Source: Chloroflexota bacterium
Lineage (GTDB): Bacteria > Chloroflexota > Anaerolineae > UBA4142
Assembly: GCA_016208315.1 (NCBI GenBank)
Contig: JACQYF010000139.1
Location: 1 to 64,000, forward strand
DNA length: 64,000 nt
Reading direction: 5' to 3'
Shown: in pieces, positions 1 through 64,000 of the stretch
Layout: each line of letters opens with the position of its first letter
Numbering within the stretch: the first letter of the stretch is position 1
The notes under the pieces: model-generated
Seen by the model: only the letters and a program-made list of their open reading frames with translations
Database searches by the model: none
Told to the model about the DNA's origin: nothing
Made by a program: the position numbers and the translations under genes

Positions 1-99
1 ATCATGGCTGACTTGATCCAAGTGCTCGGCCAGATACGAGCCAGTGTAGTTCGCGACCGTACTGACCAGAAATTCGACATATTGAAGTTTGGTAATCAT
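1..99 (-). mobile_element. Transposase N-terminus (partial, runs off window)
   Basis: Reverse-strand translation from ATG at 99..97: MITKLQYVEFLVSTVANYTGSYLAEHLDQVSHD, resembling N-termini of IS701/IS4-type transposases (..TKL.F.EYL.ST..NYT...LAEHL...SHD). Only 33 codons visible. Confidence 0.5.
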
Positions 100-100
100 G

Positions 101-120
101 GCCGCATTCTATCATGCGGC
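101..120. repeat. Perfect inverted repeat GCCGCAT-TCTATC-ATGCGGC next to the transposase start
   Basis: 7-bp perfect arms 101-107 and 114-120 with 6-nt loop. Confidence 0.5.
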
Positions 121-213
121 AGACTCAAGCGAAAGTCCTGATCATAAATAGCTCACCATCAGAAGGCACACGCATTTCGCAAACGCAATTTGATTCAGAA
201 AGGATAGGCTGAC

Positions 214-1227
214 ATGGCACAAGCAGAATCCCAATCGGAAACATTTGAAGAATTCAAAAGATCGTTCTCCTATGGTGCGCGCTCGAACATGAATTTCAAG
301 TTTCTCAAGAATCTTTCGAATGAAGACGCAGGCGAATTCTTCAAACAACTCTTGCAGAAACTGGGAGAGAGTTTTGACAATGGCGATTTGCGTCGCCTCC
401 ATCAGTTCATAGTGGAATGGCAAGCACGCGGCTATGCGGCCCGCGGCAACTATGCCTACGATGATACGTCGTTCACTCCGTTGCAAAAACCGATCGCGCA
501 ATCGCGGGTAACGCTCTTGACTTCGAGCGGGCATTTCGTCGAAGGACACGATCCCGAACCGTTCGGCATCAAGAAGATGACTCAACAACAGTGCGAGCAG
601 TTGATTGACGATTTTCTCAAGAGCGAACCAACGCTCAGTTCGATTCCGATAGACACGCCGAGGGATCATCTGCGAGTGCGTCATGGCGGTTATGATATTC
701 ACGGCGCGCAAACTGATCCGAATGTGGTCTTCGCACTCGAACGCCTGCGCGAAATCCAGCAGGAAGGCATGATTGGCGCACTCGCCGAAGAAGCGTATTC
801 GTTTGTAGGCGCAACCGCGCAAACGCGCTTGCTCAAACATGCGGGACCCGAATGGGTAAAACTATTCAAGCAAAAGCATGTGGATGCCGCTCTGCTGGTG
901 CCGGTCTGACCTGTGTGTCATGTGTCCGTGGGACACGTCGCGCGCTTGCTGGAAGCAGATGGAATTCCAACGGTGGTCATTGCGGTCAAAGCATTTCTGC
1001 CGCGCCTTGAGCCAATGAAAATTCCACGTTTGGTGATAACCCATCATCCAATGGGAAGACCGCTGGGTGCGCCTGGTGATCGTGAGCGACAACGTGAGGT
1101 GATTATCGCCGCGCTCAAGCTACTCGAAACCGCAACGGAGGGCGGAACGCTGGTTGAATTGGCAGAGCCATATCGTGTTTCGCCAAAGCGTGAATCGAAA
1201 CATACTCCCGGAAACAAATCCAAGTGA
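214..1227 (+). CDS. Glycine/sarcosine/betaine/D-proline reductase selenoprotein B-family protein with in-frame TGA (putative Sec) at 907-909
   Basis: ORFs 214..909 and 913..1227 are in the same frame, separated only by TGA and one codon. Read-through gives ...HVDAALLVPV-U-PVCHVSVGHVARLLEADGIPTVVIAVKAF..., the GrdB/PrdB-type UxxC redox motif. Confidence 0.85.
920..938 (+). promoter_or_regulatory. Putative bacterial SECIS hairpin for the TGA at 907-909
   Basis: ATGTGTCC (920-927) pairs with GGACACGT (931-938): 8 bp including one G-U. Loop is GTG, with G first. Loop begins 18 nt after the TGA, as expected for bSECIS elements. Confidence 0.65.
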
Positions 1228-1237
1228 AAAGTCGAAG

Positions 1238-1267
1238 CGTGCCGCCAGGTAAGATACCGGCGGCACG
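1238..1267. terminator. Hairpin CGTGCCGCC...GGCGGCACG, possible terminator/attenuator
   Basis: 9-bp perfect arms 1238-1246/1259-1267 between the selenoprotein B-like gene and GH15. No strong T tract. Confidence 0.4.
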
Positions 1268-1298
1268 TATCGTCTTATAAGTGTGAGGGACAACATCT

Positions 1299-3326
1299 AT
1301 GCCGCGTGACCTGCCGCTGGGCAACGGAAACCTGCTTGTTGCTTTTGACAACCATTATCAGATTCGTGATTTCTATTGGCCCCACGTGGGACAAGACAAT
1401 CACGCGATGGGACATCCCTTTCGCACTGGCGTCTGGGTGGAGGGTCAGTTCCGCTGGTTCGACGATGCGGGATGGCAACGCGACCTGGGCTATGAGCACG
1501 AAACGCTCGTGTCGAAAGTAAACCTCGCGCACGCTGATTTGAAATTGTCCATCGTCGCCGCAGACGCAGTGGACTTTCACGAGAACGTGCTCGTCCGCCG
1601 CTTCGATGTGACCAATCACACCCATCGCGCGCGCGAGGTGCGACTCTTTTTTCATCACGACTTGCACATCGCGGGCAACGAAGTCGGCGACACCGCGTAC
1701 TATGAACCTGACCGTCGCGCGGTGATTCATTACAAAGGTGCGAATTGGTTTCTCGCGAATGGCGCGCTGGTTCAATCCGAAGGTGACCCAGCCCCAGGAT
1801 GGGTCGCATCACCTGACACGGCGAAAGGTTTGGTGGTCGGCGCGCACCAATGGGCGTGCGGACTCAAAGAAGTTCACAACCTGCAAGGCACGTGGCGCGA
1901 CGCCGAAGATGGTCAACTCTCTGGAAGCGCGGTCGCGCACGGATCGGTGGACTCGTGCATCGGATTCACGCTGACGATTCCCGCAGGACAAACGCGCATC
2001 GTGTACTCTTGGCTCGTGGTTGGTTCGGACTTTGAAAATGTCGTGGCGCTGAATCGGATGGCGCGACAACGGGGTCCGCAATCTTTTCTCGATCGGACGG
2101 CGGCGTACTGGCGCTTGTGGTTGAATCGGCATCGTCCCGATTTTCAAGACCTGCCTCACAAAATTCAAGATCAATACCTCACCAGTCTACTCGTGATTCG
2201 CACGCAAATTGATAACGATGGTGCGATCATTGCCGCGAACGATACCGATATTTCTTCGGCGGTGCGTGACACCTATAGTTACATGTGGCCCCGCGACGGT
2301 GCGTTGGTGGCGCAAGCATTGACTCTCGCCGGTTACATTGATTTGCCGCGCGCGTTTTTCCAATTTTGCGCCAACGTGATCACGCGCGAAGGTTACCTCC
2401 TGCACAAGTACAATCCCGACGGCACGCTCGCCTCGAGTTGGCATCCCTGGTATCGCGAGGGTCACAAAGACCTGCCAATTCAGGAAGACGAAACCGCGCT
2501 CGTTTTGTGGGCGCTCTGGAATCACTTTGAACGCTTCGGCGATGTCGAGTTTATCAAGCCGCTCTACAAAACGTTGATTGCTACATCCGCCGAGTTCCTG
2601 ATTGCATACCGCGATCCAGAAACGAAATTGCCATTGCCCAGTTACGATTTGTGGGAAGAGCGGCGCGGCGTCTTGGCTTGGACGGTTGCGGCAACTTGGG
2701 CGGGGTTGAATGCAGCGGCAAATTTCGCGGAAAGTTTCGGCGACACGACGCGCGCGTTCCACTGCCGCGCGGCTGCCGATGAAATCAAAGCCGGCGTCGA
2801 AAAATTTCTGTGGCGACCCGAACGCAATTGTTTCGCGCGCATGATCAACCGCGCGCCCGATGGCAACTGGGAAGTGGACGACGCACTCGATGCTTCACTC
2901 ACCGGGTTGTGGCTCTTTGGGATGTATGCACCTAATGACCTGAAAATCGTCGCGACGATGAATGCCATCCGCGAGCGATTGTGGGTCAAGACGGACATCG
3001 GCGGAGTCGCGCGTTACCAGGATGATCGCTATCACCAAGTCAGTCAAGACCTCGCGAACGTGCCGGGGAACCCCTGGTTTATCTCGACTTTGTGGCTGGC
3101 GCGTTGGTACGCGGTCACTGCTCGCTCAACATCAGACCTGAAACGTTCGCTATCCCTTATCGAGTGGGTCACGGAACACGCGCTTGCCAGCGGCGTACTG
3201 GCGGAACAGGTGCATCCCTTCTCGGGTGCGCCATTATCGGTCAGCCCGCTGACCTGGAGTCACGCGGCATTCGTGTCTACGGTGCAAACTTATTTGCAGA
3301 CGCAGAAAGAATTGAAAGGAGCATAA
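1299..3326 (+). CDS. Glycoside hydrolase family 15 protein (glucoamylase-like)
   Basis: 675 aa; MPRDLPLGNGNLLVAFDNHYQIRDFYWPHVGQDNH..., YSYMWPRDGALVAQAL, typical GH15 family. Confidence 0.9.
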   Translation: MPRDLPLGNGNLLVAFDNHYQIRDFYWPHVGQDNHAMGHPFRTGVWVEGQFRWFDDAGWQRDLGYEHETLVSKVNLAHADLKLSIVAADAVDFHENVLVRRFDVTNHTHRAREVRLFFHHDLHIAGNEVGDTAYYEPDRRAVIHYKGANWFLANGALVQSEGDPAPGWVASPDTAKGLVVGAHQWACGLKEVHNLQGTWRDAEDGQLSGSAVAHGSVDSCIGFTLTIPAGQTRIVYSWLVVGSDFENVVALNRMARQRGPQSFLDRTAAYWRLWLNRHRPDFQDLPHKIQDQYLTSLLVIRTQIDNDGAIIAANDTDISSAVRDTYSYMWPRDGALVAQALTLAGYIDLPRAFFQFCANVITREGYLLHKYNPDGTLASSWHPWYREGHKDLPIQEDETALVLWALWNHFERFGDVEFIKPLYKTLIATSAEFLIAYRDPETKLPLPSYDLWEERRGVLAWTVAATWAGLNAAANFAESFGDTTRAFHCRAAADEIKAGVEKFLWRPERNCFARMINRAPDGNWEVDDALDASLTGLWLFGMYAPNDLKIVATMNAIRERLWVKTDIGGVARYQDDRYHQVSQDLANVPGNPWFISTLWLARWYAVTARSTSDLKRSLSLIEWVTEHALASGVLAEQVHPFSGAPLSVSPLTWSHAAFVSTVQTYLQTQKELKGA

Positions 3327-3329
3327 CCT

Positions 3330-3626
3330 ATGCTGAAAAGAGATGTTTCCAAGAACGGCAAAACGTGCAAGGTGACTTTTGAATTGCCCGCTCAAGTGAA
3401 CGCGCAGACCGCGTGTTTGTGCGGCGAATTCAACGACTGGGACGAAAAATCTCATCCGATGAAACGGGGCAAGGATGGCAGTTTCAGTTTGACGATCTCG
3501 CTGACAACGGGCCAGTCCTATCGCTTTCGCTATCTCCTTGACGGCGAACGCTGGGAGAACGACTGGGAGGCGGACGCCTACGTGCCTAACGAGTTCGGCA
3601 GCGAGGATTCGGTGGCGCAACTGTGA
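3330..3626 (+). CDS. Isoamylase early-set / CBM48-like glycogen-binding domain protein
   Basis: 98 aa; VTFELPAQVNAQTACLCGEFNDWDEKSHPMKRGKDGSFSLTISLTTGQSYRFRYLLDGERWENDWEADAYVPNEFG, the classic E-set glycogen-binding pattern. Confidence 0.85.
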   Translation: MLKRDVSKNGKTCKVTFELPAQVNAQTACLCGEFNDWDEKSHPMKRGKDGSFSLTISLTTGQSYRFRYLLDGERWENDWEADAYVPNEFGSEDSVAQL

Positions 3627-4177
3627 CAAAATCGCCGATAGGCAACCTTGCACCTGACGCAAGACTGGCTACGATTGACGGACAAACACTCTCGCTCGCC
3701 GAGACAATGGGCAAGGGACAAAATACGCTACTCGTTTTCTTGCGGCACCTGGGTTGACTGCCTTGCCGTGAGCATGTGGCACAGTTGTGCCAACACACGG
3801 CTGCGTTTCAAGCAGCGAATACGCGCATCGTCCTGGTGTCGTTTGGAGCGGCGTACCAAGCGCGTGCGTGGCAGGCCGAAATGGGCGCGTGCTTTACGCT
3901 CTTGCTTGACCCAGATCGTGCGGCGTATCGCGCGTACGATTTGGAGCGCTCGCTGGCGCGGGCGTGGCAACCGAAAGTGTGGTTGGAGTACGCGCGCTTG
4001 ATGATGAGCGGCAAAAAATGGCGCGGCATTCAAGGTGACAGCACGCAACTCGGGGGCGATTTTATCGCAGATGCAGATGGCATCCTTCGATTCGCGCATC
4101 GCAGTCACGATCCGACGGATCGTCCGTCGGTGGCGCAACTGTTAAAAGAAATTAAGACACTGAATCCCACGATATGA
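3623..4177 (+). CDS. Peroxiredoxin-like (AhpC/TSA, PRXL2-like) protein with in-frame TGA (putative Sec) at 3755-3757
   Basis: GTG at 3623 overlaps the previous stop (GTGA). Frame: MTKSPIGNLAPDARLATIDGQTLSLAETMGKGQNTLLVFLRHLG-U-LPCREHVAQLCQHTAAFQ...LKEIKTLNPTI. The ORF track reports only the part from 3776. TGA falls at the first redox position of the (C/U)xxC motif. Confidence 0.8.
3777..3792 (+). promoter_or_regulatory. Putative bacterial SECIS hairpin for the TGA at 3755-3757
   Basis: TGGCAC (3777-3782) pairs with GTGCCA (3787-3792), loop AGTT (G at position 2). Loop starts 25 nt after the TGA. Confidence 0.6.
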
Positions 4178-5184
4178 ACCTCGCAAACCAACTGTTTCTA
4201 GCGGGCGACATTGGCGGAACCAAAACCGCGTTAGCAATTTTCTCCACCGAGCAAGGCGTACGCCAGCCCATTGCAGCAACAACATTTCCGAGCAACCGTT
4301 ATGCGTCGCTCGAAGAGATGGTCAAAGAATTTCTCGCGGACAAGCATCTTCGGGTGACTCGCGCGAGTCTGGGTGTGGCAGGACCTGTTCAAAAAGAGCG
4401 CGCCCAAATTACCAATCTTCCCTGGGTTGTTGACGCACGCATTCTCAGTCAGACCCTCGGCGGCGTTCCCGTTCGTTTGCTAAATGATCTCGTGGCGATT
4501 GCGCACGCGATTCCTTTTCTGGAATCTTCTGACTTGGAAACGCTGGAAGAGGGTGCGGCAGGAAAACACAGCCCTATGGCGGTCATTGCCCCAGGTACTG
4601 GGCTGGGCGAAGCCTACTTGATCTGGGATGGCAACCGCTATCTTCCGTTGCCATCAGAAGGCGGACACGTCGATTTTGCGCCGACGAATCCAACCGAACT
4701 AGAATTGCTGACCTATCTTCAAGCACGCTTGGAACACGTCAGTTACGAACGAGTTTGTTCGGGCAAAGGGATCCCAAACTTGTACGCTTTTTTGAAAGAC
4801 ACCGGGCGTTTCGCTGAACCTGAATGGCTACGCGCCGAGATCGCTTCAGCCCAGGATGTAACGCGCATCATCCTCCAGTCCGCCGTCGAGGGCAAGGCAG
4901 ATATTTGTGTCGAGACCCTAAAATTTTTCGTCTCGATTCTGGGGAGCGAGGCCGGGAATCTTGCGTTGAAAATCCTGGCGACAGGAGGGGTCTATCTCGC
5001 TGGCGGCATCCCGCCGCGCATTCTGCCGCAACTCAAAGAAACGAATTTCATCGATTCATTCACGCGCAAAGGACGCTTCGAGAATTGGCTTGCCCAAGTG
5101 CCCGTCTACGTCATTGTCAACCCTGGGATTGCGCTTGTGGGTGCAGCGTGTCACGGCTTGGAAGGAGCACATGACCATGACTGA
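4174..5184 (+). CDS. glk: Glucokinase
   Basis: 336 aa; GDIGGTKTALAIF, LNDLVAIAHAIPFL, PGTGLGEA, SEGGHVDFAP; ATGA overlap with upstream gene. Confidence 0.93.
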   Translation: MNLANQLFLAGDIGGTKTALAIFSTEQGVRQPIAATTFPSNRYASLEEMVKEFLADKHLRVTRASLGVAGPVQKERAQITNLPWVVDARILSQTLGGVPVRLLNDLVAIAHAIPFLESSDLETLEEGAAGKHSPMAVIAPGTGLGEAYLIWDGNRYLPLPSEGGHVDFAPTNPTELELLTYLQARLEHVSYERVCSGKGIPNLYAFLKDTGRFAEPEWLRAEIASAQDVTRIILQSAVEGKADICVETLKFFVSILGSEAGNLALKILATGGVYLAGGIPPRILPQLKETNFIDSFTRKGRFENWLAQVPVYVIVNPGIALVGAACHGLEGAHDHD

Positions 5185-5920
5185 ACCGCAACTCCTGATC
5201 TTCGAGAATTTGGAACGCTTGACCTGCGCTGCGGTAGAGCGATTTGCGGGGCTGGCACAGGAGGCAATTGCGGCACGCGGGCGATTCAAGGTTGCGCTCT
5301 CGGGTGGCAATACCCCGCAGGGGATGTATCGTCGACTGGCGCAATCCCCCTATCGCAATGAATTGCCTTGGTCGCAAACGCATTTCTTTTGGGGCGATGA
5401 ACGCGATGTGCCGCCCGATCATCCCGAGAGCAATTATCATCAAGCGTTTGTGACTCTGCTGAATCACACGGCGGTTCCAGCGGAAAATATTCATCGGGTG
5501 AAGGGCGAGTTGGAACCCCGTGTCGCCGCCAAAGACTATGCGGACCAACTGCGCCAGTTTGCTGAAGACGGGTACACCTGGCCCCGCTTTGACTTGGTTG
5601 TGTTAGGACTCGGCAACGACGGACATACGGCTTCGCTCTTCTCCGGTCCAATATCGCCGGAGGCTTCTCAATCCACGGTCCTCGCAGTAACTGCCGACTA
5701 CCAGGGCCGCCCCGCGGACCGCGTGACCCTCACACCGCTAGTTCTCAATTCGGCGCGGCAAATCATTTTCCTGGTCAGCGGCGCGAGCAAAGCAGAGGCG
5801 ATCCAAGCCGTGCTACGCGGGAAACGCGATACAGCCCGCTGGCCAGCTCAGCGCATTCATCCATGGGATGGGACCATCACTTGGATGATCGATGTGCCAG
5901 CCGCAAGCCAACTGAAGTAA
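5171..5920 (+). CDS. pgl: 6-phosphogluconolactonase
   Basis: MTMTEPQLLIFENLERL...FKVALSGGNTPQGMYRRL...FFWGDERDVPPDHPESNY...LGLGNDGHTASLF. The ORF track start (5090) is too far upstream. Confidence 0.93.
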   Translation: MTMTEPQLLIFENLERLTCAAVERFAGLAQEAIAARGRFKVALSGGNTPQGMYRRLAQSPYRNELPWSQTHFFWGDERDVPPDHPESNYHQAFVTLLNHTAVPAENIHRVKGELEPRVAAKDYADQLRQFAEDGYTWPRFDLVVLGLGNDGHTASLFSGPISPEASQSTVLAVTADYQGRPADRVTLTPLVLNSARQIIFLVSGASKAEAIQAVLRGKRDTARWPAQRIHPWDGTITWMIDVPAASQLK

Positions 5921-6005
5921 ATCGTAAAGCCGAAATTGCCCCACCGCTTGAGGTAGACCCAGTTGAAAACCGAAGTGCGGTGACAGCGAATTAGTCACAG
6001 CGTCG

Positions 6006-6830
6006 TCAGTTCGCGTGGCATGCGGACGGTCTGACTCCAACGAGGATCGCATAGCCCAATTTGCCCGTGTGAATTGTTTCCGCCGCAACGCGCGCGAGCA
6101 ATTTGGCTTGCTCGAAATCGACGGTCGGTAGATCGAGTTTTTTGAGTTTCACGAGCAGTTCTGCACCCAGGAGTTTGGCTCGAATCGTGCTGACCATTTC
6201 GACCAGCGCATCGTCGTGCCGTTCGGTTTCGATTCGAGTGAACCCTGTGCCTTCAAGGTACGCCACGTACTCTTCAATCCGTTGCGCGTCGGCGATACAA
6301 GCGATCCACGCCAAGAGTGTCTCCAGTTCTGGCGGGAGTGGTCCCGTGCGCGTGAGATCGCTCAAACCAATCTGTCCCCCAGGACGAAGCACACGCGCGA
6401 ACTCAGCGGCAGTTGTTACCTTATTTGGAAACGCGCAAAAGGCGCATTCGCAAATCACCGCATCGAATTCGCCGTCATCGAAAGCCAGCACTTCCGCATC
6501 CCCCTGTCTGAATTCGACGCGCTCAGCCATTCCCGCCTGTTGCGCGGCAGCGTTGGCTTGAGCAACCAACTTGGCGCTATAGTCTACGCCGACGACCTGG
6601 CATCCAAATTTCTGCGCGAGAAAGATGGCGCTGGTGCCTTTGCCCGCCGCGACATCGAGCACGCGGCTGTGCGTATCCAATTTGAGCAATGCGCCTAGTC
6701 GCTCGGTGAGCGCCAACCCACCAGGATGAAACGAATCACCCAGGAGCAATTTGGTCCAGTCGCTTTCATAAAGTGCGGCACAGCAAGTCTTGATGGTCGT
6801 CGCTTGAACGAATTGAATGGGCTGGGTCAT
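6006..6830 (-). CDS. Class I SAM-dependent methyltransferase
   Basis: Internal start MTQPIQFVQATTIKTCCAALYESDWTKLLLGDSFHPGGLALTERLG...VLDVAAGKGTSAIFLAQ; starts 1 nt after the radical SAM stop. Confidence 0.85.
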   Translation of the reverse strand: MTQPIQFVQATTIKTCCAALYESDWTKLLLGDSFHPGGLALTERLGALLKLDTHSRVLDVAAGKGTSAIFLAQKFGCQVVGVDYSAKLVAQANAAAQQAGMAERVEFRQGDAEVLAFDDGEFDAVICECAFCAFPNKVTTAAEFARVLRPGGQIGLSDLTRTGPLPPELETLLAWIACIADAQRIEEYVAYLEGTGFTRIETERHDDALVEMVSTIRAKLLGAELLVKLKKLDLPTVDFEQAKLLARVAAETIHTGKLGYAILVGVRPSACHAN

Positions 6831-6831
6831 T

Positions 6832-8355
6832 TCAATGTCCCTGACCATTTCCGTGGTTAAATGAAAAGATGAGGGGCGCGGGTTCATAGGCGACACCCTC
6901 TCGCTCAGCGCGAACGCGCGCGTGTTGCCGCGCCGCGAGTTGCTCACGCGCTTGTTCGCGATAGCCGACGTTGTTATAGGCGCAGAACGGAATCTGTTTG
7001 CCATCGGGCAACAAGATTTCTTTGCAACACTTCATCACGTTTTTCTGATTGAACGTCCAGGGATCGAGAAAATCCTGAAGCATGATCATAAAGATGTGGT
7101 CGGTCAGCGCGCTCAAATCGAAACCGCCATCGGGCAAGCCGCACGCGGCGCAGGTCAGCGCAAATACTTGCGCGGCTTTGGGCGAACCTGGGACTGCCGA
7201 CGATGACCACAATCCTTCCAAAGCCGTCTTGATGTCCCCCGCAAGATCGGGTGCGACGCGATTGGTGATATAGTCCAGATAGTCGTCCACGTTGATCAAA
7301 CGCGTGATCGGCGTAACCGCATCGCCGTCCACGTACGCATACGTGACTGAATTGCACGTGGGAAAGCAACACGGCACGGGCACAAAATCGGATTTGAAGA
7401 ATTTGCCCTCGGTCTGCGCTTCGATCAAGTTGAGGACATCGGGAATCGTGATGCGTTGAAGCGGATCATGTTCGCCGTGCCGACCCGAATGAAACGCGGG
7501 TTGGAAATTGATGCCGCGCACGGCAGGGTGCGCCAAACCAAATTGAACGATGCGACCGATCTCGTGTTCGTTCACGCCGCGTTCAATCGCCGGCACCAGG
7601 ACAACCGAACAACCGATGGAAGCCAGGCGATCCAGCGCGCGGATTTTTTCGGGCAAGAGATTGGGTTCGCCGCGAATCGCGCGATACGTCTCCGCCTCAA
7701 ATCCGTCAAATTGAAAATAGATCATCGGGCGAACCTCGGCAAGTTGAGCGAGAAAGGCGTCGTCGTGGGCGATCCGCCGACCATTCGTGTTGAGCATCAC
7801 GGCGCGAATATTTCGAGCCTGGGCGGCTTGGATCATGGGAATGATGTCGGGGTGGATGGTCGGTTCGCCACCCGAAAACTGCACCACTTCGGGATGCCCT
7901 TCCGTAGCAACGAACGCATCGAGCATCGTTTCGACCTCGCGTAAGGTGAGACTGTAGCCCGCACCCGCGTTGGCAAAACACAAGGGACAGTCCATATTGC
8001 ACGCGCTGTTGACTTCGATGATGCCGAGGCAGGCGTGCTGTTGATGATCGGGACAAAGCCCGCAATCGTGCGGACAACCGCGCTCGATTCTTGTGGTAAA
8101 CTGGAGTGGAATCGTCCCAGGTTTATTGAATCTGGAATTGGCGGTGTATGCCTGAGCATCGGCATAAATGAGCGATTCAAAATGACCGTGCTCTGGACAA
8201 CGCTTACGCATAAACACTTTGTTATCGCGCAGCAGGATGTGAGCATCGATCACGCACCGACACTGCGGACAGATACTGCGCGTGAGTTCGTAGAAAACAT
8301 AATCGGCATCTTTTTTCTTGGACGTGACGGAAGTCGCTGTTGCCAGGTCAATCAT
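6832..8355 (-). CDS. Radical SAM protein (MJ0619/Tes-like family architecture)
   Basis: 507 aa; N-terminal CPQC plus KRCPEHGHF zinc-ribbon-like segment, GCPHDCGLCPDHQQH, then CNMDCPLCFANAG (CxxxCxxC) and SGGEPTIHPD. Confidence 0.85.
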   Translation of the reverse strand: MIDLATATSVTSKKKDADYVFYELTRSICPQCRCVIDAHILLRDNKVFMRKRCPEHGHFESLIYADAQAYTANSRFNKPGTIPLQFTTRIERGCPHDCGLCPDHQQHACLGIIEVNSACNMDCPLCFANAGAGYSLTLREVETMLDAFVATEGHPEVVQFSGGEPTIHPDIIPMIQAAQARNIRAVMLNTNGRRIAHDDAFLAQLAEVRPMIYFQFDGFEAETYRAIRGEPNLLPEKIRALDRLASIGCSVVLVPAIERGVNEHEIGRIVQFGLAHPAVRGINFQPAFHSGRHGEHDPLQRITIPDVLNLIEAQTEGKFFKSDFVPVPCCFPTCNSVTYAYVDGDAVTPITRLINVDDYLDYITNRVAPDLAGDIKTALEGLWSSSAVPGSPKAAQVFALTCAACGLPDGGFDLSALTDHIFMIMLQDFLDPWTFNQKNVMKCCKEILLPDGKQIPFCAYNNVGYREQAREQLAARQHARVRAEREGVAYEPAPLIFSFNHGNGQGH

Positions 8356-8391
8356 TCGTTTGGTTCTCCTTTGAGTCGCAGAGCAACTTGG

Positions 8392-8423
8392 TTCGCACTC
8401 GTACAGACGTAGTGAGGTGCGAA
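8392..8423. repeat. Inverted repeat TTCGCAC...GTGCGAA in the divergent intergenic region
   Basis: Arms 8392-8398 and 8417-8423 between radical SAM (-) and tal-pgi (+). Confidence 0.35.
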
Positions 8424-8634
8424 ATTCTTACACGCGTTGTCCGAAATATCTGTCCATAATCGAAATGGGCAGTGAAAGGTAAGTTTCCCTGTTACCACAG
8501 CGTCTATGCAGTGTTGAGCAAATCCACACTGTGGAGCGGCTGCTGGTGGAAGGTTTCAACAGCTCGGAATACGCAACATTTTCCATCGGGACTCGGAATG
8601 AGTCAAACAACTCTTGAACCAGTGAGAAGAAAAA

Positions 8635-11397
8635 ATGACGAAATCGATTCAACAAGCCCAGCAATTGGGACAATCCATTTGGTACGACAACATCCGGCGC
8701 GCCCTGCTCACCTCGGGCGAGTTGAAACGGCTGGTGGAGGATGGCGTGGTCGGCGTCACGTCCAACCCGAGTATTTTTGAAAAGGCGATTGTTGGCAGTA
8801 CCGACTATGATTCGGCGTTGCGGACGCTCGCGCAGGAAGGCAATGAACTGGATGCGATCTATGAGACGCTCGTGTTGGATGACATTGCCACGACTGCCGA
8901 TTTGTTGCGCCCAGTTTATGGTCGCACGGATGGGCGCGATGGCTACGTCAGCGTTGAGGTTCGTCCGACCCTAGCGCACGATACGGACGGCACGATCTCC
9001 GAAGCGCGGCGATTGTTCCACGCCTTGGCGCGTCCGAACGTAATGATCAAAGTGCCAGCGACGCCCGAAGGAATTCCTGCAATTGAAGCGCTGATCGCCG
9101 AAGGCATCAACGTCAACGTCACCCTCATCTTTTCAATTGAATCGTATGGGGCAGTCGCCGACGCGTACCTGAGGGGACTGGAAAAACGCGCGGCAAACGG
9201 CGGTGATCTGCGTCACGTGGCATCGGTCGCTTCCTTCTTCGTCAGCCGGGTAGATACGGCCGTGGATCGGCAACTTGACGCGCTCATTCGCGGCGGAAAA
9301 AAGGATTTGCAATCTTTACTCGGTCAAGCCGCGATGGCGAACAGCAAACTAGCGTATGCGCGCTTCAAGGAGATCTTTAACAGCCAACGTTTCGCTACGC
9401 TTCAAGCCCAGGGCGCGCGCGTGCAACGTCCCTTGTGGGCAAGCACGGGCACCAAGAATCCGCAGTACCGTGATGTCGTGTACGTCGAAGGACTGATTGG
9501 CGCAGACACGGTCAACACCGTACCGCCAGCGACGCTGACGGCGTTCAACGATCACGGTCAGGTCGCGGCAACGCTGGAAACAGGACTGGCTGAAGCGAAA
9601 CGGACCCTGGCACAACTTGCTGACGTGGGGATTGATCTTGCCACCATCACGCGCGATCTGCAAGCCGAAGGCGTTCAGGCATTTGTCGAGTCATTCGACA
9701 AACTACTCGCGAATCTTGACGACAAACGCGCGCGGTTGCTTGCCAATGCACACACCCACACGGCGAACCTGGGTACAACGCATGCCGATGTGGATGCAAC
9801 GCTTGTAGACTTGCAAAGGCGCGCTGTCGTTCGGCGAATCTGGGCAAAAGATCACACCGTTTGGAAATCCGACCCGCGCGAGATCACAAATCGGCTGGGC
9901 TGGCTGACTGTGGCAGACACTCTGCACGAGCACGCCGACGAATTGATCGCCTTTACCGATGAAATTCGCCGCGCCGGTTTCAAGGATGTCGTCTTGCTCG
10001 GTATGGGTGGAAGCAGTCTTGCGCCTGAAGTGTTTCGCGTGACCTTTGGCAAACGGCGCGGCTATCCTCGACTGCACGTACTGGATTCGACCATCCCCGC
10101 GTGGGTGCGGCGCGTGACCCAGGCGATTGATCCCGCGCACACGTTGTTCATTGTCTCCAGTAAATCAGGCGGCACGTTGGAGGTGAGATCATTCTTCAAA
10201 TATTTTTACGCGTTGGTTGCGAAGAACAAGCGCAAACGCGCGGGTGAAAATTTTATCGCGATCACCGATCCTAACACGAGTCTACAACAACTCGCCGAGT
10301 CGTATCACTTTCGCCGCGTCTTTATCAATCCGCCCGATATTGGCGGTCGCTATTCTGCGCTGTCCTACTTTGGAATTGTGCCGGCCGCGTTGGCGGGTGT
10401 CGATATTCACACACTGCTTCAACGGGGCGAGTGTATGGCTGAGAGTTGCGCCGAATGTGTGCCCGCGCACGAGAATCCTGGGGCGTGGCTGGGGGCGGTC
10501 CTCGGCGCCTTTGCGAAAGCAAGACGCGACAAAGTCACGTTCATCACCTCGCCCAGGATCGCAACGTTCGGGTTGTGGGCGGAGCAGTTGATTGCGGAAA
10601 GCACGGGCAAAGAAGGCAAGGGTATCTTGCCCATCGCACAGGAACCATTCGCTTCGGCAAAGGAATATGACGCCGATCGCGTTTTCGCTTATTTGCGATT
10701 GGATGGCGACGACAACCGCGCGAGTGATCGGCACGTCGTCGCGCTGGAAAAAGCGGGACAACCCGTGATTCGCGTGACCCTGCGCGATCGTTACGATCTG
10801 GGTGCGGAATTTTTCCGTTGGGAATTTGCGACGGCCATCGCGGGCGCGCTCATCGGCATCCATCCCTTCGATCAACCGAACGTGCAAGAAAGCAAAGATT
10901 ACACGGCGGCGGTCTTGAATGGCGCGCGCGCCAAAAGCATGATTCCACCAACGCCCAATACTGGCACACTGGCTGATCTTTTGGCGCAAGCCCATTCGGG
11001 CGACTATGTAGCACTGATGGCGTACGTGAACGGCACGCCACAAGTGGACGCGGCGTTGAATGATTTGCGCTCGGTCCTTTTGAAGCAGTATCGCTTGCCC
11101 AACACACTGGGCTATGGACCGCGCTTTTTACACTCGACGGGACAATTGCATAAGGGGGGCGCGAACAAGGGACTGTTCGTGCAACTGACAGCCGATGGGG
11201 GTGAAACCTTGCCTGTGCCTGACGAAGGATATAGTTTCGCTCAACTCGCCGCCTCTCAAGTGGTGGGCGATTACGCATCCTTGCTCAATCACGAGCGACG
11301 CGTGGTGAGGATCCACTTGGGAAGAAACAGCGTACACGAGATTCGCCAGTTGATTGCCGAATTGAAAAGCGCACGTACACGCAGAGGTCGCCGATGA
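8635..11397 (+). CDS. Bifunctional transaldolase / glucose-6-phosphate isomerase
   Basis: 920 aa; transaldolase half (VTSNPSIFEKAIVGS, FFVSRVDTAVD, WASTGTKNP) fused to PGI half (GMGGSSLAPEVFR, SSKSGGTLEV, GPRFLHSTGQLHKGG). Confidence 0.95.
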   Translation: MTKSIQQAQQLGQSIWYDNIRRALLTSGELKRLVEDGVVGVTSNPSIFEKAIVGSTDYDSALRTLAQEGNELDAIYETLVLDDIATTADLLRPVYGRTDGRDGYVSVEVRPTLAHDTDGTISEARRLFHALARPNVMIKVPATPEGIPAIEALIAEGINVNVTLIFSIESYGAVADAYLRGLEKRAANGGDLRHVASVASFFVSRVDTAVDRQLDALIRGGKKDLQSLLGQAAMANSKLAYARFKEIFNSQRFATLQAQGARVQRPLWASTGTKNPQYRDVVYVEGLIGADTVNTVPPATLTAFNDHGQVAATLETGLAEAKRTLAQLADVGIDLATITRDLQAEGVQAFVESFDKLLANLDDKRARLLANAHTHTANLGTTHADVDATLVDLQRRAVVRRIWAKDHTVWKSDPREITNRLGWLTVADTLHEHADELIAFTDEIRRAGFKDVVLLGMGGSSLAPEVFRVTFGKRRGYPRLHVLDSTIPAWVRRVTQAIDPAHTLFIVSSKSGGTLEVRSFFKYFYALVAKNKRKRAGENFIAITDPNTSLQQLAESYHFRRVFINPPDIGGRYSALSYFGIVPAALAGVDIHTLLQRGECMAESCAECVPAHENPGAWLGAVLGAFAKARRDKVTFITSPRIATFGLWAEQLIAESTGKEGKGILPIAQEPFASAKEYDADRVFAYLRLDGDDNRASDRHVVALEKAGQPVIRVTLRDRYDLGAEFFRWEFATAIAGALIGIHPFDQPNVQESKDYTAAVLNGARAKSMIPPTPNTGTLADLLAQAHSGDYVALMAYVNGTPQVDAALNDLRSVLLKQYRLPNTLGYGPRFLHSTGQLHKGGANKGLFVQLTADGGETLPVPDEGYSFAQLAASQVVGDYASLLNHERRVVRIHLGRNSVHEIRQLIAELKSARTRRGRR

Positions 11398-12197
11398 TTC
11401 GCGCCGCACTCTTTGATCTCGACGGCACGCTCGTCAAAACCGAATGGTTGAAAATGTTATCGTACGCGGACGCAGTCCAGCAACTCAGTCCAACGTCTGT
11501 TACAATCGAGCAGGTGCAACAGGTGTTTATGCAAGTGGTCGGTCGCTCGCGCGAACAAGTGGCGACGACCCTGCTCGAACATTTCAATCTTGCCGTTGTA
11601 GCGCAGGCGCGTCTTGCGGAAATGAACGCGCAATTTCCCTGGCAAGTCCTAGCGCGTCTGCGAATGCAAGTGTACGACATGATGTTGGCGGATCCGCAAG
11701 TGTTGCGCGCGAATCAGTGGGAACACAACGTCGCATTGTTGCGCGCGGCAAAGCAAAGCGGTTGCCGCACCGCGCTCGCCAGTATGTCATACTGCGAGCA
11801 AGTCACCCGTATTCTCGATGCGGTTGGACTCGCGGATCAATTCGAGGTGATTCTTTCGCGCGACGATGTCGAAAAGCCAAAGCCCGATCCCGAAATCTAC
11901 TTGCTCGCGGCACGGTTGCTCGATACCCAGCCCGACGAATGTCTGGTGATCGAAGATTCGCCCGTAGGTGTGCAAGCGGCGGTCGCGGCAGGAATGAATT
12001 GCATCGCGGTCGCCACGCCGCTCACGCGCGAGCAACTGCACGCGCAGAAACTATTGTCCTCGGAATGGATCGTCGATGATCCTGTCACCTTGCCTGCGGT
12101 GGTCGAGCGGATGATCAAAGGTCACCTCGGTGATTCAATCGCACCATGGCAAAACACATTAGGCGGAAGGAACATCCAAAATGGAAAATCAATTTGA
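11394..12197 (+). CDS. HAD-superfamily hydrolase (beta-phosphoglucomutase-like)
   Basis: ALFDLDGTLVKTEWLK...DDVEKPKPDPEIYLLAA...CLVIEDSPVGVQAAVAAGM. Confidence 0.9.
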   Translation: MIRAALFDLDGTLVKTEWLKMLSYADAVQQLSPTSVTIEQVQQVFMQVVGRSREQVATTLLEHFNLAVVAQARLAEMNAQFPWQVLARLRMQVYDMMLADPQVLRANQWEHNVALLRAAKQSGCRTALASMSYCEQVTRILDAVGLADQFEVILSRDDVEKPKPDPEIYLLAARLLDTQPDECLVIEDSPVGVQAAVAAGMNCIAVATPLTREQLHAQKLLSSEWIVDDPVTLPAVVERMIKGHLGDSIAPWQNTLGGRNIQNGKSI

Positions 12198-13590
12198 TCT
12201 AATTATCGTGGGCGGTGGCGCAGGCGCGTTTGCCGCCGCGATCAAAGCGAACGAGTATCAAGCCAAGACGTTGATGATCAACGCGGGTTTGCCGCTCGGC
12301 GGGACGTGTGTCAACGTCGGTTGCGTGCCGAGCAAGAATCTGCTCAAGGTCGGCGAGTTCAAATTTCACGCGCAGCATCACAACTTTGGCTCGATCAACA
12401 TCCCCGACGTGCAGTTCGATTTTCCGCGCGCGATTGACGAAGAACTGCAAACCGTCGCGGAACTGCGTCAGAAAAAATATAACGATGTGCTCGCGAATCT
12501 GGAGCACGTCACTTTACTCGAAGCGCGCGCGCGCTTTGTTTCGCCGCACGAAGTGGAAGCGCGTGGACAGAAATTCTACGGCGACCGATTCGTCATCGCG
12601 GTCGGCTCGACCGCACTGCCCCCGCCGATTCCTGGGATTGAAGAGGTCGGCTATCTGACGCACATCGAAGCGTTGCGGAACAAGCAACTGCCGCGCCGAC
12701 TGCTCGTGATCGGCGCGGGACCTGTCGCGCTTGAATTCGCGCAGATGTTCCGTCATTTCGGCAGTGAGGTGACGCTGGTCGTGCGTGGCAGTATGCTCTA
12801 CAAAAAAACAGAGCCAGAGATCTCTGATGCGCTCGAAGAATATCTGAAACAAGAAGGCATCACGATCTACAAACAGAGTCAGGTCAAACGCCTGCGCGTC
12901 GAGCGCGGTCAAAAGATCGCGACGCTGTTTTCCGACGGACGCGAAACCGAGATCGCGTTCGACGAATTGTTGATCGGCACGGGCAAAACACCGAACACGA
13001 GTGGACTCGGCTTAGACGCGGCAGGTGTTGCAATAAACGAACAGCACGCGATCCGGGTGAACGCCTGGTATCAGACGAACGTGCCGCATATCTACGCGGT
13101 CGGCGACGCGGTGGATTTGCCCAAGCGTCTCGAAACGACGGCAGGCAAGGAGGGCAGTTTTGCGACCACCAATCTGCTCACAGGTGTGAACAAAAAGAAG
13201 ATTGATTACGATCTCGTGCCCGCCGTTGTATTCACGTATCCAGCCGTTGCCGATGTCGGCATCTTGGATGAACAAGTGGGCGAGCGCGGCATCCAGTGCT
13301 ATTGCGGCACCGTTTATTTCGACCAGTTGCCCAAGTCGCTCATCATCAAGGACACCCGCGGGGCGATCAAGATGGTTGCCGAGGACAAGACGAATCGCAT
13401 CGTCGGCGTGCACATCGTCGCGCCGCACGCGGAGGAACTCATCAACGAGGCGATGTACATCCTGCGCGCGCGGATGACGATTGACGATGTGATTGATTCG
13501 CTGACTGTTTTTCCGACGCTCTCGGAGGCGATCAAACTCGCCGCGCTTTCGTTTCGGACCGACATTAGTCGCGTGAGTTGCTGTATTTAG
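12181..13590 (+). CDS. MerA-like FAD-dependent pyridine nucleotide-disulfide oxidoreductase
   Basis: 469 aa; GGTCVNVGCVPSKNLL, PHIYAVGDAVD, C-terminal ...DISRVSCCI vicinal cysteines as in mercuric reductases. Confidence 0.85.
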   Translation: MENQFDLIIVGGGAGAFAAAIKANEYQAKTLMINAGLPLGGTCVNVGCVPSKNLLKVGEFKFHAQHHNFGSINIPDVQFDFPRAIDEELQTVAELRQKKYNDVLANLEHVTLLEARARFVSPHEVEARGQKFYGDRFVIAVGSTALPPPIPGIEEVGYLTHIEALRNKQLPRRLLVIGAGPVALEFAQMFRHFGSEVTLVVRGSMLYKKTEPEISDALEEYLKQEGITIYKQSQVKRLRVERGQKIATLFSDGRETEIAFDELLIGTGKTPNTSGLGLDAAGVAINEQHAIRVNAWYQTNVPHIYAVGDAVDLPKRLETTAGKEGSFATTNLLTGVNKKKIDYDLVPAVVFTYPAVADVGILDEQVGERGIQCYCGTVYFDQLPKSLIIKDTRGAIKMVAEDKTNRIVGVHIVAPHAEELINEAMYILRARMTIDDVIDSLTVFPTLSEAIKLAALSFRTDISRVSCCI

Positions 13591-13621
13591 ACCAAGATGG
13601 AAGAAAAATGAAGGAGAATGT

Positions 13622-14533
13622 ATGGAACTGGGAATGATTGGACTAGGTAAGATGGGCGCGAATATGACACGCCGATTGCTCAACGGTAATCATCGCGTCG
13701 TCGTGTTCGATCCGCGTGTCGAAGCGGTGCAAGAACTGCAAGCCATCGGTGCGGAAGGCACAGCATCGCTGACGGAACTAATCGGCAACGTGAAAACGCC
13801 GCGCACCGTTTGGGTGATGGTACCGTCAGGCAAGATTACGGAGGAGACGATTCAGGCACTCTCCGATTTGTTATCGCCAGGCGACACGGTGATTGACGGT
13901 GGCAACTCAAATTACAAAGATTCGCAACGTCGCGCAAAACTGCTCGAAGCGAAAGGACTGCACTTCATTGACGTTGGCACGAGCGGTGGCATTTGGGGCG
14001 TCACCGAGGGCTATAGTCTAATGATCGGCGGCGAAAAAGAAATCGTCGCGCGGCATCGCGCAATTTTTGAGACGCTTGCGCCAGCGCGCGACCAGGGTTG
14101 GGGACATGTCGGTCCCGCAGGCGCAGGGCATTTCGTCAAGATGATTCACAACGGCATCGAGTACGGATTGATGGAAGCGTATGCCGAAGGATTCGACATT
14201 CTGCAAGCGAAAAAAGAATTCAATCTCCGTCTGCATCAAATCGCCGAAATTTGGCGATACGGCAGCGTCGTCCGCTCGTGGCTGCTCGACTTGACCGCGC
14301 GGGCGTTGGCGGAGAACGAAACCTTGAGTGGCATCAAACCCTGGGTGCCCGATTCGGGCGAGGGACGCTGGACGGTTTTCGAGTCCATCGATCTCAATGT
14401 GCCTGCCCCCGCAATTACATTTTCTTTGCAACGTCGCTTGCGCTCGCGCGATTCCGAACCCTTCGCCGAAAAATTGCTAGCGGCGCAGCGCAATCAATTC
14501 GGGGGACACGCCGTAAAACGCGAGGAGAAATAA
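13622..14533 (+). CDS. gnd: 6-phosphogluconate dehydrogenase (decarboxylating, short form)
   Basis: 303 aa; MELGMIGLGKMGANMTRRL, DGGNSNYKDS, DVGTSGGIWGVTEGYSLMIGG, HNGIEYG. Confidence 0.93.
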   Translation: MELGMIGLGKMGANMTRRLLNGNHRVVVFDPRVEAVQELQAIGAEGTASLTELIGNVKTPRTVWVMVPSGKITEETIQALSDLLSPGDTVIDGGNSNYKDSQRRAKLLEAKGLHFIDVGTSGGIWGVTEGYSLMIGGEKEIVARHRAIFETLAPARDQGWGHVGPAGAGHFVKMIHNGIEYGLMEAYAEGFDILQAKKEFNLRLHQIAEIWRYGSVVRSWLLDLTARALAENETLSGIKPWVPDSGEGRWTVFESIDLNVPAPAITFSLQRRLRSRDSEPFAEKLLAAQRNQFGGHAVKREEK

Positions 14534-16009
14534 ATGGCTGATACTACCACCATCGTCATCTTTGGCGCGTCGGGTGATTTGACGCAACGAAAACTCATTC
14601 CCGCGCTGTTCAATCTGCGTTGCAAACAACGTCTCCCAACTAATTTACAAATTGTTGGTGTCGCATCCACAGCATTGACCGACGCCGATTTTCGCGCTCG
14701 CCTGCGCGCAGGCGTGGACCAGTTTGCCGTGGCGCCGTTTACCGAAAACGAGTGGAACGATTTCTCGGCGCGGTTGTTTTATCGCGCGGGCGCGCGAAGC
14801 GTTACTGATTTCAAAACCTATGCGCGGCTGGCGCAATCGCTTGCGGAATTGGAACGCGGCGAGGTAGACCGATTGTATTACTTGGCGACGCCACCGCAAT
14901 TCTTTGCCGATATTGTCGCGGGGCTGGGTCGCGCGGGGATGACAAATGAAAGCGCGGGTTGGCGACGCGTCGTAATCGAAAAACCGTTTGGCAGTGACCT
15001 GGCTTCGGCGCGCGCACTCAATCAGAAATTGCATCAGACGCTGGACGAAAAACAAATCTATCGGATCGATCACTACTTGGGCAAGGAAACCGTTCAGAAC
15101 ATTCTGGTCTCGCGCTTTGCGAATATGGTGTACGAACCGCTGTGGAATCGCAACTATATCGACCACGTCCAAATCACGGTGGCGGAAGAAGTTGGGGTCG
15201 GGCATCGCGCAGGATATTATGATGGCGTCGGCGTTCTGCGCGATATGTTTCAAAATCACTTGCTGCAATTGCTCTCCCTCGTCGCGATGGAACCGCCCGC
15301 TTCGTTTGACGCCGACGCATCGCGCGAGCAAAAAGTGCAAGTGCTCAAAGCGATTCGACCCATTGCGATGGATCAGGTCGAGCATCACACGATGCGCGGT
15401 CAGTACCGCGGCTATCGCGAAGAAGCAGGTGTCGCACGCGATTCGCAAACCGAAACCTACGCCGCACTGCGGCTGTTCATCGACAACTGGCGTTGGCAAG
15501 ACGTGCCGTTCTATTTGCGCTCGGGCAAGCGAATGGCGGAAAAATCAAGCGAGGTGATCATTCAGTTCAAACAGCCGCCGCATTTGATGTTTCCGAATCC
15601 GCGTGAGCGTGAACTCGAACCCAATCGGCTCGCATTGTGTTTACAACCCGATGAAGGAATTCATCTGCGAACACAAGCCAAGGTTCCCGACACGGTGGCA
15701 GACTTGCGCTCGGTCGATTTGGAATTTCATTATCGCGATTCGTTTGGGGCGGACGCGATTCCTGAAGCATATGAGCGATTGTTGCTCGATGCGCTGAACG
15801 GCGATGCATCGCTCTTTACGCGCGGCGACCGCGCGGAAATTGCGTGGAGTTTACTCGATCCAATCATCGCCGCGTGGCATTCACCCGACGCGCCACTTTT
15901 GGCAACGTACGAGCCAGGAAGTTGGGGACCGCTTGATGCAGACGAATTCATCGCGCGCGACGGTAGGATGTGGTTGCGTGGATGTGGGCGGCACGTCAAA
16001 GAAAAATAG
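14534..16009 (+). CDS. zwf: Glucose-6-phosphate 1-dehydrogenase
   Basis: 491 aa; IFGASGDLTQRKLIPALF, VIEKPFGSDLASA, RIDHYLGKETVQN. Confidence 0.95.
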   Translation: MADTTTIVIFGASGDLTQRKLIPALFNLRCKQRLPTNLQIVGVASTALTDADFRARLRAGVDQFAVAPFTENEWNDFSARLFYRAGARSVTDFKTYARLAQSLAELERGEVDRLYYLATPPQFFADIVAGLGRAGMTNESAGWRRVVIEKPFGSDLASARALNQKLHQTLDEKQIYRIDHYLGKETVQNILVSRFANMVYEPLWNRNYIDHVQITVAEEVGVGHRAGYYDGVGVLRDMFQNHLLQLLSLVAMEPPASFDADASREQKVQVLKAIRPIAMDQVEHHTMRGQYRGYREEAGVARDSQTETYAALRLFIDNWRWQDVPFYLRSGKRMAEKSSEVIIQFKQPPHLMFPNPRERELEPNRLALCLQPDEGIHLRTQAKVPDTVADLRSVDLEFHYRDSFGADAIPEAYERLLLDALNGDASLFTRGDRAEIAWSLLDPIIAAWHSPDAPLLATYEPGSWGPLDADEFIARDGRMWLRGCGRHVKEK

Positions 16010-16032
16010 CGCGCATTGGGTTTGCGAAAGTA

Positions 16033-16050
16033 ATGTAAGCCACCTTACAT
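16033..16050. promoter_or_regulatory. Palindrome ATGTAAG-CCAC-CTTACAT, candidate operator
   Basis: 7-bp perfect arms, 4-nt spacer, about 55 nt upstream of the thioredoxin-like gene. Confidence 0.35.
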
Positions 16051-16104
16051 CATTTTCGGTGAACTACCACTAGAATCGCGAGAGTAGATAGGAGATTGTC
16101 CAAG

Positions 16105-16641
16105 ATGGCTAGAGCGAAACAGCAACAAACGCGCAAGTCCAATTTATTGAAACGTCATCGCGGTGATATTTTAACCGCTATGGTTCTCATTCCACTCGTC
16201 TTGCTGGCGATTTGGGTTTGGAGCGGGCATTTGCGATTGAGCGCGAACGCAAGCGCGCTGCAAAACGATGCGACGAATCCGATCGGCGTGCAAACGAGCA
16301 ATCATCCGACCGATACTGACATCGTCGGAATTCAAGCGGCAGAAGGTGGAACGCTGAACGAACCCGCGCTGGTGTGGTTCCACGCGGATTGGTGCGTGAT
16401 TTGCCAAACGATCAAGCCAACTGTCAACGCGCTCGAAAAGCAGTACGACGGCAAAGTGAAAATCGTCCGTCTCAACGTCGATGCGCCCGAAGCAAGTCGA
16501 TACGTTCAAAAATATCGGGTGCGCGGCACGCCGACTTTTGTGTTCTTTGATCGACACGGCAATATCACTGCCTCGACGGCGGGCTGGCCTGGCGCGCAAC
16601 AAGTGACGCACGCGTTTGATCGGTTGATCGGACAGCCGTAA
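16105..16641 (+). CDS. Membrane-anchored thioredoxin-family protein
   Basis: N-terminal TM (ILTAMVLIPLVLLAIWVWSG), VWFHADWCVICQTIKPTV, GTPTFVFFD. Confidence 0.88.
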   Translation: MARAKQQQTRKSNLLKRHRGDILTAMVLIPLVLLAIWVWSGHLRLSANASALQNDATNPIGVQTSNHPTDTDIVGIQAAEGGTLNEPALVWFHADWCVICQTIKPTVNALEKQYDGKVKIVRLNVDAPEASRYVQKYRVRGTPTFVFFDRHGNITASTAGWPGAQQVTHAFDRLIGQP

Positions 16642-16644
16642 AAC

Positions 16645-16690
16645 AAAACCAGCCAGGTCGTGAGAGATACGACCTGACTGGTTTTTTCTT
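16645..16690 (+). terminator. Rho-independent terminator
   Basis: AAAACCAGCCAGGTCGT / ACGACCTGACTGGTTTT (one mismatch) followed by TTTTTTCTT. Confidence 0.85.
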
Positions 16691-16706
16691 TTGTGTTCGA
16701 TAGCGT

Positions 16707-17420
16707 TCACGGCGCGCCGTAGAGCGGAATGCGTGCGCCGTTCACCACTTGCGCTTCGTCGGAGCACAGGTACAGAATCGTCGCGGCGATTTCCTCGGGC
16801 GTTGTCCACGATGCGTTCTTCGGCGTGCGCTCGCGATTGCGTTCGTGTTGCGCGTCGATTGTTTTCACTTGCAAGATATTGGCTGTGACGCCTGAATTTT
16901 TCAACTCTTGCGCGAGCGTGAGCATCAGCGCTTCTTGCGCGGCTTTGGCAATCGCATAGGGCGAGGCGTGCGCGGGCGGATGCGTCGCCGTCGGCGATGA
17001 AACGACGATAACGCGTCCCCACCGATTGGCGACGAGATGCGGAACAAATGCCTGCGCGAGATGAAATGTCGTCCAGAGATGTTGCTGAAGCATTTTATCT
17101 ACTTCACTGGCGACGAACTCACCGATAGATTTGCCGCCTGTCCAGCCACCCACTAGGTTCAACAAGATATCCACGCGACCGAATTTTGCCATCACCGTTA
17201 TTGCCGCGGCTTTCGTCGCCTCCGTGTTACGCAGATCAACGACGTGCGACAGTACTCGATCAGCAGACAAGTTCAATTCATGCGCCAAGTTTTCCAATTT
17301 TTCCGCATTCGTCCCGAAGAGCGCGAGTCGCGCACCTTGTTCGGCGAAATGTTTAGCGACCACGCGACCCAGGTTGCCCGTTGCGCCTGTGACGACGGCG
17401 ACGCGATTTTCCAATCCCAT
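16707..17420 (-). CDS. SDR-family oxidoreductase
   Basis: MGLENRVAVVTGATGNLGRVVAKHFAEQGARLALFG...SSPTATHPPAHASPYAIAKAA. Confidence 0.9.
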   Translation of the reverse strand: MGLENRVAVVTGATGNLGRVVAKHFAEQGARLALFGTNAEKLENLAHELNLSADRVLSHVVDLRNTEATKAAAITVMAKFGRVDILLNLVGGWTGGKSIGEFVASEVDKMLQQHLWTTFHLAQAFVPHLVANRWGRVIVVSSPTATHPPAHASPYAIAKAAQEALMLTLAQELKNSGVTANILQVKTIDAQHERNRERTPKNASWTTPEEIAATILYLCSDEAQVVNGARIPLYGAP

Positions 17421-17421
17421 A

Positions 17422-18180
17422 CTAGACCTCTTGAATTTCTACCGCTTGCTCGTTCGACATGCCCGCCACAACGGGGCGATCCGTTTGTTCGAGCAAATGT
17501 TCCTTGCCCTCCGTGTCCAATAGATGACCGGACTTGGTCGCCTTGGTATGCAAATAGAACTCGTTGTACGGGTTCGGCGGAATGATGAGCGAGATACGAT
17601 CGGTGATTTTGATGCCAAGCGCGGTCAGCCCCGCTAGTTTGCGCGGGTTATTGGTCATCAGTCGAATCGATTTCACTTTCAACGATTGAAGCATGTGCGC
17701 GGCGACGGCGTAATCGCGTTCGTCGTCGCGAAAACCCAGCGCGATGTTCGCCTCGACCGTGTCGTAGCCGTGATCCTGCAAGCCATACGCGCGAATCTTA
17801 TTGATGAACCCAATCCCGCGTCCCTCTTGGCGCAAGTAAAGTAAAATTCCGTTTTCCATTTTGCCCAACGCACCGAGCGCGGCTTCGAGTTGATCGCGAC
17901 AATCGCAGCGCAAAGAACCAATCGCATCACCCGTCAAACATTCCGAGTGCAGGCGCACAGGCACATTTTCGGCGAAACACGCGTCGCCGTGAACGAACGC
18001 CGCATGTTCCTTGCCATCGCGATTGTTCCAAAAGGCGACGACTTGGAATTTGCCAAAGCGCGAAGGCAAGTCGGCAATCGAAGCGATCTTAACGCAGACT
18101 TTGTCCTCGCCGAAACCATCGCATTTGTGATAGCGATTTTCGTCCAACAGTTCCTTGATTTGCAAATGAGTCAGAGCCAT
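17422..18180 (-). CDS. ribA: GTP cyclohydrolase II
   Basis: MALTHLQIKELL...VRLHSECLTGDAIGSLRCDCRDQLEAAL...YLRQEGRGIGFINKIRAYGLQD...LMTNNPRKL. Confidence 0.92.
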   Translation of the reverse strand: MALTHLQIKELLDENRYHKCDGFGEDKVCVKIASIADLPSRFGKFQVVAFWNNRDGKEHAAFVHGDACFAENVPVRLHSECLTGDAIGSLRCDCRDQLEAALGALGKMENGILLYLRQEGRGIGFINKIRAYGLQDHGYDTVEANIALGFRDDERDYAVAAHMLQSLKVKSIRLMTNNPRKLAGLTALGIKITDRISLIIPPNPYNEFYLHTKATKSGHLLDTEGKEHLLEQTDRPVVAGMSNEQAVEIQEV

Positions 18181-18193
18181 TTCAGTTTTCCTT

Positions 18194-18889
18194 TCAATTC
18201 TTTGGGGATATGAGATAGCGCAACAATACGCCGCCGTCTCCCAGGTTCTCCACACCGACAAGTTGTAGCGGTATGGCTTGCTCGCGTGGCAAGCCCATGC
18301 CATCCGCCAAAGTCGGCGCGGATGCTCCGCCGAAAACCAGCGTAGCAATGTACACATTGATTTCATCCACCAGTCCCTGCTTGATTAGTTCCAGGTTCAA
18401 CGTGCCGCCGCCTTCGACGAGCAATCGTTCAATCCCATTCTGCTTGAGGCAGTCCATCATCGCGGACGGGTCAACGCGTTGTGCACCCATCACAAAAACT
18501 TGTACGCCTTGTTCGCGCAGCGACCCGATTTGTTCCGCGCTCGTCTGTTGTGTTGTAAAAATCATGACCCTGGCTGGTCCCGCGGTCAGAAAACGACTGT
18601 CGCGGCGAAGGTTGGCTTGTGTGACGATGCCAACCTTGATCGGATTTTCTGACAGTCCACGCGCTTGGCGTTCAGCACGTAGAGTTGCTGATTTCACCGC
18701 GAGACGCGGGTCATCACCGAGGAGAGTGTTTCCGCCAACCAGGATGGCATCGACTGATGCACGCAGAGCATCAACACGTTCAAGATCGCGCGGCGAGGAT
18801 ATGGCTGCGCCGCGCCGCGTCGTCGAGTCGGTTTTGCCATCGGCGGTTGTGGCTACATTAAGGATGACGTAAGGACGCTGGTTCATCAT
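18194..18889 (-). CDS. RibD C-terminal-like reductase (dihydrofolate reductase fold)
   Basis: MMNQRPYVILNVATTADGKTDS...DAILVGGNTLLGDDPRL...LLVEGGGTLNLELIKQGLVDEI. Confidence 0.88.
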   Translation of the reverse strand: MMNQRPYVILNVATTADGKTDSTTRRGAAISSPRDLERVDALRASVDAILVGGNTLLGDDPRLAVKSATLRAERQARGLSENPIKVGIVTQANLRRDSRFLTAGPARVMIFTTQQTSAEQIGSLREQGVQVFVMGAQRVDPSAMMDCLKQNGIERLLVEGGGTLNLELIKQGLVDEINVYIATLVFGGASAPTLADGMGLPREQAIPLQLVGVENLGDGGVLLRYLISPKN

Positions 18890-18893
18890 TCGG

Positions 18894-19406
18894 CTAGTCG
18901 TGAAATTTCTTCTCGCCCGCTTCGATGCGGACACTCAAGCGATTTTCTTTCGGCGGGATAGGACAACTCCAGCGTTCATTGTAGGCGCAATAAGGATTGT
19001 AGGCAAGATTCAGGTCAACGCGCAATTTGCCATTGCCCAGGTCTTCGGGTTCCAAGTAACGTCCCGCTCCATAAGATTCGGCGGGCGCGGTCGCATCGAC
19101 AAAGGGAATAAAATAATCGTTGGCGTGTTCAGAGGCATACACTTGCAGTGTTGCGTCTTGTCCGTTCACGCGAAAGTGAATCTGTCCCGCGCGGATATAG
19201 TCCTGCGCCGCGCCCGTGCTCGTTTGCATAAGGATATGTTCGGGCTGGGCGTATTTTTCGAGCGGCAACTCAAAGCGTAAGGCAGGGTTTTCGGGAAAGT
19301 AAACCAGACCTCGGAACGTTTTCTGTTGCTCAGGCGTCAAAGGCGATTGGGCATCAGTCTTGAAAAAATGATCCTTGTGTTTGCGAAAATTGGCTAATTC
19401 AGACAT
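18894..19406 (-). CDS. DUF1684 domain-containing protein
   Basis: MSELANFRKHKDHFFKTDAQSPLTPEQQKTFRGLVYFPENPALRFELPL...FVDATAPAESYGAGRYLEPEDL...DLNLAYNPYCAYNERWSCPIPPKENRL. Confidence 0.9.
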   Translation of the reverse strand: MSELANFRKHKDHFFKTDAQSPLTPEQQKTFRGLVYFPENPALRFELPLEKYAQPEHILMQTSTGAAQDYIRAGQIHFRVNGQDATLQVYASEHANDYFIPFVDATAPAESYGAGRYLEPEDLGNGKLRVDLNLAYNPYCAYNERWSCPIPPKENRLSVRIEAGEKKFHD

Positions 19407-19479
19407 CGTAATTCCTCCGCTGAAATACTTCCACACTACTGACGCGGCGAACGCCTCCATTCTTACGCTCACGCTAAAA

Positions 19480-19507
19480 CACCGATGAGGTCAAAACCTC
19501 ATCGGTG
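19480..19507. terminator. Hairpin CACCGATGAGG-TCAAAA-CCTCATCGGTG
   Basis: 11-bp perfect stem, 6-nt loop upstream of DUF1684. Confidence 0.55.
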
Positions 19508-19644
19508 CAAGCATTACCTCTCTGCCAATTGCGCGAATCGCGGAACATCTCGAGCTTCAATTTGCTTTCACTCGGCAAACGGCTCTTTTTCGAGACGGCG
19601 TAGGTTGTATCTGTTTCCACGACCGAGTTCCGAAACAATCCATC

Positions 19645-19688
19645 GGCACGCTTCGCGTCCTGGCTTTGGTCGGGACGCGAAGCGTGCC
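19645..19688. repeat. 16-bp perfect inverted repeat GGCACGCTTCGCGTCC...GGACGCGAAGCGTGCC
   Basis: Arms 19645-19660 and 19673-19688, 12-nt loop, in a roughly 300-bp non-coding gap. Confidence 0.8.
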
Positions 19689-19801
19689 GTTCGGTGTTTA
19701 GCAAACTCCACATGTAAGATTTGTGAATGTCAGCGCGTCTAATGTGTGAGTAGAGCCATTGACATTCTATCGATTTAGAATTATTGGTGGGAGGAAGAAA
19801 T

Positions 19802-20803
19802 ATGAATAACCATCATCGCCGTATCGCTATCTTCTATGAACATCCAGAGTGGTTCAAGCCGCTGTTCGTTGAACTCGAGCGCTGTGGCATAGAGTTCGAC
19901 CCACTTAGAGCGGATGAGCACCAATTTGATCCGCACATACGCGTACCCCAATATGACTTGCTGTTCAACCGAATGAGCCCATCGGCGTATACCCGCGGTC
20001 ACGCCCACGCGATATTCTACGCGCTGCAGTATCTCGCTTACTTGGACTCGATTGGCGCGAATGTTATCAACGGGTACTCGGCTTTTCGAATGGAAACTTC
20101 AAAGGCAATGCAACTTGATTTATTCGAGCATCTTGGCTTGCGATATCCACGTGCGCGCGTGATCAACCATTCGTCACAAGCGGTCTCGTCTGCGCGTGAT
20201 TTGACTTTTCCGATTGTCGTCAAGCCAAACATCGGGGGTAGCGGAGCTAAGATCCGCCGCTTTGATTCGCTGGTCGAACTGGAGGCGGTCACGGCAGGCG
20301 AGCCGCTCGATTTGGGAATTGATCATACTGCACTCGTTCAGGAATATCTGCCTGCGCGGGATGGGCATATCGTCCGCGTCGAGATTCTCAACGACGAATT
20401 CCTATACGCCATCAAGGTTTATCCTAAACCCGAAGAGGGCTTTAACCTCTGTCCTGCAGATATTTGTCATCCCGCCAATTTGGTACAACCACTCTCAACC
20501 GAAGCGTGTCCCGTGGATGCTGCCCCTAAACTGGGTTTGCGTGTCGAAGCGACAACGCCACCACCCCAGGTCATCAACGGTGTGCGACGGATTATGCGTG
20601 CGGCGCAAATAGATGTTGGCGGGGTCGAGTATTTGGTGAATGATCGCGACGGTCAGGTCTATTACTATGATGTGAACGCGCTCTCCAATTTTGTATCTGA
20701 CGCTCCGAATATCATTGGGTTTGATCCGTTTCCGCGACTAGTTGATTTTGTGATTGAGCGCGCCAACCTTCTTGAGCCAGTTGCGCTCCAGGTTCTACTA
20801 TGA
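19802..20803 (+). CDS. ATP-grasp protein (RimK/D-Ala-D-Ala ligase-like)
   Basis: FPIVVKPNIGGSGAKIRRFDSLVELEA...ALVQEYLPARDGHIVRVEILNDEFLYAIKVY...VYYYDVNALSNFV. Confidence 0.82.
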   Translation: MNNHHRRIAIFYEHPEWFKPLFVELERCGIEFDPLRADEHQFDPHIRVPQYDLLFNRMSPSAYTRGHAHAIFYALQYLAYLDSIGANVINGYSAFRMETSKAMQLDLFEHLGLRYPRARVINHSSQAVSSARDLTFPIVVKPNIGGSGAKIRRFDSLVELEAVTAGEPLDLGIDHTALVQEYLPARDGHIVRVEILNDEFLYAIKVYPKPEEGFNLCPADICHPANLVQPLSTEACPVDAAPKLGLRVEATTPPPQVINGVRRIMRAAQIDVGGVEYLVNDRDGQVYYYDVNALSNFVSDAPNIIGFDPFPRLVDFVIERANLLEPVALQVLL

Positions 20804-21531
20804 TGTCAACTATCTCACAATATCGCGACGCTTTGCCCGCAATTACCACCGACCAAATGCGGGAAGTAGATCGCACAATGATTCAAGACCTCGGCATCAC
20901 GTTGATTCAAATGATGGAGAGCGCGGGTCGCCATCTTGCCACGCTTGCGCGCGAAAAGCTGGGAGGCAATGTCGAGGGCAAGCACATCGTCGTGCTGGCG
21001 GGACGCGGCAACAACGGTGGTGGTGGTTTGGTTGCCGCACGGCGATTAGCCAACTGGGGCGCGGAAGTTTGCGTTGTGCTCGCGGCATCACCAAACGAAT
21101 ACCAGAATGCCCCTGCGCATCAACTTGCGATTTTGCAAGGGATGGGCGTGGTCATTTCGCAATCGATGATATTCCCACTTGCCGATCTAATTCTCGATTG
21201 CTTGATCGGCTATGGGTTGCGCGGCGCACCGCGAGGGGGCGCTGCTGATTTGATTCGCCAAGCGAATGCAAGTAGCGCGCCGATTATTGCGCTCGATACG
21301 CCATCGGGCTTGGACACGACGACGGGTGAGACTTTCGATCCGTGCATTCGCGCCGATGCGACAATGACGCTCGCGCTTCCCAAAGTCGGCTTGCTGACTG
21401 AAATAGCGCGTGCCATTGTCGGTGAATTGTATGTGGCGGACATTAGTGTGCCGCCCCTGGTTTATGCTACAATGGGAATCGAAATTCCCAATCTTTTTGC
21501 GGAGGCAGAAATTGTTCATATCCAACGTTAG
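20800..21531 (+). CDS. nnrE: NAD(P)H-hydrate epimerase (YjeF_N domain)
   Basis: MREVDRTMIQDLGITLIQMMESAGRHLATLAR...VVLAGRGNNGGGGLVAARRLANWGAEV...ALDTPSGLDTTTGE. Confidence 0.9.
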   Translation: MMSTISQYRDALPAITTDQMREVDRTMIQDLGITLIQMMESAGRHLATLAREKLGGNVEGKHIVVLAGRGNNGGGGLVAARRLANWGAEVCVVLAASPNEYQNAPAHQLAILQGMGVVISQSMIFPLADLILDCLIGYGLRGAPRGGAADLIRQANASSAPIIALDTPSGLDTTTGETFDPCIRADATMTLALPKVGLLTEIARAIVGELYVADISVPPLVYATMGIEIPNLFAEAEIVHIQR

Positions 21532-22357
21532 CAGAATATTTTTCGGCTTGATGGCTCTCGCGTTCGTCGCGTGCAGCCCAACGCCAACCGCTACAACACC
21601 AGGAGTGATCCATCCTTTAGCGGAAATCCTGACGCGCGGTCCCGAGTTCACTGACCTTCAAGCGGACTCGGTCACCGTCAAAATCGAAACGCGCATCCCC
21701 GTCGTCTGCGCCGCCGTGTATGGCACCACCACCGCCTATGGACAACTGGCAACCGACACTGATATGGCGGGCGGTGGGCATCAAGATCACCACCCCATGC
21801 TCAAGGGATTAAAGTCTGACACGCTCTATCACATACGATTGCAAGGTGTCGGTCCCGACGGAACGCTCTACGTCAGTGACAATCTGACTTTTCGCACACC
21901 ATCGGCGTCAGCCGTCGTTCAACCCGCCAAGCCACAAGGGAAAAATGTCGCGCTGATTTCCGTAGGGGCGCGCGTCAAAGGTGTGAGTAGCAACTTTGGC
22001 GGTAGCGATGTCAATTCGGCGTACGGCGCGAACAAAGCGATTGACGGCGATCTCAATACCGAATGGTCGTCGAATGGCGACGGCGACAAGGCGTGGATCG
22101 AAATCGACCTGGGTAAAGAATATCCGATCACTGCGCTTGGTTTCCGCACACGCACGATGGGCACCAGCGCGCAAATCGAACGCTTTCAAGTCCTAACGGA
22201 CAAAGGCGAGAAACTGGGTCCCTTTGATTTACCCGATGCCAAGTCCGTTCATTACTTCCCAGTTTCTACAACCGCGCGTACGCTTCGGTTCGAGGTATTG
22301 AAATCGAACGGAGGCAACACGGGCACGGCGGAGATCGAAGTATATGCCTCGCCATAA
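21512..22357 (+). CDS. Putative lipoprotein with F5/8 type C (discoidin)-like domain
   Basis: Signal ...FFGLMALAFVACSPTPT; AYGANKAIDGDLNTEWSSNGDGDKAWIEIDLGKEYPITALGFRTR. Exact start uncertain (TTG near 21510 or upstream). Confidence 0.75.
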   Translation: MFISNVSRIFFGLMALAFVACSPTPTATTPGVIHPLAEILTRGPEFTDLQADSVTVKIETRIPVVCAAVYGTTTAYGQLATDTDMAGGGHQDHHPMLKGLKSDTLYHIRLQGVGPDGTLYVSDNLTFRTPSASAVVQPAKPQGKNVALISVGARVKGVSSNFGGSDVNSAYGANKAIDGDLNTEWSSNGDGDKAWIEIDLGKEYPITALGFRTRTMGTSAQIERFQVLTDKGEKLGPFDLPDAKSVHYFPVSTTARTLRFEVLKSNGGNTGTAEIEVYASP

Positions 22358-22399
22358 CCAAACATACGAACAGTTGCCCCTGTTAGAAAGAGGGACCCG

Positions 22400-23590
22400 A
22401 TGAAGACAATTCTCTTTGCATTTGTCGCGATATTTATTCTCACGGCGTGCGCGTCAACGAATCCTGGGACGCCCGCGAAATCGCCGACGGCAAATCGTTT
22501 GCCGACTGCGACTCCAGCCGATGCGCCGACCTTGTTGCCAGAGGAAGCAGTGCCGTTCAGCCAAACCGAATGGAAAACGAATTTCAAAAAACACACCCTC
22601 CCATTCAGCGACATCTTATCAGGTGGCGTGCCCAAGGATGGTATTCCCGCGCTTGACCAGCCAAAATTTGTTTCGACCAGCGACGCCAGCGCGTGGCTCA
22701 AAGATAGCGAGCCAACGATCTTGTTTGAGAATAATCACGAGGTGCGGGCGTATCCGCTGCAAATTCTCATCTGGCACGAAATCGTGAACGATACGGTCGG
22801 CGGCTTGCCCATCGCCGTGACGTTTTGCCCGCTCTGCAATTCGAGCATCGTGTTTGATCGTACGGTCGCGGGCGCGGCAACCACATTTGGCACGACCGGT
22901 AAATTGCATTACAGCGATCTGGTGATGTACGACCGCGCGACCGAATCGTGGTGGCAACAACTGACGGGCGTCGCGATTGTGGGCGACCGAGTTGGCACGC
23001 AACTGAAATTCTTGCCATCCCAAGTTGTCGCATTCGGAGAACTCAGAGCGCGTTATCCCGATGGTCAGGTGTTGTCCAAAGAGACGGGTTATTCGCGTCC
23101 GTACGGCCAAAATCCGTACGTAGGGTACGATTCAGGCGCACCATTTCTCTACAGCGGGCCGCCTACCCCTGGGACACTTCACCCAACCGACCGCATCGTG
23201 ACTTTGATTGTCGGCAACATTGCTATCGCCTATCCTTATCGCGTGCTTGCCGACAAGCGTGTCATCAACGATACGCTTGCTGGGCAAGACTTCGTCATCT
23301 TTTGGAAAGGCGGCACGAATTCAGCGCTCGACGCGCGCGCGATTGCAAGCGGACGTGACATTGGCGCGACAGGCGTGTTTGATCGGAACGTGAACGGCGA
23401 ACGGCTCACGTTTCTTGTCGCAGGCGACCAGTTCAAAGACAAAGAGACGGGGACGGACTGGGATATTTTGGGTCGCGGGATTTCGGGAACACTCGCGGGA
23501 CAACAACTCGCGCCCATCGTTCACGGCAATTATTTCTGGTTTGCCTGGGCGGCGTTTCGTCCTGACACCAAAATTTACGAGGTCAAATGA
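22400..23590 (+). CDS. DUF3179 domain-containing lipoprotein
   Basis: Signal LTACAST; PLQILIWHEIVNDTVGGLPIAVTFCPLCNSSIVFDR...TSALDARAIASGRDIGATGVFDR. Confidence 0.93.
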   Translation: MKTILFAFVAIFILTACASTNPGTPAKSPTANRLPTATPADAPTLLPEEAVPFSQTEWKTNFKKHTLPFSDILSGGVPKDGIPALDQPKFVSTSDASAWLKDSEPTILFENNHEVRAYPLQILIWHEIVNDTVGGLPIAVTFCPLCNSSIVFDRTVAGAATTFGTTGKLHYSDLVMYDRATESWWQQLTGVAIVGDRVGTQLKFLPSQVVAFGELRARYPDGQVLSKETGYSRPYGQNPYVGYDSGAPFLYSGPPTPGTLHPTDRIVTLIVGNIAIAYPYRVLADKRVINDTLAGQDFVIFWKGGTNSALDARAIASGRDIGATGVFDRNVNGERLTFLVAGDQFKDKETGTDWDILGRGISGTLAGQQLAPIVHGNYFWFAWAAFRPDTKIYEVK

Positions 23591-24432
23591 TATACAGACC
23601 CAATCGATTGCTTGATGTTGCTTTGCGAATTGACTCGAATGACGTACTCAACGAGGGCATCGTCGCACAACCGAGTGATAGCGGAGTAGCGGCAGACATC
23701 AAACGCGCCCTCACAATGCTCAAAGCCGAGGCGTACGACGAAGCCACCGCCTCGTTCGACTATCCGCGTGTGCGCGCAAGCGAAACCTATCGCGCCTTGC
23801 GTGAATGCACCGCGCGCTTGAACGATTTCGATCTCACCGCGTTAATCACGCGCGAAGGTCAATTGGCGTTCTGGATCAATCTGTATAACGCGCTGATATT
23901 GGATGCAGTAATTTCATTTGACGTGCGCGACAGCGTGACCAAAGACCTGGGATTCTTCCGCCGCGCAGCATACCGCATTGGCGGGATGCGTTTTTCTGCC
24001 GATGACATTGAGCACGGCATCTTGCGCGGCAATCGGCATCATCCGCTTTTCCCGTTTCCGCAATTTGCGCACGATGATCCACGCCTTGCATTTTCCATCC
24101 AGCCAATCGAGGCGCGCATCCACGCCGCGTTGAACTGCGCCTCGCGTTCTTGTCCGCCGATTGTGGTATACGACGCTGAGCATATAAATGCGCAACTCGA
24201 TTTAGCGATGCGCGCGTTTGTGAATGGAGCGGTTGAAGTGGACTCGACGAACGCAATAATACGCGTGTCGCAAATCTTTCGATGGTATGCAGATGACTTT
24301 GGCGGACGTGAAGGAACGCTCAATTGGATTGAACGCCATTTCAATGACGAACCACTTTGCGGATGGCTGAAAACGAATTGCCAGAAAATTCGTGTCGCGT
24401 ATTTGCGTTACGACTGGGGTTTGAACGGATAG
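23587..24432 (+). CDS. DUF547 domain-containing protein
   Basis: REGQLAFWINLYNALILDAVI...DIEHGILRGN...RIHAALNCASRSCPPI. Confidence 0.93.
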   Translation: MIYRPNRLLDVALRIDSNDVLNEGIVAQPSDSGVAADIKRALTMLKAEAYDEATASFDYPRVRASETYRALRECTARLNDFDLTALITREGQLAFWINLYNALILDAVISFDVRDSVTKDLGFFRRAAYRIGGMRFSADDIEHGILRGNRHHPLFPFPQFAHDDPRLAFSIQPIEARIHAALNCASRSCPPIVVYDAEHINAQLDLAMRAFVNGAVEVDSTNAIIRVSQIFRWYADDFGGREGTLNWIERHFNDEPLCGWLKTNCQKIRVAYLRYDWGLNG

Positions 24433-24467
24433 TTGCACTGCAGTTGCGTAGGTGATACTGAATAAGA

Positions 24468-24510
24468 CAAAGCGGACGAAGCACACCTGGCTTCGTCCGC
24501 TTTGTTCTAT
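24468..24510. terminator. Strong (bidirectional) terminator
   Basis: 15-bp perfect stem CAAAGCGGACGAAGC (24468-24482) / GCTTCGTCCGCTTTG (24490-24504), 7-nt loop. Confidence 0.85.
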
Positions 24511-24755
24511 TGAAACCTTTCTTCTAAATAGGGGGCGCCTCTCATGTGATACCCGTACCCCTCCCAGAACCCGGCGCGATCATTCGCCATAAACTCGATG
24601 CCGCGCAACCACTTTGCCGATTTCCAAAAATAAAGTTGCGGCACGAACAAGCGCAACGGATAACCGTGATCCGGTTCGTATTTGTAGGCGAGCATCACGT
24701 CGGGCTTGAGCATCTCTTCAAGCGGGACGTTCGCGGTAAAATCAAAATCGCAGTG
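24507..24755 (-). pseudogene. 3' remnant of a sulfite oxidase-like molybdopterin oxidoreductase
   Basis: ...[73 protein letters not shown] matches the C-terminus of the intact gene at 32453-33082; homology stops abruptly at about 24755. Confidence 0.85.
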
Positions 24756-25159
24756 AGGAACACAATGCTAACGAGATCCAGACGGAAGAGGCGGAAGCTG
24801 TCCTCATCCAAAAGGAAGGAATTATGCTGAGGTCGAGAGTGATTGATCTTGCTTCCCAGTTTTCAACTGCCAATTCATAAACATCTCGCGCTGCGCGCTA
24901 CGAAAATCTTCTTTAAATGGATCACCGCACGTCTGCGTATGGAGCGGTTTTGATCGGTTGGGATTCATCATATCTCTCGGACTGTATCTTTCTCCCTTGT
25001 CCGAATTAGCAAACATGCAAAAAGTGCTATGGAATCTTTTGGGGAACTGAATAGAACTTTGAATATCCGGGATTCGGTGATATACTATGGTCAAAGATTT
25101 GGCTTTCGCTGTATCCTCGTGAAATCATCCAGATAGATCTAGTCGTAGATAAGGATCTG

Positions 25160-26260
25160 ATGACCAGCACAAAGATTCCTTCCCCGCAAGGCTCCACATT
25201 CTCTCAAAATCCCACACCGCAGGATCATACTGCACAGAAGCAATTGGACATTGGACCGACCACAAAGGAAAACCACGCCTGGGAATTGCTCCATTCCTCT
25301 CCCGATGGAATCACGTTAATCACTTGGGACGGCACCATCGTTTTTGCAAACGAAACAACCTGCCGTCGCTACGGAAAATCGTTGGACGATTGGATCGGCA
25401 CACGTATCTGGGACTGCATCCCATCTGATAAAGTCGCTCATTGGAATATCATTCTAAAACAAGTCATCGAGGACGGAAAGCCCATCGCTTTTGTTGACCG
25501 AGATAACGAGACCTGGAACAAGATGTTGTTCTATCCCATTCATGATGAGACATCGGTCAAAATGATCGCACTTTACACATCGGATATCACCCAACAAATC
25601 AACGCCGAAGAGAAGTTGAAACGGGTGACATTGCAACTTGTGACACTGCAAGAAGACGAGCGCCGCCGGATTTCCCAGGACTTGCACGATGATATTGGCC
25701 AGAGTATGACGGCGCTGGTTCTTAGTCTAAAAGCGATTGACGGAGCTGTGACCGCAGGTGAGAAAGACATCGGTCAACAAATCAAAGATGCCATTCGCAG
25801 TGTTGAAGCGATCATGAAGCAAGTGCGCCAGGTTTTCTACCAACTCCATCCACCGTCGTTGGACGCGTTGCCACTCGCCCAGGCATTGGAATCTTTTTGC
25901 CGTACCTTTGGGCAACAGACCGGATTGGTTGTGGACTTTAACACTGTGGACCTTCCACCAGTTTCCAACCTTCAGGCAACGGCGTTGTATCGCCTAGTGC
26001 AGGAGGGATTGAATAATGCCGTTAAACACGCGCGTGCCACTTCGGTGTGGGTCAACCTAGATTATGCAGAGGGTGAAGTGAGTTTGTCCGTAGAAGACAA
26101 TGGTCAGGGTTTCAATCCTAAAACCATCGATCGAAACATGGGCTTGCGCGGAATCCGTGACCGCTTTTTGATGTTGAACGGCAGTTTTGACATTGAATCG
26201 GCGCCGGGCAAAGGAACGCGGCTGTTTGGTTCCTTGCCACTCGCCGCGCACATTGGATAA
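25160..26260 (+). CDS. PAS-domain sensor histidine kinase (NarX/DegS-type, HisKA_3)
   Basis: RRISQDLHDDIGQSMTALVLSLK; ATALYRLVQEGLNNAVKHARAT; SVEDNGQGF...GLRGIRDR. Confidence 0.92.
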   Translation: MTSTKIPSPQGSTFSQNPTPQDHTAQKQLDIGPTTKENHAWELLHSSPDGITLITWDGTIVFANETTCRRYGKSLDDWIGTRIWDCIPSDKVAHWNIILKQVIEDGKPIAFVDRDNETWNKMLFYPIHDETSVKMIALYTSDITQQINAEEKLKRVTLQLVTLQEDERRRISQDLHDDIGQSMTALVLSLKAIDGAVTAGEKDIGQQIKDAIRSVEAIMKQVRQVFYQLHPPSLDALPLAQALESFCRTFGQQTGLVVDFNTVDLPPVSNLQATALYRLVQEGLNNAVKHARATSVWVNLDYAEGEVSLSVEDNGQGFNPKTIDRNMGLRGIRDRFLMLNGSFDIESAPGKGTRLFGSLPLAAHIG

Positions 26261-26263
26261 AGT

Positions 26264-26929
26264 ATGGCTATGATTCGAGTAGTCGTGGCAGAAGACCACC
26301 ATCTTGTCCGTCAAGGCATCTGTAAGCTTTTAGAGGATGGCGGTGATATTCAGGTGGTGGGGGAGGCAGACAATGGTCGAGATGCGATCACGCTTTCTCG
26401 ATCCTTGCGTCCCGATGTGCTTGTGTTAGATGTCTCTATGCCACAATTGGATGGCTTGGATACGTTAGCAGAATTGAAAGCAACCCTACCCAATCAACAC
26501 GTGGTAATTCTCTCGATGCATGCTGACCTGGGGATTGTGCAGCAAGCACTGCGTAGCGGTGCGCTAGGTTATATCTTGAAACAATCGGTCGCGGGTGAAC
26601 TGTTGGCGGCTGTACGCACCGTCAGTAATGGAAGTGTATACTTGAGTGCTGGCGTTTCTCAGGTATTGACGAGCGGTGTATATGTCGAGAAATCGCAGGG
26701 TTTGCTCGACCGCCTTTCGCCGCGTGAGCGGCAAGTAGTCGAACGTATTGTTGAAGGATATTCGATGAAAGAGATCGCCAACAGCATGCACACGAGTGTC
26801 AAAACCGTAGAGAAACAGAGGCGCGATGCGATGCGTAAGTTAGACGTCGACAACACCGCCAGTCTTGTGCGGGTCAGCTTGGAGCTCGGGCTGACGACCG
26901 GAAAAAAAGGTATCCCCTCAAATGGCTAG
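26264..26929 (+). CDS. LuxR/NarL-family response regulator
   Basis: VVVAEDHHLVRQGICKLLED...LVLDVSMPQLDGL...LSPRERQVVERIVEGYSMKEIANSMHTSVKTVEKQR. Confidence 0.94.
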   Translation: MAMIRVVVAEDHHLVRQGICKLLEDGGDIQVVGEADNGRDAITLSRSLRPDVLVLDVSMPQLDGLDTLAELKATLPNQHVVILSMHADLGIVQQALRSGALGYILKQSVAGELLAAVRTVSNGSVYLSAGVSQVLTSGVYVEKSQGLLDRLSPRERQVVERIVEGYSMKEIANSMHTSVKTVEKQRRDAMRKLDVDNTASLVRVSLELGLTTGKKGIPSNG

Positions 26930-28415
26930 ATACATCCTCGGCATTGATCAAAGCACGCGCGGAACCAAAGCCGTGATCTTCGATCACGATGCTGGCATCG
27001 TCTCCAGCGCCTATCGTGAGATTACCCAATACTACCCTCAACCCGGCTGGGTGGAACATGATCCCGAGGAAATCTGGAAATCCACTCTCAAGGTTATCGG
27101 CGAAACTCTGAAGAACGGAAGAGTGGCACCAGAGGAAATCGAAGCGATCGGCATTTCTAATCAAATTGGGACAACGATTTTCTGGAACAAGGAAACCGGC
27201 GAGCCAATCGGCAGAGCAATTGTGTGGCAGGACCGGCGAACCCAGCCGATTTGCGAGCGACTTGGAGAGACAGATCAAGCTGGCGTACAAGCCCGAACCG
27301 GGTTGGTTATTGTACCGAATTGGGCAGGAACCAAGATCCGCTGGCTGATGGAGAATGATAAATCGGTACAGAAGGGTATAGCAAGAAGTGAAATACTTTT
27401 CGGGACCATCGATAGCTGGTTGATTTGGAAACTGTCCGGCGGTGCAATCCACGTTACTGACCTGTCGAATGCGGCTTGCACACTCTTGCTCAATGCTCGC
27501 ACACTCACATATGATGAGTGGATGCTCAACGAATTGGCAATCCCGCGCGACATTTTGCCCAACCTATGCAGCTCCAGCGAAATCTACGCTCATACGGACC
27601 CAGATATGTTTTTGGGGGTGCGTATACCGATCGGAGGCGTTGCCACCGACCAGAGTGCAGCGCTCTTTGGACAAGTTTGCTTCAAAGCTGGTATGGCGAA
27701 GACCACTTTTGGCACCGGCTCATCTTTGACTCTGAACATAGGCAACAAATATATCGCACCCGAAAGTGGATTAATAGCCCCGGTGCATTGGGCTATCGGC
27801 GGCAATGTAACGTACGGGCTGGCCGGATGGCACAACGTATCCGGCGGGGTGATTGAATGGCTGAAAGGCGGATTGGGGATTATCCGGAAAGATCGGGAAG
27901 CCGACGGACTTGCCGCCCAAGTCCCGGACACACAAGGCGTTTATTTCGTACCCGCCTTCATGGGTTTGGACGCTCCTTACTCTGATTCCTATGCGCGAGG
28001 AATGATAATAGGCATCACATCTGAGACGAAGAAACACCACATCGCCCGAGCCGCTCTTGAGGCAATAATTTACCAGATCCGCGATTCCTACGAGTTAATG
28101 AAACAAAAATTGGATCTTGAAATCGCAGTTGTCCGCGCCGATGGCGGTGGGGCACAGAGCGATTTTCTGCTGCAGTTCGAAGCCGATATGCTCGGAATCC
28201 CAGTCGAAAGACCTGCGATGACAGAAACGACGGTGCTGGGTGCCGCCTACCTCGCGGGGCTCGCTGTTGGGTATTGGCAATCTCTCGAAGAGATTGCATC
28301 CAAGTGGCGAGTCGAGCGTCGTTTCGATCCGAGCATATCGGTCGACCGCCGGGATTATCTTTATCACGGCTGGCAGAAGGCAATTCGACACGCCACCGGC
28401 TGGCTCAAGGAATAG
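26922..28415 (+). CDS. FGGY-family carbohydrate kinase (glycerol kinase-like)
   Basis: YILGIDQSTRGTKAVIFDHD; IGISNQIGTTIFWNKETGEPIGRAIVWQDRRT; TFGTGSSLTLNIG; DAPYSDSYARGMIIGIT. Confidence 0.88.
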   Translation: MARYILGIDQSTRGTKAVIFDHDAGIVSSAYREITQYYPQPGWVEHDPEEIWKSTLKVIGETLKNGRVAPEEIEAIGISNQIGTTIFWNKETGEPIGRAIVWQDRRTQPICERLGETDQAGVQARTGLVIVPNWAGTKIRWLMENDKSVQKGIARSEILFGTIDSWLIWKLSGGAIHVTDLSNAACTLLLNARTLTYDEWMLNELAIPRDILPNLCSSSEIYAHTDPDMFLGVRIPIGGVATDQSAALFGQVCFKAGMAKTTFGTGSSLTLNIGNKYIAPESGLIAPVHWAIGGNVTYGLAGWHNVSGGVIEWLKGGLGIIRKDREADGLAAQVPDTQGVYFVPAFMGLDAPYSDSYARGMIIGITSETKKHHIARAALEAIIYQIRDSYELMKQKLDLEIAVVRADGGGAQSDFLLQFEADMLGIPVERPAMTETTVLGAAYLAGLAVGYWQSLEEIASKWRVERRFDPSISVDRRDYLYHGWQKAIRHATGWLKE

Positions 28416-28546
28416 CCCCCACTAAGAGTCGCCAAGCTCTCTCCAATCTCATTGCATCTCCATGCTTGATTGCAAGCCAGAGAAGCGGTATGCGTCTGGC
28501 TGAAACCAGGTCAATACTCCAATGGAGTATAACCATGCTCTACAGG

Positions 28547-28575
28547 AATCCCCCTCAATGGGGGATTTTGTTTTT
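28547..28575 (+). terminator. Rho-independent terminator
   Basis: AATCCCCC-TCAAT-GGGGGATT followed by TTGTTTTT. Confidence 0.75.
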
Positions 28576-28741
28576 CAATTGGGTCTATTCCCTGATTTCC
28601 TTTCTCTTAAAGCCATGCAATAATTTTCATCAAGTCGCACTAGAAGATTTTTCTCTGGGTTGATTCAGCACACAATGGCGTATGCTCCACCGTGCCTCCT
28701 TGCGTGATCCGATTAACGGACACACATCGGGAGCGATGATG

Positions 28742-28779
28742 AATGCCTGTCAAATGCCATTGTGTATCTGACAGGCATT
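28742..28779. repeat. Inverted repeat AATGCCTGTCA...TGACAGGCATT
   Basis: 11-bp perfect arms 28742-28752/28769-28779, 16-nt loop, in a roughly 0.5-kb gap. Confidence 0.6.
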
Positions 28780-28960
28780 ATGATTTTCGCGCATGTGGGT
28801 TTCCAGCTCGCCCGAGTCTCACCAAAGAATTACACTCGAGGAGAAAGTATTGTGGTGAAATGGTGCCATAATGCCAAATCTCAGGAAGGAGGTGTGCCAA
28901 GTCTAGCCAATCAGATTAGCAATCATCGATAAACAAATGCAACCCAAAGAGGAGGACGAA

Positions 28961-30754
28961 ATGAACGGCAATTCTAGAAAGTACTGGATTCTGTTGATCG
29001 TTGCACTCGTGCTGATGATCGGCGGTAGCCTGCTCGCTTCGTACATCAACTCGGGCGCCGGAACAGCAACTGTCAAAGAGATCAAAATCCCCGGTACGAA
29101 CGGGTATGTGATCAGCGCTTACTTGTACACGCCCATCGGCGTGACCGCCCAGAAACCTGCACCAGCCATCTTGGCATTTCATGGTTTGAACAACCAAAAG
29201 AACTATATGGCTAACACGGCGCTGGAATTTGCACGCCGAGGTTTTGTGGTGCTCAGCGCGGACATGACGGGTCACGGTTATTCCAACGGGGCGAATGGTG
29301 AGAATTCGCATGGCGGACCGGACGCATTGAAGTACTTGCGCTCACTCGCTGTGGTGGACAAAAACAACCTTGGTCTCGTCGGCATGTCACAGGGAGGATT
29401 TGGTCCGTCAACGGCGGCAGCACAGGCAATTCCGGATGGATACAATTCCATCTTTTACATGGAATCGGAATGCAATGCTCCGGGGAATCCCAACCTAACT
29501 CCCTGCAAGGGTCTCAAGAATGTCGCGTACAATATCGGGACGGCGACCGAGTTGGGCATCATGGTGCTCGTCAATAAAGGTTCGGATGCACCCAAATCAC
29601 AGGTCGTCCAAGCTGTCTTTGGCATCTCAGAGACAGTTCAAGTCGGCAAGTTGTACGGTTCGACTGATAATGGAACGGCACGCATTTTGTATCAACCCCA
29701 TGAAACTCATCCCCAATCGACCGATTGGCCCATCGCGATTGGGAATGCCATCGATTGGATGCAGAGGACGCTGAAGGGGAGCAAAAACATTCCACCATCC
29801 GATCAGATCTGGGGTTGGAAGTTCCTGGGTACTGCGGCGGCTTTGTTCGGTGCATTCCTTTTCTTGTTCGCAATGGGCGCACTGCTCCTCCAAACATCTT
29901 TCTTTGCATCGTTAGCCGAAGCGGTTCCGGCGTACAAGGGTTTCACAGGTATCGGCTGGTGGATTGGCGCGTTGATCACGACGGCTGTGGGTCCGTTGCT
30001 CTACCTGTGGGTTTGGCAGAACATTGGAACTGGTGGCGGTCCCCTTCCTCCCAATGGGCTGTGGCCCCAGAATTTTACAAATGTCTACATGGTCTGGTCG
30101 GTCATCGTTGGCACTATCGCGATCATCCTGATTTTGGTCAATCACTTTGTCTTCACCAAGAAGCAGGGCGCGACCGCTGTCAACTATGGGCTAGCATGGG
30201 AAGGCAAGGGATTGGACTGGGGTAAAATTGTCAAGTCCTTGTTCTTGGCGATTTGCATCTTGTTCCCCTTGTATCTGTTGCTTTTGTTCATCAACAGCGT
30301 ATGGCTGGTTGACTTTCGCGCTTGGGTCGTTGCGCTCATGCCGATGTCGCCGATTCGCTTCCAGGCGTTCTTGGGTTATCTGATCCCATTTGCGATTTAC
30401 TTTGTGCCACAAGGGATCATCTTTGCTGCCTTTGTGCGTATCAACCAGGGCAAAGCCAGTGTGGGGCGCGAAATGTTCGTGAATGCGATCGTCCTAACCC
30501 TGGGGGCACTTGTCTGGGTGCTCATTGCCTATGTGCCACTTTTCTCCGGTGCTGAGATGGTCTTTGGTCCAGGGGCAGCGGGGGGGTTGGGCGCGATCTA
30601 CTACATCCCGCTCCTCGTGCTGTGGCCCCTCGTCGCTTGTCTGTACACGTACTTTTTCCGCAAGACCGGTCGCGTGTACACGGGTGTGTTCCTGGTCACC
30701 TTGTTCATGGTTTGGCTACTGGCGGCGTTTGGCGATTTTGCGTTTGTGCCTTAG
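28961..30754 (+). CDS. Alpha/beta hydrolase with C-terminal polytopic membrane domain
   Basis: GNSRKYWILLIVALVLMIGGSLLASYI; AILAFHGLNNQKNYMANTALEFARRGFVVLSADMTGHGYSNG; GLVGMSQGGFG; several hydrophobic segments in the C-terminal half; RBS GAGGAGG. Confidence 0.85.
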   Translation: MNGNSRKYWILLIVALVLMIGGSLLASYINSGAGTATVKEIKIPGTNGYVISAYLYTPIGVTAQKPAPAILAFHGLNNQKNYMANTALEFARRGFVVLSADMTGHGYSNGANGENSHGGPDALKYLRSLAVVDKNNLGLVGMSQGGFGPSTAAAQAIPDGYNSIFYMESECNAPGNPNLTPCKGLKNVAYNIGTATELGIMVLVNKGSDAPKSQVVQAVFGISETVQVGKLYGSTDNGTARILYQPHETHPQSTDWPIAIGNAIDWMQRTLKGSKNIPPSDQIWGWKFLGTAAALFGAFLFLFAMGALLLQTSFFASLAEAVPAYKGFTGIGWWIGALITTAVGPLLYLWVWQNIGTGGGPLPPNGLWPQNFTNVYMVWSVIVGTIAIILILVNHFVFTKKQGATAVNYGLAWEGKGLDWGKIVKSLFLAICILFPLYLLLLFINSVWLVDFRAWVVALMPMSPIRFQAFLGYLIPFAIYFVPQGIIFAAFVRINQGKASVGREMFVNAIVLTLGALVWVLIAYVPLFSGAEMVFGPGAAGGLGAIYYIPLLVLWPLVACLYTYFFRKTGRVYTGVFLVTLFMVWLLAAFGDFAFVP

Positions 30755-30773
30755 CGTTTGAGAGTATTTCACC

Positions 30774-30806
30774 AAGCCCGCCTCATGGTTCCCTGGGGCG
30801 GGCTTT
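30774..30806 (+). terminator. Hairpin AAGCCCGCC...GGCGGGCTT
   Basis: 9-bp perfect arms (30774-30782/30797-30805) directly after the hydrolase gene. Confidence 0.65.
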
Positions 30807-30835
30807 CATTGGCGAGGTGAACAAAAGGAATCTTC

Positions 30836-32365
30836 ATGTCCAAATATGTTGTTGCAATTGAGCAAGGCACAACTAGCACGCGATGTGTGATTTTTGATCA
30901 CAATGGGCGGGTCATCAGTTCCGCCGAGAAGGAACATCGTCAAATCTACCTGCACGCTGGTCGCGTAGAACACAGACCGCTTGAGATTTGGAAGAACACG
31001 GAAGCCGTGATTCGATCTGCGTTGGCTCAGGCAAACATTCAACGTGGCGATAGTGGCGCGGTGGGTGTGGCCACTCAACGCGAGACTACCATCGTCTGGG
31101 ATCGGCGAACTGGGCAACCATACGGCAACGCGATTGTCTGGCAGGATGCGCGCAACAAAAACATCTGTGACGATCTCGCCTCATCGGGTGGACGTGATCG
31201 CTTCCGGTCTCAAGTCGGACTACCTTTGGCGACGTACTTTTCTGGTCCCAAAATCAAATGGATTCTGGGCAATGTGCCGGGAGTACGCATTGCTGCCGAA
31301 CGCGACGAAGCTGTCTTTGGGAATGTGGATACCTGGGAAATCTGGTGGTTGACAGGTGGTCCAAAGGGTGGCGCACATGTCACCGATGTGACCAACGCCA
31401 GCCGCACTATGCTGATGAATTTGAAAACCTTAGACTGGGATGATGAGCTCCTTCGGATCTTTGACATTCCCCGGCAGATGTTGCCGCGAATCGTCCCTTC
31501 GAGCGATCCGCAAACCTGGGGCGCAACCTCAAGGAACGGACCCTTTGGTGACTGCATTCCCGTGTGTGGTGATCTTGGCGATCAGCAGGCGTCCTTGGTC
31601 GGTCAAGCTTGCTTTGGTGTTGGCGAAGTCAAGAATACCTATAGCACGGGCTGTTTCATGCTCTTGAATACAGGCACCGAGCCGGTTCACTCCAAATCTG
31701 GTTTGCTTACGACCGTTGCTTATAAATTCGGAAGCCAGCCGGCGGTTTATGCCCTAGAGGGTGCGATTGCCATGACCGGGGCACTGGTTCGATGGCTCCG
31801 TGACAATCTGGGTATCATCAACAGCGCTCCAGAAATCGAACGCCTAGCGCTGAGTGTCAAGGACAACGGCGGCATCTATTTTGTGCCGCCCATATCAGAT
31901 TTTTATGCTCCCTATTGGGGTTCGGATGCTCGCTGTATGATTAGCGGGATAACTGGCGATGTAAACAAAGGGCATATTGCACGTGCTGTTCTGGAAGCGA
32001 TTGCCTATCAGACGCGCAAAGTGCTTGAGACTATGGAGAAAGATGCGCAGATAGAAATCGAGACACTCAAGGTGGACGGCGCAATGGTTCACAACGATTT
32101 GCTCATGCAATTTCAAACCGACATTTTGGGCTTGCCGCTCGTTCGTCCCAAAATATCTGAGATGGCAGCGCTGGGCGCGGCGTATGCTGCTGGTTTAGCT
32201 ACCGGTTTTTGGTCTGCGTGGAATCCCGATTGCTCCTCGAATGATCTGCCAGCTAATCTATGGACGGACAAGTTCTGGTATCCCCAGATAGGAGCAGCAA
32301 TCCGAGAAGATTTGTATCAGAGCTGGCTGATAGCAATAGAAACTGCGCCGAACCGGTCAATGTGA
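30836..32365 (+). CDS. FGGY-family carbohydrate kinase (glycerol kinase-like), second copy
   Basis: [97 protein letters not shown]. Confidence 0.9.
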
Positions 32366-32452
32366 TTTTGTTTACGTGACTCTTCAAAAACCATTTCGTG
32401 GCTCTTATTTGCGCGGTTTGCAAAAAAACCGCTCCAAAACGTTCACGTTTTT

Positions 32453-33082
32453 CTATGAAAACCGCTCCTCCGTCCAAGGATCACCCCTCATGTGGTAGCC
32501 GTAACCCTCCCAAAATCCCGCACGGTCGTTCGCCATGAACTCAATGCCGCGCAACCATTTCGCCGATTTCCAAAAATACAAATGCGGCACGAATAATCGG
32601 AGCGGATACCCGTGATCCGGTTCGAGCGGCTTGTCGTCGTATTTGTACGCAAGCATCGCGTTTTCGTCCGCCAGCATTTCTTCGAGCGGGACGTTCGCGG
32701 TAAAATCAAAATCGCAGTGCGCCATCACGAATTGCGCTTCGGGCTTGGGCTTGACCGTTTCCATCACCCACGACCACGGCACGCCTTCCCAAGGTGTATC
32801 CAGTTTGCTCCACCGCGTCACGCAATGAATATCGCAAACCACGCGCTGGGTCGGCAGCTTTTGAAATTCTTTCCACGTAAATCGCACCGGATTCTCGACC
32901 AGGCCCCAGATTTTCAAATCCCAGTTGAATGGATCGAACCGCGGCACGCCGCCGTAGTGCAGCACCGGAAATTTCTCGGTTAAATATTGGCCAGGTGGAA
33001 GCCGCCCACCTTTGGGGTCAAAGGGTCGTTTGGGATTGGCGCGCTTGAGGCGGCGCACTTTTTCGAGCGGATCATCCGTCAC
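32453..33082 (-). CDS. Sulfite oxidase-like molybdopterin-dependent oxidoreductase
   Basis: VTDDPLEKVRRLKRANPKRPFDPKGGRLPPGQYLTEKFPVLHYGGVPRFDPFNWDLKIWGLVENPVRFTWKEFQKLP...VVCDIHCVTRWSKLDTPWEGV. The ORF track start is over-extended. Confidence 0.9.
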   Translation of the reverse strand: MTDDPLEKVRRLKRANPKRPFDPKGGRLPPGQYLTEKFPVLHYGGVPRFDPFNWDLKIWGLVENPVRFTWKEFQKLPTQRVVCDIHCVTRWSKLDTPWEGVPWSWVMETVKPKPEAQFVMAHCDFDFTANVPLEEMLADENAMLAYKYDDKPLEPDHGYPLRLFVPHLYFWKSAKWLRGIEFMANDRAGFWEGYGYHMRGDPWTEERFS

Positions 33083-33232
33083 TCGTCGTTCCTCCTTTAC
33101 GCAATTCTCGATACGCAATACTTGATACGCAATACGCAGCATCTTTCTCCAGTATATTCCCCCCCCAACCTTGCTGTCAATCGCCCCTCCCGCTACTCTG
33201 CATGTTTCGTTTGTTCCCGCCTCGAATTGTTG

Positions 33233-33238
33233 TATAAT
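33233..33238 (+). promoter_or_regulatory. -10 box TATAAT 6 nt before the udk GTG (leaderless-type promoter)
   Basis: TATAAT-agcatc-GTG. Confidence 0.55.
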
Positions 33239-33244
33239 AGCATC

Positions 33245-33865
33245 GTGAAACCGGTTCTCATCGGCGTGGCGGGCGGCTCCGGCTCGGGCAAGACGACCGT
33301 CTCGCAGACGATTCTCGGACGTGTTGGCGGCGACCGTATCGCGTACATTCAGCACGACGCGTACTATCGCGACCGCAGCGGCTTGCCATTCGAAGAGCGC
33401 GTGCGGATCAATTACGATCATCCCGACTCGCTCGAGACCGATCTGATGGCCGAGCATTTGAAAGCGCTGCGCGCTGGCGAGGTCGTCGCGCTACCCGTGT
33501 ACGATTTTGCGCGGCACGTCCGCAGGGCTGAGACGCGGCGGATCGAACCGCGTCCCATTATTCTCGTCGAGGGTATCCTGATCTTTGCCGACCGCGCGCT
33601 GCGCGAGATGTTCGACATCAAGATCTTCGTGGACACCGACGCGGACTTGCGCTTTATCCGCCGCTTGCAGCGCGATATTGCCGAGCGCGGCCGCACGCGT
33701 GAATCGGTGGTCGAACAGTATTTGGACACCGTGCGCCCGATGCACCTGGAATTTGTCGAGCCGAGCAAGCGCTACGCCGACGTGATCATTCCGGAGGGCG
33801 GATTCAACACGATTGCGATTGATATGGTCGTGGCGCGCATCAATGCGATGCTTGGAATGGAATGA
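33245..33865 (+). CDS. udk: Uridine kinase
   Basis: GTG start; KPVLIGVAGGSGSGKTTVSQTIL...YIQHDAYYRDRSGLPFEERVRINYDHPDSLETDL...PIILVEGILIFADRALREMFDIKIFVDTDADLR. Confidence 0.93.
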   Translation: MKPVLIGVAGGSGSGKTTVSQTILGRVGGDRIAYIQHDAYYRDRSGLPFEERVRINYDHPDSLETDLMAEHLKALRAGEVVALPVYDFARHVRRAETRRIEPRPIILVEGILIFADRALREMFDIKIFVDTDADLRFIRRLQRDIAERGRTRESVVEQYLDTVRPMHLEFVEPSKRYADVIIPEGGFNTIAIDMVVARINAMLGME

Positions 33866-33875
33866 AGAGGATACT

Positions 33876-34859
33876 GTGGACTGGAAAGACCTGAACATAC
33901 TCATCACCGGCGGCACCGGATCGTTCGGCAAGAAATTCGCCGAAATTGTGCTGGCCGAATTACATCCCAAGCGGCTCGTGGTCTTTAGTCGCGACGAGCT
34001 GAAACAGCATGAGATGCGCCAACGGTTTCCCGACACGGGCGATAGCCCGGTCCGTTACTTCATCGGCGATGTGCGCGACAAGGACCGCTTGGAACGCGCC
34101 TTTGCCGGCGTAGACGTGGTCATCCATGCCGCCGCGCTCAAGCAGGTGCCGGCCTGTGAATACAATCCTTTCGAAGCGGTGCAGACGAATATCAACGGCG
34201 CCAAGAACATCATTGATGCGGCGATTGACTGCGGCGTGCGGCGGGTGGTGGCCCTTTCGACCGACAAAGCGGTGAATCCCGTCAACCTCTATGGCGCGAC
34301 CAAACTGGTCGCGGAAAAACTCTTCGTGCAGGGCAACTCGTATGCGGGCGCGAGCGGCACGCGCTTTTCCAGCGTGCGCTATGGCAACGTCGTCGGCAGC
34401 CGCGGCAGCGTGATTCCGTTGTTCAAGGCACAATGCAAGACGGGCACGCTGACGATCACCGACGAGCGCATGACGCGGTTTTGGATCACGCTCGACCAGG
34501 GCGCGCGGTTTGTCCTCCGGTGCGCGGAGCAGATGCACGGCGGCGAAGTCTTTGTGCCCAAAATTCCCTCGATGCGTCTGACCGATTTGGCGAACGTCGT
34601 CGCGCCGGACTGCAAGATTGAAATCACCGGCATTCGCCCCGGCGAAAAATTGCACGAGGTGCTGGTCAACGAGGACGAGGCGCGTCACACGCTGGAACTC
34701 GAAGATATGTTCGTCGTCCAGCCGCTGTTTCCCTGGTGGACGCGCGAGCATTGGGCGGAAGGTCAGCCGCTGCCGAATAATTTCCGTTTCGGCAGCGATA
34801 CAAACCCGCGCTGGTTAAGCGATCAAGAATTGCGCGCGATGGTCGAGGCGCTGGAATGA
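33876..34859 (+). CDS. pseB: UDP-N-acetylglucosamine 4,6-dehydratase (inverting)
   Basis: VDWKDLNILITGGTGSFGKKFAEIVL...HAAALKQVPACEYNPFEAVQTNINGAKNIIDAAID...STDKAVNPVNLYGATK. Confidence 0.93.
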   Translation: MDWKDLNILITGGTGSFGKKFAEIVLAELHPKRLVVFSRDELKQHEMRQRFPDTGDSPVRYFIGDVRDKDRLERAFAGVDVVIHAAALKQVPACEYNPFEAVQTNINGAKNIIDAAIDCGVRRVVALSTDKAVNPVNLYGATKLVAEKLFVQGNSYAGASGTRFSSVRYGNVVGSRGSVIPLFKAQCKTGTLTITDERMTRFWITLDQGARFVLRCAEQMHGGEVFVPKIPSMRLTDLANVVAPDCKIEITGIRPGEKLHEVLVNEDEARHTLELEDMFVVQPLFPWWTREHWAEGQPLPNNFRFGSDTNPRWLSDQELRAMVEALE

Positions 34860-36043
34860 CCGCTCTTGCGATTGACGGCGGGCGTCCGGTGCGCGACACG
34901 CTGTTGCCCTATGGACATCAGTCCATTGACGAGGACGATGTGCGCGCGGTCGTCGCAGTACTGCGCGGCGATTGGTTGACCACGGGACCGACCGTCAGCG
35001 CGTTCGAAGAGGCATTCGCTGCCGGAGTTGGTGCACACCATGCCGTCGCGGTATCGAACGGGACGGCGGCGCTACACGCGGCGGTTTTCGCGGCGGGTGT
35101 CGGTCCCGGCGATGACGTCATCACTACGCCGATGACGTTTGCCGCGAGCGCCAATTGCGTGCTTTATCAGGGTGGCACACCTGTTTTTGTAGATGTGCAA
35201 CCGGATACATTGAATATCGCTCCCGAAAAGATCGAGGCGGCGATTACGCCCAAGACCCGCGCAATCATTCCGGTAGATTATACCGGCCAACCTGCCGATC
35301 TGGACGAAATCAATGTACTCGCCGCCAAGCATCATCTCACAATCATCGAAGATGCGGCGCACGCGCTCGGCGCGACCTATCGCCAGCGCCGCATCGGCAC
35401 GCTGGCAACGATGACGACATTCAGCCTGCATCCGGTCAAACACATTACGACCGGCGAAGGCGGCATCATTACGACCGATGATCCGGCTCTCGCGCGGCGG
35501 CTGCGGATGTTTCGCAATCATGGCATTACAAGCGAGGCGCGCGAGCGCCAAGAGAAGGGTGGCTGGTTCTACGAGATGACGGCTCTCGGTTACAACTACC
35601 GGCTCACCGACTTGCAGTGTGCGCTCGGTCTATCGCAGTTGAAAAAGCTGGATGGCTGGTTGGCGCGGCGGCGAGCGATTGCCGCGCGGTACAATGCCGC
35701 GTTCGGCGAACTCGCCGAGATCGAGATTCCGACGGTGCGCGCGGATCGCGAACCTGCCTGGCATCTGTACGTGATTCGGCTGAACCTGGAGCGCTTACGC
35801 GTGGGCCGCGCCGCGGTGTTCCGCGCGCTGCGCGCCGAGAATATCGGCGTGAATGTCCATTACATCCCGGTGCCGTGGCATCCGTACTACCAGGAATTGG
35901 GTTATCGCAAAGGGCAATGGCCCGTAGCCGAAGCGGCTTATGAGCGCATGATTTCATTGCCAATGTTTCACGGAATGACGGACCGGGATGTCGGCGATGT
36001 AATCGAGGCCGTACGCAAGGTGATCGAGGCGTATCGCCGATGA
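34856..36043 (+). CDS. pseC: UDP-4-amino-4,6-dideoxy-N-acetyl-beta-L-altrosamine transaminase
   Basis: LLPYGHQSIDEDDVRAVVAVLRGDWLTTGPTVSAFEEAFAAGVGAHHAVAVSNGTAALHAA...EDAAHALGATY...SLHPVKHITTGEGG. Confidence 0.92.
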   Translation: MTALAIDGGRPVRDTLLPYGHQSIDEDDVRAVVAVLRGDWLTTGPTVSAFEEAFAAGVGAHHAVAVSNGTAALHAAVFAAGVGPGDDVITTPMTFAASANCVLYQGGTPVFVDVQPDTLNIAPEKIEAAITPKTRAIIPVDYTGQPADLDEINVLAAKHHLTIIEDAAHALGATYRQRRIGTLATMTTFSLHPVKHITTGEGGIITTDDPALARRLRMFRNHGITSEARERQEKGGWFYEMTALGYNYRLTDLQCALGLSQLKKLDGWLARRRAIAARYNAAFGELAEIEIPTVRADREPAWHLYVIRLNLERLRVGRAAVFRALRAENIGVNVHYIPVPWHPYYQELGYRKGQWPVAEAAYERMISLPMFHGMTDRDVGDVIEAVRKVIEAYRR

Positions 36044-37023
36044 TCGGGATTTACACGCAAGGCGGCAGGGACATCGGCTTGGGGCACCTGCGGCGCTGCC
36101 TGACCCTCGCGGACGCGCTCGTTCGGATGGGCGCTCGAGTCGGCTTTGTGGTCAACGACGATGCCAGCGCGCAGCAATTCGTCCAAGCGCAGGGTTACGC
36201 TGTCGTGGGTCTCGACGACGATTTGGAGCGGGTCGTGAGCGCCCTGCGGAACTGGCGCGCCGATGCCGTCATCACCGATTCGTACGCGCTGAACAGCGCC
36301 GACCTCGCGGCATTGCGCCGGGGCATTGGATACCTCGTCGTCATTGACGACTTGGCGAATCAGGAACTGCCGGCCGACCTGGTGACGAACGGTGCGGTGT
36401 GCGCGCCATCGCTCCGCTATTGCGCGCGGCCGGAGACGCGATTTCTACTGGGACCGTCGTATGCGCTCCTGCGCGACGAGTTCGCCGCGAATCCTGCGCG
36501 CGCGATTCGCGATTCGGTTGAACGCGTGCTCATTACGGTCGGCGGAAGCGATCCGTTTGGATTGACGCCGCGCTTGGTGGATTGGGTCCAAGCAGCCCTG
36601 GGCGACATCGGCATGGATATTGTCGCCGGGCCCTTTTTCGAAAATAGGATTACGGTGCGCGAGACAGAGCAAATCATCTTCCACCGCGAGCCGCGCGATA
36701 TGCGCGGGTTGATGCTGGCCGCCGACATCGCGATTACGGGGGGCGGCCAAACGACCTACGAGCTGGCCGCGACCGGGACGCCGGCCATCGCCATTTGCCT
36801 CGCCGAAAATCAGCGGGCGAACTTGACGGGGCTGGCCGAAGCCGGAACGCTGGATTACGCGGGCGATGTTCGCGACGGCGACCTGGAAGCGAAAATCGCA
36901 GCCGCGTTGAAGAGTTTGGCGGCGAGTCGAGAGTGTCGGGAAGCGATGAGCCAGCGCGGACGACACTTGGTGGACGGGCGCGGCGCGGAACGCGTGGCGC
37001 GCGCGATCTTTGAAGCAATATGA
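36040..37023 (+). CDS. pseG: UDP-2,4-diacetamido-2,4,6-trideoxy-beta-L-altropyranose hydrolase
   Basis: GGRDIGLGHLRRCLTLADAL...DSYAL...VIDDLANQELPADLVTNG...LITVGGSDPFGLTPRLVDW; order within pse cluster. Confidence 0.9.
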   Translation: MIGIYTQGGRDIGLGHLRRCLTLADALVRMGARVGFVVNDDASAQQFVQAQGYAVVGLDDDLERVVSALRNWRADAVITDSYALNSADLAALRRGIGYLVVIDDLANQELPADLVTNGAVCAPSLRYCARPETRFLLGPSYALLRDEFAANPARAIRDSVERVLITVGGSDPFGLTPRLVDWVQAALGDIGMDIVAGPFFENRITVRETEQIIFHREPRDMRGLMLAADIAITGGGQTTYELAATGTPAIAICLAENQRANLTGLAEAGTLDYAGDVRDGDLEAKIAAALKSLAASRECREAMSQRGRHLVDGRGAERVARAIFEAI

Positions 37024-38126
37024 AGATAAAGATTGGCGGGCGTTGGGTCGGCGAGAGCGAACCGTGCTTCATCGTCGCCGAAGCGGGCAGCAATCACAAC
37101 GGAGACTTGGAAATCGCCAAGAGACTAGTAGATGTTGCGGTCAAGGCAGGCGCCGATGCGGTCAAGTTCCAGACATTTCGAGCGCATGCGCTTTATTCTC
37201 CCAAAGCTGGAACGATAGATGCAAAAAGGATTGGCGCCCCGATCTATCAAGCCCTTGCCAAGTTGGAGATGCCCTACAGTTGGATTCCCGCGCTTGCCGA
37301 TTATTGCCGCCGACAAGGGATTGTTTTCCTCTCCAGTCCCTTTGACGAAGAAAGCGCAGATCTACTGGCGCCTTACGTGCCGGCTTTCAAGGTTGCTTCC
37401 TACGAAATCTCGCACATACCACTTATAAAGCATATTGCCGCCAAGAACTTGCCGATCATCCTTTCGACGGGCACTGCTGATCTTGAAGAGGTGGCCGAGG
37501 CGGTAAATACTATCCGTCAAGCCGGTTTGCGGGAGATCGTGTTGCTCCAATGTACCGCAGAATATCCGGCTCCGATAGAATCTCTGAATCTTCTTGCGTT
37601 GGTAACGATGCGAGAGCGTTTTCAACTCCTGACGGGCCTTTCAGACCATTCGCGCGATCCGGTGCTTGCTCCTACAGCGGCCGTTACGCTGGGAGCAACG
37701 ATCATCGAAAAACACTTTACGCTCAGCAACTCGCTTCCTGGGCCTGACCACGAATTCGCTCTGGAACCGGATGAATTGGCGACGATGGTCAATCGAATCC
37801 GCCAAACCGAATTGGCGCTGGGCACAGGCATCAAGCAGCGACAGCCAGTCGAGTCGAAACGAACAGAATTCGGTCGGCGCTGCATTTTCGCCAGTCAGGA
37901 GATTCGGCCGGGAGACACCTTCACCAAAAGTAATACGGCCGTCTTGCGGTGCGGAGAATTGACTGCTGGCTTGCATCCGAGATATTTGGACAACATTCTC
38001 GGGACGCGGGCCGCGCGGCAGATTGCGCAAGGTGTTCCAGTCTACCCTCAAGACGTTCAAGAATCCGTGACGTTGTCTTTGGCCGCCGGGGATCTCCACG
38101 GTGATGTGGCAAGGGGGGAATCGTGA
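37020..38126 (+). CDS. pseI: Pseudaminic acid synthase (NeuB family)
   Basis: IGGRWVGESEPCFIVAEAGSNHNGDLEIAKRLVDVAVKAGADAVKFQTF...ILSTGTADLEEV...GLSDHSRDPVLAPTAAVTLGATIIEKHFTLSNSLPGPDHEFALEP. Confidence 0.92.
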   Translation: MKIKIGGRWVGESEPCFIVAEAGSNHNGDLEIAKRLVDVAVKAGADAVKFQTFRAHALYSPKAGTIDAKRIGAPIYQALAKLEMPYSWIPALADYCRRQGIVFLSSPFDEESADLLAPYVPAFKVASYEISHIPLIKHIAAKNLPIILSTGTADLEEVAEAVNTIRQAGLREIVLLQCTAEYPAPIESLNLLALVTMRERFQLLTGLSDHSRDPVLAPTAAVTLGATIIEKHFTLSNSLPGPDHEFALEPDELATMVNRIRQTELALGTGIKQRQPVESKRTEFGRRCIFASQEIRPGDTFTKSNTAVLRCGELTAGLHPRYLDNILGTRAARQIAQGVPVYPQDVQESVTLSLAAGDLHGDVARGES

Positions 38127-38674
38127 TCTCGTTGAGGGAGTTGCGGGAAGAGGATAAAGACAAAATTCGGAATTGGCGCAACAAGCCCGAGATTGCCAGA
38201 TACATGTACACGGAGCACGTGATTTCAGAGCAAGAACATGATCGCTGGTTCGCCCGGATCACGTCGGATCCGACTTGCCACTATTGGATCATCGCGGTAG
38301 ATGATCGAGATGTTGGCTTGGTCAACATCTATGACTTGGACTTGCGGAACAAACGCTGTTATTGGGCGTTTTACGTGGCCGAAGAAGGACTGCGGGGCCG
38401 AGGCGTCGGCTCATTTGTCGAATATGCGATTCTCTCTTATGTTTTCGAGCAGATTGGTCTGGAAAAGCTTTGCTGCGAGGTGCTGGCGTTTAACGAACCG
38501 GTTGTTGAAATGCACAAGAAATTCGGTTTTCAGGTCGAAGGCAAATTCCGGTCGCACATTTGGAAAGATGGGCAATTCGTGGATGTCTTTTCCCTCGGCA
38601 TAATGCGTCGCGAATGGGAGTCAGAGCAAGCGCGCTTGGAGACGGACCTGCGACAAAAGGGAATCATGCCGTGA
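38123..38674 (+). CDS. pseH: UDP-4-amino-4,6-dideoxy-altrosamine N-acetyltransferase (GNAT)
   Basis: ISLRELREEDKDKIRNWRNKPEIARYMYTEHVISEQEHDRWFARI...AFNEPVVEMHKKFGFQVEGKFRSHIWKDGQFVDVFSLGIM. Confidence 0.9.
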   Translation: MISLRELREEDKDKIRNWRNKPEIARYMYTEHVISEQEHDRWFARITSDPTCHYWIIAVDDRDVGLVNIYDLDLRNKRCYWAFYVAEEGLRGRGVGSFVEYAILSYVFEQIGLEKLCCEVLAFNEPVVEMHKKFGFQVEGKFRSHIWKDGQFVDVFSLGIMRREWESEQARLETDLRQKGIMP

Positions 38675-39636
38675 AAGCCGTCGTCGTCGGCTGCGGCTCC
38701 ATCGGCCAGCGGCACATCCGCAATCTGCGCGCGCTGGGAGTCGAAGAGATCGCGGCGTGCGATCCCGTCGCCGAGCGGTTGGACCAAGTGGCGCGCGAGC
38801 ACCGCGTGGTCCCGTTCGCAAGTATGGAAGCCGCGCTTGCGAATCGCCCGGAGGCGGTCCTCGTCTGCACGCCGCCGCACGTCCACACAGCCATCGCGCA
38901 TCAGGCGATTGACGCGGGCGCGCACGTCTTTATCGAAAAGCCGATCGCGCACGCGCTGGATGGTTTGGACAAATTGCTGGATGCGGCCCGTAAGCATCAC
39001 CGCTTGATCTATGTTGGATATAACCTGCGCTTCCACGCGGGGTTACTCAAGCTGAAAGAACTGCTCGACGGCGGAGCGATTGGGAGACTGCTCTCCATTC
39101 AAGCGGAGGCCGGACAATACCTGCCCGATTGGCGACCCACGCAAGATTATCGCGCCGGCTACAACGTCAGCGCGGCGATGGGCGGCGGCATCATTCTGGA
39201 CGCGTCGCACGAGTTGGATTACGTGCGCTGGCTTGGCGGTGAGGTGGAAAGCGTGTATTGCGCCGCAGGGCATCTGAGCGATCTGGAGATGGATGTCGAA
39301 GATACCGCGGCCATCACCTTGCGTTTGTCCAAGAACATTCTTGCCGAGGTTCATGTGGATTGCGTGCAGCGCGGCTACAGCCGCACTTGCAAGCTGATTG
39401 GCGCGGAAGGTACACTGCTTTGGGATTTCAAGGCCGGAGTACGCGTAGGGCAAGATAGCTTCTTACCCTTCGCGCCTGACCCCAACGAGATGTATCTCGC
39501 GGAGATGCGGCATTTTCTGGCGTGCGTGCGCGGAGAGGATGAGGCGCGCGTGGACGGCGAGACGGGCAAGCGCGTCCTGGAGATCGCACTGGCTGCCAAG
39601 AAATCGGCGGCGACGCGCACCGAGATTCGCGTATGA
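38671..39636 (+). CDS. Gfo/Idh/MocA-family oxidoreductase
   Basis: GTG start; KAVVVGCGSIGQRHIRNLRALGVEEIAACDP...VHTAIAHQAIDAGAHVFIEKPIAHALDG. Confidence 0.9.
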   Translation: MKAVVVGCGSIGQRHIRNLRALGVEEIAACDPVAERLDQVAREHRVVPFASMEAALANRPEAVLVCTPPHVHTAIAHQAIDAGAHVFIEKPIAHALDGLDKLLDAARKHHRLIYVGYNLRFHAGLLKLKELLDGGAIGRLLSIQAEAGQYLPDWRPTQDYRAGYNVSAAMGGGIILDASHELDYVRWLGGEVESVYCAAGHLSDLEMDVEDTAAITLRLSKNILAEVHVDCVQRGYSRTCKLIGAEGTLLWDFKAGVRVGQDSFLPFAPDPNEMYLAEMRHFLACVRGEDEARVDGETGKRVLEIALAAKKSAATRTEIRV

Positions 39637-40394
39637 ACGCCATCGTCATCCTTCAAGCGCGGATGGGTTCCACGCGGCTGCCAGGTAAGGTGATGGCCGA
39701 TTTACTCGGCAAGCCGCTCTTGGCGCGCGTGATCGAGCGGGCGCAAATGATTCCCGGAATTGACCGCGTGGTGGTTGCGACGACGACGGCGGAGCGCGAT
39801 CGCCCCCTTCTAGACTTGGCAAAAGAGTATCATGCCGAAGGATTCGCGGGCAGTGAGGACGATGTGCTCGACCGCTACTATCAAGCCGCGCGGCAAGTTG
39901 GCGCGGAGGTCGTCGTCCGCTTGACGGCGGATTGCCCTTTGCTCGATCCGGACGTGAGCGCGCGCGTGCTCGCGCGTTTCCTGCAAGGCGATGTGGATTA
40001 CGTCTGCAACACGTTACCGCCAACTTTTCCAGACGGCTTGGACACCGAAGCGTTTTCATTTGCGGCTTTGGGGCGCGCGTGGCGCGAGGCGCGCTTGACG
40101 AGCGAGCGCGAGCACGTGACACCGTACATCTGGAACCACCCCGCCGAATTTCGAATTGCGAACGTGACGCATGCCGTTGACTTGTCGCGATTGCGCTGGA
40201 CCGTGGATGAGCCGCAAGATTTGGAATTTGTGCGCGCCGTGTACGCGCGTCTGCACTGCGACGGCAACCCGCCGTTCGGGATGAACGATGTGCTGGCGCT
40301 GCTTGCGCGCGAGCCAACGTTGACTCGGATCAACACCGGTTTTGCGCGCAACGAGGGCTACGCTAAATCGTTGCGCGAGGATGGGATACGGTAG
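39633..40394 (+). CDS. Cytidylyltransferase-like protein (SpsF family)
   Basis: MNAIVILQARMGSTRLPGKVMADLLGKPLLARVIERAQ...VRLTADCPLLDPDV...LRWTVDEPQDLEFVRAVY. Confidence 0.9.
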   Translation: MNAIVILQARMGSTRLPGKVMADLLGKPLLARVIERAQMIPGIDRVVVATTTAERDRPLLDLAKEYHAEGFAGSEDDVLDRYYQAARQVGAEVVVRLTADCPLLDPDVSARVLARFLQGDVDYVCNTLPPTFPDGLDTEAFSFAALGRAWREARLTSEREHVTPYIWNHPAEFRIANVTHAVDLSRLRWTVDEPQDLEFVRAVYARLHCDGNPPFGMNDVLALLAREPTLTRINTGFARNEGYAKSLREDGIR

Positions 40395-40396
40395 CC

Positions 40397-41707
40397 ATGT
40401 CGAAAACTCTGCAGTTGTATCAACGGGCGCGGCGTCGCATTCCCGGCGGCACGCAACTGCTGTCCAAGCGTCCCGAAATATTCGCGCCCGAGCAATGGCC
40501 GGCGTACTATTCAAGAGCCAAAGGCGTCGAAGTCTGGGATGTTGACGGAAACAAGTACGTTGACATGAGTCTGTGCGGCATCGGCGCGAGCGTGCTGGGG
40601 TTTGCCGACCCCGACGTGGATGCCGCGGTCAAAGCCGCGATTGACAATGGTTCGATGTGTACGCTGAACAGCCCGGAAGAAGTCGAACTGGCTGATCTGT
40701 TGTGCGAGATTCACCCCTGGGCCGAGATGGCGCGTTATGCGCGCGGCGGCGGCGAAGCGATGGCGCTCGCGGTGCGCATCGCGCGCGCTCACACGCGACG
40801 CGACAAGGTGGCGTTCTGTGGCTATCACGGCTGGCATGATTGGTACCTCGCCGCGAATCTGGCGCGCGGCGATATGCTAGATGGGCATTTGCTGCCGGGG
40901 CTGGAACCTGCGGGCGTGCCGCGCGGCTTGACCGGCAGCGCGATCCCATTCCGCTATAATCACCTCGATGAGTTGCGCGCAATCGTCGCGGAGAACAAGG
41001 ACGAACTCGCCGCGATTGTGATGGAGCCGGTTCGCGATCACGATCCCGAGCCGGGCTTCTTGGAATCCGTTCGCGAGACCGCAGACGAAATCGGCGCGGT
41101 GCTCGTTTTCGACGAAGTGACCGCGGCTTTTCGCATGAACACCGGCGGCATTCATTTGCGCTACGGCGTGAACCCCGACATCGCGGTTTTCGCGAAAGCG
41201 ATCAGCAATGGCTATCCGATGGCGGCGATCATCGGCGTGGGACGCGTGATGCAAGCCGCGCAAACCAGCTTTATCAGCAGTACGTATTGGACAGAGCGCA
41301 TCGGTCCCACGGCGGCGCTGGCGACGATCAAGAAATTCCAGCAGCACAATGTCGCGCAGCATCTCGTCGAGGCGGGGAAGCGGATCCAGACGGGATGGAA
41401 GCTTGCCGCCGAGCGCGTGGGGCTTGCCGTTCACGTCGGTGGCCTGCCGCCCTTGAGCCACTTGGCATTCGATTACGAGAACGGCCAGGCAATTGCCACA
41501 CTCTTTACGCAGTTGATGCTCGAACGCGGTTTCCTGGCGTCAATAGCATTCTACGCGTCCTATGCACACCAAGACGAGCATATCGAGAGTTATCTTGACG
41601 CGACCAGCGATGTATTTACAGTGCTCGCCGAGGCCGTCAGAGCCGGTGCTATCGAGGACAAGCTGAATGGGCCGATCGCGCACGCGGGATTTAGACGGCT
41701 GACGTAA
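40397..41707 (+). CDS. Class III aminotransferase (glutamate-1-semialdehyde aminomutase-like)
   Basis: LYQRARRRIPGGTQLLSKRPEIFAPEQWPAYYSRAKGVEVWDVDGNKYVDMSLCGIGASVLGFADPDV...VFDEVTAAFRMNTGG...FAKAISNGYPMAAIIG. Confidence 0.9.
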   Translation: MSKTLQLYQRARRRIPGGTQLLSKRPEIFAPEQWPAYYSRAKGVEVWDVDGNKYVDMSLCGIGASVLGFADPDVDAAVKAAIDNGSMCTLNSPEEVELADLLCEIHPWAEMARYARGGGEAMALAVRIARAHTRRDKVAFCGYHGWHDWYLAANLARGDMLDGHLLPGLEPAGVPRGLTGSAIPFRYNHLDELRAIVAENKDELAAIVMEPVRDHDPEPGFLESVRETADEIGAVLVFDEVTAAFRMNTGGIHLRYGVNPDIAVFAKAISNGYPMAAIIGVGRVMQAAQTSFISSTYWTERIGPTAALATIKKFQQHNVAQHLVEAGKRIQTGWKLAAERVGLAVHVGGLPPLSHLAFDYENGQAIATLFTQLMLERGFLASIAFYASYAHQDEHIESYLDATSDVFTVLAEAVRAGAIEDKLNGPIAHAGFRRLT

Positions 41708-43260
41708 TGAGGACAGAGACCTTGCTCCCAGATACGGTCGAGTCGGTGAAAGAGGGCGTAATCAAGGATACGGCATGGTATGGCTTTGCGACTTATTTGT
41801 CGCAGGGGCTAGGAATCGTTTCAGCCGTGCTCATCCGCCGCTTTCTCGGACCGGCCGGCATGGGCGTGTGGACCGCATTGATGCTGCTGCCGACGTACAC
41901 CAACTACAGTCATTTTGGTATCCTCAACGCGGCCGAGCGCGAAATCCCTTTTCTGAATGGCAAAAAGGAGTGGCGCGAGGCGGCGCGAGTGCGTAACGTT
42001 ACCTTTGCGGTGATGCTCGTTGCTGCCAGCTTTTCTGTTCTGGCGTTACTGGGTCTAGCCCTATGGCAGCGCGACAGCAGTCCCCCCGAAGTGACGGCGT
42101 CGTTTCCGTGGGTCATTCTGGTCGCGCTAGGCCAATTAGGTTTTGGCTACTTTGGCGTCCTCGCGCGAACTGCGAAGCAATTTCGAGACCTGGGCCTACT
42201 TGCCATGGCAGCCGCCATTCTGAATATCGTCGCCATCGTCGTCTTGACCTCTCGTTTTGGCGTTTCAGGCATGCTCTTGGCAACGGCGATCGTGTACGCC
42301 GGCATGGCTATCTATCTGGCATTGAGACTTGGATCGCCGCTTCGCCCGGAGATACACTGGCGCGAGATCAAGCATCTATCCGCAATTGGTTTGCCGATCA
42401 TGCTCTATAGCATCATCACAGATACCTTGATGAACATTGACAAAATTACGACGGTGGCGTTGCTGGGAACGACTTCCCTAGGAATCTATACGCTCGCGAC
42501 AATGGTCAAGACCTATGCATGGACGGTACCTAGCGTCATCGGCATCGTGTTGTATCCGCGGCTGCAAGAACGCTACGGCGCGACCGGCGACCTCAACACG
42601 CTCAAGAATATGTTTCTGTATCCAATGGCGATTTTGGCCGGCTTGACACCGATTCTGATCGGCGCACTTTACTTCGGGACCGTGTTTCTCGCGCATACGC
42701 TTCTGCCCGATTACGTGAGTGGGTTGGGCAGTGTGCGGAACATGGTGGTTGGCACTTTTTTTCTGGCCATCACTTTGCCCGCCGCGCAATTGCTGGTGAC
42801 CCTAAATAAGCAAATCGTGCTCATTCTGATCGGACTGATCGGTGTCGCCACTGCGGTCGGACTGAATACGGTTTTGGTCCACCGCGGGATGGATATCGCC
42901 GGCATTGCTTTAGGGACTTCCTTCGCGTATTTCGTTACGGCGACGGCAACCATTTTCCGCGCGGCCCGCACGTACCTGCCTTCGTTGGCAGATAGATTCC
43001 GGCTGATACTTGAAACCTTTGTGCCTTTTGTCTATGCGACCCTCATTCTGTTTGGGTTGGACCTGTTGTTGCCTACTGATCAGTTTGGGGGCGCAACGAC
43101 CATCGTCATTATTCTGGTCAAACTGACGCTGTTCACGGTCGCGTGCCTTCCGCTCGTCTGGTACGCCGATCGGCAGACGCTATTGGTGGGAGCCGTGCGC
43201 GCGGCATTCGTTACACGCCTCCACGGGTTGAGGCGGCCGGCGAAAGGCAATCGGTTGTGA
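41707..43260 (+). CDS. Polysaccharide flippase/transporter (Wzx/MATE-like)
   Basis: KDTAWYGFATYLSQGLGIVSAVLIRRFLGPAGMGVWTALMLLPTYTNYSHFGILNAAEREIPFLNG; many TM segments. Confidence 0.88.
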   Translation: MRTETLLPDTVESVKEGVIKDTAWYGFATYLSQGLGIVSAVLIRRFLGPAGMGVWTALMLLPTYTNYSHFGILNAAEREIPFLNGKKEWREAARVRNVTFAVMLVAASFSVLALLGLALWQRDSSPPEVTASFPWVILVALGQLGFGYFGVLARTAKQFRDLGLLAMAAAILNIVAIVVLTSRFGVSGMLLATAIVYAGMAIYLALRLGSPLRPEIHWREIKHLSAIGLPIMLYSIITDTLMNIDKITTVALLGTTSLGIYTLATMVKTYAWTVPSVIGIVLYPRLQERYGATGDLNTLKNMFLYPMAILAGLTPILIGALYFGTVFLAHTLLPDYVSGLGSVRNMVVGTFFLAITLPAAQLLVTLNKQIVLILIGLIGVATAVGLNTVLVHRGMDIAGIALGTSFAYFVTATATIFRAARTYLPSLADRFRLILETFVPFVYATLILFGLDLLLPTDQFGGATTIVIILVKLTLFTVACLPLVWYADRQTLLVGAVRAAFVTRLHGLRRPAKGNRL

Positions 43261-44486
43261 GGACCGTTCCGCATATCCTCGTTTACATTGAGAATTATCT
43301 TGCCGGGGGCACCGAACGGTTTACATTTGACTTGGCGAATGGACTCGCCAAGTCGCATCACAAGGTCACGCTTTGGTCGAATCGCAATCCGGACTTTGGG
43401 CATGGAGTGAATCGGCTCGCGGAGGATGTCGTTTTCCGCGAGATTAACATCTTGACGACCGAGCCGCTCTACACCTGGCTCGCGCGCCAGAGCTTTGGGC
43501 GCTTGGTCGCGATGCCGATCAAGCTCATTTTCGTCCTCGTGCGGTATTTGTTTTTCGGCGGCAATCTTCTGCTCTTTTTGTTTTTGCTGGCGCGCGAATC
43601 GCCGGACGTATTCCACGCGGTCAACGGCGGTTATCCCGGCGCCGAGAGCTGTCAGGCGGCGTTGATCGCGGCTCGGCTAGGGCGGCGCGTGCCCCGGACA
43701 ATCCTCACAGTCCTCGGCCATCCTTTTGAACGCAAGATACCGCTGGCCGAGTCGGCGGTGGACAAGTTGGTGGCATGCGCCGTAGATCGGGTGGTCTTCA
43801 ACTCCTGGGCCGGCGTTCAGAGCATGGTACGCCTGCGTCAATTTTCAAAAGAGCAGGTCACGTGCATTCACTCGGCCCCGCCGTTCAATTTGCCAAGTGC
43901 GGCCGCCATAGCGGATCAACGTACTCGGTTGGCGGCTGATGGCTCGCAACCTATCATCGGTATGGTCGGCGCGCTGGAACCGGTCAAGGGCCAACGATTT
44001 TTGATTCAAGCCCTCGCGCAGATTCGCGAGCGCGTTCCGACCGCGCGCTTGGTCTTGGTCGGCGATGGCAGCGACCGCGCGCGCCTGGAAGCTTTGGCAG
44101 GCGAATTGGGCTTGGCGAGCGCCATCACGTTTATGGGTTTATACACGGGCGATATGCTCGCATTGACCGGCGCCTTTGACGTTGTGGCCTTTTCCTCGCT
44201 GCGCGAGGGCTTGCCGTACGCCATTCTCGAAGCGATGGCGGTCACAAGGCCGATTATGGCGACGTGTGTGGGTGGCGTCCCGGAGCAGATCGAAGACGGC
44301 GTATCCGGCCTGTTGGCGCCGCCGGGCGACGCCGAGGCCCTGGCGCGCGGCTTGCTCGCGCTGTTGAGCGATCCAGAGCGAGCCGCCGCGCTCGGCCGCG
44401 CGGCCCGCGCGCGCCTGGAAAGCGAATTCTCAGTCGAAAAAATGTTGGCGGCATTCGAGCAACTCTACCATACGACAGAAGTATGA
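43257..44486 (+). CDS. Glycosyltransferase family 4 protein
   Basis: VRTVPHILVYIENYLAGGTERFTFDLANGLAKSHHKVTLWSNRNPD...IGMVGALEPVKGQRFLIQAL...FSSLREGLPYAILEAMAVTRPIMATCVGGVPE. Confidence 0.9.
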   Translation: MRTVPHILVYIENYLAGGTERFTFDLANGLAKSHHKVTLWSNRNPDFGHGVNRLAEDVVFREINILTTEPLYTWLARQSFGRLVAMPIKLIFVLVRYLFFGGNLLLFLFLLARESPDVFHAVNGGYPGAESCQAALIAARLGRRVPRTILTVLGHPFERKIPLAESAVDKLVACAVDRVVFNSWAGVQSMVRLRQFSKEQVTCIHSAPPFNLPSAAAIADQRTRLAADGSQPIIGMVGALEPVKGQRFLIQALAQIRERVPTARLVLVGDGSDRARLEALAGELGLASAITFMGLYTGDMLALTGAFDVVAFSSLREGLPYAILEAMAVTRPIMATCVGGVPEQIEDGVSGLLAPPGDAEALARGLLALLSDPERAAALGRAARARLESEFSVEKMLAAFEQLYHTTEV

Positions 44487-45229
44487 ATCTGACCGACAGC
44501 AGCTTTTGGGATGATTTTTGGCAAGCCACGACCCTGCCAGCCGTAGTGGATCGAAACGTTTCGCATGAGCGTTGCCTCTCAGATACATTCGTCCGGCATC
44601 TGCCGCACGACTCGGCGATGCGCCTATTTGAGATTGGATGTGCGCCGGGCCGCTGGCTCGTTTGGTTTGCTCAGACGATGGGCTGTCAAGTCGCAGGATG
44701 CGACTTGTCGCCAACCGGCTTGAGCAAAACGCATCAGAACCTCGCGCTAACGGGCGTAGCCGCGGATTTGTATGCGGGAGATATTCTGACGCTCGACATA
44801 CCGTCCCATGCGTTTGACCTTGTGCTTTCGCTCGGCGTCGTCGAACATTTCGCTGATCCCGAACCGGTTCTCGCGCGGCACGTCGAGCTGTTACGAGTGG
44901 GCGGCTTGCTCGTTCTCGAGGTACCGAACCTGACCGGATTGAATTACTGGCTCATGCGCGCGACGCGTCAGGACGACCTCCTGCGTCACCACAACTTGCG
45001 GATCATGAATCGAACCTGGTTTCAAAACATGGCCGCCAAGTTCGGGCTGCGGACCCGCTTTCTCGGCTATGTAGGCAGTTTCGAACCGGCGCTGTTTGAG
45101 TTACGCGGACGACCCCCATGGGTCAAGGCGATTCACAAGATTTTGAGGACGTTGCGATCCGTCTCTGGCGCGGACCGTGTCAACTCGTCGCTCTTTAGCG
45201 CGTATCTGGTTGGTATATTCGAGACTTGA
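44483..45229 (+). CDS. Class I SAM-dependent methyltransferase
   Basis: MNLTDSSFWDDFWQATTLPAVVDRNVSHERCLSDTFVRHLPHDSAMRLFEIGCAPGRWLVWFAQTMGCQVAGCDLSPTG...LVLSLGVVEHFADPE. Confidence 0.88.
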   Translation: MNLTDSSFWDDFWQATTLPAVVDRNVSHERCLSDTFVRHLPHDSAMRLFEIGCAPGRWLVWFAQTMGCQVAGCDLSPTGLSKTHQNLALTGVAADLYAGDILTLDIPSHAFDLVLSLGVVEHFADPEPVLARHVELLRVGGLLVLEVPNLTGLNYWLMRATRQDDLLRHHNLRIMNRTWFQNMAAKFGLRTRFLGYVGSFEPALFELRGRPPWVKAIHKILRTLRSVSGADRVNSSLFSAYLVGIFET

Positions 45230-46989
45230 TGGATCTCTGTTTTCTGAAAAACGCAGCCGCCCTCCGCGGCTTGCCCCAAGGCGAGCTCGACGCGACGCAT
45301 TTTGTGTGTTTCGATTGGACGACGCGCCAGCAGTTGCGCGAGCGGGGCTTGAGTGTGTCCCTGAGCAGTGACGAGATCACGCCGATGCTCGGCAAACGCT
45401 TGGATGAGTTTGCCTTCGCGCTGTCTTGCGATTGGCATCGCCATTGCGGCGAGGATTTTACCAAACTAGAAGGCGTTTCGCTTGGCGCGATTTACGAGCA
45501 CATGCTTTGGTTCCAAACGCTATTGCCGGCATACAGATATCTCGCCGCCGTCGCGCGACTGATCGAACGCCAATCGCCAGCCAGGATCTGGCTGCAAGAC
45601 GAACTAGACCACCGCGTAGTTGACGCGGTTGAGAGCACGGCGAATTTGCGCCACATTCCGGTCGAACGAATTGCTGCCGCCAACGCCGTCGGCGAGGATG
45701 GTGTTGTGCCCTGGCGACCCGTGTCTTTGCGACCGGTGGACCACGTGCTGCGCGCGTACAATTTCGCCGCAGACTTGATTCGCTTTTCGCGGTTAGGCAG
45801 ACGCATCCGGCTGCTTGCTAGTTACTACCCAACGCTCCAACGGTTGTTCGAGACGGTAGCCGAGGATCCGCGATTTGGACTTTATTTTCTGGAGCGTCCC
45901 CCGGCTTCCATCCTAAGCCGCTGGCTCAGGCGCGGCAGTCGTTTTCTCTTCCCGCACTCACAAAGCGATCACGGGACAACGCGGCGCGTCGTGGAAATAC
46001 AGGCGCAATGGAAGCAGGTGCGACACGATCCGGACTACCGTCGCAAATTTGTGTGCGATGACTTGGACGGCTGGCAGAGCGTAGCCGGCGACCTGGATCA
46101 GTTCTTCGGAGAAATACTTGTAGACCTCGCCCACCAAGTTGCCGGTTGTCGCGCGGCCATCCGCGCGCACGAAATTGATCTGATCCTCGTACCCTTCGAC
46201 GCTCCGCCGGTTCAGCGAATGCTGATTGAGGTTGGCCGGGCGTTGGACATTCCCAGCATGGTGGTATTGCACGGCTTGCCGGGAGCGTACAACGCGCGCT
46301 ACAACTGCTGCGCGGATTACTTTGCCTCCTGGGGCCCGGCCACAATCGAAATTTACAAGACCCTGGGCTGCTCGACGACAAACATGCGTGTCACGGGCAG
46401 TCCCAAGCTGGATACCTACCTGCCAATTCCAAAACGACCAAGAATACCGGTCCGAAGTATCCTCATCCTGACGAATCCTCAAGACTATAGCTCCACTCTG
46501 CCGGCAGAAGATGATCCAGAGCATTACATTTTCACAGTTCTCGCTGCTTGCCGTGATTTGCGCGAGTGCGAATTCGTCGTGCGCCCGCATCCCGCCGAGT
46601 CGCCGATCCGCTATCGCGATTGGCTCGCACCGTTGGCATTGCCGAATCTTTCGATCCAAGCCCGAACGCCGATAGAAACGCTGCTCGCGCAGGCAGACCT
46701 GGTGATTACGCCTGTCTCTACCGTCGCGCTGGAGGCGATGGCTCTCGGTATCCCGATTCTGTGGTTCGATGTCGCCAGGTCGTCTCCTCCGCCGCCCTTC
46801 GCGGCAGGTTGGCTCCAGCCGGTGAGGACGGCCCAGGAACTGGCCGCTTGCCTCAAGACAATCGTAAGAGAAGACAAATTGCCGCCGACCAACACGGCCC
46901 GCATTTTGGAATCGTTCGCCGGCCCAATAGATGGAGGCGCATCCCGGAGGATTCTGGATTGGATCGCTAGGATTGCTGGCGATGTCTGA
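45226..46989 (+). CDS. Uncharacterised surface-carbohydrate protein with GT-B/CDP-glycerol-transferase-like C-terminus
   Basis: 587 aa; C-terminal PSMVVLHGLPGAYN...ADYFASWGPATIEIYKTLGCSTTNMRVTGSPKLD...RPHPAESPIRYRDW...TPVSTVALEAMALGIPILWFD. Confidence 0.7.
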   Translation: MMDLCFLKNAAALRGLPQGELDATHFVCFDWTTRQQLRERGLSVSLSSDEITPMLGKRLDEFAFALSCDWHRHCGEDFTKLEGVSLGAIYEHMLWFQTLLPAYRYLAAVARLIERQSPARIWLQDELDHRVVDAVESTANLRHIPVERIAAANAVGEDGVVPWRPVSLRPVDHVLRAYNFAADLIRFSRLGRRIRLLASYYPTLQRLFETVAEDPRFGLYFLERPPASILSRWLRRGSRFLFPHSQSDHGTTRRVVEIQAQWKQVRHDPDYRRKFVCDDLDGWQSVAGDLDQFFGEILVDLAHQVAGCRAAIRAHEIDLILVPFDAPPVQRMLIEVGRALDIPSMVVLHGLPGAYNARYNCCADYFASWGPATIEIYKTLGCSTTNMRVTGSPKLDTYLPIPKRPRIPVRSILILTNPQDYSSTLPAEDDPEHYIFTVLAACRDLRECEFVVRPHPAESPIRYRDWLAPLALPNLSIQARTPIETLLAQADLVITPVSTVALEAMALGIPILWFDVARSSPPPPFAAGWLQPVRTAQELAACLKTIVREDKLPPTNTARILESFAGPIDGGASRRILDWIARIAGDV

Positions 46990-47833
46990 TGCGAAGGAGA
47001 ATCTCGGCGTGGAATCTTGGCTGAGCGCGCAGGCGGAAAGCATGGTACTCAGTTGGGAGAAATCCATGGAGCGATTCTACCCGCAGTATGTCGCAGATTG
47101 GACCGATCCCGCCGCGCATTGCCGCGCGCTGACCGAACAGTGGAACACGCTTGCCGCCGCGCAATGCTTGGACTGGAATCAATATCTTTACGGCGCTGCG
47201 CTCAGAATATTGGATCTGGGGGCCGGCACGGGCTGGCTTTCCATCATGCTGTCCAAGCGGGAAAACGTCGAGCGAATTTATGCCCTCGACGCAAGCCCAA
47301 CCAATCTCAAGGTCATGTTGCCTGCGCTCGCCGAGCGGATGGGCGGGAATCTCGATCGGATAACTCCGGTGCTCGCCCTGTTCACGCCCATTCTCGTGAA
47401 AGATGGATTTTTCGACGCCGTGGTCGCGAGCTCGTCCGTTCACCACGCCCCTGACTTGATGGAGTGTTTGCGTGAAGTGTATCGCGTCCTCAGACCGGAT
47501 GGGTTCTTTATCATTCTAAATGAACAGCCCTATCCCTATGTTCCCTTTGTGACTATGGCCGCTCGGCGCATCTTGAGGATCATTACACGCGTGATGCTGC
47601 GGCAATGGCAACCGAACCCAAAGTGGCTTTCTGAGAGTGGCCTGCTGACCGATCCGTTTCTAGGCGACCGGGCGTATGCGAGTTGGCAGTGGAAACGCGC
47701 GCTGGAGATGACTGGTTATAGTTTTCAAACTGTGGTCACTCCGTATCACGCATACAAGCTAGCGGGGGACAGGCGCAATAAAACCCGGCTGACGCATTTC
47801 ATCGCGCGCAAGCCGGGCCACGGCGCGCGCTAG
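46982..47833 (+). CDS. Class I SAM-dependent methyltransferase
   Basis: MSDAKENLGVESW...ILDLGAGTGWLSIMLSKRENVERIYALDASPTNLK...ASSSVHHAPDLMECLREVYRVLRPDGFFII. Confidence 0.88.
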   Translation: MSDAKENLGVESWLSAQAESMVLSWEKSMERFYPQYVADWTDPAAHCRALTEQWNTLAAAQCLDWNQYLYGAALRILDLGAGTGWLSIMLSKRENVERIYALDASPTNLKVMLPALAERMGGNLDRITPVLALFTPILVKDGFFDAVVASSSVHHAPDLMECLREVYRVLRPDGFFIILNEQPYPYVPFVTMAARRILRIITRVMLRQWQPNPKWLSESGLLTDPFLGDRAYASWQWKRALEMTGYSFQTVVTPYHAYKLAGDRRNKTRLTHFIARKPGHGAR

Positions 47834-47839
47834 GAACAT

Positions 47840-48898
47840 GTGATGCGTGTGTTATTAATCGGCCCAGAATGGGTCGCACACTGGACCGAAAGTACGCGCA
47901 AGGCACTGGTCGCTTGTGGGCAAGCGGTAGAAGTCTTTTACTACAACTCGCTGCGCGTCGAACAGTTCGCGCTCGGGCTGGGGCGGCGCGTCGCGCGAGT
48001 CAGCCCCCGAATGGCGAAATCGCTGGGCGATGTCCAAGTCCGGTGGGAACGCGCGATGAACCGGCGTTTGCGCGAAATCGCGCGCGCCAGCCGTCCCGAT
48101 TTGATTCTAGTCTTGAAAGGCGAAACCCTAGAGGCGGAGACGATTGCCGCGCTGCGCGGCGCGGCGCGCAGGGCGCTGGCCACCTGGTGGCTCGACGACC
48201 CGCTCACAAGCCGTTTGCCGGCCGATGCGACCTCGTCGTTTGACGCTTTCTTCCTGTTCGACAAGTCCTATTTCGAGCCGCTGTCTCGGGCTGGGGCGAG
48301 CGCCATCCATTTTTTGCCCTGTTGCGCTGATCCCGACGTGTTTCGACCGATAGAATTGGCGGCCGCGGAACGTCGGCGGTATGAATGCGAGGTAAGTTTT
48401 GTCGGCGTCTATTATCCAAAGCGGGGCGACATTTTGGAGCAAATGGCGGGCTTGGACGTGAATATCTGGGGACCGCAATGGGATTGCGCCGATGCGCAAC
48501 GCGCGCTCAAACGCATCGGCGGCAAGGCGTGGCGCGGCAAATTTGCAGATGAGGTGACATCGGTCAAGGTCTACAACGCGAGCCAAATCTGCCTAAACAT
48601 CCATCATCCTCAAACGCAGGTCGCCGGCCTGAATCTCAGAACGTTTGAGGTGCTCGCCGCGGGCGCCTTCTTGTTGACCGATCGGGTCGCGGGTATGGAC
48701 GAATTGCTAGTTCCTGGTGAAGAGACGGCTTGCTACGCGTCACCCGCTCAAGCCCGGTCGCAGGTAGAACATTATCTGGCGCAGCGTGACGAACGTTTGC
48801 GAATCGGCCAACGTGGCCGCGCGCGTGTGCTGCGCGAACACACGTATCGGCATCGTGCGCAAACGATTCTCGAAAAGCTGGGTCTTGCCGACTCATGA
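47840..48898 (+). CDS. CgeB-like glycosyltransferase (DUF3880-like)
   Basis: LVLKGETLEAETIAALRGAARRALATWWLDDPLTSRLP...FDKSYFEPLSRAGASAIHFLPCCADPDVFRPI...CEVSFVGVYYPKRGDIL...LNIHHPQTQVAGLNLRTFEVLAAGAFLLTD. Confidence 0.82.
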   Translation: MMRVLLIGPEWVAHWTESTRKALVACGQAVEVFYYNSLRVEQFALGLGRRVARVSPRMAKSLGDVQVRWERAMNRRLREIARASRPDLILVLKGETLEAETIAALRGAARRALATWWLDDPLTSRLPADATSSFDAFFLFDKSYFEPLSRAGASAIHFLPCCADPDVFRPIELAAAERRRYECEVSFVGVYYPKRGDILEQMAGLDVNIWGPQWDCADAQRALKRIGGKAWRGKFADEVTSVKVYNASQICLNIHHPQTQVAGLNLRTFEVLAAGAFLLTDRVAGMDELLVPGEETACYASPAQARSQVEHYLAQRDERLRIGQRGRARVLREHTYRHRAQTILEKLGLADS

Positions 48899-50043
48899 TC
48901 GGTACGTCAACTCCCAAACGGATTCTGTTTCTCGACCATGCTCCGATTCTCGGCGGCGCGGAAATCGCGCTATTGAATCTGATCGCCGGGTTGGATCGCC
49001 GGCGTTTCACGCCGTTGGTTGCGACCGCGCAGGATTCGCCGTTGGCGCACGAACTCGCGGCGGCGGGGATCGAATCGCTCGCGGTTCCATTTGGGCGTTT
49101 GAATCGGGCCGGGGCCGCGATGCCGGCCAATCTGATTCGAGCGGCGTGGGCCGTGGCGGCCATTGTACGCGGCCGCGGGATCGCGGTGATTCACACGAAT
49201 ACGGTGCGCGCGCATATCGTTGGCGCGTTAGCGGCTCTGTTGACCGGCACACGGATTATATGGACAATCCACGACAACACGTTTCCGCCATTACTCGTGC
49301 GATTGCTTGCGTGGATTCCGACCCGCGTGATCACCGTATCCAGTTGGCTGCGCGACCTGTATGGCCCGATGGGTCTCGCCAACAAGACGGCGGTGATCCC
49401 GAACGGGATTAGGTTGCCCGCGCGCGACAATGCCGACGACACCATTCGCCAAGAGTTGGGCATACCCGCGGAGGCGCCGCTCGTCGTGAACGTGGGCCGT
49501 CTGGTCTCTGGAAAAGCGCCGCACCTATTTATTGAGGCGGCACAGCTTGTTTCAAAAACACTGCCTCAAGCCAGATTCGTTTTGGTTGGCGGACCGGACA
49601 AACTTGAGCCAGGGCAAGCGCCGCCACCCTATCTTGACACGTTAGATCGTATCGCGCGGTCGAGTGGTTTGGCTGAACGACTGCTGATGGTCGGTCAGCG
49701 GCTCGACGCAGCAAGGTTTTATGCGGCGGCTGATCTCGTGGCGTATTGCGCGGTGTCATCCGAAGGATTGCCGACGGTATTGCTGGAAGCGATGTGCTTT
49801 GCCAAGCCCGTCGTGGCTGCGGCGACAGGCGGAGCGGTTGAGATTGTGCGGGACGGTGTGACCGGAGTGCTGGTCCAGCCGAACGATGTATCTGCGATGG
49901 CGGCGGCAATGGTTCAGTTGTTGACAAAAAGCGAATGGGCACGCGAGATGGGTTTGGCGGGACAAACAAGGTTGAAGCAAGAGTTTGACTTGCAGGCCCA
50001 AGTGGCGAAGATAGAGCAAGTCTACCATCAGTGTTTGGATTGA
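48895..50043 (+). CDS. Glycosyltransferase family 4 protein
   Basis: ILFLDHAPILGGAEIALLNLIAGLDRRRFTPLVATAQDSPLAHEL...VVNVGRLVSGKAPHLFIEAAQLV...SSEGLPTVLLEAMCFAKPVVAAATGGAVEIV. Confidence 0.9.
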   Translation: MIGTSTPKRILFLDHAPILGGAEIALLNLIAGLDRRRFTPLVATAQDSPLAHELAAAGIESLAVPFGRLNRAGAAMPANLIRAAWAVAAIVRGRGIAVIHTNTVRAHIVGALAALLTGTRIIWTIHDNTFPPLLVRLLAWIPTRVITVSSWLRDLYGPMGLANKTAVIPNGIRLPARDNADDTIRQELGIPAEAPLVVNVGRLVSGKAPHLFIEAAQLVSKTLPQARFVLVGGPDKLEPGQAPPPYLDTLDRIARSSGLAERLLMVGQRLDAARFYAAADLVAYCAVSSEGLPTVLLEAMCFAKPVVAAATGGAVEIVRDGVTGVLVQPNDVSAMAAAMVQLLTKSEWAREMGLAGQTRLKQEFDLQAQVAKIEQVYHQCLD

Positions 50044-50143
50044 GTGATGCGAATAGCTTGAAGCAAGAGTTTGACTTGCAGGCCCAAGTGGCGAAGATAG
50101 AGCAAGTCTACCATCAGTGTTTGGATTGAGTGATGCGAATAGC
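49972..50143 (+). repeat. Perfect 86-bp tandem duplication spanning the glycosyltransferase 3' end and the next gene's start
   Basis: Copies 49972-50057 and 50058-50143 are identical (ttgaagcaagagtttgacttgcag...tgagtgatgcgaatagc). Confidence 0.97.
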
Positions 50144-51278
50144 GATTGATCTCTCCCCCGCCATTCACCAAAAAGCCGGACTCGGACGCTATGCCCGCAC
50201 GCTGGCCGAGCACTTGGTCGCGCAAGACCACGCGAATGAATACGTTGCGTTCGCGCATGGACGGTTTACCGCGGATGCGCTCTCTCCTGAACTGCGCGCA
50301 CTCCCGCGCGCCAATGTCCCGCTCGACGCGCGTCCGTGGCGGATGGGTGTGTGGCTTGCGCACGCGCTTGGCGTCTCACTCGACCGCGCGCTGCCGCGTG
50401 TGGACGTTTTCCACGCGACCGAGCACTTGCTGCCACCGCTGAAAAAGGCGAAAACCGTGTTTACGCTGCACGATTTGATTTTCCGGTTGTTCCCGGAATA
50501 TCATCTCCCGCTGAACCATTGGTTTCTGACGAACACAATGCCGCATTTTCTCCGCCGCGCCGGCGCGATCATCGCCGTCTCGGAATGCACCAAACGCGAC
50601 GCAATTACAAATTACCAATTACCTCCTGACAAGATCACCGTCATTTACGAGGGCGTCAACCCCGCGCTCAAGCCGATCACGGATCCAGGTTGCATTGCGG
50701 AGGCGCGGGCAAGGTATGCCAAGAATCTTCGGTTTGTCTTGTTCCTCGGCACCATCGAGCCGCGCAAGAATATTCCGGCGCTGTTGGACGCGTTGCAGGT
50801 GCTGCGCGGGCGCGGCTTGCCGCATCGTCTGCTGATTGCGGGGCGCAAGGGCTGGCTGTACCACGGCGTGTTCGAGCATGTGCGACGGACCGGCATGGAA
50901 ACGGAAGTGGATTTCCTCGATCACGTGCCCGATGAAGACCTCCCCGCGCTTTTCGCCGCGTGCGATGCCTTTGTCTTTCCATCGCTTTACGAGGGTTTCG
51001 GCTTGCCGCCGCTCGAAGCGATGGCGTGCGGCGCGCCCGTCATCTGCTCCAACACCTCATCGCTACCCGAAGTCGTCGGCGATGCGGCGCTTTTGGTCAA
51101 CCCGCGCGACGTCGGCGAGATTGCAGGCGCAATCGAGCGCGTAGTGAGGGATACCGCTTTAAAGAACGAACTGCGCGTCAAGGGGCTAGCGCAAGCCGCC
51201 AAGTTCTCCTGGGAGCGCGCGGCGCGCGAGACGCTGTCAGTCTATCAGCGCCTATTTAGTACGCAGGTACACAGGTAA
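50133..51278 (+). CDS. Glycosyltransferase family 4 protein
   Basis: MRIAIDLSPAIHQKAGLGRYARTLAEHLV...FLGTIEPRKNIPALLDALQVL...[43 protein letters not shown]. Confidence 0.92.
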   Translation: MRIAIDLSPAIHQKAGLGRYARTLAEHLVAQDHANEYVAFAHGRFTADALSPELRALPRANVPLDARPWRMGVWLAHALGVSLDRALPRVDVFHATEHLLPPLKKAKTVFTLHDLIFRLFPEYHLPLNHWFLTNTMPHFLRRAGAIIAVSECTKRDAITNYQLPPDKITVIYEGVNPALKPITDPGCIAEARARYAKNLRFVLFLGTIEPRKNIPALLDALQVLRGRGLPHRLLIAGRKGWLYHGVFEHVRRTGMETEVDFLDHVPDEDLPALFAACDAFVFPSLYEGFGLPPLEAMACGAPVICSNTSSLPEVVGDAALLVNPRDVGEIAGAIERVVRDTALKNELRVKGLAQAAKFSWERAARETLSVYQRLFSTQVHR

Positions 51279-51352
51279 ACAGGTAAACAAGGAATAGCCT
51301 GTCTGCTTGCTACTTGGGTACCTGTCTACCTGTTTACTTGTTTACCTATATA
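51264..51352. repeat. Inverted octamer array (AGGTANAC)n ... (GTNTACCT)n
   Basis: aggtacac-aggtaaac-aggtaaac ... gtacctgt-ctacctgt-ttacttgt-ttacct; period 8 in both arms. Confidence 0.8.
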
Positions 51353-51354
51353 CC

Positions 51355-52500
51355 ATGTTTGCTATTGACGCCCGCTACATCCAGGATCATTTTCCGGGGA
51401 TTGGGCGCTACACCTACAACTTGATTGATGCGCTCGCGCGCGTTGCGCCGGACGAGCGTTTTGTCGTTCTCCACAATCCCGCGCTCCGTAACACGCGCTA
51501 TGACATCACCGCGTTGGTGCGGCATCCGAACGTGGAGCTGTGCCGCGTGGATGTGCCGACGTTCTCGATGCGCGAGCAATTCGCGCTGTTATCCAGCAGG
51601 GGGGCGAGCACGAGGCATCGCCCCTACGTTTTGCACTCGCCGTACTTTATCAAGCCGTATTTTCTTCGCGTGCGGTCCGTCGTCACGATTTTCGATTTGA
51701 TCCCGTTGCACTTCCCTTCCGATGTGCCTAGTCGCCGCGCGCGCCTGTTCTTTCGATGGGCAGTCCGGCTCGCGGCGCGCACGGCAGCGCGCATCATCGT
51801 GCCGTCGGCTTCGACGTGTAATGATCTCCACGTGCGCCTGGGCGTGCCGCGCGAGAAAATCGCGGTGATTCCGCTTGCCGCGGACGAGCGATTTGCGCCC
51901 CAACCGTCTGCCGAGATTGCGCGCGTGCGCGAGAAATACGCGCTGCCGTCGGACTATTGCCTGTACGTGGGCATCAACAAGCCGCACAAGAACTTGGCGA
52001 CGTTGATCGCGGCGTGGCAGCGCGTGGAACGCAAGGGCGCGTTGGTGATTGCGGGCGCATGGGATGCGCGGTATGCAGAGGAGCAAGAGCAAGCGGGGGG
52101 GCAGGGGAGCAAGGGAGCAGGGGAGATTCGATTCATCCACGATGTCGGTGACAAAGACCTGCCCGCACTGTATGCGGGCGCGGCTTGCTTCGTAATGCCT
52201 TCGTTTTGCGAGGGTTTCGGTTTGACGCCGTTGGAAGCGATGGCGTGCGGCGCACCGGTAATCGCCTCTAATACGAGCAGCTTGCCGGAAGTAGTCGGCG
52301 ATGCGGCACTGCTCTTCGATCCGCGCGATGCGAATGCATTGGCAGCACTGCTCACACGCGTACTGAACGATGTTGCTCTGCAAGCCGAACTGCGCGCGAA
52401 ATCGCTCGCGCGCGTCGCGCAGTTTTCGTGGGAAAGGACCGCGAACGATACACTTCGGGTCTATCACACGTTGGGAGAGCGATGCAATGGACCTGATTGA
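51355..52500 (+). CDS. Glycosyltransferase family 4 protein
   Basis: [42 protein letters not shown]...[22 protein letters not shown]...[43 protein letters not shown]. Confidence 0.92.
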
Positions 52501-53242
52501 GAAAATCCGCAAGTGGAAGCAAGGGACCGAATATCTCAACTGGGGCAGAGATATTGTTGCGGCGATGGCTAAACAGCAGACCAAGCGAATCTCCAGTGGC
52601 GACCTAATCCGTGTCTTGGACGTGGGCTTTGGCGGCGGATCGGACCTTTTGAACGTAAAAAACGCATTGCTTGGCAGAGACGCAGTGCTGTATGGGATTG
52701 ACAGTGATTCGGCGCGAGTGGCTCAGGCATTCGCAAGCGGCATTGTCGGAGTCGAGCTTGATATCGAGCGCGCGAGATTTCCCTTTGACGATTGCTTTTT
52801 CGATATAGTGATTGCCAACCAGGTTTTGGAGCACGCCAAGGAAATCTTTTGGATCCTCTCCGAGATATCGCGAGTGCTCAAACCTGCAGGCATTCTGATT
52901 GCGGGCGTTCCCAATTTGGCGGCTCTCCACAATCGGATGCTCTTGGCAGTTGGCGAGCAGCCAACTTGTATTGATCTGCTCGGTCCCCATGTGCGGGGCT
53001 TTACCAAAAGTGGTTTTGCCCGGTTTGTTGGCGCTGAGAATTATTTCCGCGTCTTGGAGGTCAAGGGCGCCAATTTTTACCCGTTTCCAGCGCAGGTCGC
53101 GCAATGGTTGAGCCGCCGTCTGCCGACGCTTTCCGTCGGCCTCTTCTTCTTGTGCTTGCGGACGGACAAGGAAGGAACGTTCATTCAGGTTTTGAAGAAT
53201 CGCTCGCTTGAAACCGATTTCTTTTCCGGTGCAGCCGTCTAG
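52487..53242 (+). CDS. Class I SAM-dependent methyltransferase
   Basis: [28 protein letters not shown]...IRVLDVGFGGGSDLLNVKN...FDIVIANQVLEHAKEIFWILSEISRVLKPAGILIAGVPNLAALHNR. Confidence 0.88.
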   Translation: MDLIEKIRKWKQGTEYLNWGRDIVAAMAKQQTKRISSGDLIRVLDVGFGGGSDLLNVKNALLGRDAVLYGIDSDSARVAQAFASGIVGVELDIERARFPFDDCFFDIVIANQVLEHAKEIFWILSEISRVLKPAGILIAGVPNLAALHNRMLLAVGEQPTCIDLLGPHVRGFTKSGFARFVGAENYFRVLEVKGANFYPFPAQVAQWLSRRLPTLSVGLFFLCLRTDKEGTFIQVLKNRSLETDFFSGAAV

Positions 53243-53263
53243 AATCGGCTGACTTTATTCGCT

Positions 53264-54406
53264 ATGCGGATTCTCCACGTTTACAAGGACTATTACCCCG
53301 TCGTCGGGGGAATTGAAAATCACGTCAAGCACCTGGCGGAGGCGCAAGCCGCGCGCGGGCACGCCGTGACGGTGCTGGTCAATAGTCTCGACCGGCGCAC
53401 GCGCGTGGAAACGATCAACGGCGTGCGCGTGATTTTCGCCGCGCGTTGGCTGACGATCTCTTCGACGCCGCTCGGCCTCGCGCTGCCGCGTCAAGTCGCG
53501 CGCGAAATGCCGGACATCACCCATTTGCACTTTCCGTACCCGTGGGGCGAACTCGCCAATTATTTCTTCGGACGCGCGCGGCGCACGGTGATGACTTATC
53601 ACAGCGACATCATACGCCAAAAGTATACCCGGGCTCTCTATGCGCCGCTCATGTGGCAAGTGCTGAATCGGGTAAACCGGATTTTGCCGACCAGTCCCAA
53701 CTATGCGAGTTCATCACCCGTTTTGCAGCGAGTGGCTGACAAATGTACCGTTGTGTCGCTGGCAATCAACCCTACACAGTTTGAGTGTGCCGATCTGCAT
53801 GCCGCGCAACAAATCCGCACTCGAATGTCCGCCAACGCCCATAGTCCCATACTGCTCTTCGTCGGCCATCTCCGCTATTACAAGGGCCTCGACTATTTGC
53901 TGCGCGCAATGCCCGAGCTGCCAGGCGCGCGTTTGCTGATCGTCGGCACAGGACCGATGGAGGGCGCGTGGCGCGCGTTGGCGCGCGATCTCGGCCTCGC
54001 CGAGCGCGTGATATTTGCCGGCGCGGTTTCGAATGCGGAACTCCCTGCCTATTATGCGGCCAGCGATATTTTTGTGCTGCCGGCGTCGGAGCGCAGCGAG
54101 GCGTTTGGGTTGGTTCAATTGGAAGCGATGGCGGCGGGCAAACCGGTCGTCTCTACCGAACTGGGCACGGGGACTAGTTTTGTGAACGTGGATGGCGAGA
54201 CGGGATTTGTCGTTCCCGCACGCGACTCGCACGCGCTCGCCGGCGCGATCGCGCGCTTGATGGCGGATGCCGAGCTGTGCGCGCGCCAGGGCGCCGCAGG
54301 GCGAGCGCGCGTCCGCCGCGAATTTACTCTGGAGCGCATGGTAGATCGCGTGATGCAGGTCTATGCGGAGGTTCTGGCTCGGAATTTGATTCCTATAGGT
54401 AGTTAG
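53264..54406 (+). CDS. Glycosyltransferase family 4 protein
   Basis: MRILHVYKDYYPVVGGIENHVKHLAEAQAARGHAVTVLV...ILLFVGHLRYYKGLDYLLRAMPEL...LPASERSEAFGLVQLEAMAAGKPVVSTELGTG. Confidence 0.93.
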   Translation: MRILHVYKDYYPVVGGIENHVKHLAEAQAARGHAVTVLVNSLDRRTRVETINGVRVIFAARWLTISSTPLGLALPRQVAREMPDITHLHFPYPWGELANYFFGRARRTVMTYHSDIIRQKYTRALYAPLMWQVLNRVNRILPTSPNYASSSPVLQRVADKCTVVSLAINPTQFECADLHAAQQIRTRMSANAHSPILLFVGHLRYYKGLDYLLRAMPELPGARLLIVGTGPMEGAWRALARDLGLAERVIFAGAVSNAELPAYYAASDIFVLPASERSEAFGLVQLEAMAAGKPVVSTELGTGTSFVNVDGETGFVVPARDSHALAGAIARLMADAELCARQGAAGRARVRREFTLERMVDRVMQVYAEVLARNLIPIGS

Positions 54407-54421
54407 GGTAAAATAGAACTG

Positions 54422-57400
54422 ATGTCAACCCGAATCGCCCTCTTTTGTGACAAGCTTTTGGAAGCCGGCTGGTTGGCGGCGCTGATCGTCGCCCCGCTCT
54501 TTTTCAACGTCTATTCCAGCCGCGTGTTCGAACCGGATAAGATCAGTCTCGTCCGTTCGATCGCCCTCGTGATGGTCGCCGCGTGGATCGTCAAGCAGAT
54601 CGAGACCGGGCTGCCGCGCCAGCCCCTCGCCCAAACCATCCGCGCGCTGCCGCGCGACAACCCATTGATCTTGCCTACGCTCGCCGTCGTCGTCGTATAC
54701 CTTGTCGCGACGATTTTCTCGGTGGCGCCGACGGTCAGTCTGTGGGGGTCGTACCAGCGCTTGCAAGGAACCGATACGACTTTATCGTACATCGCGATCT
54801 TTCTGATTACGGCGAGTTCGCTGCGCACGCGTCCCCAACTCGACCGGATTCTCAATACGGCGATCGTGGTCAGTTTCCCGATTGCGTTCTACGGCATCTT
54901 GCAGCACTATCAACTCGACCCGCTGCCGTGGGGCGGCGACACCACGCTCCGCGTCGCGTCGAACATGGGCAACTCGATTTTCGTCGCGGCCTATTTGATC
55001 ATGATCGTTCCGCTTACGGTGGCGCGGTGGATCGAGACGCTCGCCCGGATCGTGAATGGGATGGAGGCGCGACGGCGCGTAGCGTCCGTGGCCGCTGCCG
55101 GACTGGGATTGATCGCGCTGGCGGCATTGTGGGCTGCGGATTTCGTCCTCGGCACGGCGCTGGCGCTGGCGCTGTTTCTCCTTATCTTTCTGTTTGCCCT
55201 CTTTACCCGCACGAGTTGGCGCGATGTTCTGCTGGCGCTGACATATACGGTCATCCTGGCCGCGCAACTGGTCACGATTCTGTTTTCGCAGAGCCGCGGT
55301 CCCCAATTAGGTCTTGGCGCCGGGCTGTTCGCCTTTGTAGTTCTCGGCGTCTTGGCCGCGATGCGTTACATGGCGCGGCGGTGGCGTCTCATCGCGCTGA
55401 CGGGCATTGTCGCTTCAGCCGCGCTCGCAATCGCATTTCTCGTCGTCTTCAACCTGCCCTCCTCGCCGCTGGAATCGCTCAAGAGCGTGCCGTATATTGG
55501 ACGCTTGGGGCAGATTCTGGATCGCAATTCGCCGACGGCCCAGGTCCGTGAGTTGATCTGGCAGGGCGCGGTCGAGCTGATTTCGCCGCACGAACCGTTG
55601 TGGTCGCCGACCACGGGCGACGACCCGGTCAACCTGATTCGGCCCCTGGTTGGATATGGGCCCGAAGCGATGTACGTTGCCTTTAATCCTTTTTATCCGC
55701 CTGAATTGGGGCGCTTGGAGGCGCGCAATGCGTCGCCCGATCGCTCGCACAACGAGACGCTTGACTCGCTGGTGATGACCGGGCTGTTGGGATTCGGCGC
55801 GTACATTCTGCTGTTCATTTCTATCTTTTATTTCGGGCTTAAATGGCTCGGCGTCATTGATTCGACCCGCGGGCGCAATGCGTTTCTGGCGTTGTGGCTA
55901 GCCGGCGGCGCGGTCTTTGGCCTGGGGTTCAGTCTGGCAAACGGCTGGAACTGGATTGGCGTGGCGCTCCCCTTTGGCATGATCGCCGGTTTCTTGATCT
56001 TCCTGATCGCGGAGGCGGTCCGACGTTTTCGTTCGGAAGCAGGGCCGCGCGATATGAGCCAGGCGCTTTGGCTCAGCGCGCTGGTCGGGGCTTTGCTCGC
56101 CCACTTTGCCGAAATCCACTTTGGCATCGCGATTGTCTCGACGCGCACGTATTTCTGGGTCTATGCCGCGCTGCTCGTCGTGCTCGGAACCTCACCCCCA
56201 TCCCCCGCCCTTCGGGCACCCCCTTCCCCCTCTCCTGTAGGGGCGGGGTCACCCCGCCCTTACAGGGATGGGGGTGAGGTGAGGCGCAAGCGCCGCCGCG
56301 CCGTCGAAAACGCGCGTACCTCGGCGCGCAAGGCGAATGGCGGCGAGAGCATTCCGCTCGGTCCGGTTTTCACGTGGACCGCCGTGACGACGGTGATTCT
56401 GCTGACGATGGCGTTTGAGTTTATGAACAATCAGGCCGGAGTCCCAAGCGCCTTGGATGCGGTGGCGCGCTCGCTTTTCTACAAGGGCGATAGCCAGTCG
56501 TTTGGCATCTTTTTGCTGTTCTTGCTCACGTGGGTGATCGCGGGGATCGTTGGCTTTGGCGAAGAACTCAAGAGCGTCCGCGTGCCGCGAGATGCGTTGG
56601 CGATGGCGGTCGCGCTGTTTACGGTATTGTCGCTCACCGCACTCGTCTGGTACATTCTGTTTCAGATGCGGTGGCTCACCCAGCCCGGCGATCTGACGAA
56701 TGCCTTTATCAATGTTCTCGGCCTCTATTACGTTGCGCTCTTTCTGCTGGTCGGCGCCATTGCGCTGGCGCTGGCGTGGAAAGAATTGCCCGCCGGCGCG
56801 CGGTTCTTGCGCGCGCCCGCGAACGCGGCGGTGGCGCCGGTCCTCGCGATCGCCGTGGCCGCGTTGATTTTCCTGACGAATTATTCCGGTGTGGCCGCGG
56901 ACATTCTCTACAAGTCGGGCAGCAACTTGGACAACGCGGGCGCGTGGGACCGCAGCCAGGAAACCTATCAACGCGCTTTGGAGATGCAGCCGAACCAGGA
57001 CTTTTATTCGCTCTTTCTAGGGCGCGCTTATCTGGAGGGCGCGCGCACGGCAACCGACCCGGCGCAGCGCGCCCGATTGCTGAACCGGGCCGAGCAAGTT
57101 CTTTTGCAGGCGCAGCGTCTCAACCCGCTCAACACCGATCACTCGGCGAACCTCGCGCGCTTGCACCGCATTTGGGCGACGCTGGTGGACGATCCGGCGC
57201 AGAAAACTCTGCACTATGCCAAATCGTCCGAGTATTACCAAGCGGCCATCCGCCTCAGTCCAAACACCGCGTACCTGTATAACGAGTGGAGCCAGACCTA
57301 CTTGCAGGCCGGCGACTTGGAGAAGATGCGCGCCACGCTGGAGCAATCGGTCAGGGTTGACGCGCGGTTCGCGCAGACCTACCTGTATCTCGGCGAATAT

Positions 57401-58255
57401 TATCGCGCGACAAAGGATTACGCGCGCGCCGCGGACAATTACTTCAAGGCGCTTGAACTTGACTCGACCGCGCTGGCCGAACCGGATGGATCGCCCGTCG
57501 CGGCGGCGCTGACCGTGCTCACGCGACCGGAAATTGCCCCGCGCGCGATCGTGGCTTTGCGCGCGGCCAGCGAAGCGAACCCCGCGGCGGTCGCGCCCCA
57601 TTACGCCTTGTCCGACCTCTACAAGCGCAATGGACAAATGGATTTGGCGCGGCAGGAGTTGGAACTGGTCGTCAAGAACGCGCCGGGCGACTATTACGCG
57701 CGGCTGACGCTCGTCAATTTCTACTCCGAGACCGGGCAGATTGACGCCGCCGTGACCGCCATGCGCGGGGTCATGGATTTGCTTTCGCCCACGCGCACTC
57801 CCGATTTTCAACGTTTTCAGGATTTCTATACCCAACTGCAAAACTTGCAGCGCGCGATCCAGAACGCGCAAAAAGCGCCGAACGATGTCGGCGCGCATCG
57901 GACGCTCGCGGCGATGTGGAAGGCGCGCGGTCAGGCGCAGTTCGCCTTGCCCGAGTATCAGACCGTGGCTCGCCTCGCGCCGAGTGACTATGACGCGCAC
58001 AGAAACCTCGTACTCTTGAATCTGCAGCTCAATCAACCCGACGACGCGCAGCGCGCCCTAACGGCGATCACGCCGCTCGCGCCGGACAATGAAAAACCGC
58101 TCTGGCAGAATTTGCAAATGGCGCTCAATTCGCATAAAGCCCAGCAGCTCGATCAGGCGCTCAAGCAGGCGCAAGCCGCGCTCGCCCTCGCCGCCGAAGC
58201 CGACAAGCCCGCCGTGCAAGCGTACGTAACGCTGTTGCAGGAGCAAGTGAAATAG
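54422..58255 (+). CDS. O-antigen ligase-like polytopic membrane protein with C-terminal TPR repeats
   Basis: 1277 aa; N-terminal multi-TM with SQSRGPQLGLGAGLFAF and SPDRSHNETLDSLVMTGLLGFGAYILL; C-terminal TPR segments (NAGAWDRSQETYQRALEMQPNQDFYSLFLGRAYLEGA, YLYLGEYYRATKDYARAADNYFKALELD). Confidence 0.92.
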   Translation: MSTRIALFCDKLLEAGWLAALIVAPLFFNVYSSRVFEPDKISLVRSIALVMVAAWIVKQIETGLPRQPLAQTIRALPRDNPLILPTLAVVVVYLVATIFSVAPTVSLWGSYQRLQGTDTTLSYIAIFLITASSLRTRPQLDRILNTAIVVSFPIAFYGILQHYQLDPLPWGGDTTLRVASNMGNSIFVAAYLIMIVPLTVARWIETLARIVNGMEARRRVASVAAAGLGLIALAALWAADFVLGTALALALFLLIFLFALFTRTSWRDVLLALTYTVILAAQLVTILFSQSRGPQLGLGAGLFAFVVLGVLAAMRYMARRWRLIALTGIVASAALAIAFLVVFNLPSSPLESLKSVPYIGRLGQILDRNSPTAQVRELIWQGAVELISPHEPLWSPTTGDDPVNLIRPLVGYGPEAMYVAFNPFYPPELGRLEARNASPDRSHNETLDSLVMTGLLGFGAYILLFISIFYFGLKWLGVIDSTRGRNAFLALWLAGGAVFGLGFSLANGWNWIGVALPFGMIAGFLIFLIAEAVRRFRSEAGPRDMSQALWLSALVGALLAHFAEIHFGIAIVSTRTYFWVYAALLVVLGTSPPSPALRAPPSPSPVGAGSPRPYRDGGEVRRKRRRAVENARTSARKANGGESIPLGPVFTWTAVTTVILLTMAFEFMNNQAGVPSALDAVARSLFYKGDSQSFGIFLLFLLTWVIAGIVGFGEELKSVRVPRDALAMAVALFTVLSLTALVWYILFQMRWLTQPGDLTNAFINVLGLYYVALFLLVGAIALALAWKELPAGARFLRAPANAAVAPVLAIAVAALIFLTNYSGVAADILYKSGSNLDNAGAWDRSQETYQRALEMQPNQDFYSLFLGRAYLEGARTATDPAQRARLLNRAEQVLLQAQRLNPLNTDHSANLARLHRIWATLVDDPAQKTLHYAKSSEYYQAAIRLSPNTAYLYNEWSQTYLQAGDLEKMRATLEQSVRVDARFAQTYLYLGEYYRATKDYARAADNYFKALELDSTALAEPDGSPVAAALTVLTRPEIAPRAIVALRAASEANPAAVAPHYALSDLYKRNGQMDLARQELELVVKNAPGDYYARLTLVNFYSETGQIDAAVTAMRGVMDLLSPTRTPDFQRFQDFYTQLQNLQRAIQNAQKAPNDVGAHRTLAAMWKARGQAQFALPEYQTVARLAPSDYDAHRNLVLLNLQLNQPDDAQRALTAITPLAPDNEKPLWQNLQMALNSHKAQQLDQALKQAQAALALAAEADKPAVQAYVTLLQEQVK
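56189..56280. repeat. Nested palindromic repeat located inside the O-antigen ligase coding frame
   Basis: Outer arms ACCTCACCCCCATCCC (56189-56204)/GGGATGGGGGTGAGGT (56265-56280), perfect 16 bp. Inner 27-mer GTAGGGGCGGGGTCACCCCGCCCTTAC (56237-56263). Confidence 0.9.
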
Positions 58256-58332
58256 GCAGGTAGACAGGTACACACGTAAACAGGGATACACGGACCTGTC
58301 TACTTGTCTACCTGTCTACTTGCGTACCTACC
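58256..58332. repeat. Inverted octamer array, same family as at 51264
   Basis: aggtagac-aggtacac-acgtaaac ... acctgtct-acttgtct-acctgtct-acttgcgt-acctacc. Confidence 0.8.
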
Positions 58333-58333
58333 A

Positions 58334-59326
58334 ATGGCTACCTTTATGCTCATCTTCGCCACCGCGCTCATCTTTGCGCTGGGTGGCACGCCGCTCGCCA
58401 AGCGCTTGGCCGTCCACATCGGCGCCATAGACCGGCCGAGCGAACGCAAAATTCACGCCAGTCCGATGCCGCTCTTGGGCGGCATCGCGATGTATGGCGC
58501 ATTTCTGATTGCCCTCGTCCTGTTTGCCGACCGGTTCTACATTCCGCAGTTGATCGGCATCGTGGTCGGCGCGACGTGGGTCTCGCTGCTCGGCATTTGG
58601 GACGACCGGGTAGGATTGGGTGCGACGCTCAAGTTGCTGGGGCAGATCTTCGGCGCGCTCATTCTGATCGTGACGGGCGTCACCGCCGACGTTTTCCACA
58701 ACCCGCTGCTCGACATCCCGCTGACGCTCATGTGGATCGTCGGCATTACGAACGCGATGAACTTGTTAGACAACATGGACGGCTTGTCGGGCGGAGTCGC
58801 GGCGTGCGCCTCCGCGTTTTTCTTGTTGATCGCCGCGCTGAACGGACAATATCTCGTGGGGAGTCTTGCGGCAGCGCTGCTCGGCGCATCCGTGGGTTTT
58901 CTCGTCTACAATTTCAATCCCGCCTCGATCTTTATGGGCGATACCGGCAGTCTCTTCCTCGGCTATATGCTGGCCGCGGTCGGACTCAAGCTGCGCTTTA
59001 GCGACCACCCCGATGTCGTGGTTTGGCTTACGCCGCTGCTCGTGCTCGGCCTGCCCATTTTCGATACGACGCTGGTTTTCGTCTCGCGCTTGCGCCGCGG
59101 GCTGAACCCATTGACGCACGGCGGTACCGATCACTTGTCGCACCGGTTGTGCGCGCGCGGCTACACAGCGCGCGAAACCGTGTTGACGCTGTATCTCGTT
59201 TCAGTTATCCTGGGCGTGCTCGCGATGTTTATTGGGCAAGCGGGAATCGTCGAGAGTATTATCGTCGGCGCGGTCGCGCTGGCGGCGGGCGCAATTGGGC
59301 TGTGGAAGTTTGAATTGACTACTTGA
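58334..59326 (+). CDS. WecA/TagO/MraY-family undecaprenyl-phosphate sugar-1-phosphate transferase
   Basis: IGAIDRPSERKIHASPMPLLGGIAMYGAF...NAMNLLDNMDGLSGGVA...FNPASIFMGDTGSLFLGY...HGGTDHLSHRL. Confidence 0.93.
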   Translation: MATFMLIFATALIFALGGTPLAKRLAVHIGAIDRPSERKIHASPMPLLGGIAMYGAFLIALVLFADRFYIPQLIGIVVGATWVSLLGIWDDRVGLGATLKLLGQIFGALILIVTGVTADVFHNPLLDIPLTLMWIVGITNAMNLLDNMDGLSGGVAACASAFFLLIAALNGQYLVGSLAAALLGASVGFLVYNFNPASIFMGDTGSLFLGYMLAAVGLKLRFSDHPDVVVWLTPLLVLGLPIFDTTLVFVSRLRRGLNPLTHGGTDHLSHRLCARGYTARETVLTLYLVSVILGVLAMFIGQAGIVESIIVGAVALAAGAIGLWKFELTT

Positions 59327-59334
59327 CTTGACGC

Positions 59335-60711
59335 ATGGAGGATGCTTTGACGCTTGAAACCACGATTGCAAACAAAACGGCGCGCGTGTCGGTGATCGGC
59401 TTGGGCTATGTGGGTCTGCCGCTCGCCATCGAGTTTGCGCGCGCGGGATTTCCAGTCATCGGCATTGATATTGATGCGCGCAAAGTCGAAAGTCTGACGA
59501 GGGGTGTCAGCTACATTCCCGACGTCAAGAGCGAAGATGTCAAGATCCTCGTGAGCCAAGCCGGTTTTACGGCGACCGGCGATTACGATGTCCTGAAAAG
59601 CGTGGATGTAATTTTTATCTGCGTCCCGACACCTTTCGATCAAATGAAAGCGCCGGACCTGCGGCCGGTCATCTCCGCGACGAAAAGCATCGCCCCTCGC
59701 TTGAAAGCCGGGCAGCTCGTGATCCTGCAAAGCACGACTTATCCGGGCACTACGGAGGAAGTGTGCCTGCCGATTCTCGAAGAAACCGGTCTCAAGGCGG
59801 GCCAGGATTTTCATTTGGCCTTTTCGCCCGAGCGGATTGATCCCGGCGCGACGAGCAGCGCCGGATGGAATGTCAAGAATACTCCCAAAGTGCTGGGCGG
59901 GTTGACGCCGCGCTGTACCGACCTCGCCAAGCAATTGCTCGTGCATCTCACGCCGGAGGTATTCGTCGTCTCTTCGCCACGCGCCGCGGAGATGACGAAG
60001 CTATTGGAGAACATTTTCCGGTCGGTGAATATTGCGCTCGTGAACGAGCTGGCGGTCTTATCGGAGCGGATGGGGATTGATTTCTGGGAAGTGATCGAAG
60101 CGGCGAAAACGAAACCATTCGGCTTTATGCCCTTCTATCCGGGAGCAGGCGTGGGCGGGCACTGTATTCCTGTTGACCCTTATTACCTCTCGTGGAAGGC
60201 GCGTGAGTATGATTTCTTTACGCGCTTTATCGAACTTGCCGCGGAGATTAACGAAGGGATGCCATTCCACGTTATAAAGTTAGTGAGCGATGCGCTGAGC
60301 CGAGAGGGCAAACCGTTGAACAGCGCAAAGGTGCTCGTGCTCGGCGTGTCGTTCAAACGCGATGTGGACGACGCGCGCAACTCACCCGCGGAGCGCGTAA
60401 TCGAACTGCTGCTCGACCGCGGGGCGCAAGTGCGTTACCACGATCCCTACGTGCCAGCGTTCAAAGTGGGCGGCGATGTGTTTCATCGCGAAAAGGTCGA
60501 GTTGCGCTCCGTGTCCTTGACGCCGCAAGCCCTGCGCGAGAGTGACGCCGTGGTTATCGTCACTCCGCACCGCTCCCTCGATTACCGGCTGATCGTCGCC
60601 CACGCGCCCCTCATCGTGGATTCCGCGAACGCGACGGCGGGGCTGGAGCATTCGCAGCGCATCGTGCGGGTAGGCGCGTCGCCGAGCGCAAATGGTGGTA
60701 GAATAAGCTGA
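59335..60711 (+). CDS. Nucleotide sugar dehydrogenase (UDP-HexNAc dehydrogenase type, WecC/WbpA-like)
   Basis: VSVIGLGYVGLPLAIEFARAGFPVIGIDID...STTYPGTTEEVCLPILE...FSPERIDPGA...GAGVGGHCIPVDPYYLSWKA. Confidence 0.93.
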   Translation: MEDALTLETTIANKTARVSVIGLGYVGLPLAIEFARAGFPVIGIDIDARKVESLTRGVSYIPDVKSEDVKILVSQAGFTATGDYDVLKSVDVIFICVPTPFDQMKAPDLRPVISATKSIAPRLKAGQLVILQSTTYPGTTEEVCLPILEETGLKAGQDFHLAFSPERIDPGATSSAGWNVKNTPKVLGGLTPRCTDLAKQLLVHLTPEVFVVSSPRAAEMTKLLENIFRSVNIALVNELAVLSERMGIDFWEVIEAAKTKPFGFMPFYPGAGVGGHCIPVDPYYLSWKAREYDFFTRFIELAAEINEGMPFHVIKLVSDALSREGKPLNSAKVLVLGVSFKRDVDDARNSPAERVIELLLDRGAQVRYHDPYVPAFKVGGDVFHREKVELRSVSLTPQALRESDAVVIVTPHRSLDYRLIVAHAPLIVDSANATAGLEHSQRIVRVGASPSANGGRIS

Positions 60712-61340
60712 TGGACGAACATACGGTACTGCCGATTCAATTGCCCGAACGGCCCGCAGTCTTGATCGTCGTTTCCGGGCCCTCCGGGGTCGGCAAAGAT
60801 GCGGCGATCAAGCGCATGCGCGATCTGCGCTATCCCTTTTATTTTCTCGTCACGAATACGACCCGCCCCAAGCGCAGTGACGAAATCGAAGGCGTGGATT
60901 ATCATTTCGTCACCAAAGAGCAGTTTCTCGAAATGCAACAACGCGGCGAGTTTCTCGAGCGCGCGGTGGTGTACGGCTACGACTATGGCAACTCCAAGCG
61001 CGAAGTGAAGGAAGCGTTGGCGCGCGGTCAGGACGTCATCATGCGCATTGACGTGCAAGGCGCGGCGACCATCAAGCGCATGGTGGCGGACGCGATCTTT
61101 ATCTTTCTGCTGCCGCCTTCGATGGAAATACTCGAAGCGCGCCTTCGCAAGCGCCGCACCGAGCCGGAGGACTATTTGCGGCTGCGCTTGCACGCCGCGC
61201 GTCTCGAGATGAACGAAGTAGACAAGTTCGATTACGCGATCGTCAACGAAGACGACGCGCTCGACGAGACGGCGGAGCTGATCTACGCGATCATCCGCGC
61301 CGAGAAATACCGCGTCAAGCCCCGGCGGGTGAATTTATGA
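60711..61340 (+). CDS. gmk: Guanylate kinase
   Basis: VLIVVSGPSGVGKDAAIKRM...TNTTRPKRSDEIEGVDYHFVTKEQF...RIDVQGAATIKRM. Confidence 0.93.
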   Translation: MDEHTVLPIQLPERPAVLIVVSGPSGVGKDAAIKRMRDLRYPFYFLVTNTTRPKRSDEIEGVDYHFVTKEQFLEMQQRGEFLERAVVYGYDYGNSKREVKEALARGQDVIMRIDVQGAATIKRMVADAIFIFLLPPSMEILEARLRKRRTEPEDYLRLRLHAARLEMNEVDKFDYAIVNEDDALDETAELIYAIIRAEKYRVKPRRVNL

Positions 61341-61400
61341 TTATCGCGGGCAGGGCATTGACACCGCGCGCCAGCTAAAGCTGATGTTGCCGGGTTCAAC

Positions 61401-61427
61401 GTAGGACAAATTGCCAATTTGTCCTAC
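61401..61427. repeat. 27-bp perfect palindromic element GTAGGACAAATT-GCC-AATTTGTCCTAC
   Basis: 12-bp perfect arms, 3-nt loop, upstream of yebC. Confidence 0.9.
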
Positions 61428-61476
61428 AGCGTGGTATAATGAAATCGGATGGATCAGTTGGCGGAGGGACGATAAA

Positions 61477-62244
61477 ATGTCTGGACATTCCAAGTGGGCA
61501 CAGATCAAACGCAAGAAAGGCGTCGCCGACGTCAAAAAGGGCGCGATGTTCACGCGGCTGGGCCGTGAAATCGCGATTGCCGCGCGCGCCGGGGGGGGCG
61601 ATCCCGACGCGAACTTTGCGCTGCGGCTGGCCGTAGACAAGGCCCGCGCGAACAATATGCCCAAAGACAACATCGAGCGCGCGATCAAGCGCGGCACCGG
61701 CGAGCTGGCCGAAGGCGGGCAGCTCGAAGATGTCCTGTACGAAGGGTACGGTCCGGGGGGCACGGCGCTGCTCGTGCAGGTACTGACCGATAACCGCAAC
61801 CGCGCCGCGTCCGACATCCGACACATCTTTACCCGCACCGGCGGCAATATGGCTTCGTCGAATGCGGTCGCGTGGATGTTCGAGAAAAACGGAGTGGTCA
61901 CGCTCGACGCGCACGGCAAAGACCCCGACGAGCTGGCGCTCGAATTGATTGACGCGGGCGCCGACGACGTCAGAGTGGATGGCAAGGTCGTGGACGCTTA
62001 CACGACGCCGGAGAAACTCAGGCCACTGCGCGAGCAATTGGAAAAACGCAAAATCCCCATCACGTCCGCGGAAATCGCGTGGATTTCCAAGACCCCCGCC
62101 GAGGTGAGTGACGATCAGGCCGTCCAAACGATGAAGCTGATGGAAGCCCTCGAAGAGCACGACGACGTACAAAAAGTGTACACGAATCTTGAGATCAGCG
62201 ACGCCGTCATGGCGAAATTCGAGAATGCCAAAGAGCATGCCTAG
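61477..62244 (+). CDS. yebC: YebC/PmpR-family transcriptional regulator
   Basis: MSGHSKWAQIKRKKGVADVKKGAMFTRLGREIAIAARAGGGDPDANFALRLAVDKARANNMPKDNIERAIKRG. Confidence 0.96.
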   Translation: MSGHSKWAQIKRKKGVADVKKGAMFTRLGREIAIAARAGGGDPDANFALRLAVDKARANNMPKDNIERAIKRGTGELAEGGQLEDVLYEGYGPGGTALLVQVLTDNRNRAASDIRHIFTRTGGNMASSNAVAWMFEKNGVVTLDAHGKDPDELALELIDAGADDVRVDGKVVDAYTTPEKLRPLREQLEKRKIPITSAEIAWISKTPAEVSDDQAVQTMKLMEALEEHDDVQKVYTNLEISDAVMAKFENAKEHA

Positions 62245-62262
62245 TTGTGAGATGATGGACGC

Positions 62263-62757
62263 GTGATTATCCTCGGTGTTGACCCGGGCACGGCCATTAC
62301 GGGCTATGGGGTGATTCAGAGCGACGGCCGCGACCTCGGCTTGATTGATTACGGTGCGATCACCACGCCGGCCGATTGGTCGCTGCCCCAGCGTCTCGTC
62401 CGAATTTACCGCGAGCTAGATGCGCTGATTACCCAACATCGGCCCACCGATGCCGTCGTCGAGAAATTGTTTTTTAGCCGAAACGTTCGCACCGCGTTGT
62501 CTGTCGGTCAGGCACGCGGTGTTGCTTTGCTCGCCGCCGCTCAGCACAATCTGGCGATTCACGAATATACGCCGCTCGAGGTCAAACAGGCGGTGGTCGG
62601 CTATGGGCGCGCGGAGAAAATGCAGATTCAGCAGATGGTAAAAATGCTCTTGCAGCTCGACGCGATTCCACAGCCCGACGACGCCGCGGACGCGCTCGCG
62701 ATTGCGATTTGCCACGCGCACAGCGCGCATTTTGCCCGATTGGGGAGACAAATATGA
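62263..62757 (+). CDS. ruvC: Crossover junction endodeoxyribonuclease RuvC
   Basis: IILGVDPGTAITGYGVI...VVEKLFFSRNVRTALSVGQARGVALLAAAQ...DDAADALAIAICHAH. Confidence 0.95.
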   Translation: MIILGVDPGTAITGYGVIQSDGRDLGLIDYGAITTPADWSLPQRLVRIYRELDALITQHRPTDAVVEKLFFSRNVRTALSVGQARGVALLAAAQHNLAIHEYTPLEVKQAVVGYGRAEKMQIQQMVKMLLQLDAIPQPDDAADALAIAICHAHSAHFARLGRQI

Positions 62758-63329
62758 TCGCCACTTTGCACGGCAAACTGCAAGCGCGCGGCGAGGATGC
62801 CGTGATCGTCAACGTGGGCGGAGTTGGATTTCGCGTGCGCGTACCCACCCGCACGCTGGCTGATTTGGGTGGCATTGGCAGCGAAGTGCAGCTTTGTACA
62901 CATTTGCGCGTGCGCGAAGACGAGCTTTCGCTCTACGGCTTTTCGAACGAGGAGGAATTACGTCTGTTCGAAACGCTGCTCACCGTCAGCGGCGTCGGGC
63001 CCAAGGTCGCGCTCGGCGTGCTCTCGGCGGCATCGTCCGATACTCTGCGCTTGGCGATCGGGCAGGGCAATGTGGATGTGCTGACCGCGATTCCGGGCAT
63101 CGGCAAAAAGACGGCGCAGCGACTTGTGCTGGAATTGAAAGGCAGGATTGACGTGAGTGGCTTGGGCGCGCTGGGCGAATTGTCGCCCGTAGACGAGGAC
63201 GTGATGAACGCGCTCATCAACCTCGGCTACAGCGCTGCCGAAGCCGCGCGCGCCGCGCGCGCCGTGCCCTCCAGCGCGAAAACACCGGAAGAGCGCGTGC
63301 GGATTGCGTTGCAGAATTTGGGGGGATAG
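62754..63329 (+). CDS. ruvA: Holliday junction DNA helicase subunit RuvA
   Basis: MIATLHGKLQARGEDAVIVNVGGVGFRVRVP...TVSGVGPKVALGVLSA...ITAIPGIGKKTAQRLVLELKGRI-type motifs. Confidence 0.95.
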   Translation: MIATLHGKLQARGEDAVIVNVGGVGFRVRVPTRTLADLGGIGSEVQLCTHLRVREDELSLYGFSNEEELRLFETLLTVSGVGPKVALGVLSAASSDTLRLAIGQGNVDVLTAIPGIGKKTAQRLVLELKGRIDVSGLGALGELSPVDEDVMNALINLGYSAAEAARAARAVPSSAKTPEERVRIALQNLGG

Positions 63330-63342
63330 CGAAACGGCAAGT

Positions 63343-63672
63343 TCACGGTATGCTTAACGGGATCGTGGCGATGTCGCCATTGCCAAAGCTGTCCAGCGAG
63401 ACGCGAACCGTCCACGTGCCGCTACCGACCGCGCCGACGGCAAGGCGGTCGCTGTCCGCTCCATTCGGCGCTAAAGAAGCCACGTTCCGCCCGAAAGATG
63501 TCAGCGCGATCTGACTATTCGAGTCAAAGACGTCCACCCAGACCGCCGTCTCTGGAGAAGGTTCATCGCCCGTATTGGTGCAGCTCCAAATCGCCTCGAA
63601 CTGCACCATCGCGCCGGGCGGATCGGGGTTGAGTTGTGGGAAACCATCGTCGAAACTCAGGTGATATGCCAT
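63343..63672 (-). CDS. Small hypothetical protein, CARDB/Ig-like beta-sandwich
   Basis: MAYHLSFDDGFPQLNPDPPGAMVQFEAIWSCTNTGDEPSPETAVWVDVFDSNSQIALTSF...GSGTWTVRVSLDSFGNGDIATIPLSIP; CARDB-like pattern, no precise family. Confidence 0.6.
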   Translation of the reverse strand: MAYHLSFDDGFPQLNPDPPGAMVQFEAIWSCTNTGDEPSPETAVWVDVFDSNSQIALTSFGRNVASLAPNGADSDRLAVGAVGSGTWTVRVSLDSFGNGDIATIPLSIP

Positions 63673-63812
63673 AGGTCGTGCCTCCAATGCGAAAGTAGGC
63701 GGGATTGTCGCGCTGTTTCGGGCGTTTGTCTAGGGGTGCATGGACAATTTAGATTTGGTTGAGTAGAATACGGCAGCGATGAGCGAGCCGTATTTTTGTT
63801 TGGAGACGTGCC

Positions 63813-64000
63813 ATGAATTCCGATTGGGATGTTATCGTCGTCGGCGCAGGCCCCGGCGGTTCATCGGCGGCATACGGGTTAGCCAAAGCCGGGCTGCGCG
63901 TCCTGCTCCTCGAAAAAGAGAAAATCCCGCGCTACAAAGCGTGCGGCGGCGGCTTGACCGCCAAGGTACGCGCCGCGCTCGATTTTGATTTCTCGCCGAC
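63813..64000 (+). CDS. Geranylgeranyl reductase-family FAD-dependent oxidoreductase (partial)
   Basis: MNSDWDVIVVGAGPGGSSAAYGLAKAGLRVLLLEKEKIPRYKACGGGLTAKVRAAL; runs off the window. Confidence 0.85.
   Translation, partial: MNSDWDVIVVGAGPGGSSAAYGLAKAGLRVLLLEKEKIPRYKACGGGLTAKVRAALDFDFSP

Follow-up and report, generated by a model that had tools for sequence, protein, structure and literature searches.

The selenoprotein gene at 3623-4177 and its surroundings

The window, by which we mean the whole 64,000-nucleotide stretch of Chloroflexota DNA analysed here, carries on the + strand a predicted SelL-related/Prx-like selenoprotein gene at 3623-4177. The frame starts at GTG 3623, runs through an in-frame TGA at 3755-3757 (codon 45, the putative Sec45) and ends at a TGA stop at 4175-4177, giving a product of 184 amino acids with the active-site context LLVFLRHLG-U-LPC-REHVAQLC. 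A TGC at 3764-3766 encodes Cys48, the presumed resolving Cys of the motif U45-L-P-C48. At its 5' end the gene shares GTGA with the stop of the upstream CBM48 gene, and at its 3' end ATGA with the glucokinase start (ATG 4174), so that it is tightly packed in a run of GH15, CBM48, selenoprotein, glk and pgl. This is the frame that had been drawn, with the same coordinates and the same overlap with CBM48, in an earlier sequence-only reading of the locus. The program-made list of open reading frames contains just 3776-4177 for this gene; usual gene callers stop at the TGA or begin past it, and the selenoprotein gene is then lost in annotation.

All but two of the neighbouring genes described here are on the + strand. 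Upstream are a GH15 family glucoamylase-like gene (1299-3326; PF00723, 2.5e-32) and the gene for a small CBM48 protein (3330-3626; PF02922, 1e-08). Downstream are glucokinase (glk, 4174-5184; PF02685, 1.6e-104) and 6-phosphogluconolactonase (pgl, 5174-5920; PF01182, 3.3e-69), then the two genes on the - strand (6006-7004 and 6832-8355), and then a transaldolase-glucose-6-phosphate isomerase fusion (tal-pgi, 8635-11397), which matches L078:2336-5122 (TAL_FSA and PGI domains) at 51% over its length. A HAD-family hydrolase gene (11394-12197) is homologous to HAD genes of L062 and L078, which lie directly upstream of the selenoprotein at those loci. It is followed by a gene for a MerA-family pyridine-nucleotide disulfide reductase with a C-terminal SCCI (12181-13590; TIGR02053, 517 bits, cut-off 454), by 6-phosphogluconate dehydrogenase (gnd, 13622-14533) and by glucose-6-phosphate dehydrogenase (zwf, 14534-16009), the last two being 65% and 60% identical to gnd and zwf of L066. 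The gnd and zwf genes are ~10 kb from the selenoprotein gene, past the two opposite-strand genes.

A further in-frame TGA (907-909), the other UxxC of the sequence-only reading, lies in a PrdB/GrdB-like reductase gene at 214-1227 (PF07355, 1.1e-12), which scored 121.6 bits against TIGR04483 (PrdB), under the cut-off of 300. A strong hairpin lies downstream of this TGA (GUG loop, -22 kcal/mol), and a homologue of the gene is found near the selenoprotein in L071 (7259-7843, - strand).

Selenocysteine at codon 45

The TGA at codon 45 was found in >50 distinct homologues from independent assemblies, mostly of Chloroflexota with a few from other phyla, and distant homologues carry Cys in the same column. 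The sequence-only reading had expected Cys opposite the TGA; the column holds Cys or Sec, and U/C45 and C48 do not vary across the alignments (two rows of the second alignment's family have Sec48, displayed as C). The TGA was present in 18/18 named close homologue loci, which come from Chloroflexota (Anaerolineae, Dehalococcoidia), Gammaproteobacteria, a Poribacterium and one unclassified bacterium, and at the same codon of the assembly's second copy, which is 71% identical. All close homologues sampled were Sec forms, two of them UxxU (L065, L067). A search with a single protein selects for peptides such as EHVAQLCQ, and the conservation of such peptides in L062-L079 is partly due to that selection; the synonymous positions and the choice of Sec or Cys in these loci are free of it. 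The control was a set of 400 genomes drawn from the phylum and searched with alignment A2, with its distant loci. In the draw, the 14 best-scoring matches all had the TGA, and forms lacking it, which were Cys forms, appeared only from 121 bits down. The window gene differs from the second copy at 9, 6 and 22 first, second and third codon positions before the TGA, and at 25, 24 and 65 after it. The third-position excess in both parts indicates protein-level selection on the frame upstream as well as downstream of the TGA.

Directly downstream is a predicted bacterial SECIS hairpin (3777-3792) with a 6-bp stem, made up of TGGCAC (3777-3782), an AGTT loop (3783-3786) and GTGCCA (3787-3792). The distance from TGA to loop is exactly 25 nt, precisely as first proposed. 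A 2026 review gives as bSECIS rules a loop of 3-9 nt, a stem of 4-16 bp, a G in the first two loop positions, a distance of 16-37 nt from the UGA and an energy of at most -7.5 kcal/mol (PMC13188914). The hairpin agrees with all four of these published rules (AGUU, 6 bp, G second, 25 nt and -9.6 kcal/mol for a 26-mer). The + strand of the window has 1,007 TGA triplets, and TGA 3755 is the only one with a perfect 6-bp Watson-Crick stem at the 25-nt offset. When the region was recoded synonymously with local codon usage, 2.7% of the recodings kept six Watson-Crick pairs, rising to 16% with G-U pairs allowed; the codon usage here was that of the window genes, a pool from the homologues being biased in favour of the hairpin. 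A single-sequence fold of the region gave a z-score of -1.6, insignificant alone, and in the second copy the minimum-energy fold differs from the hairpin. An Rfam scan of the first 20 kb of the window returned nothing at gathering score, which places this SECIS outside those models. In a single sequence, the hairpin is therefore modest evidence; it is the comparison across homologues that decides.

In that comparison, all six stem pairs were present at the exact offset in 47/58 TGA homologues, compared to 0/20 Cys homologues, and shifting the offset by one base abolished the signal. Across 53 distinct TGA rows, 97.5% of cells were paired and five of the six pairs had two-sided changes (46 in all), counts that are inflated by kinship among the rows; controls slid along the same sequences gave ≤62% pairing. 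The covariation score exceeded those of all 500 shuffles and all slid controls. Clear compensations include GTCGCAC/GTGCGAC in L010 and GCTTTGC/GCAAAGC in L088. Within the close clade, the codons GTG GCA CAG TTG TGC are near-constant across phyla, which protein conservation alone would not demand.

The decoding machinery was sought in the same assembly, the sequence-only reading having made its proposal depend on SelB and tRNA-Sec. Both were found: a tRNA-Sec (76 bits, anticodon TCA) and two SelB, along with SelD, whose matching sequence has a TGA of its own. SelA was absent from the matches in this assembly (G000), and is present in 51/60 relatives, including most of the same family. Given this frequency among relatives, and an assembly that is 93% complete in 210 contigs, the simplest reading is that the absence of SelA is likely an assembly gap. 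The missing SelA, together with the fragmented state of the bin and its 6.8% reported contamination, would also suit a broken Cys-type peroxiredoxin-like gene in which the TGA is a genuine stop or an error of sequencing. Yet the same TGA with a covarying hairpin recurs in independent assemblies, substitutions past the TGA are protein-like, and the overlapping gene junctions are intact on both sides. On the comparative evidence we reject a sequencing error or pseudogene at TGA 3755, and we give the stop-or-error explanation a negligible probability. From the comparison of sequences, UGA 3755 is almost certainly decoded as Sec by tRNA-Sec and SelB via the bSECIS at 3777-3792, the predicted product being a SelL-related/Prx-like UxxC selenoprotein. 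The original proposal of a selenocysteine protein is thus supported by the conserved TGA, the conserved and covarying SECIS, and the tRNA-Sec and SelB; the kind of protein was already known.

The two SelB genes of the assembly, on contigs C199 (L048) and C100 (L049), are both complete and each follows a long coiled-coil-like gene. Two SelB with no SelA among the matches could mean that the bin combines two organisms or that a single cell has both SelB. A mixed bin is possible, since the SelB pair is just 50% identical and there is reported contamination; in that case the second selenoprotein gene may be the other organism's orthologue and not a paralogue.

Several variants of the motif were also observed. 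In the UxxU forms (L065:3182-3193, L067:6118-6129, L090 and L091), Cys48 is replaced by a second TGA, so that two TGA lie four codons apart (U-L-H-U) with one hairpin downstream. These forms occur in two separate branches of the family, and their second TGA is just 16 nt from the loop; a single SECIS would therefore need to act on both UGAs. Also common in the same class is a second Sec subfamily, FNRGFxUPFCRRHMAQLRQ (L012, L014, L023, L026, L028, L031 and others), which has the hairpin TGGCGC-AGTT-GCGCCA at the same offset from the TGA; in L012 and L014 the subfamily member adjoins a Cys-type relative. The Gammaproteobacterial and Poribacterial homologues (L070, L073, L074, L063) branch inside the Chloroflexota clade or beside it and have nearly the same hairpin, which suggests that they may have been transferred horizontally together with the SECIS.

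Family, fold and predicted chemistry

The product of 3623-4177 matches Pfam AhpC-TSA (PF00578) over residues 6-156, spanning the TGA (5.9e-18), and AhpC-TSA_2 (PF13911) over residues 57-162 (9.2e-15). It scored 175.4 bits against NCBIfam NF040769, SelL-related redox protein (residues 10-176, cut-off 120). An initial assignment to PRXL2/AhpC-TSA was therefore right at the superfamily level, the exact name being SelL-related redox protein, and by its sequence the protein is a predicted selenoprotein of this known family. An AlphaFold2 model made with 15 homologues (pLDDT 88.7, pTM 0.88) places residue 45 just before helix 46-57, at its N-terminus; SelL-related redox proteins likewise have their U/CxxU/C motif where the active-site helix begins. 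The best structural matches to the model were Bcp/AhpE peroxiredoxins, human prostamide/PGF synthase and ResA.

Relatives of this kind have been described before. Prx-like UxxC selenoproteins are described from the Sargasso Sea (PMC1088965), GOS data include 'Prx-like 1' UxxC selenoproteins and SelL is a Prx-like protein (both PMC2398784), and the 2026 review lists a 'Prx-like thiol:disulfide oxidoreductase, PF00578, UxxC, UxxU' (PMC13188914). The Sargasso and GOS proteins share with ours the PF00578 domain, UxxC in place of TxxU and a bacterial SECIS directly downstream. The domain is also that of SelL-related NF040769, and the close clade includes UxxU members, as in SelL; SelL itself is UxxU whereas the window copy is UxxC, and the likeness to SelL rests on the family model and the literature description. 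With PRXL2/SelU there is the PF13911 match, and prostamide/PGF synthase was also found by sequence profile; for PRXL2B (human prostamide/PGF synthase, 9usa) the fold match has a TM of 0.72/0.81, but the structurally aligned residues are only 16% identical. Classical peroxiredoxins (Bcp/PrxQ, AhpE and the TxxU selenoprotein Prx) have the same fold. However, the window protein lacks their T/S at -3 and P at -7, having V38 and H42 at -7 and -3 from U45, and its resolving Cys is at +3; the PxxxT/SxxC(U) motif is absent, and membership of the classical peroxiredoxins was rejected. R41 and H42 are invariant in the homologue alignments.

We know of no established bacterial role for Prx-like/SelL-related selenoproteins. 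From motif and fold, the protein probably adopts a peroxiredoxin/thioredoxin fold, in which Sec45 sits where the active-site helix begins, and carries out Sec-Cys48 selenenylsulfide/dithiol exchange. Sec45 would attack a peroxide or disulfide, Cys48 would resolve the intermediate as a selenenylsulfide, and a flavoprotein (e.g. the MerA-family neighbour) or thioredoxin would re-reduce it with NADPH derived from zwf and gnd. Lacking the motif of classical peroxidases, the protein is no less likely to act in thiol/disulfide exchange than as a peroxidase, and a third possible role is control of pathway enzymes. We consider the explanation as a whole highly probable, Sec decoding being its surest part and NADPH-fed reduction its least sure.

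Linkage to pentose-phosphate and flavoprotein genes

The glucose-catabolism operon of the sequence-only reading proved correct, and the association recurs in other Chloroflexota. Members of the close clade lie beside zwf, gnd, pgl, glk or pgi in 9/23 loci, compared to 0-1/17 distant loci (Fisher p 0.005-0.026, kinship ignored). Pentose-phosphate or glucose-entry genes are found within ~6 kb or less in the window, L062, L066, L067, L069, L071, L075, L076 and L078, in several gene orders. The distant homologues (L115-L130, L132) had no such neighbours bar one weak dehydrogenase match, and the Gammaproteobacterial homologues had no pentose-phosphate linkage. On the tree, the linked label changes 4 times, compared to 9.5 for shuffled labels; the label here took in L064, whose short contig shows just the HAD gene. 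In the open-licence literature, a pentose-phosphate linkage of the clade was not found, and the 2026 review contains neither 'glucose' nor 'pentose' (PMC13188914). The family itself being known, the recurrent linkage is the less expected part of the finding.

MerA-family flavoprotein genes occur near the selenoprotein in the window (8 kb), L131, L065, L066, L067, L069, L077 and L078; the gene is of a different subfamily in other loci and absent from many close loci. Other neighbours recur as well. A protein of ~357 aa is encoded directly after the selenoprotein in L066 (6543-7616), L069 (6534-7601) and L077 (761-1837), with a TAT/lipoprotein-like N-terminus, the C-terminus WFWICL and no Pfam or NCBIfam match. 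Genes for an FAD-dependent (tryptophan-halogenase-like) protein and a CDP-alcohol phosphatidyltransferase-like protein recur beside the selenoprotein in L040, L071, L075, L076, L113 and L114, with or without zwf/gnd. Directly after the second copy in the assembly (L131, G000:C10), the first 22 HAD codons are fused in frame to an apparent zwf C-terminal end (9732-9911), which reads as a putative deletion relic of the same kind of pentose-phosphate cluster.

The protein may use NADPH from the surrounding pentose-phosphate enzymes, via a MerA-family flavoprotein or thioredoxin, to reduce peroxides or protein disulfides, a proposal to which we give not quite even weight; the MerA-family protein at 12181-13590 as electron donor is a guess at a candidate. 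Somewhat less probable is a general peroxidase or thiol-disulfide reductase whose placement among sugar genes is inherited operon order with no functional meaning. Such inheritance would account for the unlinked distant and Gammaproteobacterial homologues, for the clustering of linked rows on the tree, and for the L131 copy, which lost most of its pentose-phosphate cluster and kept the selenoprotein; it sits less easily with a linkage that persists through several different gene orders and a label that changes 4 times. A redox switch, in which the protein reduces or oxidizes regulatory cysteines of G6PDH or another sugar enzyme rather than detoxifying peroxide, seems improbable. It draws on the presence of zwf itself among the linked genes of the window, L066, L067, L069, L071, L075 and L076, on UxxC/UxxU motifs typical of disulfide exchange and on the missing classical peroxidase motif, but L062 and L078 have only pgi, tal and HAD within reach.

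Returning to NADPH-fed reduction, the linkage to zwf/gnd/pgl/glk and to flavoprotein disulfide reductases suggests an electron route from glucose-6-phosphate through NADPH and a flavoprotein to the selenol. No sampled member of this clade has Cys in place of Sec. A broader reading, which we hold to be rather unlikely, is that in many Chloroflexota the Sec-only SelL-related clade belongs specifically to the oxidative pentose-phosphate pathway, which it would serve as a Se-dependent terminal reductase or redox switch. If true, the clade would be tied to NADPH derived from G6PDH and 6PGD, at several loci via a MerA-family flavoprotein.
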